DNA of 64,000 nt from Bacteroidota bacterium. Lineage in GTDB: Bacteria > Bacteroidota > Bacteroidia > NS11-12g > UBA9320. The position numbers and the translations under genes were made by a program. The stretch covers positions 1 to 64,000 of the forward strand of contig WGNA01000016.1 in NCBI GenBank assembly GCA_016124755.1. The letters are read 5' to 3'. Below the pieces are notes generated by a model. It made no database searches and was not told the DNA's origin. It saw only the letters and a list, made by a program, of their open reading frames with translations. Within the stretch, counting starts at the first letter, position 1. Every line of letters begins with the position of its first letter. Positions 1 to 64,000 of this stretch are shown piece after piece.

Positions 1-432
1 AATTCTGAGTGCAGCGAAGAATCCCCGGTCTCAAAGGCGAATTCCGTCATGTTGAGCAAAGCGAAACAACAGGTAATTGTAACGGTAGCGGTAACAGTAA
101 CGGGAACTTTGAAAAGAGCGAGAGAGCGAAGAGCAATCGGGTAATTTCAATTCTGAGCGCAGCGAAGAATCTCCTGTCTCAAAGGCGAATTCCGTCATGT
201 TGAGCAGAGCGAAACAACGCGGGAACGGGAACGGTAGCAGAAACGGTAACAGTAACGGGAACTTTGAAAAGAGCGAGAGAGCGAAGAGCAATCGGGTAAT
301 TTCAATTCTGAGTGCAGCGAAGAATCTCCTGTCTCAAAGGCGAATTCCGTCATGTTGAGCAGAACAAAACAACGCGGGAACGGGAACGGTAGCAGAAACG
401 GGAACGGTAACCGTAACGGGAACGGTAACCGT
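1..432. repeat. Three tandem ~150-bp direct repeats with hexamer tracts
   Basis: Units begin at 1, 149 and 304, each opening with AATTCTGAG and then GCAGCGAAGAATC. Each contains the word GTCATGTTGAGCA and then a variable run of GGTAAC/GGGAAC hexamers. Units 1 and 2 end in a shared purine-rich stretch with GAGCGAGAGAGCGAAGAGC. The hexamer run differs in length between units, as expected for slippage. Open frames here are products of the repeat and are not credible genes. Relatives of the AATTCTGAG word occur at 12513, 12998 and 13237, and reversed near 12954-12976 and 23153-23182. Confidence 0.9.
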
Positions 433-550
433 AGCGAGTTCGGGAATGGGGCTTTGAGTTATTTATTCCGGGGGGAAGAAAATAACCTGAGATTTAGAAT
501 AGCCGAAAAATAAAATTGGCACTAATACCGTAATTCCGGAACTTTCGTAA

Positions 551-1084
551 TTGAATTTTACCGGATTGAAAAATAGGCTGCTGATTGTAATTGCATTTAG
601 CACCGTTTCGGGAATTGCTGAAGCGAAAAGCATATTGTCGGTTTACAGGCCGATTGCCGGTTATGGATATTATGAAGGATTTTTTGTCGGGGTGCAATCA
701 AATCTCACGAAACACAGCCTGCTTTATTTTAGCACCGGATTAAACACTGATCCGAAGTTTCGTTCCAAATCGATCGCCATTACATTGGGAATGGAAATGA
801 GCATACGCAGAAAAGAAAAAATCTTATCAATACGTAAACATCCGATCGCACTCAGGCTAAATACAATAACCTGGAGCCGACGTGACGTAAATTATCAGTG
901 GTACGTTCAAACAATTAGTCCGCAATTGGTGATGAAATTATCGGAAAACGGCTCATTGAAAAAAGTGAAAGTCTTTGCCGGCGCTGCGTATAATTCGGTT
1001 TTATGGTATAAAAGAAAAGGATTTACAAATGTGGGTTGGCCAAAAGAATGGCAACCGGATTTCGGATTTGTTTTTACGTTTTAG
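551..1084 (+). CDS. Secreted protein of unknown function (possible outer-membrane beta protein)
   Basis: A 177-residue product not recognised as any family. It has an N-terminal hydrophobic segment (about residues 8-24) ending in an AEA-type cleavage site, then alternating aromatic and polar stretches (GYGYYEGFFVGVQ, HSLLYFSTGL) and a final phenylalanine (FVFTF). That pattern is common in small outer-membrane barrel proteins. The only start that keeps the signal peptide intact is the TTG at 551. The broken phosphodiesterase gene starts 6 bp downstream, so the two probably form one transcript. Export is well supported; the barrel is inference. Confidence 0.7.
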   Translation: MNFTGLKNRLLIVIAFSTVSGIAEAKSILSVYRPIAGYGYYEGFFVGVQSNLTKHSLLYFSTGLNTDPKFRSKSIAITLGMEMSIRRKEKILSIRKHPIALRLNTITWSRRDVNYQWYVQTISPQLVMKLSENGSLKKVKVFAGAAYNSVLWYKRKGFTNVGWPKEWQPDFGFVFTF

Positions 1085-1090
1085 TGAGCA

Positions 1091-1930
1091 GTGAATAAAA
1101 AATTACGACTCCTTATTTTTTCGATAAGTGCGTTCGTTTTCGGATGCGATAAAATTAATTATTACCCGGACAAACCTATTGAAATGCCGGAGACTAAAAT
1201 TCTGGCTCATCGGGGTGCGGGATTCCGAAATCCGGACTTTCCGGAAAATACAATTCTGGCCATCCGGCATTCGTCAACCATCACAGACGGATATGAAGTC
1301 GACATTCAGATTAGCAAGGATCAAACGATCTGGCTTTCGCATAATGTAAAAATTGATTGCAACTGAACAGAAATCTGTTTTCCGGAAACCCGGGATCAGG
1401 ATATTCGGGAAATGGCAATTTGTCGTGGAAGTGATGAACATCTTTCAACTTTAGAAGAGATATTTTCATTTATGGCTTCCAATTCTGATTCGTCTGTTAT
1501 TAATCTTGATGTAAAAGCCTGGACTCCCTGCGCAGCAACCATTTCTGATATTATTGGAATGCTGAATCTCATAGCCGACCACATTATTGAATTAACCGAA
1601 AAATTTAATCTTCAGAGTCGGGTGATGGTTGAATCGGAAACCGCCACTTTTTTGAATCGCATTCAGGCTAAATCCAATGGAATCGAATGTTATCTCGCGT
1701 CTTTCGGTGATTTTGATCGCGCACTGCAACGTTGTCTGGAAGCCGGATACACTGGAATTAGTTACGATTATTCCGGTGGTAATAAACTCACAACCGATCA
1801 CATGAAGCTGCTGCGAAAAAAAGGATTAAAAATTCAATTCTGGACTGTTAACGATACCAACCTTATAAAAGAAGCTTTGCTGTTGCACCCGGATTTTATT
1901 CAAAGCGATAATCTGGATTTTTTCGAATGA
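1091..1930 (+). pseudogene. Glycerophosphodiester phosphodiesterase lipoprotein, interrupted by in-frame TGA
   Basis: Two open segments in the same reading frame make up one GDPD-family protein of 279 codons. The first (GTG start, 91 residues) has a lipoprotein signal ending FVFGC, then the family's AHRGAGF, PENT, YEVDIQ and LSHN motifs, including both catalytic histidines and the metal-binding E and D. A TGA stop follows at 1364-1366. The same frame continues without interruption as a normal GDPD C-terminal half (ISYDY, QFWTVND, DFIQSDNL). Readthrough would give a full-length enzyme; otherwise the gene is dead. The next in-frame ATG is at 1412, but that fragment lacks the catalytic residues. 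GDPDs hydrolyse deacylated phospholipids to glycerol-3-phosphate. Confidence 0.8.
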
Positions 1931-2155
1931 GGTTTTAATGCATCTCTGTTTGGATACACCTACACTCTAAATTGGTAATAAATCTGGTCAAGCGCCTTTT
2001 CTCATTTGTTGAAAATCCAGTGAAAAAGTGATCCACAAGTTTGTGTAATGAAGCGGAGAAACATTGCGAAATAAAGAATCGGATAAATGAAATTAACGGT
2101 TTAACCCATTATCTTTAAATGTTCGTTTTTCGATTTTGGTTTTTCGCTTTTCAAA

Positions 2156-4039
2156 TCATTCGTTTTCCGGAAGCACACCAACCACAAAATACATATCAAT
2201 CAGGCCCTTGCCTTTCACTTCAAGTTTCCCGCGGTTTTCGCAAACAAAACGGTTCTTAACGATTTGATACGTTGATGCCGAAATATTGATTTTGCCCGCT
2301 TCACTGCTACTTTCCATGCGACTCGCCGTATTTACCGTATCACCCCAGATGTCGTATTGGAATTTTTTCAATCCTACAATTCCGGCGACAACCGGACCGG
2401 TGTGAATTCCAATTCGTATTTCCGGAATCATTTTTCCCTGTTGAGCACCTTCCTCTCTTTTTAGTTTAATAAAATCCCGTAAATCGAGGGCAGCTTTAAC
2501 CACATCATAAGCATGTGTTTTATTTTTGGTTGGTAATCCACCAGCAGCCATGTATGCGTCTCCGATCGTTTTGATCTTTTCTATTTTGTATTCGTCTATT
2601 ATTCGGTCGAAGGCTGTAAAAAATTCATTGATAATATTCACCAATTCAGCCGGAGAAAGCGTTTCGCTCCATTGAGTAAAATTCTTAAAATCGGTAAAGA
2701 GTACGGTAACCTCATCAAACAATTTCGCATCGGAATTCCCATTTTTTTTAAGCTCATCGGCTACTTCTTCAGGAAGAATATTCAGTAACAATTCATCACT
2801 TCTCTTTTTACCCTTTTTAATTCGATTGCGTTGTAAAACCACTACCAACAAAAACAACATCAAAACACAAGCACCCGATAAGGAAACATTCCGGATCAGT
2901 CGTTGTCGTTGCAGTTCCTTCTCAGCCAGGAGATCCTTTTCATGTTGTTCTGCCTGGGCTATTGCCTCCTTTTTATCAAACTCATATTGAATGCGGGTTT
3001 CAAGTTGTGCTTTGCTGTTTTCTTCATTATAGATCGAATCGCGGTATTTAATATATAATTTATAGTGTTGAAAGGCATCTGCAAATCGACCCACCTTTTC
3101 ATACAGTCTGCTATACGTTTCTTCAATTTCCTTCAGATAATCCAATGCTTCCGCTTCGATTGCCAATTCGTTGGCTTTGTTAAGAAAAGCCTGTGCCTTG
3201 TCGTATTTTCCCTGTTCAATATAGAGTTGACCCAATGCCAGATCAGAAATTAATAATGCATATTTCTCACCTATCGAATCGGATAATGCGGCGGATTGAA
3301 GATAAAATATTTCTGCAGAATCCAACTGGTTTGTGTTTTGATAAATATTGCCGATTAACTGCAAATTGAGACATTGCCATTCGAAATTTTTGATTAACCG
3401 ATTCAGATGATATGCCCGTTTAACATAATTCATGGCAGAATCGTACAACTGTAGCGTACAGTATTGACCGGAGAGATTATGCAATACTCCGGAAATGCCC
3501 ATGGTATCATCCGAATGCTCGATCAGCGCCAAATCTTTGTGATAATATTCCAGTGCTTTTTTGCTATCGTGGGTGTTGTCGTAAACAATACCTATGTTAG
3601 AATAAATATCCGACATCAGTTTTTCGTTGTGAATAGCCTCTGCCAACCGAAGTGCTTTGAACAAACATTTTAATGCCGGAGTATAATTGCCCCGATAATC
3701 ATTTAAAACTCCCTGATTGCTGTGTGCCCTGCAAAGATTGAATGTATCTTTATGGATTAGACTTTCCTTAATATGTCTGTCAATAAGACTTGAGGCATCT
3801 TCATACGCTCCGGAATTAAGTGCCAGGTAGCACAGGTTTTTGAGAATTCTGAACTTTTCTTCCGGTTCATTCTTAATCGTGTTAAAGGCATCATCCAGCA
3901 ACTTTTCCTTTTGGGAAGCATTCTTTTCTTCGATATAGTTTTGATACAGTTCGCGGCTGTTAACACCGGTTTTGGACCAAAGATTTGCTGTTCCGATCAC
4001 ACAGATGGCAGCTAATAACCAAAAATACCGGGCAGACAT
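2156..4039 (-). CDS. TPR-domain class III adenylate cyclase, paralogue 1
   Basis: A 627-residue protein: signal anchor (about 1-22), tetratricopeptide-like helical repeats (about 60-340), a coiled-coil stretch (345-380), one membrane helix (385-403) and a cytoplasmic class III cyclase domain (420-610). Metal-binding aspartates are D450 (FTDF) and D494 (GDAY). The adenine-specifying pair K490 and D563 (YDIWGD) and transition-state residues N570 and R574 are all present, so ATP to cAMP is predicted. The TPR part should face the periplasm. It has its own promoter at 4060-4067. A close paralogue with the same architecture lies at 7936-9900. Substrate specificity follows from established class III cyclase biochemistry; the TPR ligand is unknown. 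Confidence 0.93.
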   Translation of the reverse strand: MSARYFWLLAAICVIGTANLWSKTGVNSRELYQNYIEEKNASQKEKLLDDAFNTIKNEPEEKFRILKNLCYLALNSGAYEDASSLIDRHIKESLIHKDTFNLCRAHSNQGVLNDYRGNYTPALKCLFKALRLAEAIHNEKLMSDIYSNIGIVYDNTHDSKKALEYYHKDLALIEHSDDTMGISGVLHNLSGQYCTLQLYDSAMNYVKRAYHLNRLIKNFEWQCLNLQLIGNIYQNTNQLDSAEIFYLQSAALSDSIGEKYALLISDLALGQLYIEQGKYDKAQAFLNKANELAIEAEALDYLKEIEETYSRLYEKVGRFADAFQHYKLYIKYRDSIYNEENSKAQLETRIQYEFDKKEAIAQAEQHEKDLLAEKELQRQRLIRNVSLSGACVLMLFLLVVVLQRNRIKKGKKRSDELLLNILPEEVADELKKNGNSDAKLFDEVTVLFTDFKNFTQWSETLSPAELVNIINEFFTAFDRIIDEYKIEKIKTIGDAYMAAGGLPTKNKTHAYDVVKAALDLRDFIKLKREEGAQQGKMIPEIRIGIHTGPVVAGIVGLKKFQYDIWGDTVNTASRMESSSEAGKINISASTYQIVKNRFVCENRGKLEVKGKGLIDMYFVVGVLPENE

Positions 4040-4059
4040 ATTTCAGGATTTTTATCAAT

Positions 4060-4067
4060 CAAATATA
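4060..4067 (-). promoter_or_regulatory. Bacteroidota -7 element upstream of cyclase 1
   Basis: On the minus strand this reads TATATTTG, a perfect match to TAnnTTTG. It lies 20 bp upstream of the cyclase ATG, which supports that start. Confidence 0.75.
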
Positions 4068-4155
4068 ACAGAAACAGATAACCGTCTTTCAGATTCCTGA
4101 ATTTTGACCACCGATGATTAATTACGGATAGAATTATTCACGATTCACACAAAGA

Positions 4156-4470
4156 TCAATGGCTAATCCGATTATATATTTCTATCTGTATTAGCGGCAA
4201 ATCAGAAGAAACCGATTTTAAATGTTCAAAATATTCTGATATTTTCTCATAAAATGTGTACGAATCATACTCACTGCAAAATAATCGTAAGTACCGATGA
4301 GCAATTAATATTCTGTTGTAATCGTCGAGTTTTTTATCGGCTATTGTCTCAAGCATTTCCTGTTCAAACACATTTTTACTTTTAGAATAATAAAGAAAGG
4401 TTTTGTAATTCTGATAAAGGAGTACATATCGGTTGTAATTGAAAATTTCTCTTAGCCAAATGCCGAACAA
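4156..4470 (-). CDS. Unknown protein with unclear start, possibly truncated or frameshifted
   Basis: The product from the TTG at 4470 is a 104-residue polar, aromatic-rich protein with no recognised domain. The same frame stays open and looks coding up to codon 4609-4611, just after a TGA at 4612-4614, but there is no ATG or GTG in that extension. The 3' end of the upstream membrane-protein gene overlaps this extension in another frame. This may be the C-terminal remnant of a larger gene, or a frameshift may have separated it from the upstream gene. The gene has no recognisable promoter of its own and would depend on the 6.8-4.6 kb transcript. Confidence 0.5.
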   Translation of the reverse strand: MFGIWLREIFNYNRYVLLYQNYKTFLYYSKSKNVFEQEMLETIADKKLDDYNRILIAHRYLRLFCSEYDSYTFYEKISEYFEHLKSVSSDLPLIQIEIYNRISH

Positions 4471-4594
4471 CAGTGTTTTTACATCAATATGCCTAGAATC
4501 TGTTTCCGGATTAAAACCGTTAAAATGATAAGCGGAATCTAAAGAAATTAAATTAGGTGATTGAAAGGGTAACGCAGGAAAGAGAAATAATTGT

Positions 4595-5155
4595 TTATAC
4601 GGATGCCTCTCTCATTCGGGATTTCATTTCAGCTTTGTAGAATTTTACTGCGAATGCATACATAATTAATGCGCTGAATGTATAAAGTAGCACCGGAATA
4701 TCATACGCGTGATAGATGTTTCGGTAAACGGGATTAACAATCAAAAAAGTGGTCGAAGTACCTACGAGCAAACTGAACACAACTAATCCCTGAGGCACGA
4801 TGCCTCCTGTTGAGTACAGCAGCGATTCTTTGTTTTTAGGAAATGTATAAAACAACTTTTTTAATTCACCGGATTTCCCAAAATGAAAAAGAGAAATAAA
4901 ATCTTGTAAAGAGGTGGTTTCACCAAAATCCGGAACTTCTATTTGTTTGAAGGAATAGTAATACAAACAATAAATCAACAATACCAGTACTACTGCCTGC
5001 ACGATCAATGTGCCTGTCCAACCCAGGTGGAATGCCGAAACCAAAGGATTCGTTTCTCCTTTCAGATCCGGGATGAACAAATACGTGGTGTAAATGTCGA
5101 ACACCCTGCTTGCAATTAACACTAAGGTTGTAGTCAGAAATTTTTTCAGTTGCAT
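4595..5155 (-). CDS. Multi-pass membrane protein of unknown function
   Basis: A 186-residue product from the ATG at 5155. The TTG at 5173 adds six residues, but a near-consensus -7 element (TAACCTTG, 5160-5167) overlaps that extension, so the ATG is preferred. Hydrophobic segments lie at about 5-27, 40-63, 118-139 and 150-172, with a polar cytoplasmic or periplasmic loop between the second and third. No family is recognised. It sits in a minus-strand series of unknown envelope proteins. Confidence 0.7.
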   Translation of the reverse strand: MQLKKFLTTTLVLIASRVFDIYTTYLFIPDLKGETNPLVSAFHLGWTGTLIVQAVVLVLLIYCLYYYSFKQIEVPDFGETTSLQDFISLFHFGKSGELKKLFYTFPKNKESLLYSTGGIVPQGLVVFSLLVGTSTTFLIVNPVYRNIYHAYDIPVLLYTFSALIMYAFAVKFYKAEMKSRMREASV

Positions 5156-5258
5156 TTCAACAAGGTTAATCAAACCTCACAATGCATTTGAAGGTCTAGA
5201 AATGGAAATGGATTAAAGAATATGGATTTCTGTTAAAGCGCATTCAACCTACAGGGTA

Positions 5259-6008
5259 TTATACTCCAAAATTAACCAGCTTGTTTACAAACCACTCTCC
5301 GTTTTCTCTTTTAAAATAATACTCCAAATGATAACCCGTTCCTTCACCCTGTACATAAAGTACCATTTGATTTTCTATCGGATTAACTTCATGAATATAA
5401 ATTCGTCGGAAAATGTATTCATTATTTTTTAATTCATTCAACGTGAGTAAGTGTTCTTGTATGTCCTCTCCCAGATCTTCTTGACTGCAGTACATTGCTC
5501 CATCTGCAATCCGTCCCTCAATAAAGGAAGAATCGGAGGAGAACTTTTTCAGAAAATCAAAAATCGATTCTGAATTAGTTGACCGGAACTCCGGGATTTC
5601 AATTTTAGTGAGAAACCACTCTGAAGATTCTTTAGCAAAATAGAATGTCTTGCGAATATTTTCGGGAATCAGATACACCGAAACCAGAAATTCGTCTTGC
5701 TGATTCTGTATATAGAATTGTTTTCTGTTGTCGATGGAATCACCGGCAAACAAAATCGGGCTGAATTCACAACCAAAACAATAATCCACATATTCCCAAT
5801 CTGTCTGGTTCGTGTATGTTGTGTCTTTGCCCTGAATTACCGGCAATGGAAATAGAACAGCGTTGATTTGGGTTGAGGGAGATTGCGAAAACCCGAAAAT
5901 GAATTGCTCAATTTCCGGATTAACATCGGTTCTTGTGCGACAGCTACTATTGAAAATAGAATAGCAGATAAAGGTGAATAAGATCAAATGAGAATTTGAA
6001 TGGCTCAT
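5259..6008 (-). CDS. Secreted or lipid-anchored protein, DUF4348-like
   Basis: A 249-residue protein with a signal sequence ending NSSC, an acceptable Bacteroidota lipobox. Two halves share a pattern typical of the Bacteroidota DUF4348 fold: IEQFIFGFSQ with LFPLP in the first half, and IFDFLKKFSSDSSF with a closing GEWFVNKL in the second. This suggests a duplicated NTF2-like unit. The family has no established function. The start is 4 bp after the stop of the gene at 6013-6810, so both are likely translated from one mRNA. The family assignment is from pattern similarity only. Confidence 0.72.
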   Translation of the reverse strand: MSHSNSHLILFTFICYSIFNSSCRTRTDVNPEIEQFIFGFSQSPSTQINAVLFPLPVIQGKDTTYTNQTDWEYVDYCFGCEFSPILFAGDSIDNRKQFYIQNQQDEFLVSVYLIPENIRKTFYFAKESSEWFLTKIEIPEFRSTNSESIFDFLKKFSSDSSFIEGRIADGAMYCSQEDLGEDIQEHLLTLNELKNNEYIFRRIYIHEVNPIENQMVLYVQGEGTGYHLEYYFKRENGEWFVNKLVNFGV

Positions 6009-6012
6009 ACGT

Positions 6013-6810
6013 TCATAAAATCACAACGTTCTTTCTTTTTCCAAAATTCCACGAATGGTTATTCAGCATATAATAAATATCAAATCCACCATACAGAGGA
6101 AGTTTTCGATAACTATAAGTCGAGTTGTTTGTATGAAGTACACATGAAATCTGAAACATAAATTTAATGCTCTTGTAACCTATTCTGGTTGTGTAACAAG
6201 GTTCAAGAAGAATATCCGATTTTGAATCTTTATACACCAGTAATGTTGATCGAAGAACGAACCCTAAATCTGCAACCTCTCCATTTCTGCCCCAGGCTTG
6301 CTGAATATAATACCTATCATACGAAAATGTATTTGTAGTGAGTACTGTGCTTCTGGATTGAAAGTATTCCTTTCTCGAGTTCACGATTTGATGAGAATGG
6401 CCAAATCCTGCATAAATTTCATAAACTCTCTTTTTACTCCCTTTGGGTGACGACTGAAAATAACCAATTGAGGCATCCAGATCCTTTTGGGTAGTGGTTC
6501 TTTTTATGTACCAAATCGGCAAACCAAATTGATCCCACTTTTGACTAACCTGAGAATGTGCGCCCTTCAAATTCCAATAAACGGTCGTAGAAAAGGCAAA
6601 ATGATTTGAAAATGCAACCGCTCCGTGGGCACCGGAAATATCATTCTTCCAGGTTTTGCGCATCAATGGAGTTATCGCTGTTTCTGCATCGCCTTTATTT
6701 TCAAAAAATGTTGAACGCAATGGTGTTGGAACATACACGATTTGACCGTAGCTGTAACTTCCGGTCATACAAAGAACATTTAACAGAACTGAAATCCATT
6801 TGAGTTTCAT
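6013..6810 (-). CDS. Secreted protein, possible outer-membrane barrel, unknown function
   Basis: The 265-residue product starts at the ATG at 6810 (an in-frame TTG at 6837 is less likely), with signal peptide MKLKWISVLLN to about SYGQ. The mature part has short alternating hydrophobic strands rich in Y, W and F (HFAFSTTVYWNL, YEIYAGFGH, GFDIYYML), consistent with a small beta-barrel. No family is recognised. It is the first gene of a minus-strand set (6810 to 4156). A leader with two competing hairpins lies upstream (6909-6988). Confidence 0.72.
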   Translation of the reverse strand: MKLKWISVLLNVLCMTGSYSYGQIVYVPTPLRSTFFENKGDAETAITPLMRKTWKNDISGAHGAVAFSNHFAFSTTVYWNLKGAHSQVSQKWDQFGLPIWYIKRTTTQKDLDASIGYFQSSPKGSKKRVYEIYAGFGHSHQIVNSRKEYFQSRSTVLTTNTFSYDRYYIQQAWGRNGEVADLGFVLRSTLLVYKDSKSDILLEPCYTTRIGYKSIKFMFQISCVLHTNNSTYSYRKLPLYGGFDIYYMLNNHSWNFGKRKNVVIL

Positions 6811-6908
6811 ATCATATTTCAGGCTCTGCATATTCAATATTAATAAAAGAAAAGTCCGGAACCCGAAAGCTACATGTTTTTGCGAAAAATTTGCATTTCA
6901 AAATGGCA

Positions 6909-6988
6909 TATACCCTTCACGGATTGTTTCCAGGCACGCAGGAGTTCGCAAGGGTATAATTACTAAAAGATATTTCGTAATTACCCTT
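6909..6988. promoter_or_regulatory. Two mutually exclusive hairpins between mscS and the 6.8-kb gene
   Basis: TATACCCTT (6909-6917) is a perfect complement of AAGGGTATA (6950-6958). The same central segment, AAGGGTATAATTAC (6950-6963), also pairs with GTAATTACCCTT (6977-6988), giving 12 pairs with a 2-nt bulge. Only one stem can form at a time. On the minus strand this sits in the leader of the gene starting at 6810 and just after mscS. An attenuator or a REP-like element are both possible. Confidence 0.55.
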
Positions 6989-7005
6989 GAACGAATTCTA
7001 TAATT

Positions 7006-7920
7006 TTATTTCCCAGTGGTTCTCTCATCTTTAATCGTAATTGCAGGAAAGCCCACAATTTCAAATGTCGCCGTGGCCAGCAAAACCTTTCCTTGCGTTT
7101 GTTGAATTCGTTTTACAATTGCCTCCTGAAGCAAATTTTTAGTGTACCTTCTCTTTTTATAATCCACAATATATCGCAGATTAAATTGCATCCAATTGTC
7201 CGTCATGGTAATGGCTAATCCAGGCTCTACCTGTGCATCTTCGATGTAATATTTCTCGACGACATGTTTCCAATCTGAGACCGATTCCTTGATGTATTCC
7301 GTTAAATATTCCTGCGCGACCGACATTACAATTTCGCGGGTGAGATCGACATCCGAACCATATTTCACCGGTACATTAAACTCATCCCACACAAATGGAA
7401 AATCCTGAGAATAATTATAAACCGGACCTTTAAATACAAATGCGTTGCTCAGTTTTACAATACGGCCACTGTAATTATCACTCGAAACCCATTCTCCGAT
7501 TTCCATCATGGTAGTGTACACGCTGTCGATATCGATAACATCACCTTTAATTCCGTTTATTTCTATACGATCTCCGGGCTTGTAAACCCTCGCCAGAAAT
7601 ATATAAAAAGAACCGGCTACACTTAATATTATTTCCTGTAACGTAATGGTGATACCGGCAGTTAGAAAACCAATGGTTAAGCCTAAATCTTTAATATTCC
7701 CTGTAAAATAAGTCACCGCAATAAAGATTACTAAAATGTATCCAACGGTTTGAACTCCTTTTTGAGATTTATACCGAATAGAATTATCCGGAAGCCGTTT
7801 CTTCAGAATTAGTTTTATCCATGTAATAACCAACAGAATTAATACAATCCATGTGAAGGCTTTTATGATAACCGACAAAGAGGGATGTTCTGTAAACCAA
7901 ACCTTAACTACTTCTATCAT
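7006..7920 (-). CDS. MscS-family mechanosensitive ion channel
   Basis: A 304-residue inner-membrane channel that releases solutes when membrane tension rises. Hydrophobic helices lie at about 15-37, 57-77 and 80-105. The third, GLTIGFLTAGITITLQEII, is the pore-lining helix. It is followed by the MscS beta domain (YKPGDRIEINGIKGDVIDI) and the mixed C-terminal domain. The start ATG is 15 bp downstream of the stop of the second adenylate cyclase, on the same strand and without a visible promoter between them, so co-transcription is likely. The beta-domain loop EWVSSDNYSGRIVKLSNAFV matches the family. Confidence 0.92.
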   Translation of the reverse strand: MIEVVKVWFTEHPSLSVIIKAFTWIVLILLVITWIKLILKKRLPDNSIRYKSQKGVQTVGYILVIFIAVTYFTGNIKDLGLTIGFLTAGITITLQEIILSVAGSFYIFLARVYKPGDRIEINGIKGDVIDIDSVYTTMMEIGEWVSSDNYSGRIVKLSNAFVFKGPVYNYSQDFPFVWDEFNVPVKYGSDVDLTREIVMSVAQEYLTEYIKESVSDWKHVVEKYYIEDAQVEPGLAITMTDNWMQFNLRYIVDYKKRRYTKNLLQEAIVKRIQQTQGKVLLATATFEIVGFPAITIKDERTTGK

Positions 7921-7935
7921 GGTGCAACGAATACT

Positions 7936-9900
7936 TTAAACCTTGTTTACAAAATACATTTCAATCTCACCCTTGCCTTTAGCGGTTATTTTGCCACGAC
8001 TTTCAAACGTAAATTGTGCATCGTCTTTGAGGATTTCGTAAGTTGTCTGACTGATATTTACTTTTCCAACCTGTCCCGAACTTTCCATACGACTGGCGGT
8101 GTTTACCGTATCTCCCCAAATATCGTATTGAAATTTTTTAACACCTACGATTCCGGCCACAACGGGGCCTGTATGAATTCCGATTCGCATATCAAAACCG
8201 GTTTTTTCGATGGTAGTTAATTGTATTTTGCGATTAGAGATATATTCCTGCATTTCCAGTGCGGCCAGTATAGTATTTTTAACCGAATCATCTGAAGGCA
8301 CTGGCAGCCCGCCTGCAGCCATGTATGAATCGCCGATAGTTTTAATCTTTTCAATTCCAAATTTTTCAATAATCCCATCGAACGCTTCAAAACATGTATT
8401 GATCTCGGACACCAAATCCTGAGCACTGAGCTTCTCACTTGCAGCGGTAAACCCTTTAAAGTCTGTAAAAAGAATGGATACCATTTCGAAATCACGCGCT
8501 TCGGCACGTCCCTTTTCCTTCAGTTCTTCGGCGATTTCAGCAGGCAGAATATTAAGTAAAAGATTTTCTGATCTTTCTTTTTCTTTTGAAATCATGTCCC
8601 GAGATTTTCTCACAAAGCGCCAGCGACTATAGAAACCTCCTGCAAGCAAAAGGGCAAACAATCCACCTGTCAAAGCCCAATTTCTGATTTGATTTCTCTT
8701 TTGTAATTCATCTTCATGTGCTTCTTTAACCAATCTTTCTCTCTCTGCTGTTGCCAGACTGTCCTCAAGCATTTGTTTGGCAAACTCCATCCTCTGAAGC
8801 TCTTGATTAGTTTCATCCTTCTGCAAACTATCATCGATTTCCTGTATTTGTTCTAAATAGGTCAATGCATCGTTACCATTTCCCATGTTCTTATACGAAT
8901 CGTAAAGACAATAACAAGCCTGCTTTTTTATTTTTAATGATTGAATATTTTCGGCAATGCCATACCCTTGCCTACAATATTCTAAAGCTTTCCGGGTTTG
9001 ACCAAGTTGTAAAAAAATAGACCCAATATTTGTCAATAATCCCGCAATTCCCTGTTCGCTACCCAGTTCTTTGTTTATCTCCAAAGATTTTTGATAATAT
9101 TCCAAGGCTTCTGACATATTTTCTTCAGCTTCAAATACGGATGCCATACTCTGCAACGATATGGCGACTCCGTTTGCATCGCCCAGCTCCTTGTTTAATT
9201 TCAGGCATTTCTTATAATACTCCAGAGCTTTGTGGTAATTTTTAAGGTAAAAATATTGATTCCCGAGATTTTGAAATGATTTGGTGATTCCTGGGTCATA
9301 TCCCAACTCTTCAAAAATGGATAAGCCCTTTTTTAGGTAATCCAATGCTTTGGAGTAATTGCCATAATTCTGATGTATAACACCTATACTGGTGTAGCTC
9401 TGAGCAACACCTCTTTCATCATTCTGCTTTTCTTTAAGAACGAGACTTTTTTGATGATACTCCAAAGCTTTTAAGTCATTACCTTGCTGACTATAAACAA
9501 TCGCAATATTATTCAGTGTAGTAGCCAATCCTAATTCATCACCAAGTTCTTCATTAAGTGCTAAACACTTCTTAAGATACTTCAAAGCTTCGGGAAAATT
9601 CCCTCTGATTATATGAGAAATACCTTGTGTATTCCGTGCAGCACACATGTCATACTTTAGAGACTTACTATTCGCAAAGTCATACTGTAACTGTGCGAAG
9701 TAAAAGGCAGAATCCGGCTTAGAATATAGATAGCCATCCCAGATAAATCTTTGAACTGCATTCAGTCGTGTAGTGTCTGGCTTAGTGTTATCTTGCCATA
9801 TATTCCATAGAGAATCGATATTTTGTGCATGTAAAGAGATTGATAAACACGCTGAACACCATAACAGAAATGCAATTTGAAAATATTTAGATTTCGTCAT
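7936..9900 (-). CDS. TPR-domain class III adenylate cyclase, paralogue 2
   Basis: A 654-residue paralogue of the gene at 2156-4039. It has a signal peptide (to about SLHAQ), a long array of about eight 40-residue TPRs (repeating motif ALEYYKKCL with NKELG), a short coiled coil, a membrane helix (WALTGGLFALLLAGGFY) and a C-terminal cyclase domain. The catalytic residues match paralogue 1: FTDF, KIKTIGDSYMA, YDIWGDTVN and SRME, so cAMP synthesis is predicted. Its TPRs are more regular than in paralogue 1. It is followed by mscS after 15 bp. The periplasmic TPR array probably senses a protein or peptide partner (inference). Confidence 0.93.
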   Translation of the reverse strand: MTKSKYFQIAFLLWCSACLSISLHAQNIDSLWNIWQDNTKPDTTRLNAVQRFIWDGYLYSKPDSAFYFAQLQYDFANSKSLKYDMCAARNTQGISHIIRGNFPEALKYLKKCLALNEELGDELGLATTLNNIAIVYSQQGNDLKALEYHQKSLVLKEKQNDERGVAQSYTSIGVIHQNYGNYSKALDYLKKGLSIFEELGYDPGITKSFQNLGNQYFYLKNYHKALEYYKKCLKLNKELGDANGVAISLQSMASVFEAEENMSEALEYYQKSLEINKELGSEQGIAGLLTNIGSIFLQLGQTRKALEYCRQGYGIAENIQSLKIKKQACYCLYDSYKNMGNGNDALTYLEQIQEIDDSLQKDETNQELQRMEFAKQMLEDSLATAERERLVKEAHEDELQKRNQIRNWALTGGLFALLLAGGFYSRWRFVRKSRDMISKEKERSENLLLNILPAEIAEELKEKGRAEARDFEMVSILFTDFKGFTAASEKLSAQDLVSEINTCFEAFDGIIEKFGIEKIKTIGDSYMAAGGLPVPSDDSVKNTILAALEMQEYISNRKIQLTTIEKTGFDMRIGIHTGPVVAGIVGVKKFQYDIWGDTVNTASRMESSGQVGKVNISQTTYEILKDDAQFTFESRGKITAKGKGEIEMYFVNKV

Positions 9901-10347
9901 TCTGGTTATTTTTTTAGGAAACAGTCAAAAGATTGTACGTAGGCTTCTATGGTCTGCATGCTCATTTACTACGAGATTAACCCCGAATATAAGATAAGTC
10001 GTGGGAAAGACTATAGAACGAAAATATTCAGGAATCGGAAACAACTTGTTTGTTCAACGTTAAAATCATGTTTTAAGTAATAGAAAGGTTAATACATAAA
10101 ACCTTAAAAGTATGATGTTTTTTGATTTCCATTTCTCCAATACGAAGCCGAACAGGTCATGGGTCATTCAATGTTTTCGACTGCTTCGAGTATATACCTC
10201 GGAGAACTCTCCTTTGCCAAGGATTTATTCACGATAGGTATAAAAGCAATTAGAGCAAACAGACGATCCAACATATTGTGCATAAATCAAATAATTAGTA
10301 CCAATTTGAAACTCATATCCAGAGGCGGACTTACCTATATAAAGATT
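9901..10347. other. Intergenic region without a convincing gene
   Basis: An open frame of 89 codons on the plus strand (10159-10428) runs into the 3' end of the next minus-strand gene and lacks a credible start or composition. The segment 10150-10270 weakly resembles 32368-32520 (shared words GCCGAA, GAACAGGT, TACCTCGGAGAA). No tRNA or other RNA gene is seen. Confidence 0.6.
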
Positions 10348-10701
10348 TCAAAATTCTTTTATCAGGTTTATAAGATCAACCCGGGCTTTGGCTGGTCGGT
10401 AATGAATATGATTGTATTGATAGATTAACTTCTGATCTGCCTGATACTTCAATCCAAAACTCTCGAATATTTTGGTGTATTTATAATGTGTATAAAGAAA
10501 AATAAGACCGTGCACTTCAAAGGCAATATATTCTTCAGTATCCGGTCTTCGAATCATTAATTCATGATAACCATCGTGGAAAATGAATTCAGCATATTTA
10601 TCCAAAGCGGCTATCAAATTATCCTTCGTTAGCTGGCCATCAAATTCAACTGGATTTCCGGGATCATCTAGTTCCCGAATTTTAATCAGTGGATTTTCCA
10701 A
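10348..10701 (-). CDS. Small cytoplasmic protein, unknown function
   Basis: A 117-residue product beginning at a TTG (MENPLIKIREL). It has no signal peptide or membrane segment and no recognised domain; it is mixed alpha-beta with acidic and aromatic stretches (YHELMIRRPDTEEYIAFEVHG). Its start overlaps the end of the gene at 10682-11071 by 20 bp, so the two are translationally coupled. The pairing resembles a two-protein module, but nothing identifies it as toxin-immunity or toxin-antitoxin. Confidence 0.7.
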   Translation of the reverse strand: MENPLIKIRELDDPGNPVEFDGQLTKDNLIAALDKYAEFIFHDGYHELMIRRPDTEEYIAFEVHGLIFLYTHYKYTKIFESFGLKYQADQKLIYQYNHIHYRPAKARVDLINLIKEF

Positions 10702-11071
10702 CGTATTCTTTATAATATAAAAGGAAATTTTTAATATTCTCTATGTGATTAAAATAAGCCACAAACCGCCTTTCTTCATCTGTGGATTGCTCCAGATAAA
10801 ACGGCTCTGAATTAAAATCCCTTAAAACACACTTAGGTGGAAACCAATTTCTCACTTTCTCCATATCAAAGGGAATCTCAATTAACCGATTTTCCTTATC
10901 ATCCCAAAATGAATTCTCTTTAATAATCACATGTTCTTCCAACCGAATTTTGCCGAGAATTTCAACAAAATTGCGTGTAAACTTTTTAATTTCTTCACAC
11001 GGATTCGTGATTCCCGCTTCCTGCATTTCCATTCGGGTTGAATAGATTTTCAGAAAGTGTTTAACGTTCAT
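10682..11071 (-). CDS. Small cytoplasmic protein, unknown function
   Basis: A 129-residue product with an ATG start, not recognised. It is charged and probably mostly helical, with a C-terminal helix IENIKNFLLYYKEYVG. There are no secretion signals. It is the first gene of a two-gene unit with 10348-10701, overlapping its start by 20 bp. Confidence 0.7.
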   Translation of the reverse strand: MNVKHFLKIYSTRMEMQEAGITNPCEEIKKFTRNFVEILGKIRLEEHVIIKENSFWDDKENRLIEIPFDMEKVRNWFPPKCVLRDFNSEPFYLEQSTDEERRFVAYFNHIENIKNFLLYYKEYVGKSTD

Positions 11072-11136
11072 ATTCCGTTATATCACAATTCATGTTTTGA
11101 TTTAACGAAGAGAAATGATCACCGCTATATTCTGTG

Positions 11137-11790
11137 TTATTCCACATCAAATCCATAATCGCTTTTAATCTGACGAACCGGCAACACCATTAAACTCATA
11201 AACATGGGTATGCGCGTATCCGGCCGATTAGAGAGTGACGCCGGTTGAGAAACTATCGTGTTCACCACATCCTGACCTTTCAGCACACGGCCAAAAACAG
11301 TATAGGCTCCATTGAGGTTTTTACATCCTTCTTCCGAAACAACAATGTAGAATTGAGAACCGCTAGATGCGCGTTCGGGATTCACCTGATCAGAAGTTCG
11401 TGCCGCACCAATCGCTCCCAGAATATGCGTATATCTCGGGGTATCTATCTCCGCAGGAATTGTGTAACCGGGACCACCTTGTCCGTCGTTGGTTCGGTTA
11501 TTATCTTTACTCAAAGGATCTCCTCCCTGAATTACAAAATTTTTAACGACTCTGTGGAATTCGGTTGAATCATAAAATCCTTCCTGGGCAAGCTTATGAA
11601 AATTTGCTCTGTGTCTTGGCGTGCCTTTATACATGTAGCAAATCATGTCGCCAAACGAAGTATTGATTTTCACTAATGTGTCCATCGGACCGGGATCGGC
11701 TGTATCGTCTTTGCACGATTGAACTACAAAAACGTTTACCAACAAGGTTAAGATTAACAACGACGGAAGAATTGAATTTCTAAATTTCAT
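11137..11790 (-). CDS. Cyclophilin-type peptidyl-prolyl isomerase, lipoprotein
   Basis: The 217-residue product starts at the ATG at 11790. The longer frame to 11901 is rejected because the -7 element at 11816-11823 lies inside it. A lipoprotein signal ends VVQSC. The mature protein has the cyclophilin core: GDMICYMY, FHRVVKNFVIQGGDP, GPGYTIPAE, GAIGAARTSDQVNPERASSG and a SQFYIV strand, with the catalytic R of FHRV and the Q of IQGGDP kept. It should assist folding of proline-containing proteins in the periplasm. It stands alone with a repeat island upstream. Confidence 0.93.
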   Translation of the reverse strand: MKFRNSILPSLLILTLLVNVFVVQSCKDDTADPGPMDTLVKINTSFGDMICYMYKGTPRHRANFHKLAQEGFYDSTEFHRVVKNFVIQGGDPLSKDNNRTNDGQGGPGYTIPAEIDTPRYTHILGAIGAARTSDQVNPERASSGSQFYIVVSEEGCKNLNGAYTVFGRVLKGQDVVNTIVSQPASLSNRPDTRIPMFMSLMVLPVRQIKSDYGFDVE

Positions 11791-11815
11791 TTTGCTTTGG
11801 TGATTATCAGGGAAC

Positions 11816-11823
11816 CAAATATA
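11816..11823 (-). promoter_or_regulatory. Bacteroidota -7 element of the cyclophilin gene
   Basis: The minus strand reads TATATTTG, a perfect consensus, about 25 bp upstream of the ATG at 11790. It decides the start of that gene. Confidence 0.75.
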
Positions 11824-13678
11824 GAGGATAATTGGAGAATGACTAACGCATGCCTGATTATACCGGGGACTAAGAAAAATACCGGAAGGCACTGTACGCA
11901 TAAATTGAACTTGCTTAAGGATCGGATTCCTTGGGAGAAAGCAGCAACTTTTTTTTCACGCAGAGACGCAAATATTTTCAGAACTCAAGATTATTTGGGA
12001 AAGAATTATTTTTTGTGGTCTTATCCTGCTTTTGATTTGAGACGCAAAGTTGGTCAACTGGCGAATGCCTTAATAAATATAGTTTAATTATAGGTAACGA
12101 GGTTCGGTATTGTCAGCATAAATTTGGGAATTTCACCACGGAGCGTCATCCTACTGACGAACTCTAAAATCTATCGAATAGAAATGAACATTTGAAAAGA
12201 GTTGTCAGTATGAACTACCATTCAACGTTCCGGGATCTCTTGCCACATCCCAGAAATTCCTTTCATTCAATTAATACTTAAGGGGCGTTATGCGGGCCAT
12301 CCCTACAATTCGTTTGTGTAACCGTTGTTTTGCTTTCGCACAAAAGAGCTTCTTTCAGTCGCTTTTTGTCGCTGGCAAAACTACCGGCAACACGGCTCTC
12401 ATTTCCGATCCTGTCCCTAACGCAGTTTAAGGTCTAATTCTACATTGCGGTATACGGGAACGGGAACCATCTTGGAACAGAAGAGCGATAGAGCGGAGTA
12501 CGGAGAGCGATCAATTCTGAGCTAAACGAAGAATCTCTCACGACCACAGAGAAAGCGTCATCCTGAACAAAATGAAGGAACCCTTTTTTAATTAAAGAAT
12601 GAAATAAATTAAGGAATTAAGAAATTGGGGAATTACTGACGAATGCCTTGATAAATGAAGATTAACAACAGGTAACAAGGTTCGGCATTGTCAGCATAAA
12701 TTGGGGAATTGGTGAAATGGGGAATACGAGAACTAACCACGGAGGTCATCGTACTAAAGAATACCATTGGTTAGTTTTTCTGAATCAACTATTCCGTTGC
12801 CGCATTATCAGCATAAATTGAACTTGCTTCAGGATCTTACGCTATGAAAGGACTTCGGTCTTTTAATTGGTTACCTGGTATTTTGTAGATACCAAGTGAG
12901 AAACAGATGCTTCACTTCCTTCAGCATGACGGTTAAGGAGTTGTGTAAAGAAGAGATTCTTCGCTGTGCTCAGAATTCTGGTTGGGTTGCTCAAAATAAA
13001 TTCTGAGTAAACGAAGAATCTCCCACGACCACAGAGAAAGCGTCATCCTGAACAAAGTGAAGGAACACTTTTTTAATTAAAAAATGAAATAAATTAAGGG
13101 AATTAAGAAATTGGGGAATTTCACCACGGAGCGTCATCCCGGACAACGTTCCGGGATCTCTTGTCACATTCCGGTATACGGGAACGGGAACCATCTTGGA
13201 ACGGAAGAGCGATAGAGCGGAGCACGGAGAGTGATCAATTCTGAGCTAAACGAAGAATCTCTCACGACCACAGAGAAAGCGTCATCCTGAACAAAGTGAA
13301 GGAACACTTTTTTAATTAAAAAATGAAAAAATGAAAAGAATTACCGACGAATGCTTGAGTATATTGAGGAATAGAGAGACATTAATGAAAGGCATTGTCA
13401 GCATAAATTAAGGGAAGTAAGAAATTGGGGAATTACTGACGAATGTCTTAATAAATAAGATTAACAACAGGTAACAAGGTTCGGTATTGTCAGCATAAAT
13501 TGGTGAAATGGGGAATACGAGAATTAGCCACAGAAGTCACTATACTGACGAATACCGGTAAAGTGACTGTTGAAGAAAAGTATTACAGCTCGGCATTGTT
13601 GGAATAAAGGAAGCATGATCCACCTTTTAAACTCCCAAAATCTGGTTGCGAACAATCGACAAGGGTTCGGTTATTTTT
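11824..13678. repeat. Gene-free repeat island
   Basis: About 1.85 kb with no credible gene. Copies of several repeat types are mixed. A ~153-bp block runs 12448-12600 and 13172-13324, with a partial copy from 12998. A word GGTAACAAGGTTCGGYATTG plus TCAGCATAAATT recurs at about 12093, 12670 and 13470. GCGTCATCC words are followed by CGGGATCTCTTG near 12137/12230 and at 13131-13163. Several blocks begin with TACTGACGAATGCC. The blocks are close copies in shuffled order, as in decayed mobile or recombinogenic DNA. Confidence 0.85.
12286..12423. repeat. Structured intergenic element with GCGTTA ends
   Basis: The element begins GCGTTATGCGGGCC and ends CCCTAACGC, so both ends read GCGTTA inward. 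Inside, CCGTTGTTTTGC (12322-12333) pairs with GCAAAACTACCGG (12375-12387). Nested inside that, CGCACAAAAGAGC (12337-12349) pairs imperfectly with GTCGCTTTTTGTCGC (12358-12372). The whole can fold as one long imperfect hairpin. The architecture resembles the element at 37426-37567. No protein is encoded. Confidence 0.6.
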
Positions 13679-16600
13679 TTATTCTGCGTGAACCGGAAAC
13701 CGCAAATGAAACTCTGTTCCGGAACCAACGCGGGTATCGAACCAAATGTCGCCTCCGCAGGCTTCCATCATCTTTTTGGTCATAGCTAAACCAAGTCCCA
13801 TTCCCGAGGTTTTCGTGCTGAAATTCGGAACAAATATCTTGCTTCTCGCTTCTTCCGGAATGCCTTTTCCATTGTCTTTAATGTGAATGGTTACAACCTT
13901 TTCCTGCAATTCCATCCGGATTTCAATCTTGCCTTTCTGGTCTTCTTCCATCGCCTGTATGGCATTTTTAATCACATTGGTAAAAATGCGTTTTAAATGA
14001 TTTTTATCGGCGTAAACTTCTACATTCGGCATATTCGGATCGTAGCTGAAAAATACATTATCCGTCTTTTCAAATAATATAATATTGTTGGTAAGAATTT
14101 CCGTTAAATCGCAAATTTCAAAATTATCCACCGGCATATTGGCAAAACTCGAAAACTCACTCGCCAGATGTGAAAGACCTTCGATCTGCTCAATAAGAAC
14201 CGCCGTTACTCTTTTAAATGTCACTTCCAGTTTATCGCTGTTATCAGCCCACGCTCGTTGTAAATGCTGGATGTTCAGTTTCATCGGTGTGAGTGGATTT
14301 TTAATTTCGTGAGCCACCTGCCGCGCCATTTCTTTCCACGCTCCTTCCCTCTCTGAGGCACTGAGTTTTAATGCGGACTCTTCTAACTGCACCACCATTT
14401 TGTTGTACTGCTGAACCAGCTTTCCGATTTCGTCGTTGCGCTTCCACTCAATCATTTCATTCGAAGTTCCGAGTCCGGTTTGCGACATTTTTTCCCGGAT
14501 AATCTGCAGCGGTTTCGAAATTCGTTGCGAAACAATAAAGGCTAAAACAAAAGCCAGCAACATCAGAAATAAATATAAATTCACGAACGTAACCGTGAAT
14601 GACGAAATCTCATGATCCAGTTCATTTTGTTGCGAAAAATACGGAAGATTAAGATACGCAATTACCTGCCGGTTTTCATTTAACAAAGGAATATATGCCG
14701 ACGTAAATTGTACATTTCTCAGGTGTTCATTCTGAATAATCTGCGAACTTCGCTTCTCGGATAATTTATCCAACGCCACCGGATCCATCACCGGCGCCAT
14801 AATGTGTTTATCGTATAATTCCTGCACACTCGAAGCCAATAAATATCCCTTCGGATCAAAAATATTGGCTTCTACCTTAAACACATCTCCGATTTCATTT
14901 ACAATGAGTTGTCGTGCTTCCGAATCCTTTAATTTGGAAGGCATATCCACCTCATTCTGAATTTGATTTGCCACCTCCCGGATTTTATACATCAGCTCCC
15001 GCTCCGATCTTCTCTGATCATTAATTCTGATAAATTCGATGGTCACATAAAGCGAAATCAACAACCCCACGAGAACCAATCCGACCATGGCAAAACGAAT
15101 ACGGGTGCTCAGAAATATTTGCTCAATTCCCAGTCTTGACAAGCGTTGCAGGCGACTGTAGCGAAAATTCTGATAGGCAACCGAATTCGCATTTCTTCTC
15201 AGATATCGCTCGGTAAGATAAATGAACAGCCACCAGATTGCGGAAAGTGCCAACCAACACAATGCAAAAAATACCAGAGAAAAACTGAATGTCGAAATAA
15301 TAGCCAACCGGTGAGTATTCGGGTGACTCAACACAACTACAGAAGTTTCATCCTGCCGGCTTATGAAATGTTCGAATTTCTTCTGGCGGCCAAAGGGTTC
15401 TTCATTCATGAGTTTCGCCGAATCGAGAAGCAGATCGTACGAATAACTTCCCTTTTGATGCATCAGACGATTGCGGTTATAAATCGCGTACGAATAATTT
15501 TCGAGATCAATTACCTTTTGCTCCGGACGCTTTTGTGCCAATTGAGGATATTCATATGAACTCTGAATAAATTTAGGTTCGAGCAGAATAAAGATATTTC
15601 CGTAATGTCCGTGTAAATCACAATTTTCAAATTTGGCTAAATATCCATTGAATATTTCGGTGCTTTTCACCTGATAGAAGTGATTCGACATGGTGGGAAA
15701 TGCCTGAAAATTATACAAATAATTCAAGTCTTCGTAACTGTACCGGGTACTGGAATTAATATTATTCCCAACCGAATCAAAACTAATCACCAGCAAATTA
15801 TACCGATCGAGATAACCTCCGAAATACAATCTTCTCAGCCGGCGTTCAAACTGATCTTTCCGGTTGGCAAACGCTGCAAAATCCTCGGGTTGCAAAAATT
15901 CTGCGACCAGTGAATTCTCCATGTTTTTAAAAATATATTCCGCCTCAAGATCTTTATTGGAAATAAGTTTTGCAGCGTAATGATTGAGATATTCAACCTC
16001 CCTTTCACGCTGGGTTTGAAATACCGTTTGTGAATAAAAAAGTGATATCAGCAGTAAAAATGAAATGTACTGATATAATGCTTTATTCCTCTTCCATTGT
16101 AAAAGAAACAGGATCAGAATTGCAAAAATTAAAGATGGCAGAAGACCGCTGATACTTCTGCGTGCATCCAGAATCTGAAACATAAAGAACACGCCCGCCG
16201 CACCGGCAAAAATGAATATTTGGGTTCTTGAAAATTTATCTGTACTAATAAAAGACCGAATGATTGTAAAATACAACCACACTAAAACGAATATAAAAAA
16301 AGTGGCTACAGCCGTGTAAAGAGTAAGGGTCGAAAGATTCGTAACATCGAACGAGATGTTGGAATGTTTTACCAAACTTACAATTACCGATCGGATGAGA
16401 TCAGCCCCGAAAAACAAAATTAAACCGGCTAAAAATAATAGGGCATGCTCTAATCTTTTATCTTTAACATCTTCCGGATGATACAGTGCATGAATGGTGT
16501 ACGCAATAATGAGAGCACAGAAAATATGCAATCCCAGATCACCGAGAGAAGGAAGTCCGCGGATACTAGCGAAGATGGTCGGATTAAAAATAAACAAACT

Positions 16601-17302
16601 GCTGAGTCCCGCATGAATCCATCCATTGAAGGTTCCGATGCGAATTAATAAAACAAATACCACGGTAATCCAGGTTCCGTTTTTCCAAAAGAAAAAAGCA
16701 ATTCCAAAGGCAATTAATGCGAATAACAAACCGCAGATATGCAGCCAGGCAGAGGCAGTTTTATCTTCCGAATTTCCATAAAAACTGATGTAAACATCTT
16801 TCCAGAGTTGATGGGGCTCAACTTTATGAACCAATTCAAAATTTTCGGATTGAAGCGGATGAATATAATTCCGGTATTCAAAACTTCCCTGCGGATATCG
16901 GATCAGTGCATGAGAAATAGCGAGATGTTTTTTGCGATCGTTGATCAGAATATCCCAGCCGCCCTGATGTGAAACAAACTGAACTCCGTCGATTGCGAGC
17001 ATGGCGCTGTCGGGAATCCACTCGTTGTGCGTCCAGCGATCGACGGTTTCTCCCAAATAATGAAACATCCGCCACCATTGCGGCAATTTATCAGACCCGA
17101 TAAATGTGTCGGTAGTGCTCATAGCTTTTTCTCCTTCATCCACCAGATCAAGCATTTCCGCAGCCGCCTCGTTTGCCTGTCGAGTCTGGGATCTCCGGAG
17201 ATCTTCCTCGTCGGTATTTCCTAAAAAATGAGAAATTATAAATAATATTAAAGACGCCGACATAGCGACCCAATACCATCGGATTGCACCTTTCGTATTC
17301 AA
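13679..17302 (-). CDS. Very large NtrY-like sensor histidine kinase
   Basis: A 1207-residue inner-membrane kinase. The N-terminal part has a signal anchor, a soluble segment of about 150 residues, then about seven membrane helices between about residues 185 and 430. A large extracytoplasmic region follows, then helices near 690 and 760, a Cache-like sensor region and a last helix leading to a HAMP domain. The HisKA motif is ARQVAHEIKNPLTP with phosphorylated H998. The ATPase domain has NVIKNAIQAM, DNGKGIP and GMGLGLAM. This kinase is far longer than ordinary NtrY (about 700 residues). The start is a TTG overlapping the hldD stop (TTGA). No response regulator is adjacent. Confidence 0.92.
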   Translation of the reverse strand: MNTKGAIRWYWVAMSASLILFIISHFLGNTDEEDLRRSQTRQANEAAAEMLDLVDEGEKAMSTTDTFIGSDKLPQWWRMFHYLGETVDRWTHNEWIPDSAMLAIDGVQFVSHQGGWDILINDRKKHLAISHALIRYPQGSFEYRNYIHPLQSENFELVHKVEPHQLWKDVYISFYGNSEDKTASAWLHICGLLFALIAFGIAFFFWKNGTWITVVFVLLIRIGTFNGWIHAGLSSLFIFNPTIFASIRGLPSLGDLGLHIFCALIIAYTIHALYHPEDVKDKRLEHALLFLAGLILFFGADLIRSVIVSLVKHSNISFDVTNLSTLTLYTAVATFFIFVLVWLYFTIIRSFISTDKFSRTQIFIFAGAAGVFFMFQILDARRSISGLLPSLIFAILILFLLQWKRNKALYQYISFLLLISLFYSQTVFQTQREREVEYLNHYAAKLISNKDLEAEYIFKNMENSLVAEFLQPEDFAAFANRKDQFERRLRRLYFGGYLDRYNLLVISFDSVGNNINSSTRYSYEDLNYLYNFQAFPTMSNHFYQVKSTEIFNGYLAKFENCDLHGHYGNIFILLEPKFIQSSYEYPQLAQKRPEQKVIDLENYSYAIYNRNRLMHQKGSYSYDLLLDSAKLMNEEPFGRQKKFEHFISRQDETSVVVLSHPNTHRLAIISTFSFSLVFFALCWLALSAIWWLFIYLTERYLRRNANSVAYQNFRYSRLQRLSRLGIEQIFLSTRIRFAMVGLVLVGLLISLYVTIEFIRINDQRRSERELMYKIREVANQIQNEVDMPSKLKDSEARQLIVNEIGDVFKVEANIFDPKGYLLASSVQELYDKHIMAPVMDPVALDKLSEKRSSQIIQNEHLRNVQFTSAYIPLLNENRQVIAYLNLPYFSQQNELDHEISSFTVTFVNLYLFLMLLAFVLAFIVSQRISKPLQIIREKMSQTGLGTSNEMIEWKRNDEIGKLVQQYNKMVVQLEESALKLSASEREGAWKEMARQVAHEIKNPLTPMKLNIQHLQRAWADNSDKLEVTFKRVTAVLIEQIEGLSHLASEFSSFANMPVDNFEICDLTEILTNNIILFEKTDNVFFSYDPNMPNVEVYADKNHLKRIFTNVIKNAIQAMEEDQKGKIEIRMELQEKVVTIHIKDNGKGIPEEARSKIFVPNFSTKTSGMGLGLAMTKKMMEACGGDIWFDTRVGSGTEFHLRFPVHAE

Positions 17303-18258
17303 AAGTACTTTCCGGTTAAAAGATAATTTTTGACGTAGTCATTTACCGCGTCTTCCAGTGTGGTAAAAGTACCCGAATACCCAGCCGACAAGGTGCGGCT
17401 CATTTCCGCCTGTGTATAATACTGATATGTATCCCGGATATCTTCCGGTGTGGGTTTGTAACTAATTTTCGGCTCGAGATCCATAGCTTTAAAAACGGCT
17501 GAAGCCAAATCATTAAAACTTCTGGCGGCTCCTGTGCCGAGGTTGTAAATTCCTGAATCCTTCCCGTGTTTATGCCAGAAATGCATTACATCCACAACAT
17601 CTTTCACATAAATAAAATCGCGGCTTTGTTCGCCATTTTTAAACTCCGGACGGTGTGATTCAAATAATTTCATTTCGCCGGTTTCCCGAATCTGATTAAA
17701 AGTATGAAAAACCACGGAAGCCATTCTGCCTTTGTGATATTCATTCGGGCCAAAAACGTTAAAGAATTTAAGACCGATCCAATGCGGGGGAGTTTCGTTC
17801 TGTTCCATTGCCCACAAATCAAACTGATGCTTGCTCTGTCCGTATGGGTTCATTGGAAGCAGGGTTGAAATTTTCGAAGGGTCATCGTCAAATCCCTGAT
17901 CTCCGTTTCCGTAAGTTGCGGCAGAGGATGCATAAATAAATGGTATTTGGTTTTGGGTGGCAAAATTCCAAAGAGAAGTGGTGTATTGCACATTTAGCAG
18001 ATCAAAAATCCGTTGATCAAATTCTGTGGTATCGGTTCGAGCACCGAGGTGAAATATTGCTTCCGGAGAATATTGATCCAATTGTTTTAAAAAATCATTC
18101 CGGTCGATCCGTGCGATACACTTTAAATTTTTCCAATTCTCTTCTTTTCCGGGTTTCGAAAAATCGTCGACCAATATGAGATCCGATCTTCCTTTTTTAT
18201 TGAAATCGCTTGCGAGACAACTCCCGATAAAACCTGCCGCTCCTGTTATGATGATCAT
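17299..18258 (-). CDS. hldD: ADP-L-glycero-D-manno-heptose 6-epimerase
   Basis: A 319-residue short-chain dehydrogenase-type epimerase that converts ADP-D-glycero-heptose to ADP-L-glycero-heptose for the lipopolysaccharide core. NADP-binding GAAGFIG is at the N-terminus. The catalytic YGQSK follows ASSAATYG. The HldD-specific block GRMASVVFHTFNQI and the later GEQSRDFIYVKDVVDVMHF make the identification firm. The -7 element lies only 4 bp upstream of the ATG, so the mRNA is nearly leaderless. The stop overlaps the start of the giant kinase by 4 bp. Confidence 0.95.
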   Translation of the reverse strand: MIIITGAAGFIGSCLASDFNKKGRSDLILVDDFSKPGKEENWKNLKCIARIDRNDFLKQLDQYSPEAIFHLGARTDTTEFDQRIFDLLNVQYTTSLWNFATQNQIPFIYASSAATYGNGDQGFDDDPSKISTLLPMNPYGQSKHQFDLWAMEQNETPPHWIGLKFFNVFGPNEYHKGRMASVVFHTFNQIRETGEMKLFESHRPEFKNGEQSRDFIYVKDVVDVMHFWHKHGKDSGIYNLGTGAARSFNDLASAVFKAMDLEPKISYKPTPEDIRDTYQYYTQAEMSRTLSAGYSGTFTTLEDAVNDYVKNYLLTGKYF

Positions 18259-18262
18259 CAGG

Positions 18263-18270
18263 CAAATTTA
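18263..18270 (-). promoter_or_regulatory. Bacteroidota -7 element of hldD
   Basis: The minus strand reads TAAATTTG, consensus, ending 4 bp before the ATG at 18258. Transcription would start at or near the start codon. Confidence 0.7.
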
Positions 18271-18383
18271 ATTACGAAGTGGGTACGATAAAAGTTCGAA
18301 TAATATGGCTGCTAAACAAAGGAGGTATTTTAACACCCGTAGCACATAGAAAGGGTTTTTTTGCTAATTTTAACGCTGTAATC

Positions 18384-18914
18384 ATGAAACAAATCATCCG
18401 GTTAACGGTGTTCATTTTTCTCATTTCTCCAATGTTCTTCATCGGATGTACTTGCGATTGTTCCCGTTTCGTGGAGTGCGAAAACACGATAAATTTCGCA
18501 TTTGATCTGGATTCGGCGAATGGCGGTTTTAAGAGGTCTGAAATCGATTCCTTTGTGCTGTATATGTTAAACAAAGGTGAAGTTATTCCGAGAGATTCCC
18601 TGATTTTCGTATGGAGCGACTCTTTTAAAAGTTACGGCATTTCGGGCATTTGTGCATTTGACAATTCGCCAGGCAATTTCTCCCTGTTCGACGAAATATT
18701 TTCACCTAAAAAAGATCTACAGGATTGCGATTATTTAATAAAAGTACCGGAAATCCGAATTTATTATCTGCACGATCTGGAGGTGAACGGAGTGAGAAAA
18801 GGCAGTCTTACCTGTCGATGTTATCAAAACGATACAAAAAAAATAACGGTTGACGAAGAACCATTTGATGTATTAAAAATGGACAACCCGGTAATTATAT
18901 TACGAAAAGAATAA
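18384..18914 (+). CDS. Lipoprotein of unknown family, tandem paralogue A
   Basis: A 176-residue product from the ATG at 18384; an upstream GTG-type extension is not supported. The signal ends FFIGC. The mature protein shares a clear pattern with the next gene: GF..SE(I/L)DSF.LY.L.KG, a DYL(I/L)KV strand, a cysteine cluster, KEITV or KKITV and a closing PVIILRKE or QVIILNKE. The stop is 3 bp before the next ATG, giving an operon. The family is not recognised; duplication inside one operon is clear. Confidence 0.82.
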   Translation: MKQIIRLTVFIFLISPMFFIGCTCDCSRFVECENTINFAFDLDSANGGFKRSEIDSFVLYMLNKGEVIPRDSLIFVWSDSFKSYGISGICAFDNSPGNFSLFDEIFSPKKDLQDCDYLIKVPEIRIYYLHDLEVNGVRKGSLTCRCYQNDTKKITVDEEPFDVLKMDNPVIILRKE

Positions 18915-18917
18915 AAC

Positions 18918-19463
18918 ATGAAAGTAAAAACCAATTTTTCACCAATTGCTAAATTTCCTGTTTTGGCAATTGCTGTAATCTTTCTGTTCACCCGAATGTC
19001 GTGCTGCGATGAATGTATTGGCCCCTCGATGTGTTCAGACGCTATAATTTTTCAATTTAACATGGACGATGACATAAAGGGATTTTCTGTGAGTGAGCTC
19101 GACTCATTTACACTTTATCAATTGAGAAAAGGAACCCTGCAAGAATTGGATTCACACACCTTTTACTGGGATTCAACGAAACAAAGTTACGATCAGTTAA
19201 TGTGTTCCGGCAGTGCGATAGTTGTACACCGCTTTTCGATACAACAGAATTTATTTGACCAAATCAAAGAAATAGACGAAACCGATTATCTGCTGAAAGT
19301 TGCAAACAATACATTTCATTTTAGCAATTTGCTTATCGACGGCGAAAAAACCACCGATTGCTGTAAAGATTATATCAACACACGTAAAGAAATTACGGTT
19401 AATGATTCAATGATTGATGTTCGTAAATTAAAAAATCAGGTTATCATATTAAATAAGGAATAG
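18918..19463 (+). CDS. Lipoprotein of unknown family, tandem paralogue B
   Basis: A 181-residue paralogue of the preceding gene. The signal segment ends in TRMSCC, with CDEC just after. Shared features are GFSVSELDSFTLYQLRKG, YLLKVANN, a CC pair near residue 151, RKEITVNDS and KNQVIILNKE. Cysteine number and spacing differ between the two copies, so disulphides may differ. A gene of unrelated sequence follows after 23 bp. Confidence 0.82.
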   Translation: MKVKTNFSPIAKFPVLAIAVIFLFTRMSCCDECIGPSMCSDAIIFQFNMDDDIKGFSVSELDSFTLYQLRKGTLQELDSHTFYWDSTKQSYDQLMCSGSAIVVHRFSIQQNLFDQIKEIDETDYLLKVANNTFHFSNLLIDGEKTTDCCKDYINTRKEITVNDSMIDVRKLKNQVIILNKE

Positions 19464-19486
19464 TTCGTAATTCTAATTTCAAAATA

Positions 19487-20254
19487 ATGTTCAACCTATT
19501 CAAACGTAAAACAGTAGAACAACCCATTCCGGAGCAAACGCTTGAAGACAAATTAGAAATTGAGAAACAGGATCTCATTTCAGATTTAAAAAATAACGGT
19601 ATGGAATTTCTTGTAACCCAGATGAAGAACAATGAAGTTTATTCCGGATTAATATTAGAACAAAGGGAAATCACACAACGGTATTCCAGCGAAGACAGAA
19701 TTTCGTGGCACGCATATCAGCAATCAGATTCTCTGCATTCAGAAGATGATAAAAAGGAGTTGCTGGGTATGCTTAAAAATGAAAAGTTCGGTGATTACCA
19801 CGATGAAATCTTTTGTTGTCTGGCAAATATTTGTGCAAATACTCAAGACCGGGATCTGTTCAATTTTCTGATTGATATTGTAGATAAGACCAAAGATGAA
19901 AAGATCCGGGTTTCCATCTTAACAAGACTTGAAGATGTAAAAAAGGATTCGGGGTACAACATAACACCAATAAAAAACCTGATTCAACTTGGAACATCTG
20001 ATGAGATATACGCAGCCATAAAAGCTTTGTCGAATTCGATTGATCCCGAAATTGAGGATTTCTTATTAGGTGAATTTAAAACTTCAGACCGGCACAAACA
20101 ACACGGAATCTGCAGCCCTCTGGCAACGGTCGGTACATTAAAATCAATTCCGGTATTGAGAGAAGCCCATAAGAAAACGAGAGATAATGCATTGCGATTT
20201 ATGATCGAAGATGCAATAAGCGTTATAGAGGAAAGAGAGAAAAGTCGGGGTTAA
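19487..20254 (+). CDS. Cytoplasmic HEAT-like repeat protein
   Basis: A 255-residue product with an ATG start and no signal peptide. The C-terminal two thirds are helix pairs spaced 30-40 residues (KELLGMLKNEKFGDYHDEIF, LFNFLIDIVDKTKDEK, IYAAIKALSNSIDPEIEDFL, IPVLREAHKKTRDNALRFM), consistent with HEAT/PBS-type repeats. The function is unknown. Being 23 bp after the lipoprotein pair suggests one transcript, although this protein should stay in the cytoplasm. Confidence 0.75.
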   Translation: MFNLFKRKTVEQPIPEQTLEDKLEIEKQDLISDLKNNGMEFLVTQMKNNEVYSGLILEQREITQRYSSEDRISWHAYQQSDSLHSEDDKKELLGMLKNEKFGDYHDEIFCCLANICANTQDRDLFNFLIDIVDKTKDEKIRVSILTRLEDVKKDSGYNITPIKNLIQLGTSDEIYAAIKALSNSIDPEIEDFLLGEFKTSDRHKQHGICSPLATVGTLKSIPVLREAHKKTRDNALRFMIEDAISVIEEREKSRG

Positions 20255-20475
20255 TATTTTTCTGACATGTTAACATCTTAACCTATAACAAAACCATTGA
20301 AATTGGGCTTCAATTAGATGACCCTTAACATTCACTTAATATGTTGCAGATATTTTCACAAAGTGATAAGCAACTATCCCCAATAAATGATTGTAGATGA
20401 TGAGTTGCGGTACGAACATCCTTCTGATTTAAACAAAATCGTAATAAACAAAAGCTTGAAAAGAATCATCCCGCC

Positions 20476-21981
20476 ATGAATTTACAAAGCCACTTCATTA
20501 CTAACAGACTCCAAAGTCTTTTACTTTTAACATCAGCTATATTTATGCTTTCGTCTTGCAGAGAATCGGATGAATTAGAAAGCTATGACATTAGTTCGGA
20601 CCACAGAACTGACCTCTACGTACAATCAGGAGATCAGTATAAGTCATTTGTAGAGAATTCTTTTATTGATGTAACCACAGAACCTACAACCACCTTTTCG
20701 GTGGATGCAGACGGCGCCTCCTATGCCAATGTGCGTCGATTTATAATGGATGAAAATACCCTGCCTCCAAAAGATGCGGTAAGAACAGAGGAGTTAATCA
20801 ATTATTTTAATCTGGATTACCCGTATAACGAAACTCAGCATCCTATTTCATTAAATGGCGAAGTTGCTTCATGTCCTTGGAATACGGATCACAAACTTAT
20901 CAGAATCGGGATCAAGGGAAAGCCGATCTCTGATTCAGAATTACCAGCCTCCAATTTTGTTTTTCTGATTGACATTTCCGGCTCAATGTCTTCATCAGAC
21001 AAACTGGAACTTTTAAAATCGGGATTTATTGAATTTGCAAATACACTCAAATCACAAGACCGAATAGCCATCGTGACGTACGCAGGCGCTTCCAAAGTAT
21101 TATTAGAATCAACTCCCGGTGACCAAAAACAAAAAATAACTGAGGCTATTTCCGGACTTGTAGCCGGCGGAGGGACTGCCGGATCAGAAGGAATTAATAC
21201 AGCTTATGAAATTGCTTCCAATAATTTTATCAAAGGTGGCAACAACCGTATCATTCTTGGAACCGACGGTGATTTCAATGTGGGAATCTCCAGGCTTGAT
21301 GATCTTATTAACTTAATTGAAAAACAAAGACTTAAAGGAATATTTCTTTCTGTTTTAGGAGTGGGCAGAGGAAATTTAAATGATGCATCCATGGAGAGTA
21401 TTGCGGATCACGGTAACGGAACCTATGAATATATCGATGATGCGGAACAAATGAAAAAAGTTTTCATTTACGAAAAGAGTAAGTTTTTTACGGTGGCCAA
21501 AGATGTTAAAGTACAAATCACCTTTAATGCAAGTTTGGTAAAGTCTTATCGACTGATAGGTTACGAAAACCGAATCTTAAAAAATCAGGATTTTGAAAAT
21601 GACAGTGCTGATGCCGGTGAAATCGGGGCTAATCAGAACATCACAGCTCTGTATGAAATCGTGCCGGTTAAAAATGTTAATTATAAATCGGCACCGACAT
21701 TACTGATAAATTTCCGTTACAAAAATCCGGATTCAGAGGTTAGCCAGCCTTTGTATTTAGAAGTAACCGATCAGGAAAACAACTTTTCAGATGCCTCCGA
21801 TTTCATGAAATTTACGGCGTCTGTTGCATCGTTTTCTATGCTACTAAGAAATTCAGAATATTCAGGAAGCAGCAGTTATGACAACATTATTTCCTGGCTG
21901 AAAGAAGTGAATTTGTCAGACCCGCATGGTTTTAAGTCTGAATTTAAGGATGTCGTAAACAAAGCGAAATCACTACAGTAG
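20476..21981 (+). CDS. VWA-domain lipoprotein, YfbK-like
   Basis: A 501-residue lipoprotein (signal ends LSSC). Three parts in order: the YfbK-type N-terminal domain (TTFSVDADGASYANVRRFI, EELINYF), a von Willebrand factor A domain with complete MIDAS residues DISGSMSSS, a middle T in GGGTAGSEG and D in LGTDGDFNVG, then a C-terminal DUF3520-like region (FTVAKDVKVQITFN to the end). The E. coli relative is about 575 residues. VWA domains bind divalent metal and partner proteins; the partner here is unknown. A 220-bp upstream gap and the unrelated downstream gene suggest it is monocistronic. Confidence 0.9.
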   Translation: MNLQSHFITNRLQSLLLLTSAIFMLSSCRESDELESYDISSDHRTDLYVQSGDQYKSFVENSFIDVTTEPTTTFSVDADGASYANVRRFIMDENTLPPKDAVRTEELINYFNLDYPYNETQHPISLNGEVASCPWNTDHKLIRIGIKGKPISDSELPASNFVFLIDISGSMSSSDKLELLKSGFIEFANTLKSQDRIAIVTYAGASKVLLESTPGDQKQKITEAISGLVAGGGTAGSEGINTAYEIASNNFIKGGNNRIILGTDGDFNVGISRLDDLINLIEKQRLKGIFLSVLGVGRGNLNDASMESIADHGNGTYEYIDDAEQMKKVFIYEKSKFFTVAKDVKVQITFNASLVKSYRLIGYENRILKNQDFENDSADAGEIGANQNITALYEIVPVKNVNYKSAPTLLINFRYKNPDSEVSQPLYLEVTDQENNFSDASDFMKFTASVASFSMLLRNSEYSGSSSYDNIISWLKEVNLSDPHGFKSEFKDVVNKAKSLQ

Positions 21982-22046
21982 TTTTTGATGATCATCGCAA
22001 GAAATTTCAGAAAGCCCTTCGACTTCCATTTTTCAACTTTCTTGTT

Positions 22047-22054
22047 TACATTTG
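22047..22054 (+). promoter_or_regulatory. Bacteroidota -7 element upstream of the SRPBCC gene
   Basis: TACATTTG, a perfect consensus, 22 bp upstream of the ATG at 22077. Confidence 0.7.
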
Positions 22055-22076
22055 AATCCGACTACTACTTACTACT

Positions 22077-22613
22077 ATGATTCAAACTGTGTTTTTTGTC
22101 CTTGCGGCTTTTGTTGTTTTGGGTTTGTTGCTCTCTCTTGCAAACAAACGAATCACGATTCAAAAAGAAATTCTGGTAAATCTTCCGAAATCTGAAGTAT
22201 GGGAAATTTTAAAAGATCCGGATTTTCTGGCTAAAGCTGATCGAACGGTTCAATCGGTGATTCCAACTTCAAGCATTCCGGTGGGTGTTGGGTATACGTT
22301 CGACACCATATCTCATCCGATGCCCGGGAGAGAAGGTGAATACCGGCTTTCGTATCTGATTACGGAGTACGATCCCGAAAATCAGGTTGCGATTCATCTC
22401 GAACGATCCGACATGTTTGATGATGCAAACTGGATAATGAAACTCACCGATAACAATGGAGGCACATCGGTTCAATTTGAATTAAATGCCCGATTCAGTT
22501 TGGGTTATTTCTACATTGTTCCGGTTCTGTTCATCAATAAAAAACAACTTTTCCCAGACCTGAGCTTTATTACTAAAAAGCTACACCGCCACGAAGAATT
22601 GGTTCATGCGTGA
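22077..22613 (+). CDS. SRPBCC (polyketide cyclase/START-like) family protein with N-terminal membrane anchor
   Basis: A 178-residue product. Residues 1-22 form a hydrophobic anchor. The remainder has the START-like order: strand ITIQKEILVNLPKSEVWEIL (the helix that opens the cavity), DPDFLAKAD, then the strands YLITEYDPENQVAIHLE, ANWIMKLTDNN and SVQFELNARF, and a C-terminal helix. The family binds small hydrophobic ligands or acts as a helper protein; no ligand can be predicted here. Confidence 0.8.
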   Translation: MIQTVFFVLAAFVVLGLLLSLANKRITIQKEILVNLPKSEVWEILKDPDFLAKADRTVQSVIPTSSIPVGVGYTFDTISHPMPGREGEYRLSYLITEYDPENQVAIHLERSDMFDDANWIMKLTDNNGGTSVQFELNARFSLGYFYIVPVLFINKKQLFPDLSFITKKLHRHEELVHA

Positions 22614-23290
22614 AACGGGAACGGGAAAGGTAACAGGAACTGAAACGGTAACGGTACGGTAACTGTTGCGGAAGCGCAGGAAGAGCAGAGGGCGAAAGAG
22701 CGCAGAATTTAGAGCGAAGAGAAAAGAGCGAAGAATGCTTTAAGCTCCGAGGGAATGGAAGAATCGCTTTTCATCATCAACCAAAATTCATCAAAATGAG
22801 CAAGGCAATCTCACCGTAAACAGTTACAACCAGAAGCTCGTTCGATTCTCACGACGGTAACAAAACTGTAACGGAAGCGTAGAAAGAACTTAGAGGGAAA
22901 GAGCGTAGAGCATAGAACGCTTTAAACTCCTAGAGGGGATGGAAGAATCGCTTTTCATTATCAAACGAAATTCATCAAAATGAGCAAGGCAGTCTGACCA
23001 AAAAAATATGCCTCACTTTACTCAAAATTTGAAGAGCACACTGATCTCCGCTCTTCCGCTCTTTTCAATTGCACTGTTACCGTTAATGCTTCCGTTCCCG
23101 TTCATGGGTTCATTCGCTTCGCTCATCATGACGATCGTTCCTAGGGACAAAAGGGGATTCTTCGCGGAGCTCAGAATTTTATTAGCTTCAGTTTAATGCG
23201 CTCTTTCGCTCTCTGTCTCTCCGCTCTTTTCAATCGCACCGTTACCGTTACGGTTACAGCTACTGTTACTGTTACCGTCACAACTTCAAT
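22614..23290. repeat. Repeat-filled intergenic region
   Basis: Begins with GGGAAC/GGTAAC hexamers (22614-22665). A direct repeat of ~140 bp follows at 22668-22815 and 22871-22999, sharing GGAAGAATCGCTTTTCAT and ATTCATCAAAATGAGCAAGG. Then come reversed copies of the AATTCTGAG word family (23153-23182) and a reversed hexamer run (GTTACCGTTACGG and similar, 23239-23280). No gene is credible. Confidence 0.85.
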
Positions 23291-23337
23291 TGCTATTTCC
23301 TCGGCCAATTCCTTTTCTTTGCTCAAAAGCGACAATC

Positions 23338-23520
23338 ATGTCTGAACAAAATTCGAAATGGGGTTTAAATCTAAAGGTTGTAATGTGTCCGAAATGCGGG
23401 AAAGAACAACCCCGAGTGCGACGACCGAAAAATCTTCGACAGGCTTTATGGGGTGGATATACCTGTGAATCGTGCGGAACCGAAATGGATAAGTTTGGAA
23501 AAGAGATTATTAAGAAATAG
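23338..23520 (+). CDS. Small zinc-ribbon protein
   Basis: A 60-residue product from the ATG at 23338; the longer frame to 23290 lies in repeat DNA. Two CxxC knuckles, CPKCGKEQP and CESCGTEMD, about 30 residues apart, give a four-cysteine zinc ribbon. The protein is basic between them (RVRRPKNLRQALWGGY). Similar one-domain proteins are widespread, and their role is not established. Confidence 0.85.
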   Translation: MSEQNSKWGLNLKVVMCPKCGKEQPRVRRPKNLRQALWGGYTCESCGTEMDKFGKEIIKK

Positions 23521-23765
23521 GATTTTAAATTCCGCTACATAATTTTCAGTTATCAATCTTATTTAGCAGAAGTTCTTTATCATTAAATGAGTGCTTTTTG
23601 AAAGCAACATCGAACTAAGAAGAGCTCGTTCATTGTAATATATGATAAGGATTGCCTTATATTAATGGTTGGAGTTATTCACTTTTTTCAGAATTGTGAA
23701 TTTTCAATTATCAGTAATGTACCTTTCGGAAGGATTAAATATGTATCGTAAAAATCTAATTTAAA

Positions 23766-23773
23766 TAACTTTG
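23766..23773 (+). promoter_or_regulatory. Bacteroidota -7 element upstream of the YhcG-family gene
   Basis: TAACTTTG, consensus, 16 bp before the GTG start at 23790. Confidence 0.65.
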
Positions 23774-23789
23774 AACAGATATTAATTGT

Positions 23790-24794
23790 GTGAAAATCGA
23801 TAATTCCAAATACACGTACCTGATTGATCAAATAGGTGGATTGCTGCAAAAAGGGCGAGAAAATGCCGCACAATCTGTAAACAGCATTTTAGTCCATACG
23901 TATTGGTTAATAGGCAGACACATTGTTGAATTTGAACAAGGGGGCAATGAAAAATCAGAATACGGAAGTTTTCTTTTTGACCAACTTTCTAGGGATCTTA
24001 CATACCATTATGGCAAAGGCTTTAGCAGAGCAAACCTCCTGTATATGAGAAAGATTTATCTCACTTTCCCAAAAAGTGAGACACTGTCTAACGTTTTAAG
24101 TTGGAGTCATTATGTTGAGATCTTACGCTCAGATAATGAACTGGAAATCAATTTCTATATCAATCAATGTATCCGAGAACAATGGAGTGTGAGAGAGCTC
24201 AAACGTCAGATAAAGAGCATGTTATTTCATAGATTAGCATTAAGTAAGGATAAAAAAACGGCATTAAAACTTTCTCAAAACGGTCAAGAAATTCACACAG
24301 CTGATGATATTTTAAAAGACCCGTATGTACTGGAATTTTTAAATATTCCCGACAACTATCAATACCTCGAAAATGAATTAGAACAGAAGCTTATATCAAA
24401 CCTTCAGAATTTTTTATTAGAACTGGGCAAAGGTTTCACTTTCGAGAAACGACAGTACAGGATCTCCATTAGCGGAAAACATTTCTTTGTGGATCTCGTA
24501 TTCTATCACCGCATCTTAAAGTGTTTTGTTCTAATAGATCTTAAAAGAGGAGAGGTAACGCATCAAGACGTCGGACAAATGAATCTGTACCTTAACTACT
24601 TTAAGAAAGAGATAAACACCGATGGAGATAACGAACCCATAGGAATTGTTTTAGGCGCATCCAAAGATCAAATTCTGGTGGAGTATGCAACACAGAGCAT
24701 TAGTAATCAATTATTCATTAGTAAGTACCAACTTTATCTGCCCGATAAAAAACAATTAGAGGACGAACTTCAAAAACTATTTGAGGAAAATTAA
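23790..24794 (+). CDS. YhcG-family (DUF1016) PD-(D/E)XK nuclease-domain protein
   Basis: A 334-residue protein, close to the usual family length of about 340-370, beginning at GTG. The N-terminal DUF1016 region has YWLIGRHIVEFEQ, YGSFLFDQLSRDLTYHYGKGFSRANL, LSWSHYVEIL and QWSVRELKRQI. The C-terminal nuclease part has the PD-(D/E)XK-like FFVDLVFYHR, then FVLIDLKRG with the catalytic D and K, and a later VGQMNLYLNYF. The family is found in accessory regions beside restriction or mobile genes; here its neighbours are a repeat block and an L,D-transpeptidase. No partner methylase or toxin is nearby, so its role is open. Confidence 0.92.
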   Translation: MKIDNSKYTYLIDQIGGLLQKGRENAAQSVNSILVHTYWLIGRHIVEFEQGGNEKSEYGSFLFDQLSRDLTYHYGKGFSRANLLYMRKIYLTFPKSETLSNVLSWSHYVEILRSDNELEINFYINQCIREQWSVRELKRQIKSMLFHRLALSKDKKTALKLSQNGQEIHTADDILKDPYVLEFLNIPDNYQYLENELEQKLISNLQNFLLELGKGFTFEKRQYRISISGKHFFVDLVFYHRILKCFVLIDLKRGEVTHQDVGQMNLYLNYFKKEINTDGDNEPIGIVLGASKDQILVEYATQSISNQLFISKYQLYLPDKKQLEDELQKLFEEN

Positions 24795-24913
24795 CCTAAG
24801 ACTAATTAATATCAGAATATTTAGTTCGGCTAAACATATCTTGATTGAACAAAGATGATAAGTAAGTCATATTAATCAGATTCGTCTATACTTTCCATTT
24901 AAATCTCGACGCA

Positions 24914-25510
24914 TCACTTCCGTATGCTAATCGTCATCCCCACGAATGCAACCGAATACACGTCATTTACATCTGAATTTTTCATAGAGATACAGCCGAG
25001 TGTCCAGTTCTTTTTCTTGTCGATTGCCCAATCGGCGCCGTTGGGTACACCATGTATTCCCAGCTCCCCCCCAATTTCCGCATCAGACGGAATGCTTCCA
25101 TTTTTAACCGCTTCGTTATGTTTCTTCCACGATTCGGTGTTCGGGTAATTAAACCATAAAAACTTCGACCATTTTTCATGAGGATATAGTGCCTGCAAGT
25201 GAAATGTTCCTTCCGGGGTGCAACCGTCGCCCTGCCGCAATTTATCATCGCGCGGATTAAACCCGAATACTACCGGATACGACTTTATCACAAGCGAGTC
25301 GTGCATCAACATGAGCCGGTAAGCCGACTTATCGATTACAATTCGAACATTTTTCGGCTTTAGTTTTAGCGAGTCGATGATTCGCTTTGCGGAAACATTT
25401 GTAAAATCATCCAAAGCATTTCCGGCATAATTATCCAGTGCACATTTATCGGTTTGCCAACTACAGGTAATGTATGTGAGGGCGATCAGAATGGCAGTAA
25501 ATTTTCTCAT
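24914..25510 (-). CDS. L,D-transpeptidase (YkuD domain), exported
   Basis: A 198-residue protein from the ATG at 25510. It has a hydrophobic N-terminus with cysteine in the TYITCSW region, either a lipoprotein or a signal peptide. The YkuD domain has the catalytic motifs IHGVPNGADWAIDKKK and TLGCISMKN, with catalytic cysteine at about residue 173 and histidine in IHG. It starts with VRIVIDKSAYRLMLM and contains TPEGTFHL. It would cross-link peptidoglycan or attach proteins to it, in the periplasm. There are no operon partners. Confidence 0.92.
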   Translation of the reverse strand: MRKFTAILIALTYITCSWQTDKCALDNYAGNALDDFTNVSAKRIIDSLKLKPKNVRIVIDKSAYRLMLMHDSLVIKSYPVVFGFNPRDDKLRQGDGCTPEGTFHLQALYPHEKWSKFLWFNYPNTESWKKHNEAVKNGSIPSDAEIGGELGIHGVPNGADWAIDKKKNWTLGCISMKNSDVNDVYSVAFVGMTISIRK

Positions 25511-25581
25511 CAAAAGACTAAACTCACCGAATCCGGTTTTATGATGATCTCAGCTAAAATGAAGTGCATTAATTTCGCTTT

Positions 25582-26574
25582 GTGTTTCAACGAAGTCTTC
25601 TGAATGTTCTGCTAACGTTTGTACTGTTAATTAGCATCCAACCTGTTTTGGCGCAGGATTATATCCGGTATAATCGCATTGTGAATAGAATTGATGAAGA
25701 TGTTTTAGCCGGTAATATCGAAAAAGCATCGTTGCGATTCGATACGATTTATTTGGAATACGATTTCATTTTCTCTCACCATTGTTTTAAAGCACTGCAA
25801 ATTTCGTGTGATCTAAAAGATTCTGTAAAAGCCGCGAATTGGCTTCAGGAAACCATTTTACGCGGCATACCTCTTTGGGCAATTCAAAAGAATGAAATTA
25901 CTCAAGAGGTTTTTAATTATACAAATTGTCGTTTGGTTATTAACAATTATGAGAATTTGCAGGAACAGTACAAAGCTTCTATAAATCAGAAATTAGCCAA
26001 AACCATCGATAGTCTTTTGGCGATTGATCAAAAGCGAACCGACAAAGTGAACAACGGCTTCATACCGCTTCGATACACCTGGCATTATGTGCGATGGAGG
26101 AGAAATTCCAGAAAGCAGTTCCTGATTTTAGAACAAATTATTAATAAGTATGGTTACCCGGGAGAGCGGTTGATTGGTATTCCGGAAGATAAAAACGATT
26201 CTTCAAAACTACTGAAGGACGCACTGTTCTACGGCCCGTTTTACAGGGAAAGCCGCACATATATTATGTTGATTCACTATTACAGCCGCAAAGGAAAAAA
26301 CATTGATTCCCTGCTGTTAAATGAAATTGTAAAGGGTAATCTTCCCGCATTTCAATATGGCGGATTAAACGATTTCATGTCGAGATACGGGAAAGCTGAT
26401 AATTACTATAATGTCTGGCATTTTGATCCTGACACTTCAAGTCTTTCCGAAATTAATTTAAGAAGGGATTCATTAGGTTTAAATTCTTTTGAAACTCAGC
26501 AGGCTTTGAAAAAAATTTGGATGGAAAGACGTAAAAACAAAACTGCCAATTCGGAAATCATTTTAGAATATTAA
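25582..26574 (+). CDS. Secreted protein of unknown function
   Basis: A 330-residue product from a GTG with a clear signal peptide (to VLAQ). The mature part is helical with tryptophan and aromatic-rich segments (WHYVRWRRNSRKQFLILEQI, NKYGYPGERLIGIP, YGPFYRESRTYIMLIHYY). The order LDQKR-type helix, then YGYPGE, then a histidine pair is reminiscent of DUF6624-type proteins, but the match is not certain. A TAATTTCG near-consensus -7 lies at 25570-25577. The next gene begins 4 bp after the stop. Confidence 0.75.
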   Translation: MFQRSLLNVLLTFVLLISIQPVLAQDYIRYNRIVNRIDEDVLAGNIEKASLRFDTIYLEYDFIFSHHCFKALQISCDLKDSVKAANWLQETILRGIPLWAIQKNEITQEVFNYTNCRLVINNYENLQEQYKASINQKLAKTIDSLLAIDQKRTDKVNNGFIPLRYTWHYVRWRRNSRKQFLILEQIINKYGYPGERLIGIPEDKNDSSKLLKDALFYGPFYRESRTYIMLIHYYSRKGKNIDSLLLNEIVKGNLPAFQYGGLNDFMSRYGKADNYYNVWHFDPDTSSLSEINLRRDSLGLNSFETQQALKKIWMERRKNKTANSEIILEY

Positions 26575-26578
26575 ATAA

Positions 26579-27142
26579 TTGAGACGCAAATTAATCATCG
26601 AATCGATTTGGTTGTTGGCATTGGTGCTTGCCAGCTATCTGATATGCGGATTATTGAGCGGATTTAATGGTTTTTGGCCTAAAGATTTAGAGCTATCTCT
26701 GCATGACACGTATATCATTATTAATTGGCTAGTTATTTTCATGACGCTGTTTTTGTTGCTGTCGGTTCCTGTTATTTTTCTGAGGATTATTTTTGGTTTC
26801 GGACGTTTGTTCTCATTAATTCTTCAATGTACCAGTCTAACTATAATAATTGCATTCACAGTCCACATCTTAATAACGCTTCAGCCTTTAAATCATCTCG
26901 TTTGGTTAACACCTGTTCAAAATTTGTTCAACTTCAACAACCCGGAATTTTCGCCTTCAGGCGGATGGACAGTGTATCCCCCGCTTTCTGCAACGAATCG
27001 TATAATGGTTGAACCTGAATCCCATTATTCATTGATTTCACTGGGCTTTATCCATATTTATGTGTTGATTATTTATACCGGAATGGCCATTCACAGTTTG
27101 TGGTTTTGGAATAAAAGAAATTTAAAAAACGCGTATAATTAA
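26579..27142 (+). CDS. Small membrane protein with cytochrome-oxidase-subunit-I-like motifs
   Basis: A 187-residue product from TTG, with about four membrane helices (8-27, 48-70, 76-100, 152-173). Two short motifs match heme-copper oxidase subunit I: LHDTY at residues 41-45 and GGWTVYPPLSA at 128-138. In real subunit I the YPPLS motif lies before HDTY, and HDTY is followed by the haem ligands AHFH; here the order is reversed and no AHFH is present. It is therefore not an oxidase. It may belong to a Bacteroidota family of small oxidase-like membrane proteins. It follows the gene before by 4 bp. Confidence 0.8.
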   Translation: MRRKLIIESIWLLALVLASYLICGLLSGFNGFWPKDLELSLHDTYIIINWLVIFMTLFLLLSVPVIFLRIIFGFGRLFSLILQCTSLTIIIAFTVHILITLQPLNHLVWLTPVQNLFNFNNPEFSPSGGWTVYPPLSATNRIMVEPESHYSLISLGFIHIYVLIIYTGMAIHSLWFWNKRNLKNAYN

Positions 27143-27187
27143 TTTTCTACTCCACTCCGGTATATTCGTTAGTCAAAACAATCTCTA

Positions 27188-27820
27188 ATGAAACACCTGT
27201 TCGTCTTTATTTTATTTTCGATTGTTTTCTCCGGCTGTCAGAAAAGTTCTGAAGATTGTTTCGATTGTTTTACATCCCATTTAACCACAGAACAAGCTGC
27301 ATTGGTAACAGAACTTCACAACCTGTTTCTGATTACACTTGAGAAAGCGTATCCCGAAATTCCGGATGTTCCCGGACGAATGAGAAAATATGCCGAACAT
27401 TTGCAATCCGGAGATTCGATATCGATGTATGAATCACTGAATTTCAACCAACTTTACCTTCTCTGGAAGAAATATGTGGATGCCGGACTTATCCATATTG
27501 CTTCTGAAGAATACCAAATTCTAAAGAACAAACCGGCATTTCAATTTATGTTTACTTCCCGGAATATTCTGAAAGCCCTTCGTCCCTGTCTGCACCATTC
27601 TTGTATCGACAGCGCGTCAATTGATTATGTCGATGCTTATGATAATGCCGGAGATATCTCTCCCGATCGTTTTCGTTATTACACCGAAAAACTGGCCAAA
27701 GATGACGCTCTTAACAATCGGATTTATCAGTTTCTTTTTGGATATGAATATTTCCTGAGAGATGCTCTTTATTGTGTTTATGAAAGAGATGTGTTAATGT
27801 TATCACCAAAATCGGAATGA
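27188..27820 (+). CDS. Lipoprotein of unknown function
   Basis: A 210-residue lipoprotein (signal ends FSGC) with an early CFDCF pair and a later CLHHSCID, so two more cysteines might bind metal or form disulphides. The rest is helical, with no recognised domain. A near-consensus TATATTCG lies just upstream at about 27160-27168. It is probably part of the 25.6-29.4 kb plus-strand series. Confidence 0.75.
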   Translation: MKHLFVFILFSIVFSGCQKSSEDCFDCFTSHLTTEQAALVTELHNLFLITLEKAYPEIPDVPGRMRKYAEHLQSGDSISMYESLNFNQLYLLWKKYVDAGLIHIASEEYQILKNKPAFQFMFTSRNILKALRPCLHHSCIDSASIDYVDAYDNAGDISPDRFRYYTEKLAKDDALNNRIYQFLFGYEYFLRDALYCVYERDVLMLSPKSE

Positions 27821-27872
27821 AGCCGCGTTGTGCCTTATTCGGGTATCTTAGCCCAATAGTTAAAGAGAAAAA

Positions 27873-29423
27873 ATGAAAAAAGTCATCCGGAAATTACATT
27901 TTACTTTAAGCATTGTTATTTCTATTTCTTCCACTTTAATCGCTCAAACCGAAAACAAACCATTCGAGACCAAAGTGGAAAGTGTAACCCTTTATCATTC
28001 GGGAGCGTTGGTAAGCCGAAATGCGGTTACCAATCCCGAAGCCGGAGTTCACGAAATCACCATTCGCAATATTTCTTCGCAAACGGTTTTGAATTCTTTA
28101 AAAATCACGAACCGGGAAGTCACGATTCTGAACAAAACCCTGCTCCGCAAATTATCCGGGGAGGAAATGCAACAGCTTATCGACCGAAAGGAAATTATTA
28201 CCCGACAAATCGCACTAATCGAATCAAAATTCAAAGACGACAGTTTTATTAAAGATGTAACAGAGCTTTCTCAGATGTCATCATTCTTTTCCTCTGAAAT
28301 TCTCAAACTCCGGAAACAACTCCGGAATGCAGATTCGACCTTAAACGAAGCAAAAAAATTAGAATCCATTTCCTTAAATAACGATGACGCCGCGATTCTG
28401 AAAATTTTAATTTCGGTTGAATCCAAATTAACCAAGCCCATGCATCTCGAATACGTGTGTGGCGGAATTGGCTGGAGTCCTGGTTACGAAATCAATGTTA
28501 ATTCCTCGTCCGATAAAAACATTTCCGTTAAATATTTAGCCAAAGCCATGAGCCAGACAGGTGAAGACTGGAACGATGTAATCATTCATTTGTCGTCGTC
28601 TTTCCCGTTGGAAATGCCGGCACAATTGCCTAAACCAAACGGTCCGTGGACGCTCACCGGAAATTATGACCGGGGAAGACCTATTAGTACATCATCCGGA
28701 TATAACCCGGAAAATCAAACCGTATCTCGGTTGGAAGGCATTGCGTATCATGAGATTCGGGTTCCGGCATTTTTGGAAAAGCGCACGTTAAAAGGGCGTT
28801 ATTCAATTAAATCAAACAGTTCTCTTTTCATCTTCCCGATTCTCAACACAGAACTTCCTGCCCGGTATTATTTCTTCGGATATCCGTCTATTGATCAGGA
28901 TGTGTATCTCGTTGCAGAAATTACCGGCTGGGATACGATGGGGTTTATCGACGGAGTGGCGAACATTACGTACAATGGCAATGATGTTGGAAAATCTGTA
29001 TTGCGATTCAGTGATTATACCGATACGCTGATGCTCGCAGTGGGTCGCGACAATAAAGTATTTATGAAACGATCCGAAATTGCAGATCAGAAATATTTCA
29101 AACAAACTTTAACCGGTAAAAAGAGATTGATGACGTATGCTTACCGAATCGAGGTTAAGAACAATAACTCCTTTCCGGTTCAATTTCAGTTTGCCGAACA
29201 AGTACCGGTTTCCCAAACCAAATTGGCTTCCGTGGAATTAGTAAAAACTTCCGGTGGAAATGTGGATGCTGAAAACGGTGAAATCACCTGGATTTTAAAC
29301 CTCAAACCCGGTGAATCCGCAATTAAGGAAATCATTTATACTCTTGAAATGGATGGAGACTACCGGTTAAATCTCGGCACGATGAACAAAAAGTACCGGG
29401 TACTTCATTGCCCCGATTTTTGA
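27873..29423 (+). CDS. DUF4139/DUF4140 (mucoidy inhibitor A-like) secreted protein
   Basis: A 516-residue secreted protein (signal to LIAQ). The N-terminal DUF4140 domain includes KVESVTLYHSGALVSR and ends in a coiled coil (about 90-165). The C-terminal DUF4139 part has LEYVCGGIGWSPGYEI with the family's W.P.Y pattern, TGEDWNDV and later ITWILNLKPGES plus the closing Y. Related proteins include MuiA-type proteins. The molecular function is unknown. A hairpin follows 40 bp after the stop, overlapping the next promoter region. Confidence 0.9.
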   Translation: MKKVIRKLHFTLSIVISISSTLIAQTENKPFETKVESVTLYHSGALVSRNAVTNPEAGVHEITIRNISSQTVLNSLKITNREVTILNKTLLRKLSGEEMQQLIDRKEIITRQIALIESKFKDDSFIKDVTELSQMSSFFSSEILKLRKQLRNADSTLNEAKKLESISLNNDDAAILKILISVESKLTKPMHLEYVCGGIGWSPGYEINVNSSSDKNISVKYLAKAMSQTGEDWNDVIIHLSSSFPLEMPAQLPKPNGPWTLTGNYDRGRPISTSSGYNPENQTVSRLEGIAYHEIRVPAFLEKRTLKGRYSIKSNSSLFIFPILNTELPARYYFFGYPSIDQDVYLVAEITGWDTMGFIDGVANITYNGNDVGKSVLRFSDYTDTLMLAVGRDNKVFMKRSEIADQKYFKQTLTGKKRLMTYAYRIEVKNNNSFPVQFQFAEQVPVSQTKLASVELVKTSGGNVDAENGEITWILNLKPGESAIKEIIYTLEMDGDYRLNLGTMNKKYRVLHCPDF

Positions 29424-29462
29424 TTTTCAGAAACAAATAGTTACGTTGACTTAATACACCTG

Positions 29463-29488
29463 ATACAACTCACTTCGGTGAGTTGTAT
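29463..29488. promoter_or_regulatory. Perfect 11-bp inverted repeat between DUF4139 gene and modA
   Basis: ATACAACTCAC, then TTCG, then GTGAGTTGTAT. The 11-bp arms are perfect with a stable UUCG-type loop. The right arm overlaps a -7-like TATATTTTC (29486-29494), and modA begins at 29519. The element could be a terminator for the upstream gene, but its T-run is weak; an operator for the mod operon is equally likely. Confidence 0.6.
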
Positions 29489-29518
29489 ATTTTCGCAGCG
29501 TATTTGAGTGATTAGCGA

Positions 29519-30304
29519 TTGAGTATCTTAGCGAAATTCAAGGGGAAAGGTATTTTTCCGTTTGCCGTGTTCTTGTGTTCCATATTGGTTTCGTCGTGCG
29601 CGAAAGACGATCAGACTCTGCTCATGATTGCGACTTCTGCCAATATGCGTTACGCAATGGGCGAATTGGTAAAATCCTTTACTGCGCAAAGTGGAATTTC
29701 CTGTGAAATCGTTGTCGGTTCGTCCGGAAATTTAACAGCCCAGATTCGGGAAGGAGCTCCGTACGACGTATTTGTATCGGCCGATATGCAGTATCCCGAA
29801 ACTCTTTCTAGGGAAGGGGTATCTAAAAATTCTCCGGAGGTGTACGCACTTGGGAAATTAGTTTTATGGACAACCATTCCGGGTCTTCATCTTTCACCGG
29901 ATTCGTTAAATCAGCCGATGATTAATCACATTGCCATTGCCAATCCTGAAACCGCTCCGTATGGTCGGGCATCGATGGAGGTCCTGAATTATTATCGGTA
30001 TGATTCAACTCTTTCAAAAAAGTTGGTGATCGGGGAAAGTATTTCGCAGACAAGTCAGTTTGTGTTCACAAGATCGGCAGAAGTCGGATTTACCGCAAAG
30101 TCTGTCGTGCTTTCACCGGAAATGAAAAACAAAGGAAACTGGATCGAATTAAAAGAAGAAACGTATTCTCCGATTCGACAAGGTGTGATTTTGATAGACA
30201 GAAAAAATGCTCAGGCAGAAAACGCTCAAAAATTTTATGACTTTCTCTTTTCACCTCAGGCACGCGCAATCCTGAGTAATTATGGTTATCAAAGCAGTGA
30301 ATAA
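29519..30304 (+). CDS. modA: Molybdate ABC transporter, substrate-binding protein
   Basis: A 261-residue lipoprotein (TTG start, signal ends VSSC) of the ModA family. It starts the mature chain with LLMIATSANMRYAM, then QSGISCEIVVGSSGNLTAQIREGAPYDVFVSAD, the hallmark oxyanion loop. AIANPETAPYGRASMEVL and a later EVGFTAKSVV complete the second lobe. It binds molybdate or tungstate outside the inner membrane. It is the first gene of a four-gene operon; the next gene overlaps its end by 23 bp. Confidence 0.94.
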   Translation: MSILAKFKGKGIFPFAVFLCSILVSSCAKDDQTLLMIATSANMRYAMGELVKSFTAQSGISCEIVVGSSGNLTAQIREGAPYDVFVSADMQYPETLSREGVSKNSPEVYALGKLVLWTTIPGLHLSPDSLNQPMINHIAIANPETAPYGRASMEVLNYYRYDSTLSKKLVIGESISQTSQFVFTRSAEVGFTAKSVVLSPEMKNKGNWIELKEETYSPIRQGVILIDRKNAQAENAQKFYDFLFSPQARAILSNYGYQSSE

Positions 30305-30698
30305 ATTAACAGGTAAAATAACAGACATTCATTCCAGCGGAAGTTTTTCCATTGTTTCCATAAAACTTCCATCCGGAACTATTATACGATCTATTATTAT
30401 GGAAACACCCGAAAGTGCGGATTATCTCCTGAACGGAAATTCCATCACAGCGATATTCAAAGAAACCGAAGTGGTGATCAGCACAGAAACCAATTCTGCT
30501 GTAAGTATTCTAAACCGAATTCCGGGATCAATCGAAGATCTGGCTTACGGAGAATTATTAAGTCGTTTAAAAATAAAAACAGCCGACGGAATTTTATCTG
30601 CGGTTATAACATCTGAGGCAGTACGCTTATTAAATCTGAAAGTCGGGAAAGAAGTAATGGCTATGGTCGAATTAAACGAAATAATGTTGTCGCGCTGA
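30282..30698 (+). CDS. Molbindin-like TOBE/Mop-domain protein
   Basis: A 138-residue cytoplasmic protein made of two tandem Mop/TOBE-type units. Unit 1 (about 5-68) has LTGKITDIHSSGSFSIVSIKL. Unit 2 (about 75-138) has LSRLKIKTADGILSAVITSEAVRLLNLKVGKEVMAMV. Such units bind molybdate oxyanions. Placed between modA and modB and overlapping both, it may buffer imported molybdate. A regulatory role is possible but it has no DNA-binding domain. Confidence 0.88.
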   Translation: MVIKAVNKLTGKITDIHSSGSFSIVSIKLPSGTIIRSIIMETPESADYLLNGNSITAIFKETEVVISTETNSAVSILNRIPGSIEDLAYGELLSRLKIKTADGILSAVITSEAVRLLNLKVGKEVMAMVELNEIMLSR

Positions 30699-31369
30699 TG
30701 GAATGGAAGCCACTTATACTCACACTTGAATTAGCCTTTGCAACAACACTTATTCTGTTGATTGTTGCTATTCCGGTTTCATATCTGATGATGCACATGC
30801 GATCACGATTAAAACCATTTTTGGAGACACTGATCAGCATGCCACTTGTTTTACCGCCAACTGTACTGGGTTTCTTTTTCCTGATTGCTTTTAGTCCGAA
30901 CAACGAATTCGGCATGTGGATCGACAAATTAATCGGCATCAAACTCGTATTTTCTTTTACGGGCTTGGTATTAGCTTCGGTGATTTACAGTTTGCCTTTT
31001 ATGGTAAATCCGATATTATCCGGATTGAATTCCTTACCCGATTCTATTTCGGAGGCATCGTATTTATTGGGAAAATCAAAACGCGAAACCTTGTTTAAAA
31101 TACAATTGCCAAATATCCGGTCTTCTATTTTAACCGGAATGGTTTTATCCTTTGCGCACACAGTCGGGGAATTCGGGGTGGTGTTGATGATCGGCGGGAA
31201 TATTCCGGGTAAAACCAGAGTTGCTTCTATCGCCATTTTTGATCAGGTGGAAGCGATGAATTACCACGATGCAAAAATGTATTCCTTCATCCTTTTCTCA
31301 TTCACATTTGCCATTTTACTCACGGTATATTTAGTAAATGGAAATTATCTAAAGAAATTCTGGAAATGA
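30698..31369 (+). CDS. modB: Molybdate ABC transporter permease
   Basis: A 223-residue permease starting on the last base of the preceding stop (TGATG). Five to six hydrophobic helices are visible, with the EAA motif LGKSKRETLFKIQLPNI. The family signature PLVLPPTVLGFFFL is at about 50-63, and FAHTVGEFGVVLMIGG follows. This is a normal ModB length of about 220-230. The start of modC overlaps its stop by 4 bp. Confidence 0.94.
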   Translation: MEWKPLILTLELAFATTLILLIVAIPVSYLMMHMRSRLKPFLETLISMPLVLPPTVLGFFFLIAFSPNNEFGMWIDKLIGIKLVFSFTGLVLASVIYSLPFMVNPILSGLNSLPDSISEASYLLGKSKRETLFKIQLPNIRSSILTGMVLSFAHTVGEFGVVLMIGGNIPGKTRVASIAIFDQVEAMNYHDAKMYSFILFSFTFAILLTVYLVNGNYLKKFWK

Positions 31370-32247
31370 TCGTATTCGACGTTCGAAAAAAACTTCAGGG
31401 ACCGGATGGCAAGATGCGGATCAGTTTGCATTTTTATATTGAACGAGGGCAGTTTGTTGCGATTCATGGCCCTTCCGGTTCGGGAAAAACTTCCACATTG
31501 CGAATGTTGGCCGGACTGATGAAACCCGATAAAGGCCGAATCATTGTCTGGGGAAACAACTGGTATAGCAAAAAACTAAAAATCTGGTTACCACCTCAAA
31601 ATCGAAATGTTGGTTTTGTTTCTCAGGATTATGCATTATTCCCACATTTAACTGTAAAACAAAATCTTGAATTCGCGCTTCCAAAAGGCAAATCAGACAA
31701 AAGAATTCACGAATTAATTGAGATGGTTGAGCTCGGGGATTTAACAGACCGAAAGCCACACAAACTTTCCGGCGGGCAGAAACAAAGAGTGGCTCTGGCC
31801 CGTGCGCTGGTAAGAGAACCCGAAATACTTTTGTTGGATGAACCCCTTTCCGCATTAGATACCAACATGCGCAGAAAGCTTCAGGATTATTTGCAGGAAG
31901 TTCACCGAACCTATAATTTAACGACCGTAATGGTAAGTCACGACGTGGGTGAAATAATGAAACTTGCCGATCGCGTAATCGAACTGAATAATGGAAAAAT
32001 TAAATCTCAGGGAACTCCGGAAGAGGTTTTTATTAATCACAACATCAGCGGAAAATTCAGTTTTACCGGCGAAGTTCTTAAAATTCAAAAAGAAGAAATT
32101 GTATATGTGCTCACGGTTCGAATCGATTCTAATATCGTTCAGGTAGTTGCACAGGAAGAGGAAGTGAGCGGATTACAGATCGGTGATAAAATTGTTCTTG
32201 CGTCAAAAGCATTTAATCCGTCGGTTTTTAAGTTGGGGAGGAAATAG
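31366..32247 (+). CDS. modC: Molybdate ABC transporter ATPase
   Basis: A 293-residue ATPase. Walker A is GPSGSGKTSTLRML, the signature LSGGQKQRVALARAL, and Walker B ILLLDEPLSALD with a D-loop and H-loop (MVSHDVGEIM). A C-terminal domain of about 70 residues (FSFTGEVLKIQKEEIVYVL) has the TOBE pattern that lets ModC sense molybdate. The DNA after the stop is a purine-rich GAGCGAAGAGC-type tract, so no clear terminator is seen. Confidence 0.94.
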   Translation: MIVFDVRKKLQGPDGKMRISLHFYIERGQFVAIHGPSGSGKTSTLRMLAGLMKPDKGRIIVWGNNWYSKKLKIWLPPQNRNVGFVSQDYALFPHLTVKQNLEFALPKGKSDKRIHELIEMVELGDLTDRKPHKLSGGQKQRVALARALVREPEILLLDEPLSALDTNMRRKLQDYLQEVHRTYNLTTVMVSHDVGEIMKLADRVIELNNGKIKSQGTPEEVFINHNISGKFSFTGEVLKIQKEEIVYVLTVRIDSNIVQVVAQEEEVSGLQIGDKIVLASKAFNPSVFKLGRK

Positions 32248-32549
32248 AGCGAAGAGCAAAGGACGGAGAGCAGAGCATAAAGAGCAAAGAGCGTAGAACG
32301 AAGAGCCAGAGATTTTTGAGTTTTAACAGGAAGACGTTTAGAAATTCATTAAACATAAATTTGGCAAGACTATGCCGAAGGTGAACAGGTTTTGGTCACT
32401 TTATAATTCAAATGGTATTGATCACCCGCCTTGGGATCCCATGCTCTTTTGTTGCGCCAACATTTACCTCGGAGAAATCTTACATGCTAAAAATCTATCC
32501 ATGAATGATATAAAAATAGTCTGGATAAATTTGGGATTGTGTGGTATTC
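32248..32549. other. Repeat tract and unassigned intergenic DNA after modC
   Basis: Positions 32248-32306 are a GAGCGAAGAGC-type purine tract related to those at 100-140 and 22710-22735. The remainder weakly resembles the 10.15-10.27 kb region. An open frame of 83 codons starting at 32372 runs across the palindrome and ends in the opposite gene; it is not considered real. Confidence 0.6.
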
Positions 32550-32587
32550 ATGCAGTAGGGGTAAGGCATGCCTTACCCCTACTGCAT
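32550..32587. repeat. 38-bp perfect palindrome
   Basis: The 19-bp half ATGCAGTAGGGGTAAGGCA is followed directly by its exact reverse complement, with no spacer. Bases just outside (C and A) break the symmetry, so the palindrome is exactly 38 bp. It lies 6 bp downstream of the stop of the minus-strand lipoprotein. No T-run follows on either strand. A decayed relative is at 33431-33464. Confidence 0.93.
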
Positions 32588-32593
32588 AATTTA

Positions 32594-33256
32594 TTACCGA
32601 AATTTTGGAACATACGATTTTAACTCCCACTCCTCGCCATCCACAGTTTTTATACGAATTCTGCCTATACCTTTAGCCCAAACTATTTCAGTTGAAGTAC
32701 AACCAGAGAATAAATCATAATTTCTGAACACTTTTACATCCTTATACCACTTCCCTCCGACAAATAATGAATCTTCGTTGCTAATTAATTCAATACTTGA
32801 ATCGGCTACAACTCCAAATTCTTCTATATTATAACCTATTTTATCTGTACCTAAAAAAACCCATATTGGAAAAGAACATGGAGTGTAAAAGGTTACTGTT
32901 GTCATGAATGAATTATTACATTCAATACACGGGCTTATTTCAAAATGACCCGCAAGTCCGGTATTCAATTGATTTAGAGATTCGCAAAGCATTTGATAAT
33001 ACTCGACATCCAATTTGTGTGAGTCATACTCTGGTCCAACCACATGGTCATGAGTTATTTTAGTTACAACAATGGAATCGACTGTAGAACTATCTTTTAA
33101 TTGATATACCCACAAATCACCGAGACCATACATGCAATACGATTTGCTAATTGAATCAATATTCCTTTCAGGATAAGAGTGAGGTCCAGTAGAACAAGAG
33201 GAGAGATCTAACAGGCAACTCAAACTTATAAGAAATATAATTACCGCTATTTTCAT
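32594..33256 (-). CDS. Lipoprotein of unknown function
   Basis: A 220-residue lipoprotein from the ATG at 33256 with signal ending LSSC. It contains a GLGDLWVYQLKDSSTVDS strand, a CIECNN pair, a hydrophobic FPIWVFLG strand and a C-terminal GIGRIRIKTVDGEEWELKSY. It is probably beta-rich, and the final strands resemble ligand-binding lipoproteins with a VKVFRNYD segment. No family is recognised. Palindromic elements sit on both sides of the gene. Confidence 0.78.
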   Translation of the reverse strand: MKIAVIIFLISLSCLLDLSSCSTGPHSYPERNIDSISKSYCMYGLGDLWVYQLKDSSTVDSIVVTKITHDHVVGPEYDSHKLDVEYYQMLCESLNQLNTGLAGHFEISPCIECNNSFMTTVTFYTPCSFPIWVFLGTDKIGYNIEEFGVVADSSIELISNEDSLFVGGKWYKDVKVFRNYDLFSGCTSTEIVWAKGIGRIRIKTVDGEEWELKSYVPKFR

Positions 33257-33430
33257 ATTATTCCATTGTGAGCATCCCCATATTTCGGATTGGATAAAAT
33301 TAGTCAATAGTCACGATCTTAAAAAAGCTAAAATGAAAAGAAGCAGATAAATAGAGTGTCTGTTTGCAAACGAATTCTAAACATCTGTTTCAGATGCTAA
33401 TTGTACACTTGAAATAAGTCTTACATTAAC

Positions 33431-33464
33431 TATGTGGGATTAAGGCATACCTTACCCCTACATA
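33431..33464. repeat. Decayed copy of the 38-bp palindrome
   Basis: The 34 bp TATGTGGGATTAAGGC plus ATACCTTACCCCTACATA reads as an imperfect palindrome. It shares the core TAAGGCATRCCTTACCCCTA with the perfect one at 32550-32587. A few mismatches break the arms. The pair flanks the lipoprotein gene on both sides. Confidence 0.75.
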
Positions 33465-33562
33465 ATACATCCTGCATTTAGTGCCATTTACAGTTTCAAT
33501 GTTGCTTTCCGATTAATTGATTTAAAAGCGAAATAACTTTCACAAATAACAAGACTGATCCG

Positions 33563-34678
33563 TTAATTCATTTTCTGACCGCCGCCGCCTCTTGCGTTAA
33601 AACCGAATGAAAAGCCGAAACGGGGATCTTTGGAAGGAACCACAAAAAGATTAATCGGTATATTTAATTTGCCCGAACGCAAACTCATTCCGGCGGCAAT
33701 TACCACATACGATTTGAGACGAATGTCTCCCCTGCTGTCTAGGCGATAATCAAAATCCATATTCTCGGTAGTAACCGTTCCGGATGATAAATAATGCCAT
33801 TCTCCGTCACCTCCGGTTTTAAACTTATAGAAACGCGATTCCTTTACCGCGTTAATGGTCGGACCAATAGCGAATTCAAATCCATTGGAATTATTTCTAA
33901 GTCCGTTTAAGATCGAAAAGCTTGGAATAAATAATTGTTGATCAAGACCGAGAACCTGGGGAATAAATTCAAAAAGCGCCTGAAATTTCCCTTCGTTCAG
34001 ATATTCCTGTTCGAATTGATATCCGAATTGAAAAAAAGCCGGAATTCGATCAAAGCCTCCGGAAGTTTTATCTGCCTTTATAATCTGAGCTGTTTTACGG
34101 GTTAAAAAAGAATATCCCATCCGGGGTCCCGTGAGACTCAAAACTCCGTAATCCGGATTGTTCACTGCATTCTCATACGTATTTTTATTACTCAGACTCC
34201 GCACAAGAACTTCATCATTTAATTCACCAAATAAATCATTTAATAAAATGGTAATCATGGTTCCGATTTTTTCCGGAAGACAAATAAATTCTCGAACAAC
34301 TTCCTTTTCCAGTTCCGATTTACCGACATCTATTAGTCTGAGCCTGCAATACAGCACATCTCCCATCTGGTCGATACTTGCGGTTAATACTTTGTCGACT
34401 TTCAGTTTCTGCCCGGTGTAGATCAGACAAGACTCACTAAAGCATGAATCCGGTTTAATGCGATTGGCTTGCAGTACATCCGCAATTTCATAACGATCCA
34501 CAATTTTATACCGGTTAAAAGGAACCAGTTGAATACGGATAAGTTCCGGAATGTTCTGTTTGGCCAAGGGGGAATAATGCACATCCGCCGAAACAACAGC
34601 CAGCCTCGGTTGCTCTGCCAGAGAAAATTGGCTGCAAATGAAAATCAGAATTAATGCGATGATTGGTGATTTCTTCAT
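33563..34678 (-). CDS. Secreted protein of unknown function, possibly outer-membrane barrel
   Basis: A 371-residue product from the ATG at 34678; a longer frame to 34750 contains the -7 element and is rejected. Signal peptide to SLAEQ. Residues about 25-150 look like a CsgG/curli-assembly-like alpha-beta unit (ELIRIQLVPFNRYKIVDRYEIADVL, IYTGQKLKVDKVLTASIDQ). The C-terminal part has alternating strands and ends FGFSFGFNARGGGG. This suggests a small envelope protein with a CsgG-like N-terminal domain (inference). Confidence 0.75.
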   Translation of the reverse strand: MKKSPIIALILIFICSQFSLAEQPRLAVVSADVHYSPLAKQNIPELIRIQLVPFNRYKIVDRYEIADVLQANRIKPDSCFSESCLIYTGQKLKVDKVLTASIDQMGDVLYCRLRLIDVGKSELEKEVVREFICLPEKIGTMITILLNDLFGELNDEVLVRSLSNKNTYENAVNNPDYGVLSLTGPRMGYSFLTRKTAQIIKADKTSGGFDRIPAFFQFGYQFEQEYLNEGKFQALFEFIPQVLGLDQQLFIPSFSILNGLRNNSNGFEFAIGPTINAVKESRFYKFKTGGDGEWHYLSSGTVTTENMDFDYRLDSRGDIRLKSYVVIAAGMSLRSGKLNIPINLFVVPSKDPRFGFSFGFNARGGGGQKMN

Positions 34679-34698
34679 ATCAGAAATTTTGTTCGCAG

Positions 34699-34706
34699 CA
34701 AAACTA
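34699..34706 (-). promoter_or_regulatory. Bacteroidota -7 element of the 33.6-34.7 kb gene
   Basis: The minus strand reads TAGTTTTG, matching TAnnTTTG, about 20 bp before the ATG at 34678. Confidence 0.6.
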
Positions 34707-34864
34707 TACGGCCAATTTTCCGAATTAATGGCGGCATTTGAGGAACTCAATCCTCAGCAAATATTTGATTGTCGGAATTTGAACTATGACTTTTCAGATT
34801 GGCAAATTTTGCCAAAACCGTTTCTACTCGAGTCGAATTATGTGTAAAACAAAAGGATCCGGAT

Positions 34865-35395
34865 TTATTTGTAACAGGCAATTACCGCAATTCGGGAAAT
34901 TCTTTTACAAATATCTTTTCCCGAATTGTTAAAACGGGCAATAGGAAAACGCCCCATATTTCCGGTACGGATCCACTTTCCGTCACGATGTTCGTAACGC
35001 TCAATAGAAAATTCCGGCAATTGATCTTTAGTTGGAGCCTCATACCAACGAATATGTAATTGCCCAATATTATCCGTAACAGAAACCTCATCGGTTGGAA
35101 ATAATTCAAATTCACAAACATCGCCCGGAACCGAATTTCGGACTATCGCAGGATCTTCATGTAATATCATGTGCGGATCACTCCAGTGATCAACCAGACT
35201 TGACTTTATGCAATTGCCAACGGAATCCGGAAAATCCTGTAGTTTCACCCAAACCGTTTTAAGTGTTTGTCGGGTAACAATGGCATTTTTCCCGAATGGT
35301 TTCTGTTCGGTGTTTTGAGCACCGTCTTTTCGTGAACAGGCAACCGGTGTTAACGCCATCAGAATTAATAGAAGCAACAATTGAGAAGATTTCAT
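34865..35395 (-). CDS. Lipoprotein of unknown function
   Basis: A 176-residue lipoprotein from the ATG at 35395 with signal ending PVACS. The mature part has DFPDSVGNCIKSSLVDHWSD, DVCEFELFPTDE and a C-terminal KDICKRISRIAVIACYK, so four cysteines could form disulphides. No domain is recognised. It lies in a minus-strand stretch of unknown envelope genes, with the gene at 35449-36405 upstream. Confidence 0.75.
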   Translation of the reverse strand: MKSSQLLLLLILMALTPVACSRKDGAQNTEQKPFGKNAIVTRQTLKTVWVKLQDFPDSVGNCIKSSLVDHWSDPHMILHEDPAIVRNSVPGDVCEFELFPTDEVSVTDNIGQLHIRWYEAPTKDQLPEFSIERYEHRDGKWIRTGNMGRFPIARFNNSGKDICKRISRIAVIACYK

Positions 35396-35448
35396 TCTGC
35401 GAATTAACAAAACCCTTTGGCTGATCTACCGCTAACAAAAACAAAAAT

Positions 35449-36405
35449 TTATCCGTGCATCTTATCACACAATTCCCGCTGCTGTTGAATAAAACCGGGA
35501 GCATAATATTCCGATTTTAAAATGAGTTTTTGAAGACTACCTGCACGCTTGATAAATCCGATTGGTTTCCCAAATAATTTGTAGTTGCGCAATTTCCCCA
35601 TCTGAATAGCATAGCATTTCTCTACTGCAAATTTCTCTGTCTCAATCATCACCCCGAGCGTAGTTGTACCGGGATATATTGCTATTTTAATGGTGCAGTA
35701 ATCGTAATATGTGTCCAACACATTATCGAGTTTCTGAACATCAAGCAATATATTATTTAAGGCATGATAAAATGAAGTATCCTTCCCATGTTTATGAATC
35801 TTGCAGTGCTTTCTGATTATTCGCTTAATCTTCTTATCCGTTTTAGAAACATTCAATTCCGACATCGCAAGAATCAAAGCCTCTTCGAGCGTAAGTGTAT
35901 TTCTCATAATTTCACACGACGGCTCCTTTTTGCGACATTCCTGCATCACAGCCTCTGCAAATTCCCGTGAGTCTGTTGCTTCCGAAATTTTATTATTCAA
36001 ATAATATTTATTTAAAACCGAATACCCGTTATAAAAAGTTACAATGGCAACAAATTGTGTATATAAGTTTAAGTCGTCAACAATGTAAGGCCGGCAACAA
36101 GCGGTGTAAAGCAGACAATATGATTCCGGCGTTTGTAGCGCACCCAATTCATCCACCAATTTCACGCAACTCAGACTGTCCTTCTGGGCAAACAGTATCG
36201 TCTCAACAATTGAATCCAGTGTATTTTTCGGTGCCGCATTTAGAAAAACAAATTCGTATGGTGATTCTAACGTCATTGCCAAAGAATCATTCAACACCAT
36301 TATTGTATCGTAATCGTGATATTCTTTTTTGTTTTTAGATTTCGGAAAAGCAAACAATGAAACACACAGAAATAGAACTAAAAAATAGATTTTCCTTAAT
36401 TGCAT
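35449..36405 (-). CDS. Secreted protein of unknown function
   Basis: A 318-residue protein with a signal peptide (to FAFPKS). The mature part is helical with many cysteines (SLSCVKLVDEL, CLLYTACCRPY, QECRKKEPSCEIM), then basic KKIKRIIRKHCKIHKHG. The C-terminal segment has FGKPIGFIKRAG. No family is recognised. It lies 53 bp upstream of the lipoprotein gene at 34865-35395, on the same strand. Confidence 0.75.
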   Translation of the reverse strand: MQLRKIYFLVLFLCVSLFAFPKSKNKKEYHDYDTIMVLNDSLAMTLESPYEFVFLNAAPKNTLDSIVETILFAQKDSLSCVKLVDELGALQTPESYCLLYTACCRPYIVDDLNLYTQFVAIVTFYNGYSVLNKYYLNNKISEATDSREFAEAVMQECRKKEPSCEIMRNTLTLEEALILAMSELNVSKTDKKIKRIIRKHCKIHKHGKDTSFYHALNNILLDVQKLDNVLDTYYDYCTIKIAIYPGTTTLGVMIETEKFAVEKCYAIQMGKLRNYKLFGKPIGFIKRAGSLQKLILKSEYYAPGFIQQQRELCDKMHG

Positions 36406-36471
36406 ACTTCGAATATCAACGATTAAAAAAATGGCAGTTGCAGAATTACAGTATTGTAAAGAAAGGTTTTA

Positions 36472-37263
36472 TCAGTGTACGGCAGGTATTATTAACCGTG
36501 GCGAATTCAGGTTGTCAAGTTCTTTGATTGCCGACAAATAACCGACTTCAATCATCTCTTCCACCCTGTCGAGATCAGTACGACTAAAAGGCGACAAATC
36601 CGGACTTATCAGTACATCCGCATCACGGGCATGAATCGACGAAGCCGAATTGAGCATTAGTTCAAAACTGTTCATTAATACATCAACAATCGAAGAAGGT
36701 TTTTCAATTCCCAAAGAACCATTTAAATCAACGGCAATTACCGAATCCGCTCCGGCTTTCCTTAGCGGAGAAATGGGAACGTTCTCGACCAAACCGCCGT
36801 CGACCAACATTTTTTTATTGTGTAAATACGGCGCGAAAACACCGGGAATGCAGGTACTCGCCAGCACGGCATCGGCCACTTTTCCCGATTCAATAATTAC
36901 CTTTTTCCCATTTTCAATATTGGTGGCAACCACCGAAAGCGGAATCGGGGCATCTTCAAAATTTACGTCACCAATATGATCCATTACGAGATTCTTTATT
37001 TTGTGATTCGACAATAATCCGTATTTCGAAATTCGCACAGTCGCGATGTTCAACCACTTCAATTCCAACGCAATTGCCCGTATTTGCTGCCATGTGAGAC
37101 CGAACACATACAAGGCACCAACCAACGCCCCGATGCTGGTACCCGAAACATGATCCACTTTAATATCGCGTTCTTCAAGCGCCCGTAAAACACCGATATG
37201 GGCCGAACCATATACAACTCCTCCGCCTAATGCAAGTCCGATTTTCTCTGATTTTGTTTCCAT
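36472..37263 (-). CDS. Patatin-like phospholipase
   Basis: A 263-residue cytoplasmic or membrane-associated acyl hydrolase starting at the ATG at 37263. It has the nucleophile elbow GTSIGAL, catalytic aspartate in DGGLVENVPI and the family helix SGKVADAVLASTCIPGVFAPY. The glycine-rich oxyanion segment reads LALGGGVVYGSAHIGVLRAL; most family members have GGGGARG, so the usual basic residue is missing. That could alter activity. Family members hydrolyse phospholipids or neutral acyl esters; the substrate here is not known. Confidence 0.9.
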   Translation of the reverse strand: METKSEKIGLALGGGVVYGSAHIGVLRALEERDIKVDHVSGTSIGALVGALYVFGLTWQQIRAIALELKWLNIATVRISKYGLLSNHKIKNLVMDHIGDVNFEDAPIPLSVVATNIENGKKVIIESGKVADAVLASTCIPGVFAPYLHNKKMLVDGGLVENVPISPLRKAGADSVIAVDLNGSLGIEKPSSIVDVLMNSFELMLNSASSIHARDADVLISPDLSPFSRTDLDRVEEMIEVGYLSAIKELDNLNSPRLIIPAVH

Positions 37264-37425
37264 TGTAAATAAAATACCGGCTGCAAATTTCGAAGAAAAA
37301 CAATTTGATTTTTGTAATACCGAAGCCGATATGAATCCGGAATCAAATGTTTTCACCGGCTTTGTATAAATACCTTTGGTTAACTTCAGTCATCACTATC
37401 TTTTTTGTTTCTTTTATTTTCCGGC

Positions 37426-37567
37426 GGGCAATTCGCGCTATTCGCTCAAACAAACAACCGGGATGCAAATTATTGCTGGCGGTAAAACGGGCTTCCATCG
37501 GTCGCCGTTTTCCTGCCGCAATAACCTTTGCATTCCGGCTGCTTTGTAACCGCTTCTATCGCGGCCC
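37426..37567. repeat. Long structured intergenic element
   Basis: The left arm 37458-37490 (CCGGGATGCAAAT, TATTGC, CGGTAAAACGG) pairs with the right arm 37505-37538 (CCGTTTT, GCAATA, TTTGCATTCCGG) around a 14-nt loop. Outside this, GGGC and CGCG (37426-37435) pair with CGCGGCCC (37560-37567). The segment is GC-richer than its surroundings. An 88-codon frame running through it is not considered a gene. It resembles the element at 12286-12423 in layout. Confidence 0.6.
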
Positions 37568-37749
37568 GTACTCCCCCGAAAGCATATGGTTTAAAGTCAG
37601 AAATTTCGGATAGTTCCAAAACCCACAGAAGGCTGAACCGCAGAAAAAACAAACGATGTTGTCTGAGGTACTAAAACCGGCACGTGAATTCACGTAACTT
37701 AAAGAGCTACATTATTTGAGCGATAGAACATCCATTTCAATCTATCTCT

Positions 37750-37831
37750 TCGAATTTTTGAATTAATTTGAACGGTCTTGATTCCTCCGGGCTATAGCCA
37801 CCCCTCCCCGGAGGAAAGTTCAGCATTTTAT
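37750..37831. repeat. Copy 1 of an ~80-bp repeat containing the 35-bp GC-rich motif
   Basis: The minus strand reads GCTGAACTTTCCTCCGGG, GAGGGGTGGCTATAG, CCCGGAGGA. The outer parts TCCTCCGGG and CCCGGAGGA form a 9-bp inverted repeat. Homology with the copy at 38047-38128 extends to both sides. Confidence 0.8.
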
Positions 37832-38046
37832 GGCAAAGCGGCAAAAATCGGCATGAGATTAAACACATATTTTTCCAATGAGATTTGTGATTTCCTGAAA
37901 AGGAATTGATACATCTTTCCTCATTCGCTAAAAAATGCAATTGCGATGTAGTACACGCAACAATTGATTAGAGTCGAAAAATTTTGCGTGTGAATAAAAT
38001 GCCGAATTATGGGTTCATAAAAAATCCCGCCCCATTCTCACGCAAT

Positions 38047-38128
38047 AAATTTTTGAATCGTTTTGAAAAGTCTAGAATACCCCCGGGCAATAGCCACCCC
38101 TCCCCGGAGGAAAGTTCAGCATTTGATC
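38047..38128. repeat. Copy 2 of the ~80-bp repeat
   Basis: Same orientation as copy 1, 297 bp further on. The core reads GGGCAATAGCCACCCC and TCCCCGGAGGAAAGTTCAGC on the plus strand. The intervening 37832-38046 segment holds no credible gene. Confidence 0.8.
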
Positions 38129-38252
38129 AACAACTTACAAATTGCCTCCGGAAATTAAGTGTTTACGTTGCCAAAAGACTTTTGAATTTCCCGGCATGAA
38201 CCCCCAATGTAGTTACACCGGTTTAACGAATGATCTTTATCTTTCGCCCGCT

Positions 38253-38771
38253 ATGATTAATACACAACAAAAAGCAAACGACCGTCTTGCCGCCGGGTCA
38301 CTTTTTCTTGGCGCATTACTCGGAATCGCAGGAATGATTTTTCAGGAACCGTTACTTCAGGTTGCTGTTTTTGAAATCAGCTCTCTTTCTCTTGTGGTGG
38401 CACTCTCAGTTCTTACTTTTAAATATTTTCGTTCGGGGAACGATCTGGTCGCTGCAGGATATTTGATTTTCGCGGTTGGTGAATCTGTAATGACGGCCGG
38501 GGCCGCCGGCGGCATGTATCAGGGCATGGCATCTTTTGGTGCGGGAATGCTGTTGTATGTTCCTGCTTTATTACTCATAAGTTTGCCCAAGGAGTTGCCG
38601 ATAATTCCACGTATAACCGGCTTTGTGGCAACCATCCCTTTTGCCATCGCGGGATTTAAAATTTTTCTCGGGGAAGAAATCACATACACGTCGTTATTCC
38701 CTTCCATTGGTTATGCATTGTTAACCATCACGATGATTTTCTGGATCATGGGCTTGTTGAAGAAGAATTAA
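38253..38771 (+). CDS. Multi-pass inner-membrane protein, unknown function
   Basis: A 172-residue product from the ATG at 38253. An extension from TTG at 38142 is rejected because TATCTTTCG (38238-38246), a near-consensus -7, lies just upstream of the ATG. About five to six membrane helices are visible, with glycine- and alanine-rich segments (AGSLFLGALLGIAGMIF, GESVMTAGAAGGMYQGMASFGAGMLL). The pattern resembles small membrane proteins of the DUF308/YwiC type in general shape, but no family is recognised. Confidence 0.72.
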   Translation: MINTQQKANDRLAAGSLFLGALLGIAGMIFQEPLLQVAVFEISSLSLVVALSVLTFKYFRSGNDLVAAGYLIFAVGESVMTAGAAGGMYQGMASFGAGMLLYVPALLLISLPKELPIIPRITGFVATIPFAIAGFKIFLGEEITYTSLFPSIGYALLTITMIFWIMGLLKKN

Positions 38772-38843
38772 TATTCAGCCGAAACGGAATATATTAGAAG
38801 CTATTAACCAATAAATAAGTTTCTAAATTTGGTGTAATAAAAA

Positions 38844-39201
38844 ATTGTTTAATATAAAATTTTTCTCCGCCTGATTGCACCAACTAATGGTAAGTCTTAA
38901 AGGCACAAAATGAATGGTGCGAAGCGGATCCTAAAACAAGAATAGGAACGCGTGGGTGGGCCGTCGGAAAGGCGGGATAGACCCGGCGGGAATTTGTCAT
39001 TTGTTAGAAAATCGGGGAAAGTGCTTGACACTTCTTTCCCCAGATTTTCAACAAATGATAAAGGGAGCTTGGGCAGCTTTCTTTCCGACTTGATTTTTTG
39101 CTTACTTTTTTATCAAGAAATAAGTGAGAAGAAAAGAGATCGCATATCGATCCCCAAACCAATTTACAATCTTGGTGTATTCAAACGGAGAAGCATTTAA
39201 T
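38844..39201 (+). repeat. Dispersed ~355-bp structured repeat, copy 1
   Basis: About 355 bp very similar to 53777-54129, in the same orientation. Core: ATCCTAAAACAAGAATAGGA, then GTCGGAAAG (38963-38971), a long hairpin 38998-39057, then CTTTCCGAC (39081-39089), which pairs with GTCGGAAAG. The inner hairpin has CATTTGTTAGAAAATC and GGGGAAAGTG on one side, CACTTCTTTCCCC and GATTTTCAACAAATG on the other, with loop CTTGA. The end of the T9SS gene's stop codon lies at the repeat edge. The 82-codon frame inside is not conserved as a protein between copies. Confidence 0.88.
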
Positions 39202-42067
39202 GTAAAATCAAACATTTCTGCCGGAAAACCATTCCGTTAATTTCGTAATGAACCCAATAAAAACCATTGCCGAGTTCACCGACAACCAGCAATGTTTTAC
39301 CGGTTGCCGGACTTAACTCCTGCAATTTTCTACCGTCCGCACTGTACAGACTAAGTTTTCCGTCAGATAAATTGGCGGGGATAATTACCGTCAGTTGGTT
39401 ATTTGCCGGTTGCGGATACAAGCGTATCTCAGTTAATTGAAAGTCTTCAATTGATGAACTTCTTCCGGTGGTAAAACTCCATACATCACTCCAGTCGCTC
39501 TTGCCGCCGTCGAATGTATTTCGCACGCGCCAGAAATATTTAGTTCTACCTGCAAGGTTTGTATAGGTTTTTGAATTTGTGGTTGATGTTTTCGTATCCG
39601 GAGAGGCGAAAGTACTGTCGGTTCCCAGTTGAATTTCATAACCCGCTTTGTACATTCCTTCCCACTGAAGATTCAAATTTACACCCGCATTAGTGAAGCC
39701 ATTTGCCGGACTTTTTAAAACGGGAATATCCAAAACACTTGTGGTTTTAAAGGAATAAACTTCCGTCCAGTCACCAATAAAATTACCATCGCTGTTTTTC
39801 ATTCCAACTCTCCAGAAATAGGTTGAATTTACACTCAAAGCAACTCCGGTTTTTGTTGATGAAGTGGTGATTTGTTTGGTCGATGCAAAATCAGGAGTTG
39901 ATGAATATTGAACTACATACGAGGACGCCCCGCTATATGCCTTCCATTGAAAATCAAATCCGGGAGGAATATTGGCACTTTCATTCGCAGGATAAATCAA
40001 TTCCGGAGACTGTCGTGCTCGGGTTCGAAAATTCCAGATCAGACTCCAATCGGATGTATCGCGTTCGTGATAATTTTTTACGCGCCAATAATATTTGGTA
40101 TCAAAAGATATGGAGTCATCATCCAGCATGTAATGGAAAAATGAATTTTTAACGGTATCGGTAAAAACCCGGGGATTCGTGAGATTCGGCGAAGTGTCGA
40201 GTTCTACAATATAACCCGTTGTACCGTCAATCGAATTCCAGTCGAGTGACACCAATGTAATTCCGGTAGAATTATTATTAGGCCAGTTTAACCGTACGGG
40301 ATTTAATATTTTAAAAACCCAGGAATCGCTCCATTGTGAAGTATCAACATCGGTTATTCCCCGTACCTTCCATTTATAAATTGCACCGAAATACAATTGC
40401 CACATTTCGAGGCTGTCGTTCTGAACTATATGTTTAGAAAATTCAGGTGAATTAAAATTAGCAGAAGTATCAACCCAAACTTCATATCGGCTCACACCTT
40501 TCATCAATTGCCAGGAAAGCCAAGTATGAGCACCGGTTCCGAGGAAGTCACTGTTGTAGGGTTTTAAGGGAGTTGGTTTATCAACCGTAATAAATTGCTG
40601 ACGACTAACCAGAGACCAATCACTGGTATCCGCAGCATGCCAGGCTCGCACCCTTCGGTAATAGGTGTGATTAAATTTTAATAATAATCCTTTAATAACT
40701 CCCACGTTGGGCGGAAAAATCGAATCGATGAGTAAATCCGTTTTTTTGTAATCGGGTGATTCGGAAAGTTGAAACTGAAATCCATCTATACCCGTAAAAA
40801 TTCCCCAGGTTAAACTATCGGTAACATTAATGGGAGTGGTAGTCGAAAATGGATAATAAATACTTGGATAATAAATGGTATAAAATGCTTTGACTTTACT
40901 CCAGTCGCCGGTATCTCGCGAATGATAGGGTTTTACACGAGCGTAATAATACGTCCCGAATTGAAGTGTATCCAGATGAATTGAATTCGAATTAGTATTA
41001 AACTGCTTATATCGAAATGAATTAAACTGATCGGTTGTGTCGATTTCAAAAATGTATCCTTTGATTCCTTTTAGAGATGTGCTAATTGTAACATCACAAG
41101 AAGGATTGGCATTGCTAGGCGCACCGGGAACTGTCGTCGTGAGTCCACGCGTATAAAATGTTCGGTAAGTCCACTGAGAAGTATCGTATTCCGACACGCA
41201 ACGAAGCCGCAAATAATATCGGGTGTCGAACATTAACTCCCGAAACAGGGTGTCTGAGCTGTAAGCTTTCGGCCCGGTTGTATCCCGGAGTGCCGGTGAA
41301 TCAAAACTTTGAACTGTATCGATTTGCAATTGAAAAGCATAATAACTCATACTGCTCCATTGCATCGAAAGCCAGATATTAGGAATTTGCTGTCCGCTAA
41401 TAAGATTCTGAATCTGCAAAGAGTCGAATGTGCTGAAAGTGGATGTATCTAACCAGTCGGAAGAACCGGCTCCATTTAATCCCCGAAACCGAACATGATA
41501 CGTTTTTCCGAACCGTAAAAAATCCGGCTGGTATTCCATATATCCTTCATGAAAAGTATCTGTAACTAAAAAACTTCTGGCACCGGCTGAACTAAAAGAC
41601 CATGCAGTGTCTATCTGATATTCAAATGTGTCGTAATCGGCACACCGATACCAGCCGACATATACCCATGAGCCCGCAGTTCCTCCATCGGGTGGATTGC
41701 TAAGTTTAAGTTTGGTAACGGTTGTAAAACTCCAGCTTGCTGACCAGTCTGAAGAATCTGTTGCGGAATATGACTTTACACGCCAGTAATATGTGGTCGC
41801 TAACTTTAATTTATTCAGGAAAAAGAAAACCAGACCGGAAGACAATCTTCCTGTGTCGAAATTGCTGTTGGTGAATGAAGAATTGGTTGCGTATTCAATT
41901 GAATAATGAGTTGTGCCTAATTCTTTATCACAATAAACAAAATAGCTGGTTTCAAAATCGGTACTTCCGTTTGCCGGACCTTTAAGGGTCGGAGTTTTCA
42001 ATTTCGCCTGCGCGATTCCGGAAACGAGCATCAATAAAAAAATGAAAGCCGATCTACATTTGAGCAT
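39197..42067 (-). CDS. Large T9SS-secreted fibronectin-III-like repeat protein
   Basis: A 956-residue secreted protein. Signal peptide to GIAQAK. About nine Fn3-like units of ~90-100 residues follow, each with a Y/F..R(V/G)R strand and a DTSDWS or DSSDWS-type turn. The C-terminal ~80 residues are a type A T9SS sorting domain: LYPQPANNQLTVIIP, LYSADGRKLQEL, and a final strand CLILH. This domain directs export by PorA-type machinery and anchorage on the cell surface. The role is probably adhesion or scaffold display. The stop lies within 4 bp of the end of the 355-bp repeat. Confidence 0.9.
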   Translation of the reverse strand: MLKCRSAFIFLLMLVSGIAQAKLKTPTLKGPANGSTDFETSYFVYCDKELGTTHYSIEYATNSSFTNSNFDTGRLSSGLVFFFLNKLKLATTYYWRVKSYSATDSSDWSASWSFTTVTKLKLSNPPDGGTAGSWVYVGWYRCADYDTFEYQIDTAWSFSSAGARSFLVTDTFHEGYMEYQPDFLRFGKTYHVRFRGLNGAGSSDWLDTSTFSTFDSLQIQNLISGQQIPNIWLSMQWSSMSYYAFQLQIDTVQSFDSPALRDTTGPKAYSSDTLFRELMFDTRYYLRLRCVSEYDTSQWTYRTFYTRGLTTTVPGAPSNANPSCDVTISTSLKGIKGYIFEIDTTDQFNSFRYKQFNTNSNSIHLDTLQFGTYYYARVKPYHSRDTGDWSKVKAFYTIYYPSIYYPFSTTTPINVTDSLTWGIFTGIDGFQFQLSESPDYKKTDLLIDSIFPPNVGVIKGLLLKFNHTYYRRVRAWHAADTSDWSLVSRQQFITVDKPTPLKPYNSDFLGTGAHTWLSWQLMKGVSRYEVWVDTSANFNSPEFSKHIVQNDSLEMWQLYFGAIYKWKVRGITDVDTSQWSDSWVFKILNPVRLNWPNNNSTGITLVSLDWNSIDGTTGYIVELDTSPNLTNPRVFTDTVKNSFFHYMLDDDSISFDTKYYWRVKNYHERDTSDWSLIWNFRTRARQSPELIYPANESANIPPGFDFQWKAYSGASSYVVQYSSTPDFASTKQITTSSTKTGVALSVNSTYFWRVGMKNSDGNFIGDWTEVYSFKTTSVLDIPVLKSPANGFTNAGVNLNLQWEGMYKAGYEIQLGTDSTFASPDTKTSTTNSKTYTNLAGRTKYFWRVRNTFDGGKSDWSDVWSFTTGRSSSIEDFQLTEIRLYPQPANNQLTVIIPANLSDGKLSLYSADGRKLQELSPATGKTLLVVGELGNGFYWVHYEINGMVFRQKCLILH

Positions 42068-42186
42068 AGCACGAAATTACAAGACCGAAATAGTAAGCAG
42101 GTACGAAATACGTCAGAATAAATAACTGCTAAAATATTCTGAACAGGTGTTAGGGGTACACAACTAAGTGAACTCCGCTTTCATGC

Positions 42187-43515
42187 TCAGTGCATTTCCG
42201 AAAGCCAGTCGATCCCGCCAAAATTGCCCGAACTCATTAGCAGCAGAACTTCCGGGTTGTGCTTTTTAATAATTTCCGGTAGAGTTTTTAGATCCGAAAC
42301 CACTTCAACATTTCCGAAAGCATCTTCTATTTCATCCGGATTAATAACTTCCATCTTCTTCATTTCAAATACATGCGGATCACAACACACAATTGCATTG
42401 TCGCACTTTTTCATCGTGTCCCGATAGTGAGGAAGAAAGTTTTTCTGTAAACTGCTAAAGGTGTGAAGTTCCAGTACTGCAACCACTTTTTGATTTTCAT
42501 GTGCCTGTCGAACTGCCTCAACAGTAGCCTTTACCTTCGATGGAGAATGGGCGAAATCCCTGTAAATCACCAACTGTTTATCATCTCTAATTTTTTCGAG
42601 CCTACGTGAAGTTCCGGAAAAGGTAGTAAGACTCTGCCACGAATCCATTTCATCAACCCCAAGCTCTTTCGCAATTAAAACGGCCGCCTGCATGTTCGCC
42701 AGATTGTGATTCCCGAAAACCTGCATCGGAAAATTCGTGTCGTTGTATTTTACGATTGACTTGCTTCCTTCCTGCCGGAATTCCGGAAGACCATATTGAT
42801 CCGATTTTATTTTCGGATTTTTAGCACACAACTCCTTTAGAACTTCATCGTCGCCAAACCAGAACAGAGAGCCTTTGTCTTCGATGGTATCAATAAAATT
42901 ACGGAATTGTTCAACATAATTCTCAAAGGTTGGAAACACATTAATATGATCCCATGCAATTCCGGTTATAACGGCAACATGCGGTTTATACCAGATAAAT
43001 TTCGGTCTGCGGTCAATGGGTGAACTGAGATACTCGTCTCCTTCGATAATGATGATCGGAGCATTGGTCAGTTTCACCATCAGTTCAAAACCATCCAGTT
43101 TGCTGCCAACCAAATAATCAAATTCGATTTTCTGCTTTCCGAGAATGTGCATTACCATTGCTGTGGTAGTAGTTTTACCATGACTTCCGGCTACAACAAC
43201 TCTAGTTTTATCCATTGAATGGTTGGCCACAAATTCGGGAAAGGACTGTATTTCTAACCCGAGTTGCTGCGCCTTTAATAACTCCGGATTGTCGGGACGG
43301 GCATGCATTCCGAGTATCACAACATCCAGTTCCGGTGTAATCCAATCTGCATTCCAGCCCATTGGTTCCGGAAGCAAACCAACCGATGCAAGTCTGCTTT
43401 TGGAAGGTTCAAAAATTTCATCATCGCTACCGGAAACTTCATGTCCGAGTCGCTTTAATTCCATAGCCAGATTGTGCATTACAGCACCTCCAATCGAGAT
43501 TAAATGTACCTTCAA
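42187..43515 (-). CDS. mpl: UDP-N-acetylmuramate:L-Ala-gamma-D-Glu-meso-DAP ligase
   Basis: A 442-residue cytoplasmic Mur-type ligase that reattaches recycled murein tripeptide to UDP-MurNAc. It begins KVHLISIGGAVMHNLAMELK, the standard Mpl opening, so the TTG at 43515 is chosen over a frame reaching 43677. That frame would overlap the divergent gene. SGSDDEIFEPS, AGSHGKTTTTAM (ATP loop) and HNLANMQAAVLIAKE, then SGTSRRLEKI are all family-typical. A -7-like TAACCTTG lies upstream on the minus strand. Confidence 0.94.
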   Translation of the reverse strand: MKVHLISIGGAVMHNLAMELKRLGHEVSGSDDEIFEPSKSRLASVGLLPEPMGWNADWITPELDVVILGMHARPDNPELLKAQQLGLEIQSFPEFVANHSMDKTRVVVAGSHGKTTTTAMVMHILGKQKIEFDYLVGSKLDGFELMVKLTNAPIIIIEGDEYLSSPIDRRPKFIWYKPHVAVITGIAWDHINVFPTFENYVEQFRNFIDTIEDKGSLFWFGDDEVLKELCAKNPKIKSDQYGLPEFRQEGSKSIVKYNDTNFPMQVFGNHNLANMQAAVLIAKELGVDEMDSWQSLTTFSGTSRRLEKIRDDKQLVIYRDFAHSPSKVKATVEAVRQAHENQKVVAVLELHTFSSLQKNFLPHYRDTMKKCDNAIVCCDPHVFEMKKMEVINPDEIEDAFGNVEVVSDLKTLPEIIKKHNPEVLLLMSSGNFGGIDWLSEMH

Positions 43516-43594
43516 GGTTCTTACAGTTCTGTGATTTGCAAGGTTACAACAATCTGTTAATTTCGGCCGTTGACCTTCTGAAAACGTTACCCCC

Positions 43595-43819
43595 ATGAAG
43601 AAGATAGCATTTGTCGCAATTGTACTTTTTGCATCTCTGATACTTCTGCAATATGGATTAATGCAGAATCTTTTCAACCAAACAGCATCAAAACCGGAAA
43701 CAAGTCATGAGCAAAATGTGCAACCCGTGCACGATCAGATTTTCGATACGGGAGATTACATTGTTGTTCTGAAAAGCGGAAAATATTACGTGTACAAAAA
43801 GACCCTACCTTCCACGTGA
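43595..43819 (+). CDS. Small exported or membrane-anchored protein, unknown function
   Basis: A 74-residue product with ATG start and an N-terminal hydrophobic helix (3-25), followed by a polar tail with HEQNVQPVHDQ and DTGDYIVVLKSGKYYVYKK, which looks like a short SH3-like strand pair. It is divergent from mpl (79 bp apart) and overlaps the convergent 43805-44380 gene by 15 bp at the 3' end. The function is unknown. Confidence 0.7.
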   Translation: MKKIAFVAIVLFASLILLQYGLMQNLFNQTASKPETSHEQNVQPVHDQIFDTGDYIVVLKSGKYYVYKKTLPST

Positions 43820-44380
43820 TTTCATTGGATCTATAATCTCTTCCGCCTTTAAATCATCAGCCAAAAACCAATGATCTACTAACTTTAGTGCGAAAAAAGT
43901 TATGTAGAATTTATGCCTGCCACTTTCACATTCATAGGTAATTTCTCCATAGATATGACCATCTTTTTCCCTTTCCCGATATCGATGACCTATGAGGTAC
44001 ATTTCCCGGAAATTTAAATGGAATTTCTTCGCATACCTTAGCATTTTAAGATGATCCTTTCGAAGTGAATTCACCATATACTGTGCTTTGATAACAGATA
44101 ATCTCTGCAAATAGCCCATGTCAAGTGAATCGAATTCTTCACTTAACATATTTGCCGTCGCAATAAACGGCAGCAGATCATCGAACTTTTTTGTCTTTAG
44201 CTTTTCAAAAACGGAGTCTGCCAATTCTTCCAGTGTTGCGTACATTTTAACACCATAGCGCAACTCAACAGAATCCAATTCTTCAACCACAGAATCCTGC
44301 ACAGTTGCTACAACTGTCGAATCCTGTGCTTTTGAAATCAGAAAAACACATAGCAGAAGTACGGCAAGACGAAAGCGCAT
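43805..44380 (-). CDS. Secreted protein of unknown function
   Basis: A 191-residue protein with a signal peptide (to SKAQ), then an acidic stretch rich in D, S and V (STVVATVQDSVVEELDSVE) and a C-terminal domain of alpha-beta type ending VDHWFLADDLKAEEIIDP. The last part resembles NTF2-like or DUF4878-like folds (strand, H-bearing WFL strand), which is not certain. It overlaps the small gene on the other strand by 15 bp. Confidence 0.75.
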   Translation of the reverse strand: MRFRLAVLLLCVFLISKAQDSTVVATVQDSVVEELDSVELRYGVKMYATLEELADSVFEKLKTKKFDDLLPFIATANMLSEEFDSLDMGYLQRLSVIKAQYMVNSLRKDHLKMLRYAKKFHLNFREMYLIGHRYREREKDGHIYGEITYECESGRHKFYITFFALKLVDHWFLADDLKAEEIIDPMKSRGR

Positions 44381-44624
44381 GTGGCGAAGTAAAGTCAGAT
44401 GTTTTAAAAGTCAGTCAGGTAAATGAAAACTATTGAGATTCCTTACGTTCGATTTCGATCAAAATCCGGTTATTGTTCGAAATCGCAAATAGATTAATTT
44501 TTCTGACACTCGACTGACACTAACGCTAAACTATTGCAACCCTCAACCCGTTTATCAGTTAATCTATTATTTAGTCAATAAGTTTTCTTACGACGAAGAT
44601 TAATTGGTTTTACGACATCTAAGG

Positions 44625-44653
44625 CAGCCGACGGGAGTCGGCTGTTTTTTTTT
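44625..44653 (+). terminator. Strong Rho-independent terminator upstream of the metal ABC operon
   Basis: CAGCCGAC, loop GGGA, GTCGGCTG, then a run of nine T. It points along the plus strand. No protein gene on that strand ends upstream. It therefore ends either an unannotated RNA between 44381 and 44624 or a leader of the following operon, whose promoter lies 60 bp further on. Confidence 0.85.
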
Positions 44654-44691
44654 GTTCTTTTTTAAACGGACAAAAACGACGCAAAAAGAAT

Positions 44692-44723
44692 ATTGTTAGA
44701 CTATTCAAACAATTGTATTTTTG
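44692..44723 (+). promoter_or_regulatory. Promoter and candidate operator of the metal ABC operon
   Basis: The -7 box TATTTTTG (44716-44723) lies 4 bp before the ATG at 44728. Just upstream is ATTGTT (44692-44697), ten bases, then AACAAT (44708-44713), a perfect inverted repeat. This is placed where a repressor such as a DtxR-family protein would bind. Operator function is inference. Confidence 0.6.
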
Positions 44724-44727
44724 TTGC

Positions 44728-45645
44728 ATGAATTTGAAAACATCGGTTTCCATATTTACGGCATTGCTGGTAATTCCTGGATGTTCAAGCCCTGAAAATC
44801 GGGAATCGCAAAAACCAACCATTACAGCCACTACCAGCATAATTGCCGATGTTGTGCGGAATATTACCGGGGACAAAGTGAATGTGATCTCCATTATGGG
44901 GGCCGGTGTCGATCCGCATCTTTACAAAGCATCTCAAGGCGATGTTCAACTATTACAGGAGGCCAATATGGTAATTTACAACGGACTCCATCTTGAAGGC
45001 AAAATGTCTGAGGTTTTAGAGAAACTGAGTCACGGAAAAACAGTAGTTGCAGTTTCAGACGGAATCGACAAAAAGTTTGTTCGTACTATTAATTCGGATG
45101 CAAATGTTTACGATCCGCACATTTGGTTTGATATGAAAATCTGGCGTGAAGGCGTGCAGTATATATCGGGAGAAATTCAATCAAAATTCCCGGAAATTGC
45201 CACGGAGGTAGACAGCTGTACCCGTAACTATCTTCACCAGATCGATAGTGTTCAAACAGCATGTGAGCAGCTAATCGCAGAACTTGATACGCAGAAACGA
45301 ATACTAATCACGTCGCACGATGCTTTTGAATATTTTGGCAGACGATTCGGTTTTACGGTTCGTGGTTTACAGGGAATTTCAACACTCTCTGAATCCGGAT
45401 TAAAAGACGTGACCGATATGGTGAATTACATTATCACGAATAAAGTTAAATCTGTTTTTGTTGAGAATTCGGTTCCACAGAAAGCACTTCGATCCGTTAT
45501 CGACGGATGTAATGCAAAAGGCTGGGATGTAAAAGTTGGAGGCGAGTTGTTCTCTGATGCACTCGGAGCAAACGGAACTGCTGAAGGAACCTATCTCGGA
45601 ATGGTGGAGTTTAATGTTAGAACAATTGTGAAAGGACTAAAATAA
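44728..45645 (+). CDS. Metal ABC transporter substrate-binding lipoprotein (TroA/ZnuA family)
   Basis: A 305-residue lipoprotein with signal ending VIPGC. Metal ligands in the usual order: DPHLY (His), DPHIWFD (His), TSHDAFEYF (His), FVENSV (Glu) and SDALG (Asp). The histidine-rich loop of ZnuA zinc proteins is missing, which favours manganese or iron, though zinc cannot be excluded. The chosen ATG follows the -7 box. It is the first gene of a four-gene ABC operon and its stop overlaps the next start by one base (TAATG). Confidence 0.92.
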   Translation: MNLKTSVSIFTALLVIPGCSSPENRESQKPTITATTSIIADVVRNITGDKVNVISIMGAGVDPHLYKASQGDVQLLQEANMVIYNGLHLEGKMSEVLEKLSHGKTVVAVSDGIDKKFVRTINSDANVYDPHIWFDMKIWREGVQYISGEIQSKFPEIATEVDSCTRNYLHQIDSVQTACEQLIAELDTQKRILITSHDAFEYFGRRFGFTVRGLQGISTLSESGLKDVTDMVNYIITNKVKSVFVENSVPQKALRSVIDGCNAKGWDVKVGGELFSDALGANGTAEGTYLGMVEFNVRTIVKGLK

Positions 45646-46427
45646 TGGAAGCCCAAGACAGCTCGATCGAAACGCACGACTTAACCGTAATCTACAATAA
45701 AAAGCCGGCGATCTGGAACATCGACTTCCTTTTACCAAAAGGAAAAATTATCGGTATTATGGGCCCAAACGGATCCGGAAAATCCACCTTGCTTAAAGCA
45801 ATTATGGGAATTACAGAACCCAATATTGGCTATTCTAAAATCTTTAATAAACCCTTAGACGAAGTGCGGGACCGCGTTTCTTATGTTCCCCAAAGACAAT
45901 CGGTCGATTGGGATTTCCCGGCAAGTGTTTATGATGTGGTGGCAATGGGTCGTTTTGCAAAACTGGGTTTACTGAAAAGACTCACTGAAGAAGACAAGCA
46001 CATTATTAAAGACAGTCTAGAAAAAGTAAAAATGGCACCTTTCGCCAACCGACAGATTTCGCAACTCAGCGGTGGCCAGCAACAACGGGTATTTCTGGCA
46101 CGGGCTATTGCGCAACGTGCCGATTTGTATTTAATGGATGAACCCTTTGTAGGAGTAGATGCTTCAACGGAAGAAGCCATTATTAATCTGCTGAAAAGTC
46201 TTCGCGACGAAGGCAAAACACTGGTAGTTGTTCACCACGATTTGCATACTGCGCAGCATTATTTTGAGTGGCTTGTAATGATGAATACTCGTCTGGTGGC
46301 AAGCGGACCCGCAGAAGAAGTTTTTAACGAACAGGTTTTAACCGACACGTATGGTGGAACACTCACAACTTTGAGCAAGGTTGCGAACTTGTTGCAGGAA
46401 AAATCTTTCCCAATGCGCCACAAATGA
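45645..46427 (+). CDS. Metal ABC transporter ATPase
   Basis: A 260-residue ATPase. Walker A GPNGSGKSTLLKAI, Q-loop SYVPQRQSVDWDFP (family-typical for metal transporters), signature LSGGQQQRVFLARAI, Walker B DLYLMDEPFVGVD and H-loop VVVHHDL. The SYVPQRQSVDWDFP segment is typical of manganese/zinc/iron uptake ATPases. It overlaps both neighbours (TAATG and ATGA), so translation is coupled. Confidence 0.93.
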   Translation: MEAQDSSIETHDLTVIYNKKPAIWNIDFLLPKGKIIGIMGPNGSGKSTLLKAIMGITEPNIGYSKIFNKPLDEVRDRVSYVPQRQSVDWDFPASVYDVVAMGRFAKLGLLKRLTEEDKHIIKDSLEKVKMAPFANRQISQLSGGQQQRVFLARAIAQRADLYLMDEPFVGVDASTEEAIINLLKSLRDEGKTLVVVHHDLHTAQHYFEWLVMMNTRLVASGPAEEVFNEQVLTDTYGGTLTTLSKVANLLQEKSFPMRHK

Positions 46428-47731
46428 TGAATTTCCTCAAAGAAATCCTGTCGTTTTTATCTTTCTCAGAACCCAACGTAAAAGTGGTTTTCTGGGGAAG
46501 CTTAGTTCTATGCGGAATTTCTGGTCTGGTGGGAACATTCACTCTTCTTCGGAAACGTTCATTAATTGGTGATGTAATTTCTCATTCCGTTTTACCGGGG
46601 ATTGCACTGGCCTTTATTCTTGGCAAACAGAAAAATCTGATTTATCTGATCATCGGAGCAACCATTACCGGTTGGATTTCGACCTACCTTGTTGATTATA
46701 TAACCCGCAACAGCAAAATAAAAAACGACACCGCAATCGCATTGATTTTAAGTGTGTTTTTCGGAACCGGAGTTTTATTACTCACGCACATTCAGCACTC
46801 TGGAAATGCATCACAAAGCGGTCTCGACCAATTTATTTTTGGGCGAGCTTCGGCAATGAACATGACCGACGTCTGGTTGTTTGCCGGAGCCGGAATCATC
46901 ATCATTATTTCGACCGCTATTTTGTTCCGCGGTTATACGCTGATTTCGTTTGATGAAGGATATGCAAGAGCCATAGGTTTTCCCGTCGAATGGTTAAAAT
47001 TAATTCTCTCCATCACAACAGTAATTACAGTTGCTATGGGTGTTCAGGCAGTTGGCGTTGTGCTGATGTCTGCCTTGTTGATTACACCATCTGCTGCGGC
47101 AAGATTCTGGACAAACAACATCCGCGTTCTTACCATTCTCGCGGTAGTTTTTAGTGCGTTTAGCGGGGTATTCGGAAGTGCAATTTCTTACACATATCAG
47201 GGAATGCCCACCGGACCCTGGATCGTTGTTGTGGTTTCACTCATTGCATTTATAAGCGCACTAACCGGATCGAAAACCGGTTTGTTAAAGTCGCTCCTTC
47301 TCAGGCGATCCAACAACCGTAAAATTCTGAAAGAAAACACGATCAAGATTTTCTACCCGCTGAGTTTGCAAGGAACACCAGAGAAATATTATTCCCTTGA
47401 AGAATTATCGGTGGCATCGGATACTCCCGTTAAAATATTATCAAAAGGATTGTCGGTTTTAAAAAATGATCACCTAATTGAAGGAAATTCTTCACTGGGT
47501 TTTCGGGTAACAGCGGAAGGTCGTCGCGAATCACGGGCGATTGTACGGAAACACAGATTATGGGAATTGTACATTTCCCGTTTCATGAATCTTCAGCCCG
47601 ATCATGTTCACGACGACGCTGAAGGAATCGAACATGTGATTACTCCTGAAATTGAAAAAGAACTCGAAGAAGAACTGAACTTCCCGCTCCTCGATCCGCA
47701 TGAAAAAGAAATTCCTTACGATCAATTATGA
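46424..47731 (+). CDS. Metal ABC permease fused to a DtxR/MntR-like regulatory module
   Basis: A 435-residue protein. Residues 15-290 form the ABC-3 permease (about eight helices, SLIGDVISHSVLPGIALAFI, GVQAVGVVLMSALLITPSAAA). Residues 310-435 are a winged helix plus dimerisation region like DtxR and MntR: YYSLEELSVASDTPVKILSK, then VTAEGRRESRAIVRKHRLWE and HVHDDAEGIEHVIT. MntR metal ligands have equivalents at H377, E400, E403 and H404. Fusions of this kind are known in sequenced Bacteroidota, but their action is not established. It may sense cytosolic metal and gate transport, or bind DNA (inference). The stop overlaps the next start (ATGA). Confidence 0.9.
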   Translation: MMNFLKEILSFLSFSEPNVKVVFWGSLVLCGISGLVGTFTLLRKRSLIGDVISHSVLPGIALAFILGKQKNLIYLIIGATITGWISTYLVDYITRNSKIKNDTAIALILSVFFGTGVLLLTHIQHSGNASQSGLDQFIFGRASAMNMTDVWLFAGAGIIIIISTAILFRGYTLISFDEGYARAIGFPVEWLKLILSITTVITVAMGVQAVGVVLMSALLITPSAAARFWTNNIRVLTILAVVFSAFSGVFGSAISYTYQGMPTGPWIVVVVSLIAFISALTGSKTGLLKSLLLRRSNNRKILKENTIKIFYPLSLQGTPEKYYSLEELSVASDTPVKILSKGLSVLKNDHLIEGNSSLGFRVTAEGRRESRAIVRKHRLWELYISRFMNLQPDHVHDDAEGIEHVITPEIEKELEEELNFPLLDPHEKEIPYDQL

Positions 47732-48600
47732 ATGATTTCTGGATCATAACAACCGCGTCTCTGGTCGCATTAAACACAGCCATACTCGGAAGTTTTCTCA
47801 TCATGCGCAAAATGGCAATGATCGGCGATGCCATTTCTCACGCAGTTCTGCCCGGAATCGTAATCGCTTATTTCATAAGTAACAGCCGGGCATCATTTCC
47901 GATTCTGGTTGGCGCTGCTGTTAGTGGATTAGTTGTTACGGCACTCATTCAGTTCTTTAGCAAAAAAGTAAAACTTCAAAACGACGCGAGCATCGGCATT
48001 TCCTATACATTTCTTTTTGCAATCGGTATTATTCTCATTTCTGCATTCGGGACGAATGTGGATCTTGATCAGGAATGTGTGTTGTACGGCGAAATTGCCT
48101 ACGTGCCCATCGACCTTATTTATTGGGGAAATCAATCCATCGGGCCCAGACAATTCTGGATTCTGTTTTCAACCGCTATCATTATTGTAACGGCTGTAAT
48201 TATTGGCTTTCGAAAATTAGTATTAACCACATTTGACGAATCCTTTGCCGCTGCACTTGGCATCAATATCGTCTTCTGGCAATATTATCTGATGGCAAGT
48301 GTATCGCTCACAACCGTTGTAAGTTTTGAATCGGTCGGTGCCGTTTTGGTGATTGCATTTATTTCGGGTCCACCGGCAACAGCTTTTCTCATTACCCGAT
48401 CCTTTAAACAAATGATAATGTACGCCATTGGTTTTGGAATCAGTGCTTCTATTCTCGGCTATTACACAGCAGTGTGGCTGAATGGTTCGATCGCAGGTGC
48501 AATGGCTGCAGTGATCGGACTTCAATTTGCGCTTGTGTTCAGCATTGTGAAGTTTCGGCAAAGAAGCCGGATTCAGGATATTCCGGTGTCGGGAGCCTGA
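47728..48600 (+). CDS. Metal ABC transporter, second permease
   Basis: A 290-residue ABC-3 family permease with eight to nine helices and the motifs AMIGDAISHAVLPGIVIAYF and SVGAVLVIAFISGPPATAF. Unlike the preceding permease it has no regulatory extension. The pair may make a heterodimeric channel. Its stop is 68 bp before the TonB receptor start, and a -7 element lies in that gap. Confidence 0.92.
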   Translation: MNDFWIITTASLVALNTAILGSFLIMRKMAMIGDAISHAVLPGIVIAYFISNSRASFPILVGAAVSGLVVTALIQFFSKKVKLQNDASIGISYTFLFAIGIILISAFGTNVDLDQECVLYGEIAYVPIDLIYWGNQSIGPRQFWILFSTAIIIVTAVIIGFRKLVLTTFDESFAAALGINIVFWQYYLMASVSLTTVVSFESVGAVLVIAFISGPPATAFLITRSFKQMIMYAIGFGISASILGYYTAVWLNGSIAGAMAAVIGLQFALVFSIVKFRQRSRIQDIPVSGA

Positions 48601-48644
48601 CAATTGTTTAACAGCGGGCTCATATTCTCAATGGTGGTTACGAT

Positions 48645-48652
48645 TACATTTG
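48645..48652 (+). promoter_or_regulatory. Internal Bacteroidota -7 element before the TonB receptor
   Basis: TACATTTG, perfect consensus, 16 bp before the TTG at 48669. It lets the receptor genes be expressed apart from the ABC genes. Confidence 0.6.
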
Positions 48653-48668
48653 TGCAGGAAATTCGTAC

Positions 48669-50651
48669 TTGCGCACTCTAAAAGTTACCCTTTTCTTTTT
48701 GTGTCTGGCGATGTTTCAGATTTCTGTGAATGCACAGGATTCTGTCGCTTACACACAAACATCAACCGGACAGGTACACTCGGTACCCGTGTCTGAATCT
48801 TTCTATGTCGTTGACATTATCACTAATGAAGAAATTTCTTTATTGAATGCGCAAAGTCTAAACGATGTTCTGAAGTACAAGATCAATCTGTTGCCGGTAT
48901 ACACAGGAGTGGATGGATATAGTCTTGACTTTATTGCCAATGGCCGGAAGAATGTTAAAATTCTCCTGAATAGTTTACCCGTTTGGCAATCCTCTATTGA
49001 CAAAATCGACCTTTCTCGTTGGCCTGTTTATGACATCGAAAAAATTGAGATCATGTACGGAAACAATTCGGTTTTGTACGGAACACATGCCAATCAGGTT
49101 GTGGTTAATATCATCACCAAATGGAGAAAGGAGAGTTACAATACACTCGTGGCTGATTTCAATTTTAGTGGTAAAGATGAGTACAATGTGCGGTTTAAAA
49201 ACTATCTGAATTTTGGCAGACACCGGTTTATGATTTCCGGCGGACGGTACTTCTTTAACGGATATCAGGGAACAGACAGTAATCGGGTGATGCAGTGGAA
49301 ACCCTATCGTCAATACACATTAGACGCCTCTTATCAATACATGCTAATGCAGGATGTTACGGCTTATGTGAACGCAACGAACATCAACACAAAAGTGATC
49401 AACAAGGGATACCCGTTGCCCAATACGCTCCGGGTGTACGACAACGATCAATATACAAATCAAACCTTAGTACAAGCGGGAATACGAGGCAGAATGAGCA
49501 AGTATCACTATGTTGATTTTTCTCACAGTTACAGCCGGTACGCACTTTTCAACGATAAACAGATTAAGATCCGAAACAAAGAAGGTCGCACACAACCCGA
49601 CCCTGATATTCAACCTTACGACCGGTTGAAATACGACGAATATTTCTCTCAGCTAAAATTATCGAGAACAGATCCGGGAAGAAAATTCGATTATGAAGCC
49701 GGTATGGAATTTAGTCACCAACGGGATCTCGAACGCAGTGTTTTATATGCGATAAAGACCAGCATCACCACACTCTCCATGTTGGGAGATCTTACGTATA
49801 AAGCCAGTGACCAATTGTGGTTAAAGGCCGGTGCGAGATACACGCATAGCAACAAGTTCAGCACACCTTTTATTTATAATGGCCAGCTCAGATACGTGAT
49901 GAGCCCCGATGCTCAATTCATCGCACAATACTCAAAAGGCTATCGTTCGCCAACTTTTAATGAGTTGTTTTATACGTATGAAAATCCGGCGATTAACATT
50001 AAAGGAAATCTTTCGCTGCAATCGGAAACATACCAGCTTTTTAATTCCACTTTAAAAATCGGGTCACAATCGGTTTTCTTTACCACCAGCATGTTCTGGA
50101 TGAATACGCAAAATGCCATTCAGCTCTTACAGGTTAATGAAACCGATCAGGTTTATCAATTTGTGAATACCAAACAGGCGAAGTTTACCGGTCAGTTGCT
50201 AACACTTAATTCAAGGGGAAAAATCGTTGACACGCGCATTAGTCTGGCCAATAACGGAGTGAATCAATATCCCGAAGAAATCGGAAACTACTACTTCTTT
50301 CAGGAGTTTGCAGGAAGAGTAATTGTGCGGATTCCGGGGGATCAATTATCGCTTATGTATGCCATGCGACACAGTACTAAAAGGAGCGAAACCCGAAAAA
50401 ATACGTTGAGCGACGATCTGGAAGATTTTAATCAGGAAGGTTTCTGGTTGATGGATTTTTCTTTGAGAGCAAAGGCATTAAAAGGAAAAATGGAGTTCCG
50501 TTTCGGAATTAAAAACATCACAAATGTTACCAACGTTGCAGGAAAATTTCTTCCAATTGACCGGCTGAGTGATCAGGAAATCAACAGTAAAATACCTTTG
50601 TCGATCGATTACGGCCGTCGGGGCTGGATGGCAATTGCGCTAAAAATTTGA
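48669..50651 (+). CDS. TonB-dependent outer-membrane receptor
   Basis: A 660-residue receptor (TTG start) with signal to SVNAQ. The plug domain (about 40-150) has LNAQSLNDVLKY, then VKILLNSLPVW, DIEKIEIMYGNNSVLYG, and VVVNIITK. The remaining part is a barrel with aromatic-rich strands. The pattern YSKGYRSPTFNELFY is the classic receptor motif, also found in haem and siderophore receptors. It is followed by a HmuY-like lipoprotein with a 4-bp overlap, which favours haem or a metal chelate as substrate (inference). Confidence 0.92.
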   Translation: MRTLKVTLFFLCLAMFQISVNAQDSVAYTQTSTGQVHSVPVSESFYVVDIITNEEISLLNAQSLNDVLKYKINLLPVYTGVDGYSLDFIANGRKNVKILLNSLPVWQSSIDKIDLSRWPVYDIEKIEIMYGNNSVLYGTHANQVVVNIITKWRKESYNTLVADFNFSGKDEYNVRFKNYLNFGRHRFMISGGRYFFNGYQGTDSNRVMQWKPYRQYTLDASYQYMLMQDVTAYVNATNINTKVINKGYPLPNTLRVYDNDQYTNQTLVQAGIRGRMSKYHYVDFSHSYSRYALFNDKQIKIRNKEGRTQPDPDIQPYDRLKYDEYFSQLKLSRTDPGRKFDYEAGMEFSHQRDLERSVLYAIKTSITTLSMLGDLTYKASDQLWLKAGARYTHSNKFSTPFIYNGQLRYVMSPDAQFIAQYSKGYRSPTFNELFYTYENPAINIKGNLSLQSETYQLFNSTLKIGSQSVFFTTSMFWMNTQNAIQLLQVNETDQVYQFVNTKQAKFTGQLLTLNSRGKIVDTRISLANNGVNQYPEEIGNYYFFQEFAGRVIVRIPGDQLSLMYAMRHSTKRSETRKNTLSDDLEDFNQEGFWLMDFSLRAKALKGKMEFRFGIKNITNVTNVAGKFLPIDRLSDQEINSKIPLSIDYGRRGWMAIALKI

Positions 50652-51664
50652 GAAGACTGATTTACATATTGATGTTGTTGCCGGTTTTATCCGGATGTTT
50701 CTCGAATGAAATCGGACTGCCCGAACCGAAAACGTTTAGTGAAGAAATTGAAACAGATCGAAGTGAAGAAGGACAGGTTTATTATAGTTTGCGCGACCGC
50801 AAGGAAGTGGCGTCCAACAGCATTTACGACTGGGATCTCGCTTTTAGTTGTAAAGAAGGCGATTTTAAAATTCTGGTAAACTCAACCAAAAAAATGGGGG
50901 TTTACAACACACACTCAAAAGAGATCGATCTCAAATTTCCAAACGAATACAAATATTACGACTGGCAGTACGACCATCCTTCCGGTCTCGACAATTCCGG
51001 ATGTTTCGGTATGTGGGGCGATTTCACATACGACAATCCTCAATCTTTCGGTGACGTATACATCATAAACCGGGGTTTTGATTTGTTCAATCTTCCGTTT
51101 CAAATGAAGAAGATGCGCATTGAAGGTTTCGAAAACAATGCATATCAAATAACTTTTGCGAATGTTGATGGCGATGAATATTATCATCTTAATATTCCGA
51201 AAAACGACAGCTTTAATTACATATATGTTTCGTTGGAACAAAAAGGCCAATTATTAAAACTGGAACCACCAAAACAGGACTGGGATATTTTATTCACTTT
51301 AATAAGCGATACTTCCCGCTTCTCAAATATTTATACCCGGGCTGATTCGATAAGGAATAAAACGGTATTAGTCGACGGTGTTCTCATTAACCCATACAAA
51401 CATTCTGTTGCAATCGACACCTCCGACCGGTTCAACGATCTGGATTTCTTTGACGCACAGGATCTTTTATACCACGAATCACTGAATACTATCGGAGCCA
51501 GATGGTACACCTGGGATAAATCAAACGGTGGTTATGAAATATTGCCACATAACAACTTCGTGGTTCGGTACGACAATCTGTTTTATTACCTGATTCAATT
51601 TGAAGAATTCGACAAACCGCACCGGGAAGAATCCTATTTCCGGTTTTCAATTCGAAATCTGTAA
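50648..51664 (+). CDS. HmuY-like haem-binding lipoprotein
   Basis: A 338-residue lipoprotein (TTG start overlapping the receptor stop; signal ends LSGC). HmuY-family signals: EGQVYYSLRDRKEV, DWDLAFSCKEG, then FKILVNSTKKMGVYNT, and a later DWDILFTLISDTSRF. HmuY of Porphyromonas passes haem to the TonB receptor HmuR. The protein here has two WD(L/I).F units, suggesting a duplicated HmuY fold, longer than HmuY itself (about 216 residues). Haem binding is inferred. Confidence 0.82.
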   Translation: MRRLIYILMLLPVLSGCFSNEIGLPEPKTFSEEIETDRSEEGQVYYSLRDRKEVASNSIYDWDLAFSCKEGDFKILVNSTKKMGVYNTHSKEIDLKFPNEYKYYDWQYDHPSGLDNSGCFGMWGDFTYDNPQSFGDVYIINRGFDLFNLPFQMKKMRIEGFENNAYQITFANVDGDEYYHLNIPKNDSFNYIYVSLEQKGQLLKLEPPKQDWDILFTLISDTSRFSNIYTRADSIRNKTVLVDGVLINPYKHSVAIDTSDRFNDLDFFDAQDLLYHESLNTIGARWYTWDKSNGGYEILPHNNFVVRYDNLFYYLIQFEEFDKPHREESYFRFSIRNL

Positions 51665-51743
51665 GCTTTCAGATGGGTGCATTCATCATACTAATTCGAG
51701 ATGTTTATCATGATTCCGAATCGTATTGCCTGTTTCCTAAACC

Positions 51744-51751
51744 TATATTTG
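51744..51751 (+). promoter_or_regulatory. Bacteroidota -7 element of the TolB-like gene
   Basis: TATATTTG, perfect consensus, 17 bp before the ATG at 51769. Confidence 0.75.
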
Positions 51752-51768
51752 CGGCAAATTTTTAACAA

Positions 51769-52878
51769 ATGAGATCCCTACTTATACCTACCATTATAGT
51801 TGCAATTACAGCCTGCAATAAACCCGCACAAAAGACAGCGGAAGCAACAGAACAGGAAGTTGCAAAAAAAGAATTACCAGATTTGGCAGGAGCCAATGAA
51901 AAGCATTTAAAAAATGTACATCAGCTTACCTTTGGCGGAAACAATGCCGAGGCATATTTCAGTTTTGATAATTCCTCGGTCGTATTTCAAAGCGATTACG
52001 CCAAATGGAATGTAGGCTGTGATCAGATCTTTATGATGAATTTAGCTGATGCTGAGGGCGACACGTTCACTCCTAAAATGATCAGCACTGGAAAAGGCCG
52101 AACTACCTGCAGTTTCTTTATGCACGATGGCAAACACATTCTGTATGCATCAACCCATTTAGCCGACACAAACTGCCCGCCGGTTCCCGAACATAAACAC
52201 GGTGATCCTTATTTGTGGCCGGTTTACGCTGGATACGACATCTTTTTGGCAGACCTTAACGGTAACATCATTAAACAACTTACCAATCAACCCGGTTACG
52301 ATGCAGAAGCAACGGTTTCACCCAAAGGTGATAAAATTGTTTTCACTTCTACCCGCTCCGGTGATCTCGAATTGTACACCATGAATATTGATGGAAGTGA
52401 TGTTAAACAGATCACGAATCAGTTGGGCTATGATGGCGGGGCATTCTTTTCACCGGATGGAAGTAAATTAGTATTCCGTTCATCGCGTCCGAAAACTCCG
52501 GAAGAGATTAAGACATACAAAGACTATCTGGCTAAAGGGTTAGTCGCTCCAACCGACATGGAAATTTATGTATGTAATGTTGATGGCAGTGACCTTCGAC
52601 AAGTTACCAAACTCGGTAAAGCGAACTGGGCACCGTATTATCATCCATCTGGAAACAAGATCATTTTCAGCAGTAATCATGCATCTGAAAAAGGATATGA
52701 TTTCAACTTGTATATGATTAATGAAGATGGCTCCGGACTCGAACAAATAACAACAGAAAGCATTTTTAATGCATTCCCGATGTTCTCTTACGATGGTAAA
52801 AAACTGATATTTTCTTCAAACCGGAATAATGGTGGCGGTCATGATACCAATATGTTCATCGCTGATTGGGTAGATTAA
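51769..52878 (+). CDS. TolB-like beta-propeller lipoprotein
   Basis: A 369-residue lipoprotein (signal ends ITAC). Five to six PD40/WD40-like blades follow with the repeating pattern SPDGSKLVFRSSR, SPKGDKIVFTSTR, HPSGNKIIFSSNH and SYDGKKLIFSSNR. The inserted IDGSDV or NVDGSDL loop is typical. The family resembles TolB, but the N-terminal TolB domain is missing. It probably scaffolds proteins or binds a ligand in the periplasm; the partner is unknown. It has its own promoter and no operon partner. Confidence 0.88.
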   Translation: MRSLLIPTIIVAITACNKPAQKTAEATEQEVAKKELPDLAGANEKHLKNVHQLTFGGNNAEAYFSFDNSSVVFQSDYAKWNVGCDQIFMMNLADAEGDTFTPKMISTGKGRTTCSFFMHDGKHILYASTHLADTNCPPVPEHKHGDPYLWPVYAGYDIFLADLNGNIIKQLTNQPGYDAEATVSPKGDKIVFTSTRSGDLELYTMNIDGSDVKQITNQLGYDGGAFFSPDGSKLVFRSSRPKTPEEIKTYKDYLAKGLVAPTDMEIYVCNVDGSDLRQVTKLGKANWAPYYHPSGNKIIFSSNHASEKGYDFNLYMINEDGSGLEQITTESIFNAFPMFSYDGKKLIFSSNRNNGGGHDTNMFIADWVD

Positions 52879-53145
52879 TTTTTTATGCAGCCCACCTTTT
52901 TCTGGCTTTTCATGTGAATCACTATTGCCTTAATGGATGTGAATTCCTGAAGGATTAAAAAGTGTAAAATGCTTTTTATATTTTATTAATTTATTGCATT
53001 CAAATCAGTTTTCATTATCAATAGAGTTGATTGAATAAATAACCAAAGTTGTTCCGGTGCTAAATACGTAGACTTAAAAACCCTCGGTGTCTTGGGAAAT
53101 AAGTACTTATAACAACCAGGTGAATTGCGACGTATTGATAGAATT

Positions 53146-53659
53146 GCGAACTTTCATCCGGGGAGGGGCGGCTATTGCCCGGCCGCTATAAGGTTTCATT
53201 CAACTCAATAATTCCTTCGGGAGATATCGCACGTAAGCCTGACATCTCTGCGTACTCATCATCATCACAAAGAACGAATCTGTAACAACCGGAACATTTA
53301 AATTCGGCATTCATCTTCTTCTGCGCCTCTGTGTGAAAAAAGCCCAACATTTTCTTTCCATCAAATCAATTTGAAATAAGTATTTAAATACAACCGAATT
53401 TTTGCAGGTCAATAAAAAGATTGCGAACTTTCATCCGGGGAGGGGCGGCTATTGCCCCAGCTTTTTCCATCCAATATTAAGCGCTTATTGTTAATTGTTT
53501 GTATGCACTAAACCAATTAATCGAGTATCTTTCATCCGGGGAGGGGTGGTTCTTACCCCAGCCTTTTCCATCCAATATTAAGCATTTAATTCGGCGGGTT
53601 TATTTGTTCCGAACCAATTAATCTGCGAACTTTCATCCGGGGAGGGGTGGCTATTGCCC
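53146..53659 (+). repeat. 35-bp GC-rich motif: four copies, three in a 101-bp tandem array
   Basis: Core GCGAACTTTCATCCGG, then GGAGGGGYGGCTATTGCCC. Copies have CTTTCAT at 53151, 53428, 53529 and 53630. The last three are exactly 101 bp apart, and the DNA between them is homologous too (CCATCCAATATTAAGC, CCAATTAATC). A further copy is at 54242-54277. The strand is opposite to the copies at 37.8 and 38.1 kb. Confidence 0.85.
53186..53350 (-). CDS. Possible 54-residue small protein with CxxC motif
   Basis: The frame runs from ATG at 53350 to TAG at 53186. It encodes MLGFFHTEAQKK, NAEFKCSGCYRFVLCDDD, and EGIIELNETL. CSGC plus a third C at VLC could bind a metal. A stop lies just upstream of the start. 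The downstream 35-bp repeat begins 5 bp after the stop. The residue mix looks more protein-like than in the repeat frames around it. It is uncertain whether it is expressed. Confidence 0.4.
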   Translation of the reverse strand: MLGFFHTEAQKKMNAEFKCSGCYRFVLCDDDEYAEMSGLRAISPEGIIELNETL

Positions 53660-53776
53660 GGCAGAAACAGCACTATCAATTCTACTGAAATGCATAAGGT
53701 TTCAGAAATCCACATTCCATGTGGTTCAAAAAATACAATTGTCGATTTGTCGCACAAATTCCTGTTTAATATTGGT

Positions 53777-54129
53777 ATTGCTTAACATTAAATGTTTCTC
53801 TGCATAACTGCACCAACTTGTGGTTTGTATTAAAATTACAAAATGAATCGTGCAAAGCTGATCCTAAAACAAGAATAGGATCGCGTGGGTGGGACGTCGG
53901 AAAGGCGGGATAGCCCCGGCAGGAATTTGTCATTTAGTAGAAAATCGGGAAAGTGCTTGTCACTTCTTTCCCCAGATTTTCAACAAATGATAAAGGGAGC
54001 TTGGGCAGCTTTCTTTCCGACTTGATTTTTTGCTTACTTTTTTATCGAGAAAAAGTGAGAAATGAGATTATAAATCGATCCCCAAACAAATTTACAATCT
54101 TGGTGCACCCATTCAGAGAGGCATTTAAT
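53777..54129 (+). repeat. Dispersed ~355-bp structured repeat, copy 2
   Basis: Same orientation and structure as 38844-39201. The inner hairpin is at 53931-53989; here the left arm has an A for T change and has lost a G without compensation. The outer arm GTCGGAAAG and its partner are kept. Copies of the 35-bp motif lie on both sides (53146-53659 and 54242-54277). Confidence 0.87.
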
Positions 54130-54241
54130 ACTTTTCCAAGATCACTATTCAAAAACCAGTTGGTGTTTTATTCCGACTCATATCGTTCAAAAAAATAAAT
54201 GTTTAAACCAGTCCGGATTTTTGCGTGTAAGGCTTAAACCA

Positions 54242-54277
54242 GCGAACTTTCATCCGGGGAAGGGTGGCCATAGCCCC
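54242..54277 (+). repeat. 35-bp GC-rich motif, isolated copy
   Basis: GCGAACTTTCATCCGGGG, then AAGGGTGGCCATAGCCCC. Same strand as the array at 53.1-53.7 kb. It lies 112 bp after the 355-bp repeat. Confidence 0.8.
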
Positions 54278-54435
54278 GTATTTTTCCGAATTTAAATTAC
54301 TGCCATTTAATTTTCTCATGTCCATCGCAGAAATATTTTTGGTTTATAAGTGAATACACCGGGTATCTCGCACAACACCTCTGAACGCAAAATTCACAGG
54401 GGAGTAATCAATACCACATGAATTTTAACGGACTA

Positions 54436-54462
54436 AAAATCTATCCATAATTGATAGATTTT
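54436..54462 (-). terminator. AT-rich hairpin downstream of bcp
   Basis: AAAATCTATC, 7-nt loop, GATAGATTTT: perfect 10-bp arms starting about 20 bp after the bcp stop. The T-rich end fits a terminator for the minus-strand M23-bcp operon. Confidence 0.55.
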
Positions 54463-54482
54463 AATTCAGAGACGTAGTTCTA

Positions 54483-54953
54483 TCAATGCGCTTTTGGGAT
54501 TTGTGGCAATATCTGCTCGGAATGTTCTTTGGCTTTCACCTTCTCAATCACCTCAGCAATTTTTCCCTTTTCATTAATTACAAATGTGGTTCGCAGAATT
54601 CCCATGTATTTTCTGCCGTACAACATCTTCTCTCCCCAAACGCCGAATGCTTTTGCAAGTTTAAGATCGGTATCTACCAAAAGATCAAATGGCAAATCGA
54701 ATTTTTTAATAAAGTTCTGATGCTTTTTTGCCGAATCCGGACTAACACCGTAAACCTTATAACCTTCCGATAAAAACCGATGATAATTATCCCGGAGATT
54801 GCACGCTTCCTCTGTACAAGTTGGTGTATTATCCTTCGGATAAAAATAGATTACTGTTTTTTGTCCGATGAGATCTTCTGAAGTAACCGGATTTTCGTTT
54901 TGATCAACGGTTGAAAATTTCGGGATTTTGACACCCTTTTTCTTTACTGTCAT
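54483..54953 (-). CDS. bcp: Thioredoxin-dependent peroxiredoxin (Bcp family)
   Basis: A 156-residue thiol peroxidase. FYPKDNTPTCTEEACNLRD holds the peroxidatic C46 and resolving C51; most Bcp proteins have TPGCT, here T replaces G. The downstream YKVYGVSPDSAKKHQNFIKKF and GVWGEKMLYGRKYMGI are family-typical. It reduces hydrogen peroxide and lipid hydroperoxides in the cytoplasm. It starts 19 bp after the M23 peptidase gene stop on the same strand, so co-transcription is likely. Confidence 0.94.
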   Translation of the reverse strand: MTVKKKGVKIPKFSTVDQNENPVTSEDLIGQKTVIYFYPKDNTPTCTEEACNLRDNYHRFLSEGYKVYGVSPDSAKKHQNFIKKFDLPFDLLVDTDLKLAKAFGVWGEKMLYGRKYMGILRTTFVINEKGKIAEVIEKVKAKEHSEQILPQIPKAH

Positions 54954-54972
54954 TTCAATTAGGCTTTAAAAA

Positions 54973-56844
54973 TTAAATGGAAACCTGCATTGTCTTCGCC
55001 GTTTCATTGCCCACCTGATCGCGAACCACCAGTTTCAACGTGTAAGTTCCCGGTTTAAAGTCATCCGGAATAACAGCTTTTAATTGATTTCGTTTGTATT
55101 CGTATTCAAAAAGAATCCACTTACCATCCAAAGTTCCCCGGTAATATTTTATATCGCTTTTAGCATCGGTAACTCTGGCAACCAAAGTTCTGCCTGCTGC
55201 GTGAAGATCCAGTTTTGGTGGTATAGTATCCAATGCCAGATAATAAATTCCGAAATTCTTAACATCACCGGCAACTCTTCCACCGGTAACGGCAGCATCT
55301 CTCGAAGAACTATTTCTCGACTGGGCATCATATTCCATTAATACTAATTTGGAGATCAAACTTTTATACTGATCTCTGGGCTCAATGGAAACATTAATCC
55401 GATGATGAAGCGGAACCGTAACATCGTGCACCCGAACAAGCGGTGAAGCCAGATCTTCTTTTCCCTCTTGTTCTTTAATCGTTAAATAAAAATCATTATA
55501 CATCGAATTTGCCGGAATGGTTACCCGCGCATGTTCACTTACTAATGTGTTTACCTGATTACTACGACAGAGTTTCCCTCCGTATTCCCCGACAGACTGA
55601 AATCGATCCGGAGCATTTTTATGGCAAATCAAACTGAGTTCAGCTTTGTCTTCATGACCGGCCATATCTCTTGCCTTAATTACAATGCGAACCGAATCAC
55701 CATCCCGAACCGTTATTTTTCCTTCCTTCTCAAAAATCGGGAGTGTGTTACCCTTGTCTTTAAACAATTTCGCATACGGCACACCGTGATTCATGAAATA
55801 ATAAAAGTTAATATATTGATTCGTCATCCGCCCATCGTCGAATGCATAATGCTCAATATTCTGGCGATGAATAATTCTTCCATTGGCTGTTACTACCACG
55901 TAATTCACTCCGAGTTTGTTTAGCTTATCGGTAAAATAATCTACCATGTATGCACCGATTCCATAGGTTCCCGGGCCAACTTCAATTGCACCCGATTGCA
56001 ATACCGGAAGCCAGGGAAAGGTCCCCGTTTTACTGCGAACCGATTCATCAATTCTGTAAATCTGAAGGTTTTTAATTTCAGGGGGTAAAACATCGCGTAC
56101 CGAAATTCCATATAAAAGCGGATTGTACGCATCGCTGTTTTTCCCGTCCCGAACTTCGAAATGCAAATGTGGTCCACCCGAGCCACCTGTGTTCCCGCTA
56201 AAAGCAATGCGCTGCCCTTTTTTCACACGCAAACTTCCAGGACTCGGATACCATTCAAATTCGTAACTCTCTCTTTTGTATTGCTGTTTTAAAACCTGAT
56301 CCTGAATTTCTCCATCAAACTTTTGAAGATGACCGTAAACCGTCATGGTTCCATTTCCGTGCTGGATGTACAAAACCTTTCCGTATCCTCTTTCCATCAC
56401 CCGAACCCGTGCAACATATCCATCTGCCGCTGCAAAAACCTCGGCTCCTTCCACTCCCCCGGTTCGCACATCAAGTCCTGAATGAAAATGATTAGCCCGC
56501 AATTCCCCGAACGTTCCCGACAATAATATTTCCTGGTTGATTGGCGATCGGAAATAATTCTTCTTTCGAAAACCGAAATTCCAGGTTATCTCTTCGGCAA
56601 CTTCCGGAAAATCCTCAATGCTTGACTCCGGAAGTGTCGTATCCAAAGACTCTACTGTCAGCTCCTCACTCTTTACAATATTGGTATCAGAATCAATCAG
56701 GCTGGTTTGAATCTTAAGCGTATCACTTGCCGGTGGTGTTTCTTCACTCACGGCAGGTTCCTGATGGCGAATCAGGACAAGAAGGGTAAAGATCACTGCA
56801 GCGATCAGTAGGAGGAAAAGATAATTTCTGTTTTTGGCTTGCAT
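54973..56844 (-). CDS. M23 (LytM-type) zinc endopeptidase, membrane-anchored
   Basis: A 623-residue protein. The N-terminus has a hydrophobic anchor (8-26), then an acidic linker. The M23 domain (about 95-240) has the zinc ligands HFHSGLDVRTG and GPHLHFEVRDG. The C-terminal ~380 residues are beta-rich without another recognised enzyme. LytM enzymes cut peptidoglycan cross-bridges or activate amidases; all zinc ligands are present, so it should be active. The protein is long compared with simple M23 enzymes, and the C-terminal region may bind cell wall. Confidence 0.92.
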   Translation of the reverse strand: MQAKNRNYLFLLLIAAVIFTLLVLIRHQEPAVSEETPPASDTLKIQTSLIDSDTNIVKSEELTVESLDTTLPESSIEDFPEVAEEITWNFGFRKKNYFRSPINQEILLSGTFGELRANHFHSGLDVRTGGVEGAEVFAAADGYVARVRVMERGYGKVLYIQHGNGTMTVYGHLQKFDGEIQDQVLKQQYKRESYEFEWYPSPGSLRVKKGQRIAFSGNTGGSGGPHLHFEVRDGKNSDAYNPLLYGISVRDVLPPEIKNLQIYRIDESVRSKTGTFPWLPVLQSGAIEVGPGTYGIGAYMVDYFTDKLNKLGVNYVVVTANGRIIHRQNIEHYAFDDGRMTNQYINFYYFMNHGVPYAKLFKDKGNTLPIFEKEGKITVRDGDSVRIVIKARDMAGHEDKAELSLICHKNAPDRFQSVGEYGGKLCRSNQVNTLVSEHARVTIPANSMYNDFYLTIKEQEGKEDLASPLVRVHDVTVPLHHRINVSIEPRDQYKSLISKLVLMEYDAQSRNSSSRDAAVTGGRVAGDVKNFGIYYLALDTIPPKLDLHAAGRTLVARVTDAKSDIKYYRGTLDGKWILFEYEYKRNQLKAVIPDDFKPGTYTLKLVVRDQVGNETAKTMQVSI

Positions 56845-57019
56845 CGGGTCAACAAAGTTCGGAGTAAAAGGTGCGAAGAATTTCCGGAAATATTAACAAT
56901 ACTATTTCTTTAGGTACTCCCCGACCACTTGAATCCAAGGGTAGTAAAATAACACCAAATGTGAGCAAAGTGTTCCCCTTACCCAAAAGTCTTCTTTTGA
57001 ACCAAGTACAATACTGTAT

Positions 57020-57027
57020 TACCTTTG
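57020..57027 (+). promoter_or_regulatory. Bacteroidota -7 element of the ALDH7 gene
   Basis: TACCTTTG, consensus. The open frame could begin at TTG 57025, but that lies inside this element, so the GTG at 57079 is taken as the start. Confidence 0.6.
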
Positions 57028-57078
57028 ACCACCTCCGACGAGAAAGCCGGAAGATTTAACAAACCGAAAAAGATTCTT

Positions 57079-58614
57079 GTGAAAATCGAAAAAATCCTTG
57101 ACCATTTTGGCATTCTACCGGTTAACGAAAGTATCAGTTCCGGAAGACAATGGGTAACACCTCTCGGATCCGAAACCCGAAATATCGTTTCCCCGGTTAA
57201 TGGAAAAGAAATCGCTAAAGTGGTTTTCGCCACCCAAACCGAATACGAACACATCGTTAAAGTTGCCGGTCAGGCATTCGACTACTGGAAAAATGTTCCG
57301 GCACCCAAACGCGGTGATATAGTTCGGAAATTCGGCACAAAACTCAGAATCCGAAAAAGAGAACTCGGAGCTTTGGTATCATGGGAAACCGGAAAAAGTC
57401 TTCAGGAAGGTCTGGGCGAAGTTCAGGAAATGATCGACATCTGTGACTTTGCCGTAGGGCTTTCACGCCAATTGTACGGACTCACAATTCAATCTGAAAG
57501 ACCCGAACACCGCATGATGGAACAGTGGCAGCCACTCGGTGTAGTCGGAATTATTTCTGCATTTAACTTCCCTGTTGCGGTTTGGAGTTGGAACGCCATG
57601 ATCGCTGCGGTATGCGGGGATACGGTTATCTGGAAACCATCCGAAAAAGCGCCTTTATCTGCCATCGCCTGTCAGCAGATTATGAAAGAAATTCTGATTG
57701 AAAACGACTTACCGGAAGGCATTTTCAATCTGATCATCGGTGATCATAAGATCGGGGAAATGATGATTAAAGACAATCGCATTCCGCTGATTTCCGCAAC
57801 CGGAAGCGTTCGCATGGGCAAACGTGTCGGACAAATCGTTGGTGCGAGATTAGGCCGCAGTCTTCTCGAACTTGGGGGAAACAACGCTTTAATCATCAGC
57901 AATAAATCCAATTTGGAAAACGCACTCAGAGCTGTTGTTTTTGGTGCAGTCGGAACTGCAGGACAGCGTTGCACCTCAACCCGCAGAGTTATTATTCACG
58001 AAGACGTTTACGAAATATTCAAGCAAAAGCTTCTTAAGGTTTACGATCAGCTTGTAATAGGAAATCCATTGGAAGATGGAGTGCATTTGGGGCCGCTGAT
58101 CGATCATCACGCAGTTAAAATGTTCCGCGATGCAATCGGCCAGTTGGAGAATGAAGGCGGTCACGTGATTTATGGCGGCGAAGTTCTGAAAGGGAAAGGT
58201 TACGAATCGGGTTGTTACGTTAAGCCGTGCATTGCTGAGGCGATGAATCATTACCGAATTGTTCAGGAAGAAACCTTTGCTCCTATTTTATATTTAATGA
58301 AATACCGCACACTTCAGGAAGCGATTGCGATGCAAAACGATGTGCGTCAGGGACTGAGTTCTGCAATCTTTACAGACGATCTTTTGGAAGCTGAATATTT
58401 CATGAGTCAGTCGGGTTCCGATTGTGGAATTGCGAATGTTAACATCGGCACAAGTGGTGCGGAAATCGGAGGCGCATTTGGGGGAGAAAAGGAAACCGGA
58501 GGCGGTCGCGAATCGGGATCCGATGCATGGAAAAATTATATGCGCCGGCAAACGAATACCATCAACTTTGGTAAAACCCTTCCGCTCGCCCAGGGAATTA
58601 AATTCGACATTTAA
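57079..58614 (+). CDS. ALDH7-family aldehyde dehydrogenase (alpha-aminoadipic semialdehyde type)
   Basis: A 511-residue NAD-dependent dehydrogenase, matching the usual length. ALDH7-type signals: ILDHFGILPVNESISSG, EMIDICDFAVGLSRQLYGLT, EHRMMEQWQPLGVVGIISAF, KPSEKAPLSAIACQQI. The active site has E in LLELGGNNALII and the nucleophilic Cys in GTAGQRCTSTRR. Family members oxidise alpha-aminoadipic semialdehyde in lysine breakdown or other semialdehydes. The exact substrate cannot be proved from sequence alone. Confidence 0.93.
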   Translation: MKIEKILDHFGILPVNESISSGRQWVTPLGSETRNIVSPVNGKEIAKVVFATQTEYEHIVKVAGQAFDYWKNVPAPKRGDIVRKFGTKLRIRKRELGALVSWETGKSLQEGLGEVQEMIDICDFAVGLSRQLYGLTIQSERPEHRMMEQWQPLGVVGIISAFNFPVAVWSWNAMIAAVCGDTVIWKPSEKAPLSAIACQQIMKEILIENDLPEGIFNLIIGDHKIGEMMIKDNRIPLISATGSVRMGKRVGQIVGARLGRSLLELGGNNALIISNKSNLENALRAVVFGAVGTAGQRCTSTRRVIIHEDVYEIFKQKLLKVYDQLVIGNPLEDGVHLGPLIDHHAVKMFRDAIGQLENEGGHVIYGGEVLKGKGYESGCYVKPCIAEAMNHYRIVQEETFAPILYLMKYRTLQEAIAMQNDVRQGLSSAIFTDDLLEAEYFMSQSGSDCGIANVNIGTSGAEIGGAFGGEKETGGGRESGSDAWKNYMRRQTNTINFGKTLPLAQGIKFDI

Positions 58615-58674
58615 CTTTTGTAAATCATATACTACCATTCACAAAACCAAAAGTTGTGACCAATTTCTAAAATG

Positions 58675-58682
58675 TAACTTTC
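58675..58682 (+). promoter_or_regulatory. Near-consensus -7 element of the 58.7 kb gene
   Basis: TAACTTTC lies 4 bp before the ATG at 58687, giving an almost leaderless mRNA. Confidence 0.5.
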
Positions 58683-58686
58683 GCCC

Positions 58687-59805
58687 ATGAAAGGCAGGAG
58701 ATGTGGTTTTGGATTGACGATCTGCGCAGTTGTGGTGTTTCAACTTGCAAATGCTCAAACAACAGATTCAACAAAAGGTTGGGATTACGGTATAAATGCC
58801 AACTTTAATGTAAGTTTTGTTAAACCGAAATCGGCCGATTCGCTCACAAACAAAGCCGGTTTCGGCGCCGGGCTTATGCTCGAAAGACACTGGAATCATT
58901 CTGCTGTTCAATTCTCACCGAACTATGCACGAACCAGTTATTTCAACGACAACACACTCAGCACTTTTGTAATTAATAGTCTGGATTTTTCAATGGATTT
59001 TTTGTACACCGCAAATCCCAAATCATCCATTTACTTTATCGGCGGACTCACCCCTTCGTACACTTTTGGCAAATACGAAAATTTGTTGGACGGATCAAAA
59101 AATTCCGGATTAACAGGAATTGCACTTAAAAACGAAACCAAATTTGATGTTGCATTAAAAATCGGACTCGCCTTAGAACTTACAAAAGGTTGCCGATTTA
59201 CGGCTTCTTATTACGAATTTACCGGCAATAAATATTCTAAAGACAAAATTACCGGCCGGTCTGATTATTTCCAGTTCGGTCTTCAGTTGCGTTTTAATGA
59301 TTTGAGTTCGAATCGTTCGGTGGTTGAAGAAATAGTTAAAAATGATTCTATTATGCTGGCTGCTAACGAACATATTCAAAATATTCGCAACGGAGCAACC
59401 ATGGTTTTTGTATTACCTAATTTAAAATCACTTAATAAAAGTGTAGGAAAAAATCAGGAAGAAATTAACGAACAACGAGAAGAAATTTACAGTTTTATTC
59501 GGCAATCTATAAATTCATTTTATACCATTGGTCCGTTCAAAATAATAAAGGAGAACGAATTAAACTCCTTATTAAAAGTAAATCAGGGCGATTCTGCAAA
59601 AAACCTCTACGTTGCTAAAATCGGTGAGTTTTTCTTTGGTTCTAATTCACGCACCAGTTGGGGAATTGCGGTTTTTGATTCAGACATGAATCTGTTGCAG
59701 GATCCTTTTCCGTATTTCACACCATACAGAAACATCGATACCATATTTAAATACGAATCATCTGTTGCGAAAATGATTCAGGAACTAAACAGTTCTTTGA
59801 GATAG
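58687..59805 (+). CDS. Secreted protein with outer-membrane barrel-like region and C-terminal domain
   Basis: A 372-residue protein with signal peptide (to LANAQ). Residues 25-205 show alternating strands as in small outer-membrane barrels (WDYGINANFNVSFV, SIYFIGGLTPSYTFGKY, FQFGLQLRFND). Residues 215-372 are an alpha-beta region with GATMVFVLPNLKSL, YSFIRQSINSFYTIGPFKI and YVAKIGEFFFG, unlike a barrel. This two-part design is not recognised. The gene at 59842 follows after 36 bp and is also barrel-like. Confidence 0.78.
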   Translation: MKGRRCGFGLTICAVVVFQLANAQTTDSTKGWDYGINANFNVSFVKPKSADSLTNKAGFGAGLMLERHWNHSAVQFSPNYARTSYFNDNTLSTFVINSLDFSMDFLYTANPKSSIYFIGGLTPSYTFGKYENLLDGSKNSGLTGIALKNETKFDVALKIGLALELTKGCRFTASYYEFTGNKYSKDKITGRSDYFQFGLQLRFNDLSSNRSVVEEIVKNDSIMLAANEHIQNIRNGATMVFVLPNLKSLNKSVGKNQEEINEQREEIYSFIRQSINSFYTIGPFKIIKENELNSLLKVNQGDSAKNLYVAKIGEFFFGSNSRTSWGIAVFDSDMNLLQDPFPYFTPYRNIDTIFKYESSVAKMIQELNSSLR

Positions 59806-59841
59806 GTTCTTCTTTTTCATTAAAAGGACTATTTTCGGAGG

Positions 59842-60504
59842 ATGAAAAAACTACTTACCATCCTCTTTTCTCTCTTTTTTATTGGTGCATCCGCAACTCC
59901 GAAAGGCTTTTATTTCGGCACCCGTTTCGGATTGGGAACGAGCACTATCGACGGTAGTATAATGGCGAATCCTGAGTCACGACTTATGTGGCAGATCGGA
60001 ATTCCAACGGTTTATCAGTTACACCCGAATGTGGGCATCATGGCTGATTTCATGTTAACCGGCGCAGGCGCAAAAGGTCATGGCAAACTCACTACAAGCG
60101 ATATTGTGGGCAACAAAACCGATCATAATTTCCACGATAAAATTTCGCTGCTGAATGGCGAAATTCCGTTAGCTCTAAAATTAAATTTTGGAAAAAACGA
60201 TCTTTCATTAAAAGTGTATGGCGGAATGAGTTTGAATTTTCATTTCACCGGTAATTACACCTTGGAATTCGACGATTCTGATTATAATAAAGACCATGGA
60301 ACCGATCACATGGAAATGAAAGATCTGGAAGCGATGTCACAATCGCTCATCTTTGGTGCCGGCCTCGATATTAAAGCCGCAGGTAATCGGATGTACTTTT
60401 TCGAAATCCGCGGAAGTCAGGGATTGAGCAATTTCGGTGAATTCGGTGGCAAAAACATGAAATTGAATTACTTCGCTTTAAACGCAGGATATTATTTTCA
60501 TTAG
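59842..60504 (+). CDS. Outer-membrane beta-barrel protein
   Basis: A 220-residue product with signal peptide (to ASATP). It has barrel-type strands (GFYFGTRFGLGTST, VGIMADFMLTGAGAKG, LSLKVYGGMSLNFHF) and ends in strand ALNAGYYFH with an aromatic penultimate position. It fits the small Bacteroidota 'outer membrane protein beta-barrel' type. Histidines near DYNKDHGTDHMEM could bind metal. It is likely co-transcribed with the gene 36 bp upstream. Confidence 0.82.
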   Translation: MKKLLTILFSLFFIGASATPKGFYFGTRFGLGTSTIDGSIMANPESRLMWQIGIPTVYQLHPNVGIMADFMLTGAGAKGHGKLTTSDIVGNKTDHNFHDKISLLNGEIPLALKLNFGKNDLSLKVYGGMSLNFHFTGNYTLEFDDSDYNKDHGTDHMEMKDLEAMSQSLIFGAGLDIKAAGNRMYFFEIRGSQGLSNFGEFGGKNMKLNYFALNAGYYFH

Positions 60505-60600
60505 GAGATATAATTCATAAATCAACCCTAATTACATCCACACGCTCTTCGCCTTTGCCCTTAGATTTTAGCTCGTCGATATTCGCCTTTCTTTCTTCGC

Positions 60601-60698
60601 TCTTCGATATTCGCTCTTCGATATTCGCTCTTCGTTATTCGCTCTTCGTTATTCGCTCTTCGATATTCACCTTTCGATTTTCGCTTTTCGATTTTCGC
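60601..60698. repeat. 14-bp tandem repeat, about seven units
   Basis: Unit TCTTCGATATTCGC with variants TCTTCGTTATTCGC and TTTTCGATTTTCGC. It runs directly into the stop codon of the AI-2E-family gene (60705). A related short tract (TTCGATTTTGG, TTTTCGC) is at 2121-2152 beside the first cyclase. Confidence 0.88.
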
Positions 60699-60704
60699 TT
60701 TTCC

Positions 60705-61805
60705 TCAAAGGTCTTTTGTCAACCCCTGAACGACCTTGTAACCCTGAAAAAATTCTTTGGCAACAATTCTAAGAAACGTGTACATAGGAACAGCGAGAAT
60801 CATCCCGACGACGCCCATAATCATGCCGGCTACCATTATTACAATAAAGATTTCGAGAGGATGTGCTTTTACACTTTTAGAAAAAATAACCGGCTGTAGA
60901 ATAAAATTATCCGTTAACTGCGCCACACAAAAAACGGAGAGAACTTCCAGAATTAACGGCATCATACTTTCATCGAGTTGTGCATGTGCGTTGGAAAGAA
61001 TACTAAGTGTTAATCCCATTACACCACCGATGATCGGACCGAGATAAGGAATAATATTAAATATTCCGGCTAATACTCCAATTAATAAAGCATTCGGAAC
61101 TCCGACAATGGTTAATCCAACACCTACAATGGTGGCAATAATGGAAACCTGCAGAGCAATTCCAATAAAATAACGCGAAAGCAACTGACGGGTTTCTGTA
61201 ATTATTTTATATACGCTTTTTAAATAGCGGTCAGGTGTAACTGTGTCAATTATATTATTTACTATTTCCTGATCTTTTAAAAGAAAAAACGTAATAAAAA
61301 GAACACTCATAAAACCGATCAAAAAACTTCCGAAACCGGATAATATTCCTGCCGCCATTGCTCCAAACTGACTGAAGTCGAGCACGCTGGTAATTTGTTG
61401 AATCAGCATGTCGCGATTCACATCTTTCACATTCAGTTTCTGAAGTGTTCGTTCTAGCGAATCAAATTGTTTGTCGAAACCGGAGAGCAAACCCTGAACA
61501 TCCAGATTCGCTATTATATAGATCTGATCAGAAATAATCGGATATAAAAAGCGGATCAACAACACAATTACAAACAGAAAGGAAAACATCACAATCGCGG
61601 CAGAAAGCCAGGTCGGCATATGCTTTTTGCGGAAATGCAATTTATCGAGAAGTTTCATCAACGGTCTTCCCATCAATGCTATTACAACACTGATTGCAAA
61701 ATAGGCAAAGACCTGACGGGCCATGTAAAAAATCCAGAGTAATAAAAAAACGCCAAAAGCTCCTAAGAGAAACCTGAGGATCTGTTTTGTTCGGGTAGAC
61801 ATCAT
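60705..61805 (-). CDS. AI-2E family (PerM-like) membrane protein
   Basis: A 366-residue inner-membrane protein with the AI-2E family pattern: about seven to eight helices, a long central soluble segment between helices (about 85-150), then MSVLFITFFLLKDQE, LIGVLAGIFNIIPYLGPIIGG, and LTDNFILQPVIFSKSVKAHPLEIFIVIMVAG. That last block is highly characteristic. Known members are permeases for autoinducer-2, sodium/proton exchange or unknown substrates; the substrate is not predicted. The start overlaps the mce stop (ATGA). Confidence 0.93.
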   Translation of the reverse strand: MMSTRTKQILRFLLGAFGVFLLLWIFYMARQVFAYFAISVVIALMGRPLMKLLDKLHFRKKHMPTWLSAAIVMFSFLFVIVLLIRFLYPIISDQIYIIANLDVQGLLSGFDKQFDSLERTLQKLNVKDVNRDMLIQQITSVLDFSQFGAMAAGILSGFGSFLIGFMSVLFITFFLLKDQEIVNNIIDTVTPDRYLKSVYKIITETRQLLSRYFIGIALQVSIIATIVGVGLTIVGVPNALLIGVLAGIFNIIPYLGPIIGGVMGLTLSILSNAHAQLDESMMPLILEVLSVFCVAQLTDNFILQPVIFSKSVKAHPLEIFIVIMVAGMIMGVVGMILAVPMYTFLRIVAKEFFQGYKVVQGLTKDL

Positions 61806-62212
61806 GCGGGATTCATATCTTCACAAAGTTCAATGAGAACTCCGTTGGTAGTCTTTGGATGCAGGAAAGCAATTTTTTTTCCGTCGGCCCCGGGTTTGGG
61901 CTGAGCGTGGATAAGTTGAAATCCGAGTCCCTGCAACCGGTTCAATTCAAATTCAATATCGGTAACATCCAACGCGACATGGTGAATTCCGGGACCGCGC
62001 TTTTCGAGATATTGTGCAATGGCTCCTTTACCCTCCACCGATTCGAGCAGCTCCACCTTCGATTCTCCCAACTTAAAAAAAGACGTAATCACTGATTCGC
62101 TTTCAACGCCCTCTTCTTTATAAGGCTGAACTCCTAAAAGATCCGCAAACAGTTTGTTCGATTCTGCAAGAGAAGTAACAGCGATTCCTAGATGTTCGAT
62201 TTTATTGATCAC
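61802..62212 (-). CDS. mce: Methylmalonyl-CoA epimerase
   Basis: A 136-residue vicinal-oxygen-chelate protein, starting at GTG. It has the metal ligands H in IEHLGIAV, Q in IAQYLEKRGPGIHHVALDV (with HH), and E in VLIELCED. GIHHVALDV is diagnostic. It converts the S to R isomer of methylmalonyl-CoA in the propionate/succinyl-CoA route. It is coupled to the downstream AI-2E family gene by a 4-bp overlap, which is unusual in function but clear in sequence. Confidence 0.94.
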   Translation of the reverse strand: MINKIEHLGIAVTSLAESNKLFADLLGVQPYKEEGVESESVITSFFKLGESKVELLESVEGKGAIAQYLEKRGPGIHHVALDVTDIEFELNRLQGLGFQLIHAQPKPGADGKKIAFLHPKTTNGVLIELCEDMNPA

Positions 62213-62228
62213 AGTGGTAAATGGTCGC

Positions 62229-62236
62229 CAAATATA
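62229..62236 (-). promoter_or_regulatory. Bacteroidota -7 element of mce
   Basis: The minus strand reads TATATTTG, perfect consensus, 16 bp upstream of the GTG at 62212. Confidence 0.75.
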
Positions 62237-62511
62237 ATAATGCTGTGAGGCTTTTTATGTCTGATCTGATTAAGGCCCGATTATTCATTTGTAAATCTGT
62301 TGGCAACTATTGTCACCAAAGACAACCAATATTCTCAAGGTTTTTTCATTCTGAATGTTCTTAAAAAAATAGGTTTGAAAGGAACTACCGAAACACCTCA
62401 TAACCATTTTCAGAAATCGAATTGTGATAATCGTCATTGGCATTGGTGATTATTTTTAGAAATCCGGTTTCGTGCGACTCAGGTCATGAACATTTATCTA
62501 AAAGCCCTGTT

Positions 62512-62519
62512 ATATTTGC
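62512..62519 (+). promoter_or_regulatory. Bacteroidota -7 element of iscS
   Basis: TATATTTG, perfect consensus, 29 bp upstream of the ATG at 62549. It excludes the upstream in-frame start at 62486. Confidence 0.75.
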
Positions 62520-62548
62520 ACGATAGAATTGATCTAAATAAAAATAGG

Positions 62549-63763
62549 ATGCTTCAGACCCCGATTTATCTGGATAACAATGCTACCACACCTATGGACC
62601 CAAGGGTGTTGGAAGAAATGCTTCCATATTTCAACAGAAGTTTTGGAAACGCTGCCAGCCGAAATCATTCATTTGGCTGGACTGCCGAAGAAGCGGTTGA
62701 TATTGCCCGCGAGCGTGTAGCTAAATTGATTAATGCATCCCCGAAAGAAATTATCTTTACTTCCGGCGCAACCGAGTCAGATAACCTTGCTATTAAAGGT
62801 GTTTTTGAAATGTATGCGGCAAAAGGTAACCACGTAATCACCGTTACCACCGAGCATAAAGCGGTTCTCGATTCGTGCAAGCACATTGAGAAAAACGGAG
62901 GTCGTGTCACGTATTTAAGTCCGGACAGCCAGGGAATGATAACCCTCGATCAGATCCGGGAAGCAATTACTCCAGAGACCATTCTTATTACCATTATGTA
63001 TGGGAATAATGAAATCGGTGTGTTGCAGGATATTCCGGCAATTGGAAAACTCGCCAGAGAAAACAACATACTTTTTCATACGGATGCAACGCAGGCAGTT
63101 GGCAAAATTCCGGTTGATGTTGAGGCTGATCACATCGACCTGATGTCTTTTAGTGCGCATAAAATGTATGGGCCTAAAGGAGTCGGTGCTTTATATGTGC
63201 GACGCAGAAATCCGAGAGTAAAGGTTACAGCGCAAATGGACGGCGGAGGACATGAGCGCGGAATGCGCAGCGGAACTTTGAATGTACCGGGCATTGTCGG
63301 ATTTGGAAAATCTTGTGAAATTGCCATGAACGAAATGGCCGAAGAGTCCAAAAAACTTTCAGCCATGCGCGACCGTTTGGAGCGGGAACTTCTTACAATG
63401 GAGGAAGCGTATGTGAATGGAAATCCCGAACACAGACTTCCGCACGTAACCAATATCTCCTTCAAATTTGTGGAAGGCGAAGGTTTGATGATGGGTGTTA
63501 AAGACATCGCAGTTTCATCCGGATCCGCTTGTACTTCTGCTTCTTTGGAGCCGAGTTATGTATTAAAGAGCCTTGGACTTGATGACGATCTGGCTCATTC
63601 TTCTCTTCGGTTCGGATTGGGAAGATTCACAACCGACGAGGAAATTGATTTTGCAATCGATCACGTAAAAACTGCCGTGAATAAACTGAGAGAAATGAGT
63701 CCGTTATGGGAAATGTTCAAAGACGGCATCGATCTCAAATCAGTTGAATGGCAGGAACATTAA
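62549..63763 (+). CDS. iscS: Cysteine desulfurase
   Basis: A 404-residue PLP enzyme that removes sulfur from cysteine for iron-sulfur cluster assembly. It begins [45 protein letters not shown] and the PLP-lysine region [15 protein letters not shown] are present. The catalytic cysteine is in [16 protein letters not shown], and the C-terminal [18 protein letters not shown] is typical for IscS. The start is set by the promoter at 62512. iscU begins 37 bp after the stop, so the two form an operon. Confidence 0.96.
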
Positions 63764-63800
63764 TTAATAATTGAACAGTAAATTTTAAACATAAAGGAAG

Positions 63801-64000
63801 ATGGCATATTCAGATAAGGTAATTGATCACTACTCCAATCCCAGAAATGTCGGAGTGTTGGATAAAGAAGCAAAAAACGTTGGCACCGGTCTCGTTGGAG
63901 CTCCGGAGTGCGGCGACGTAATGAGATTACAGATTCAGGTGAATGAAGAAACCGGTTTAATCGAGGACGCAAAATTCAAAACGTTTGGATGCGGTTCTGC
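63801..64000 (+). CDS. iscU: Iron-sulfur cluster scaffold protein IscU (partial, cut by window end)
   Basis: The first 66 codons are present: MAYSDKVIDHYSNPRNVGVL, a Cys and the flexible GAPECGDVMRLQIQV motif, then KTFGCGS, which carries the next cluster-binding cysteine. The rest lies beyond 64000. IscU builds iron-sulfur clusters with sulfur from IscS. It is preceded by an AAGGA ribosome-binding site 5 bp before the ATG. Confidence 0.95.
   Translation, partial: MAYSDKVIDHYSNPRNVGVLDKEAKNVGTGLVGAPECGDVMRLQIQVNEETGLIEDAKFKTFGCGS

Follow-up and report, generated by a model that had tools for sequence, protein, structure and literature searches.

A small membrane protein of Bacteroidota with two oxidase subunit I words in reversed order: a candidate redox-inactive miniature of COX1

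The small protein encoded at positions 26579 to 27142 of the window, which is the whole 64,000-nucleotide stretch of Bacteroidota DNA analysed here, belongs to a new family of four-helix membrane proteins that is covered by no curated family and that carries two words of haem-copper oxidase subunit I (COX1) in the reverse of their usual order. With a probability of about 0.4, it would be a redox-inactive miniature of COX1 that binds what the outer face of COX1 binds, most likely subunit II or assembly factors.

The open reading frame, its words and its relatives

The features referred to in the text are the following.

25582..26574, + strand: upstream gene of 330 amino acids, no family match above cut-off
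26579..27142, + strand: ORF of the small protein, 187 amino acids, TTG start, four-helix membrane protein with COX1-like words in reversed order
26591..26647, + strand: predicted TM1, residues 5-23 (hydropathy)
26702..26713, + strand: HDTY word, residues 42-45, corresponding to bovine COX1 H368-Y371 at the start of helix X
26726..26782, + strand: predicted TM2, residues 50-68 (hydropathy, hhalign); would match COX1 helix X
26819..26875, + strand: predicted TM3, residues 81-99 (hydropathy, hhalign); would match COX1 helix III
26960..26992, + strand: GGWTVYPPLSA word, residues 128-138, corresponding to bovine COX1 loop III-IV (T127, Y129, P130, P131, L132)
27035..27091, + strand: predicted TM4, residues 153-171 (hydropathy); would match COX1 helix IV

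The bovine numbering of both words follows section 18 of PMC12901375, with Y371 numbered after an excerpt of the same paper. The TTG start is backed by an N-terminal E..W that is kept among the relatives. It lies 4 nucleotides behind the stop codon of the upstream gene, and a shared transcript of the two genes is possible. A sequence-only reading of the window had pointed to HDTY and GGWTVYPPLSA in reversed COX1 order, and the COX1 of the window's own genome bears this out; there, YPP is followed by HDTY about 250 residues later, whereas in the small protein YPP stands 87 residues behind HDTY. All 11 letters of GGWTVYPPLSA are identical to that COX1. Taken alone, the window protein matched no Pfam, NCBIfam, PHROGs or PADLOC model. 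A PDB search with it returned only gustatory receptors (best E 0.0068), which were dismissed as hydrophobic chance matches. Other genes of the window encode a YhcG-type PDDEXK nuclease with a strong match to the PADLOC candidate PDC-S02 (23790-24794) and, two genes downstream of the small protein, a DUF4140/DUF4139 protein (27873-29423).

Sixteen relatives share the reversed order of the words; they are four-helix proteins of 136-178 amino acids and are restricted to Bacteroidota. In 97 genomes from the order of the window, its own genome being one of them, single-protein searches revealed no full-length relative besides the window protein; in 395 genomes across the phylum they revealed one other, namely in G431 (E 2.4e-6, 33% identical), where IDINVHDTYFVI is followed by GGWTLYPPLSA; the G431 protein as query led to G514 and G529. 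Out of 395 genomes from the order of G431, a four-protein profile matched 7 at E <= 1e-8 (G431 included), five of which retain both words in some form, while G917 and G768 are without YPPL. The reversed order was also sought with an exact DNA pattern, which is blind to CAC codons and to other spacings and does not cover the window's genome; it found nine stretches in 84,980 species (one genome each), all from Bacteroidota and each with a single ORF containing both words. The hosts are Gelidibacter (2), Psychroserpens, Flavobacterium, Pedobacter (4) and one Chitinophagaceae MAG. Viral contigs gave no relative by protein search and 0 matches to the pattern; neither plasmids searched with the window protein nor phages searched with the G431 protein gave a match.

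The comparison set (n = 17) is composed of the window protein, the proteins of G431, G514, G529, G906, G439, G909 and G804, and the nine from the DNA pattern; G917, G768 and the relatives found later by profile stand outside it. All 17 members have the two words together, in partly changed form in G514, G909, G804 and G924; the set is partly selected by the words themselves, 9 of the 17 having been found through a word pattern. The 16-row alignment contains seven invariant columns, all inside the words.

The 16-row profile of the family, A5, yielded eight full-length matches at E 1e-24 or better in 151 genomes of the family of Pedobacter. Five of these are new: G1078, G1030 and G1065 have both words, G1010 has FDSY in place of HDTY, and G1017 has an internal stop. 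In the 395 phylum genomes, four full-length matches reached 1e-27 or better, one of them being the window protein and another that of G258, which has lost both words. G226, G330, G318, G1045, G388 and G471 gave small and weaker matches, in which YPPL or both words are missing; the remaining rows in both genome surveys were mostly COX1 itself. Since at least one of the words is gone from these seven relatives and from G917 and G768, the pair is typical of the family but not universal. Their conservation among homologues, on which the sequence-only reading had made its case depend, accordingly extends to all members compared but not to several relatives found by profile.

Small membrane proteins with HDTY and without YPPLS are found in other Bacteroidota (L091:3770-4111, L090:3727-4233, L153, L202) and form a larger pool of COX1-like small proteins. 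Those of G117, G623, G318 and G1045 resemble the window family in their small size, membrane nature and DI(N/S)xHDTY or a near form of it, but differ from it by the missing YPPLS word. In paper searches covering titles and the beginnings of abstracts, no protein like that of the window was found to be named.

Similarity to COX1 and the question of descent

Ten relatives (nine with both words, one with HDTY only) were scanned with PF00115, the Pfam gathering cut-off of which is 34.8 bits. Seven of them matched at E 1.3e-3 or better (best 1.4e-7), the highest score of 31.1 bits staying under the cut-off; the window protein gave no match. TIGR02891 was matched by six of the ten at E 8.5e-5 or better, under the NCBIfam cut-off. 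The COX1 model matches come in swapped order, with TM1-2 on the helix IX-X region and TM3-4 on the III-IV region. In a comparison of profile A5 with PDB sequences, 18 distinct COX1 were on top at E < 1e-3 (best 1.4e-8), the best of them again matching in two stretches of swapped order, and hhalign of the family against COX1 gave E 3.6e-10 and 2e-8. An HMM comparison with COX1 had been proposed with the sequence-only reading. Against a profile of the 17 hosts' own COX1, 17 of 17 small proteins matched in two domains with 15.4-36.9 bits; the window protein, with its two stretches in reversed order, reached 15.9 bits. The decoy maxima were 10.7 bits (1700 shuffles), 0.3 (17 reversed relatives) and 11.1 (267 other ORFs), and the top one of the 267 ORFs sits in L146, the locus of a relative without the words. 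Compared with the decoys, the small proteins are significantly similar to both regions of COX1, in swapped order.

With the words masked (13 + 12 residues), no significant COX1 match was obtained (best E 0.3 with hmmsearch and 0.43 with hhalign), the hhalign match lying on the expected diagonal. In a diagonal-rank test, the flank after HDTY ranked 6/575, that after YPPLSA 8/575 and that before GWT 46/574. Lower ranks were obtained for three other flanks (91, 171 and 175 of about 580) and, ahead of GWT, for two stretches that were longer or lay farther off (101/555 and 323/575). The word matches reach 14 letters, as in DSTLDINVHDTYFV, which is common to the G906 protein and its own COX1. Between the permuted derivative and the convergence offered by the sequence-only reading, permuted descent from COX1 with heavy drift is favoured and would be quite probable, given the scores over decoys. 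It is unproven versus mimicry, because its support comes from about 25 word residues and masking removes the significance.

Subunit I of the haem-copper oxidases has 12 transmembrane helices; two His residues of helix X are the ligands of haem a3 and haem a, and the CuB histidines lie on helices VI-VII. At the helix X positions which we take to be those of the haem a and haem a3 ligands, the window protein has no His, in agreement with the earlier statement that the haem ligands are missing; of the 17 members, eight have a His at the position for haem a and one has it at that for haem a3. By PF00115 scan and hhalign, no part of the small protein aligns to the CuB histidine region of COX1. Because haem and copper ligands are missing, redox function has presumably been lost.

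The likeness to aa3-type subunit I (PF00115 COX1; TIGR02891 CtaD/CoxA) consists in HDTY and GWTxYPPLS with their residues of the P-side water cluster and in the predicted location of these words on the same membrane side. The small protein differs from it in having four predicted helices where COX1 has 12, in being without a full haem and copper ligand set, and in presenting GWTxYPPL after HDTY in 17 of 17 cases, whereas in COX1 it stands before HDTY. As its defining features fail (cut-off, helix count, His ligands, CuB region, word order), the protein would, judged by its sequence, not be a member of the haem-copper oxidases. What had been announced as a new family member is a new family, outside the one to which it had been assigned.

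The outer COX1 pocket, the host oxidase and the genomic place

For the oxidase, a large P-side water cluster including Mg has been described, to which 15 tabulated residues of subunit I contribute (PMC12901375, section 18, Table 1), among them T127, Y129, P130, L132, D364, H368 and D369, and at which E198 of subunit II coordinates Mg (PMC12901375). Seven of the 15 fall in the two words. These represent distant parts of COX1, which come together in the enzyme at a single outer water/Mg pocket between subunits I and II. The equivalents of H368 or D369 are replaced in G514, G909 and G804. In CoxII of the 17 hosts, the position of the bovine Mg ligand E198 is occupied by Lys (16/17) or Gln (1/17), and the CuA motif is mostly C-N/A-K-I-C; the textbook Mg site may be absent from these hosts' oxidases. 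CoxII of the window's genome (G000:C12, L111:8181-9977) has 598 amino acids and an N-terminal CxxCH and reads as a cytochrome c-CoxII fusion, surrounded by what by reading is an apparent full cox operon.

Four transmembrane helices are predicted by hydropathy in 15 of 15 full-length rows of the family alignment. Lys and Arg per protein amount to 2.6 in the N-terminus, 0.5 in the HDTY loop, 3.5 in the middle loop, 1.5 in the YPPLS loop and 3.5 in the C-terminus; because of this distribution (positive-inside counts), both words should be on the periplasmic side, as in COX1. AlphaFold gave a weak model of the window protein (pLDDT 62.9) and, for a Gelidibacter relative, one with pLDDT 71.4 in which residues 36-47, with the HDTY word, form a hairpin and not a helix start. 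PDB fold searches with both weak models found no match at E <= 0.001 and no COX1 fold; such models would speak neither for nor against a COX1 miniature.

A full COX1 is present in 17 of 17 genomes of the compared members. Six columns of the words vary among the hosts' COX1; there, agreement with the own COX1 is found in 61 of 102 cells versus 41.2 +- 4.5 in shuffled pairings, 0 of 10000 shuffles being as high, with relatedness not taken into account by the shuffles. One example is the S in LSLHDTY of the window protein and in DISLHDTY of its COX1, another the SV that follows YPPL in Pedobacter; in the Chitinophagaceae protein, no such preference is seen for its own COX1. The share of identical word codons is 0.43 with the own COX1 overall and 0.27-0.51 with others. 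Recent gene conversion as the source of word matching was ruled out by the codons being no closer to the own COX1.

The dN/dS values were 0.18-0.43 in nine of ten pairs, the tenth being not computable, and they indicate purifying selection on the family. Whether neighbours are kept among relatives had been another point of the sequence-only reading. Within genera this is the case, the place being constant in Pedobacter (4 of 4 loci), close to a YpdA-like oxidoreductase, and in Gelidibacter (2 of 2 loci), close to ftsX (gene names by reading), but no cox gene was seen beside the small protein in the nine loci inspected.

Several other observations were made at these loci. In G431 (L094:6951-7385) and G514 (L092:3327-3761), a 144-amino acid membrane protein, which may be a partner of the relative, follows directly with overlapping stop and start. 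Around the G529 relative, L093:3365-6068 contains a run of small ORFs, one of them with a cytochrome c-like CxxCH, and by reading looks like a cassette-like variable region. A broken COX1-like stretch with four stops in the same genome (G529:C19:29907-30359) is perhaps a decayed COX1 copy.

Proposed role and competing explanations

For the COX1 miniature, the following scenario is proposed. The helix IX-X region of an aa3-type COX1 would have been fused, in swapped order, to the loop III-IV region taken from another copy, and only the outward-facing words would have been retained, that is, one side of the water/Mg pocket against subunit II. The resulting four-helix protein with its periplasmic words would present a half-site, onto which the usual partner would dock, either CoxII, which carries the CuA domain, or a factor for the assembly of CuA or COX1. 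Docked in this way, the small protein would act in the assembly of the aa3 oxidase, whether as a placeholder, a chaperone or a modulator. Partner and role, both of which we infer, are put forward tentatively. The scenario draws on the COX1 matches in reversed order, the shared P-side pocket, the charge-based topology, the tracking of the host COX1 and the dN/dS values; it is weakened by the relatives in which words are lost, by the replaced H368 or D369 equivalents, by the outcome of the masking and by the lack of a cox gene next to the protein in the loci inspected.

Alternatively, the words might stem from COX1 but by now be structural only, forming a hairpin and a rigid Pro-Pro turn in a protein whose job is unrelated to the oxidase. 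The persistence of relatives without YPPL or without both words as similar membrane proteins, the missing linkage with cox genes, helices diverged past recognition and the hairpin at residues 36-47 of the better AlphaFold model would fit; however, all seven invariant columns are in the words, seemingly more than a turn requires, and the words track the host COX1 at variable positions, which leaves this reading rather doubtful. Convergent or acquired mimicry, by which an unrelated small membrane protein would have evolved both words in imitation of COX1, agrees with the tracking of the host and with the confinement of every significant similarity to the words, but it is improbable, as the matches of up to 14 letters, the flank ranks of 6/575 and 8/575 and the His at the haem a position in 8/17 suit descent better.

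A stand-alone divalent-metal or proton/water site would consist of a half-site closed in a homo-oligomer and binding Mg or another metal. The H368 and D369 equivalents, which belong to the Mg-containing cluster of CcO (PMC12901375), are kept in most members and would supply it; yet one or the other is replaced in the three genomes named above, and with CoxII of the hosts lacking the Mg-coordinating Glu, the real oxidase may not use the site. An own metal site is quite improbable, and less likely than a COX1 half-site offered to CoxII or an assembly factor. Decaying, functionless COX1 fragments, which the eroded words of G514 and G804, the missing standard in-frame start codon of G529 and the internal stop of G1017 might suggest, are very improbable in view of the dN/dS values, the reading frames intact in most genomes and the place conserved within genera.

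In its most far-reaching form, the COX1 miniature would be a new oxidase partner, permuted and redox-dead, that replaces COX1 at the COX1-CoxII interface in assembly or in the tuning of aa3 and is inherited vertically in parts of Bacteroidota, in step with the host COX1; as a whole, this form is speculative and somewhat unlikely. Few membrane proteins are as strongly conserved as COX1. If the proposal is true, its outer pocket would have a binding role separable from catalysis, and the small protein would offer a simple handle on the joining of CoxII to COX1 and on the needs of the P-side water cluster, in a phylum in which CoxII, in the 17 genomes examined, is without the textbook Mg-coordinating Glu.
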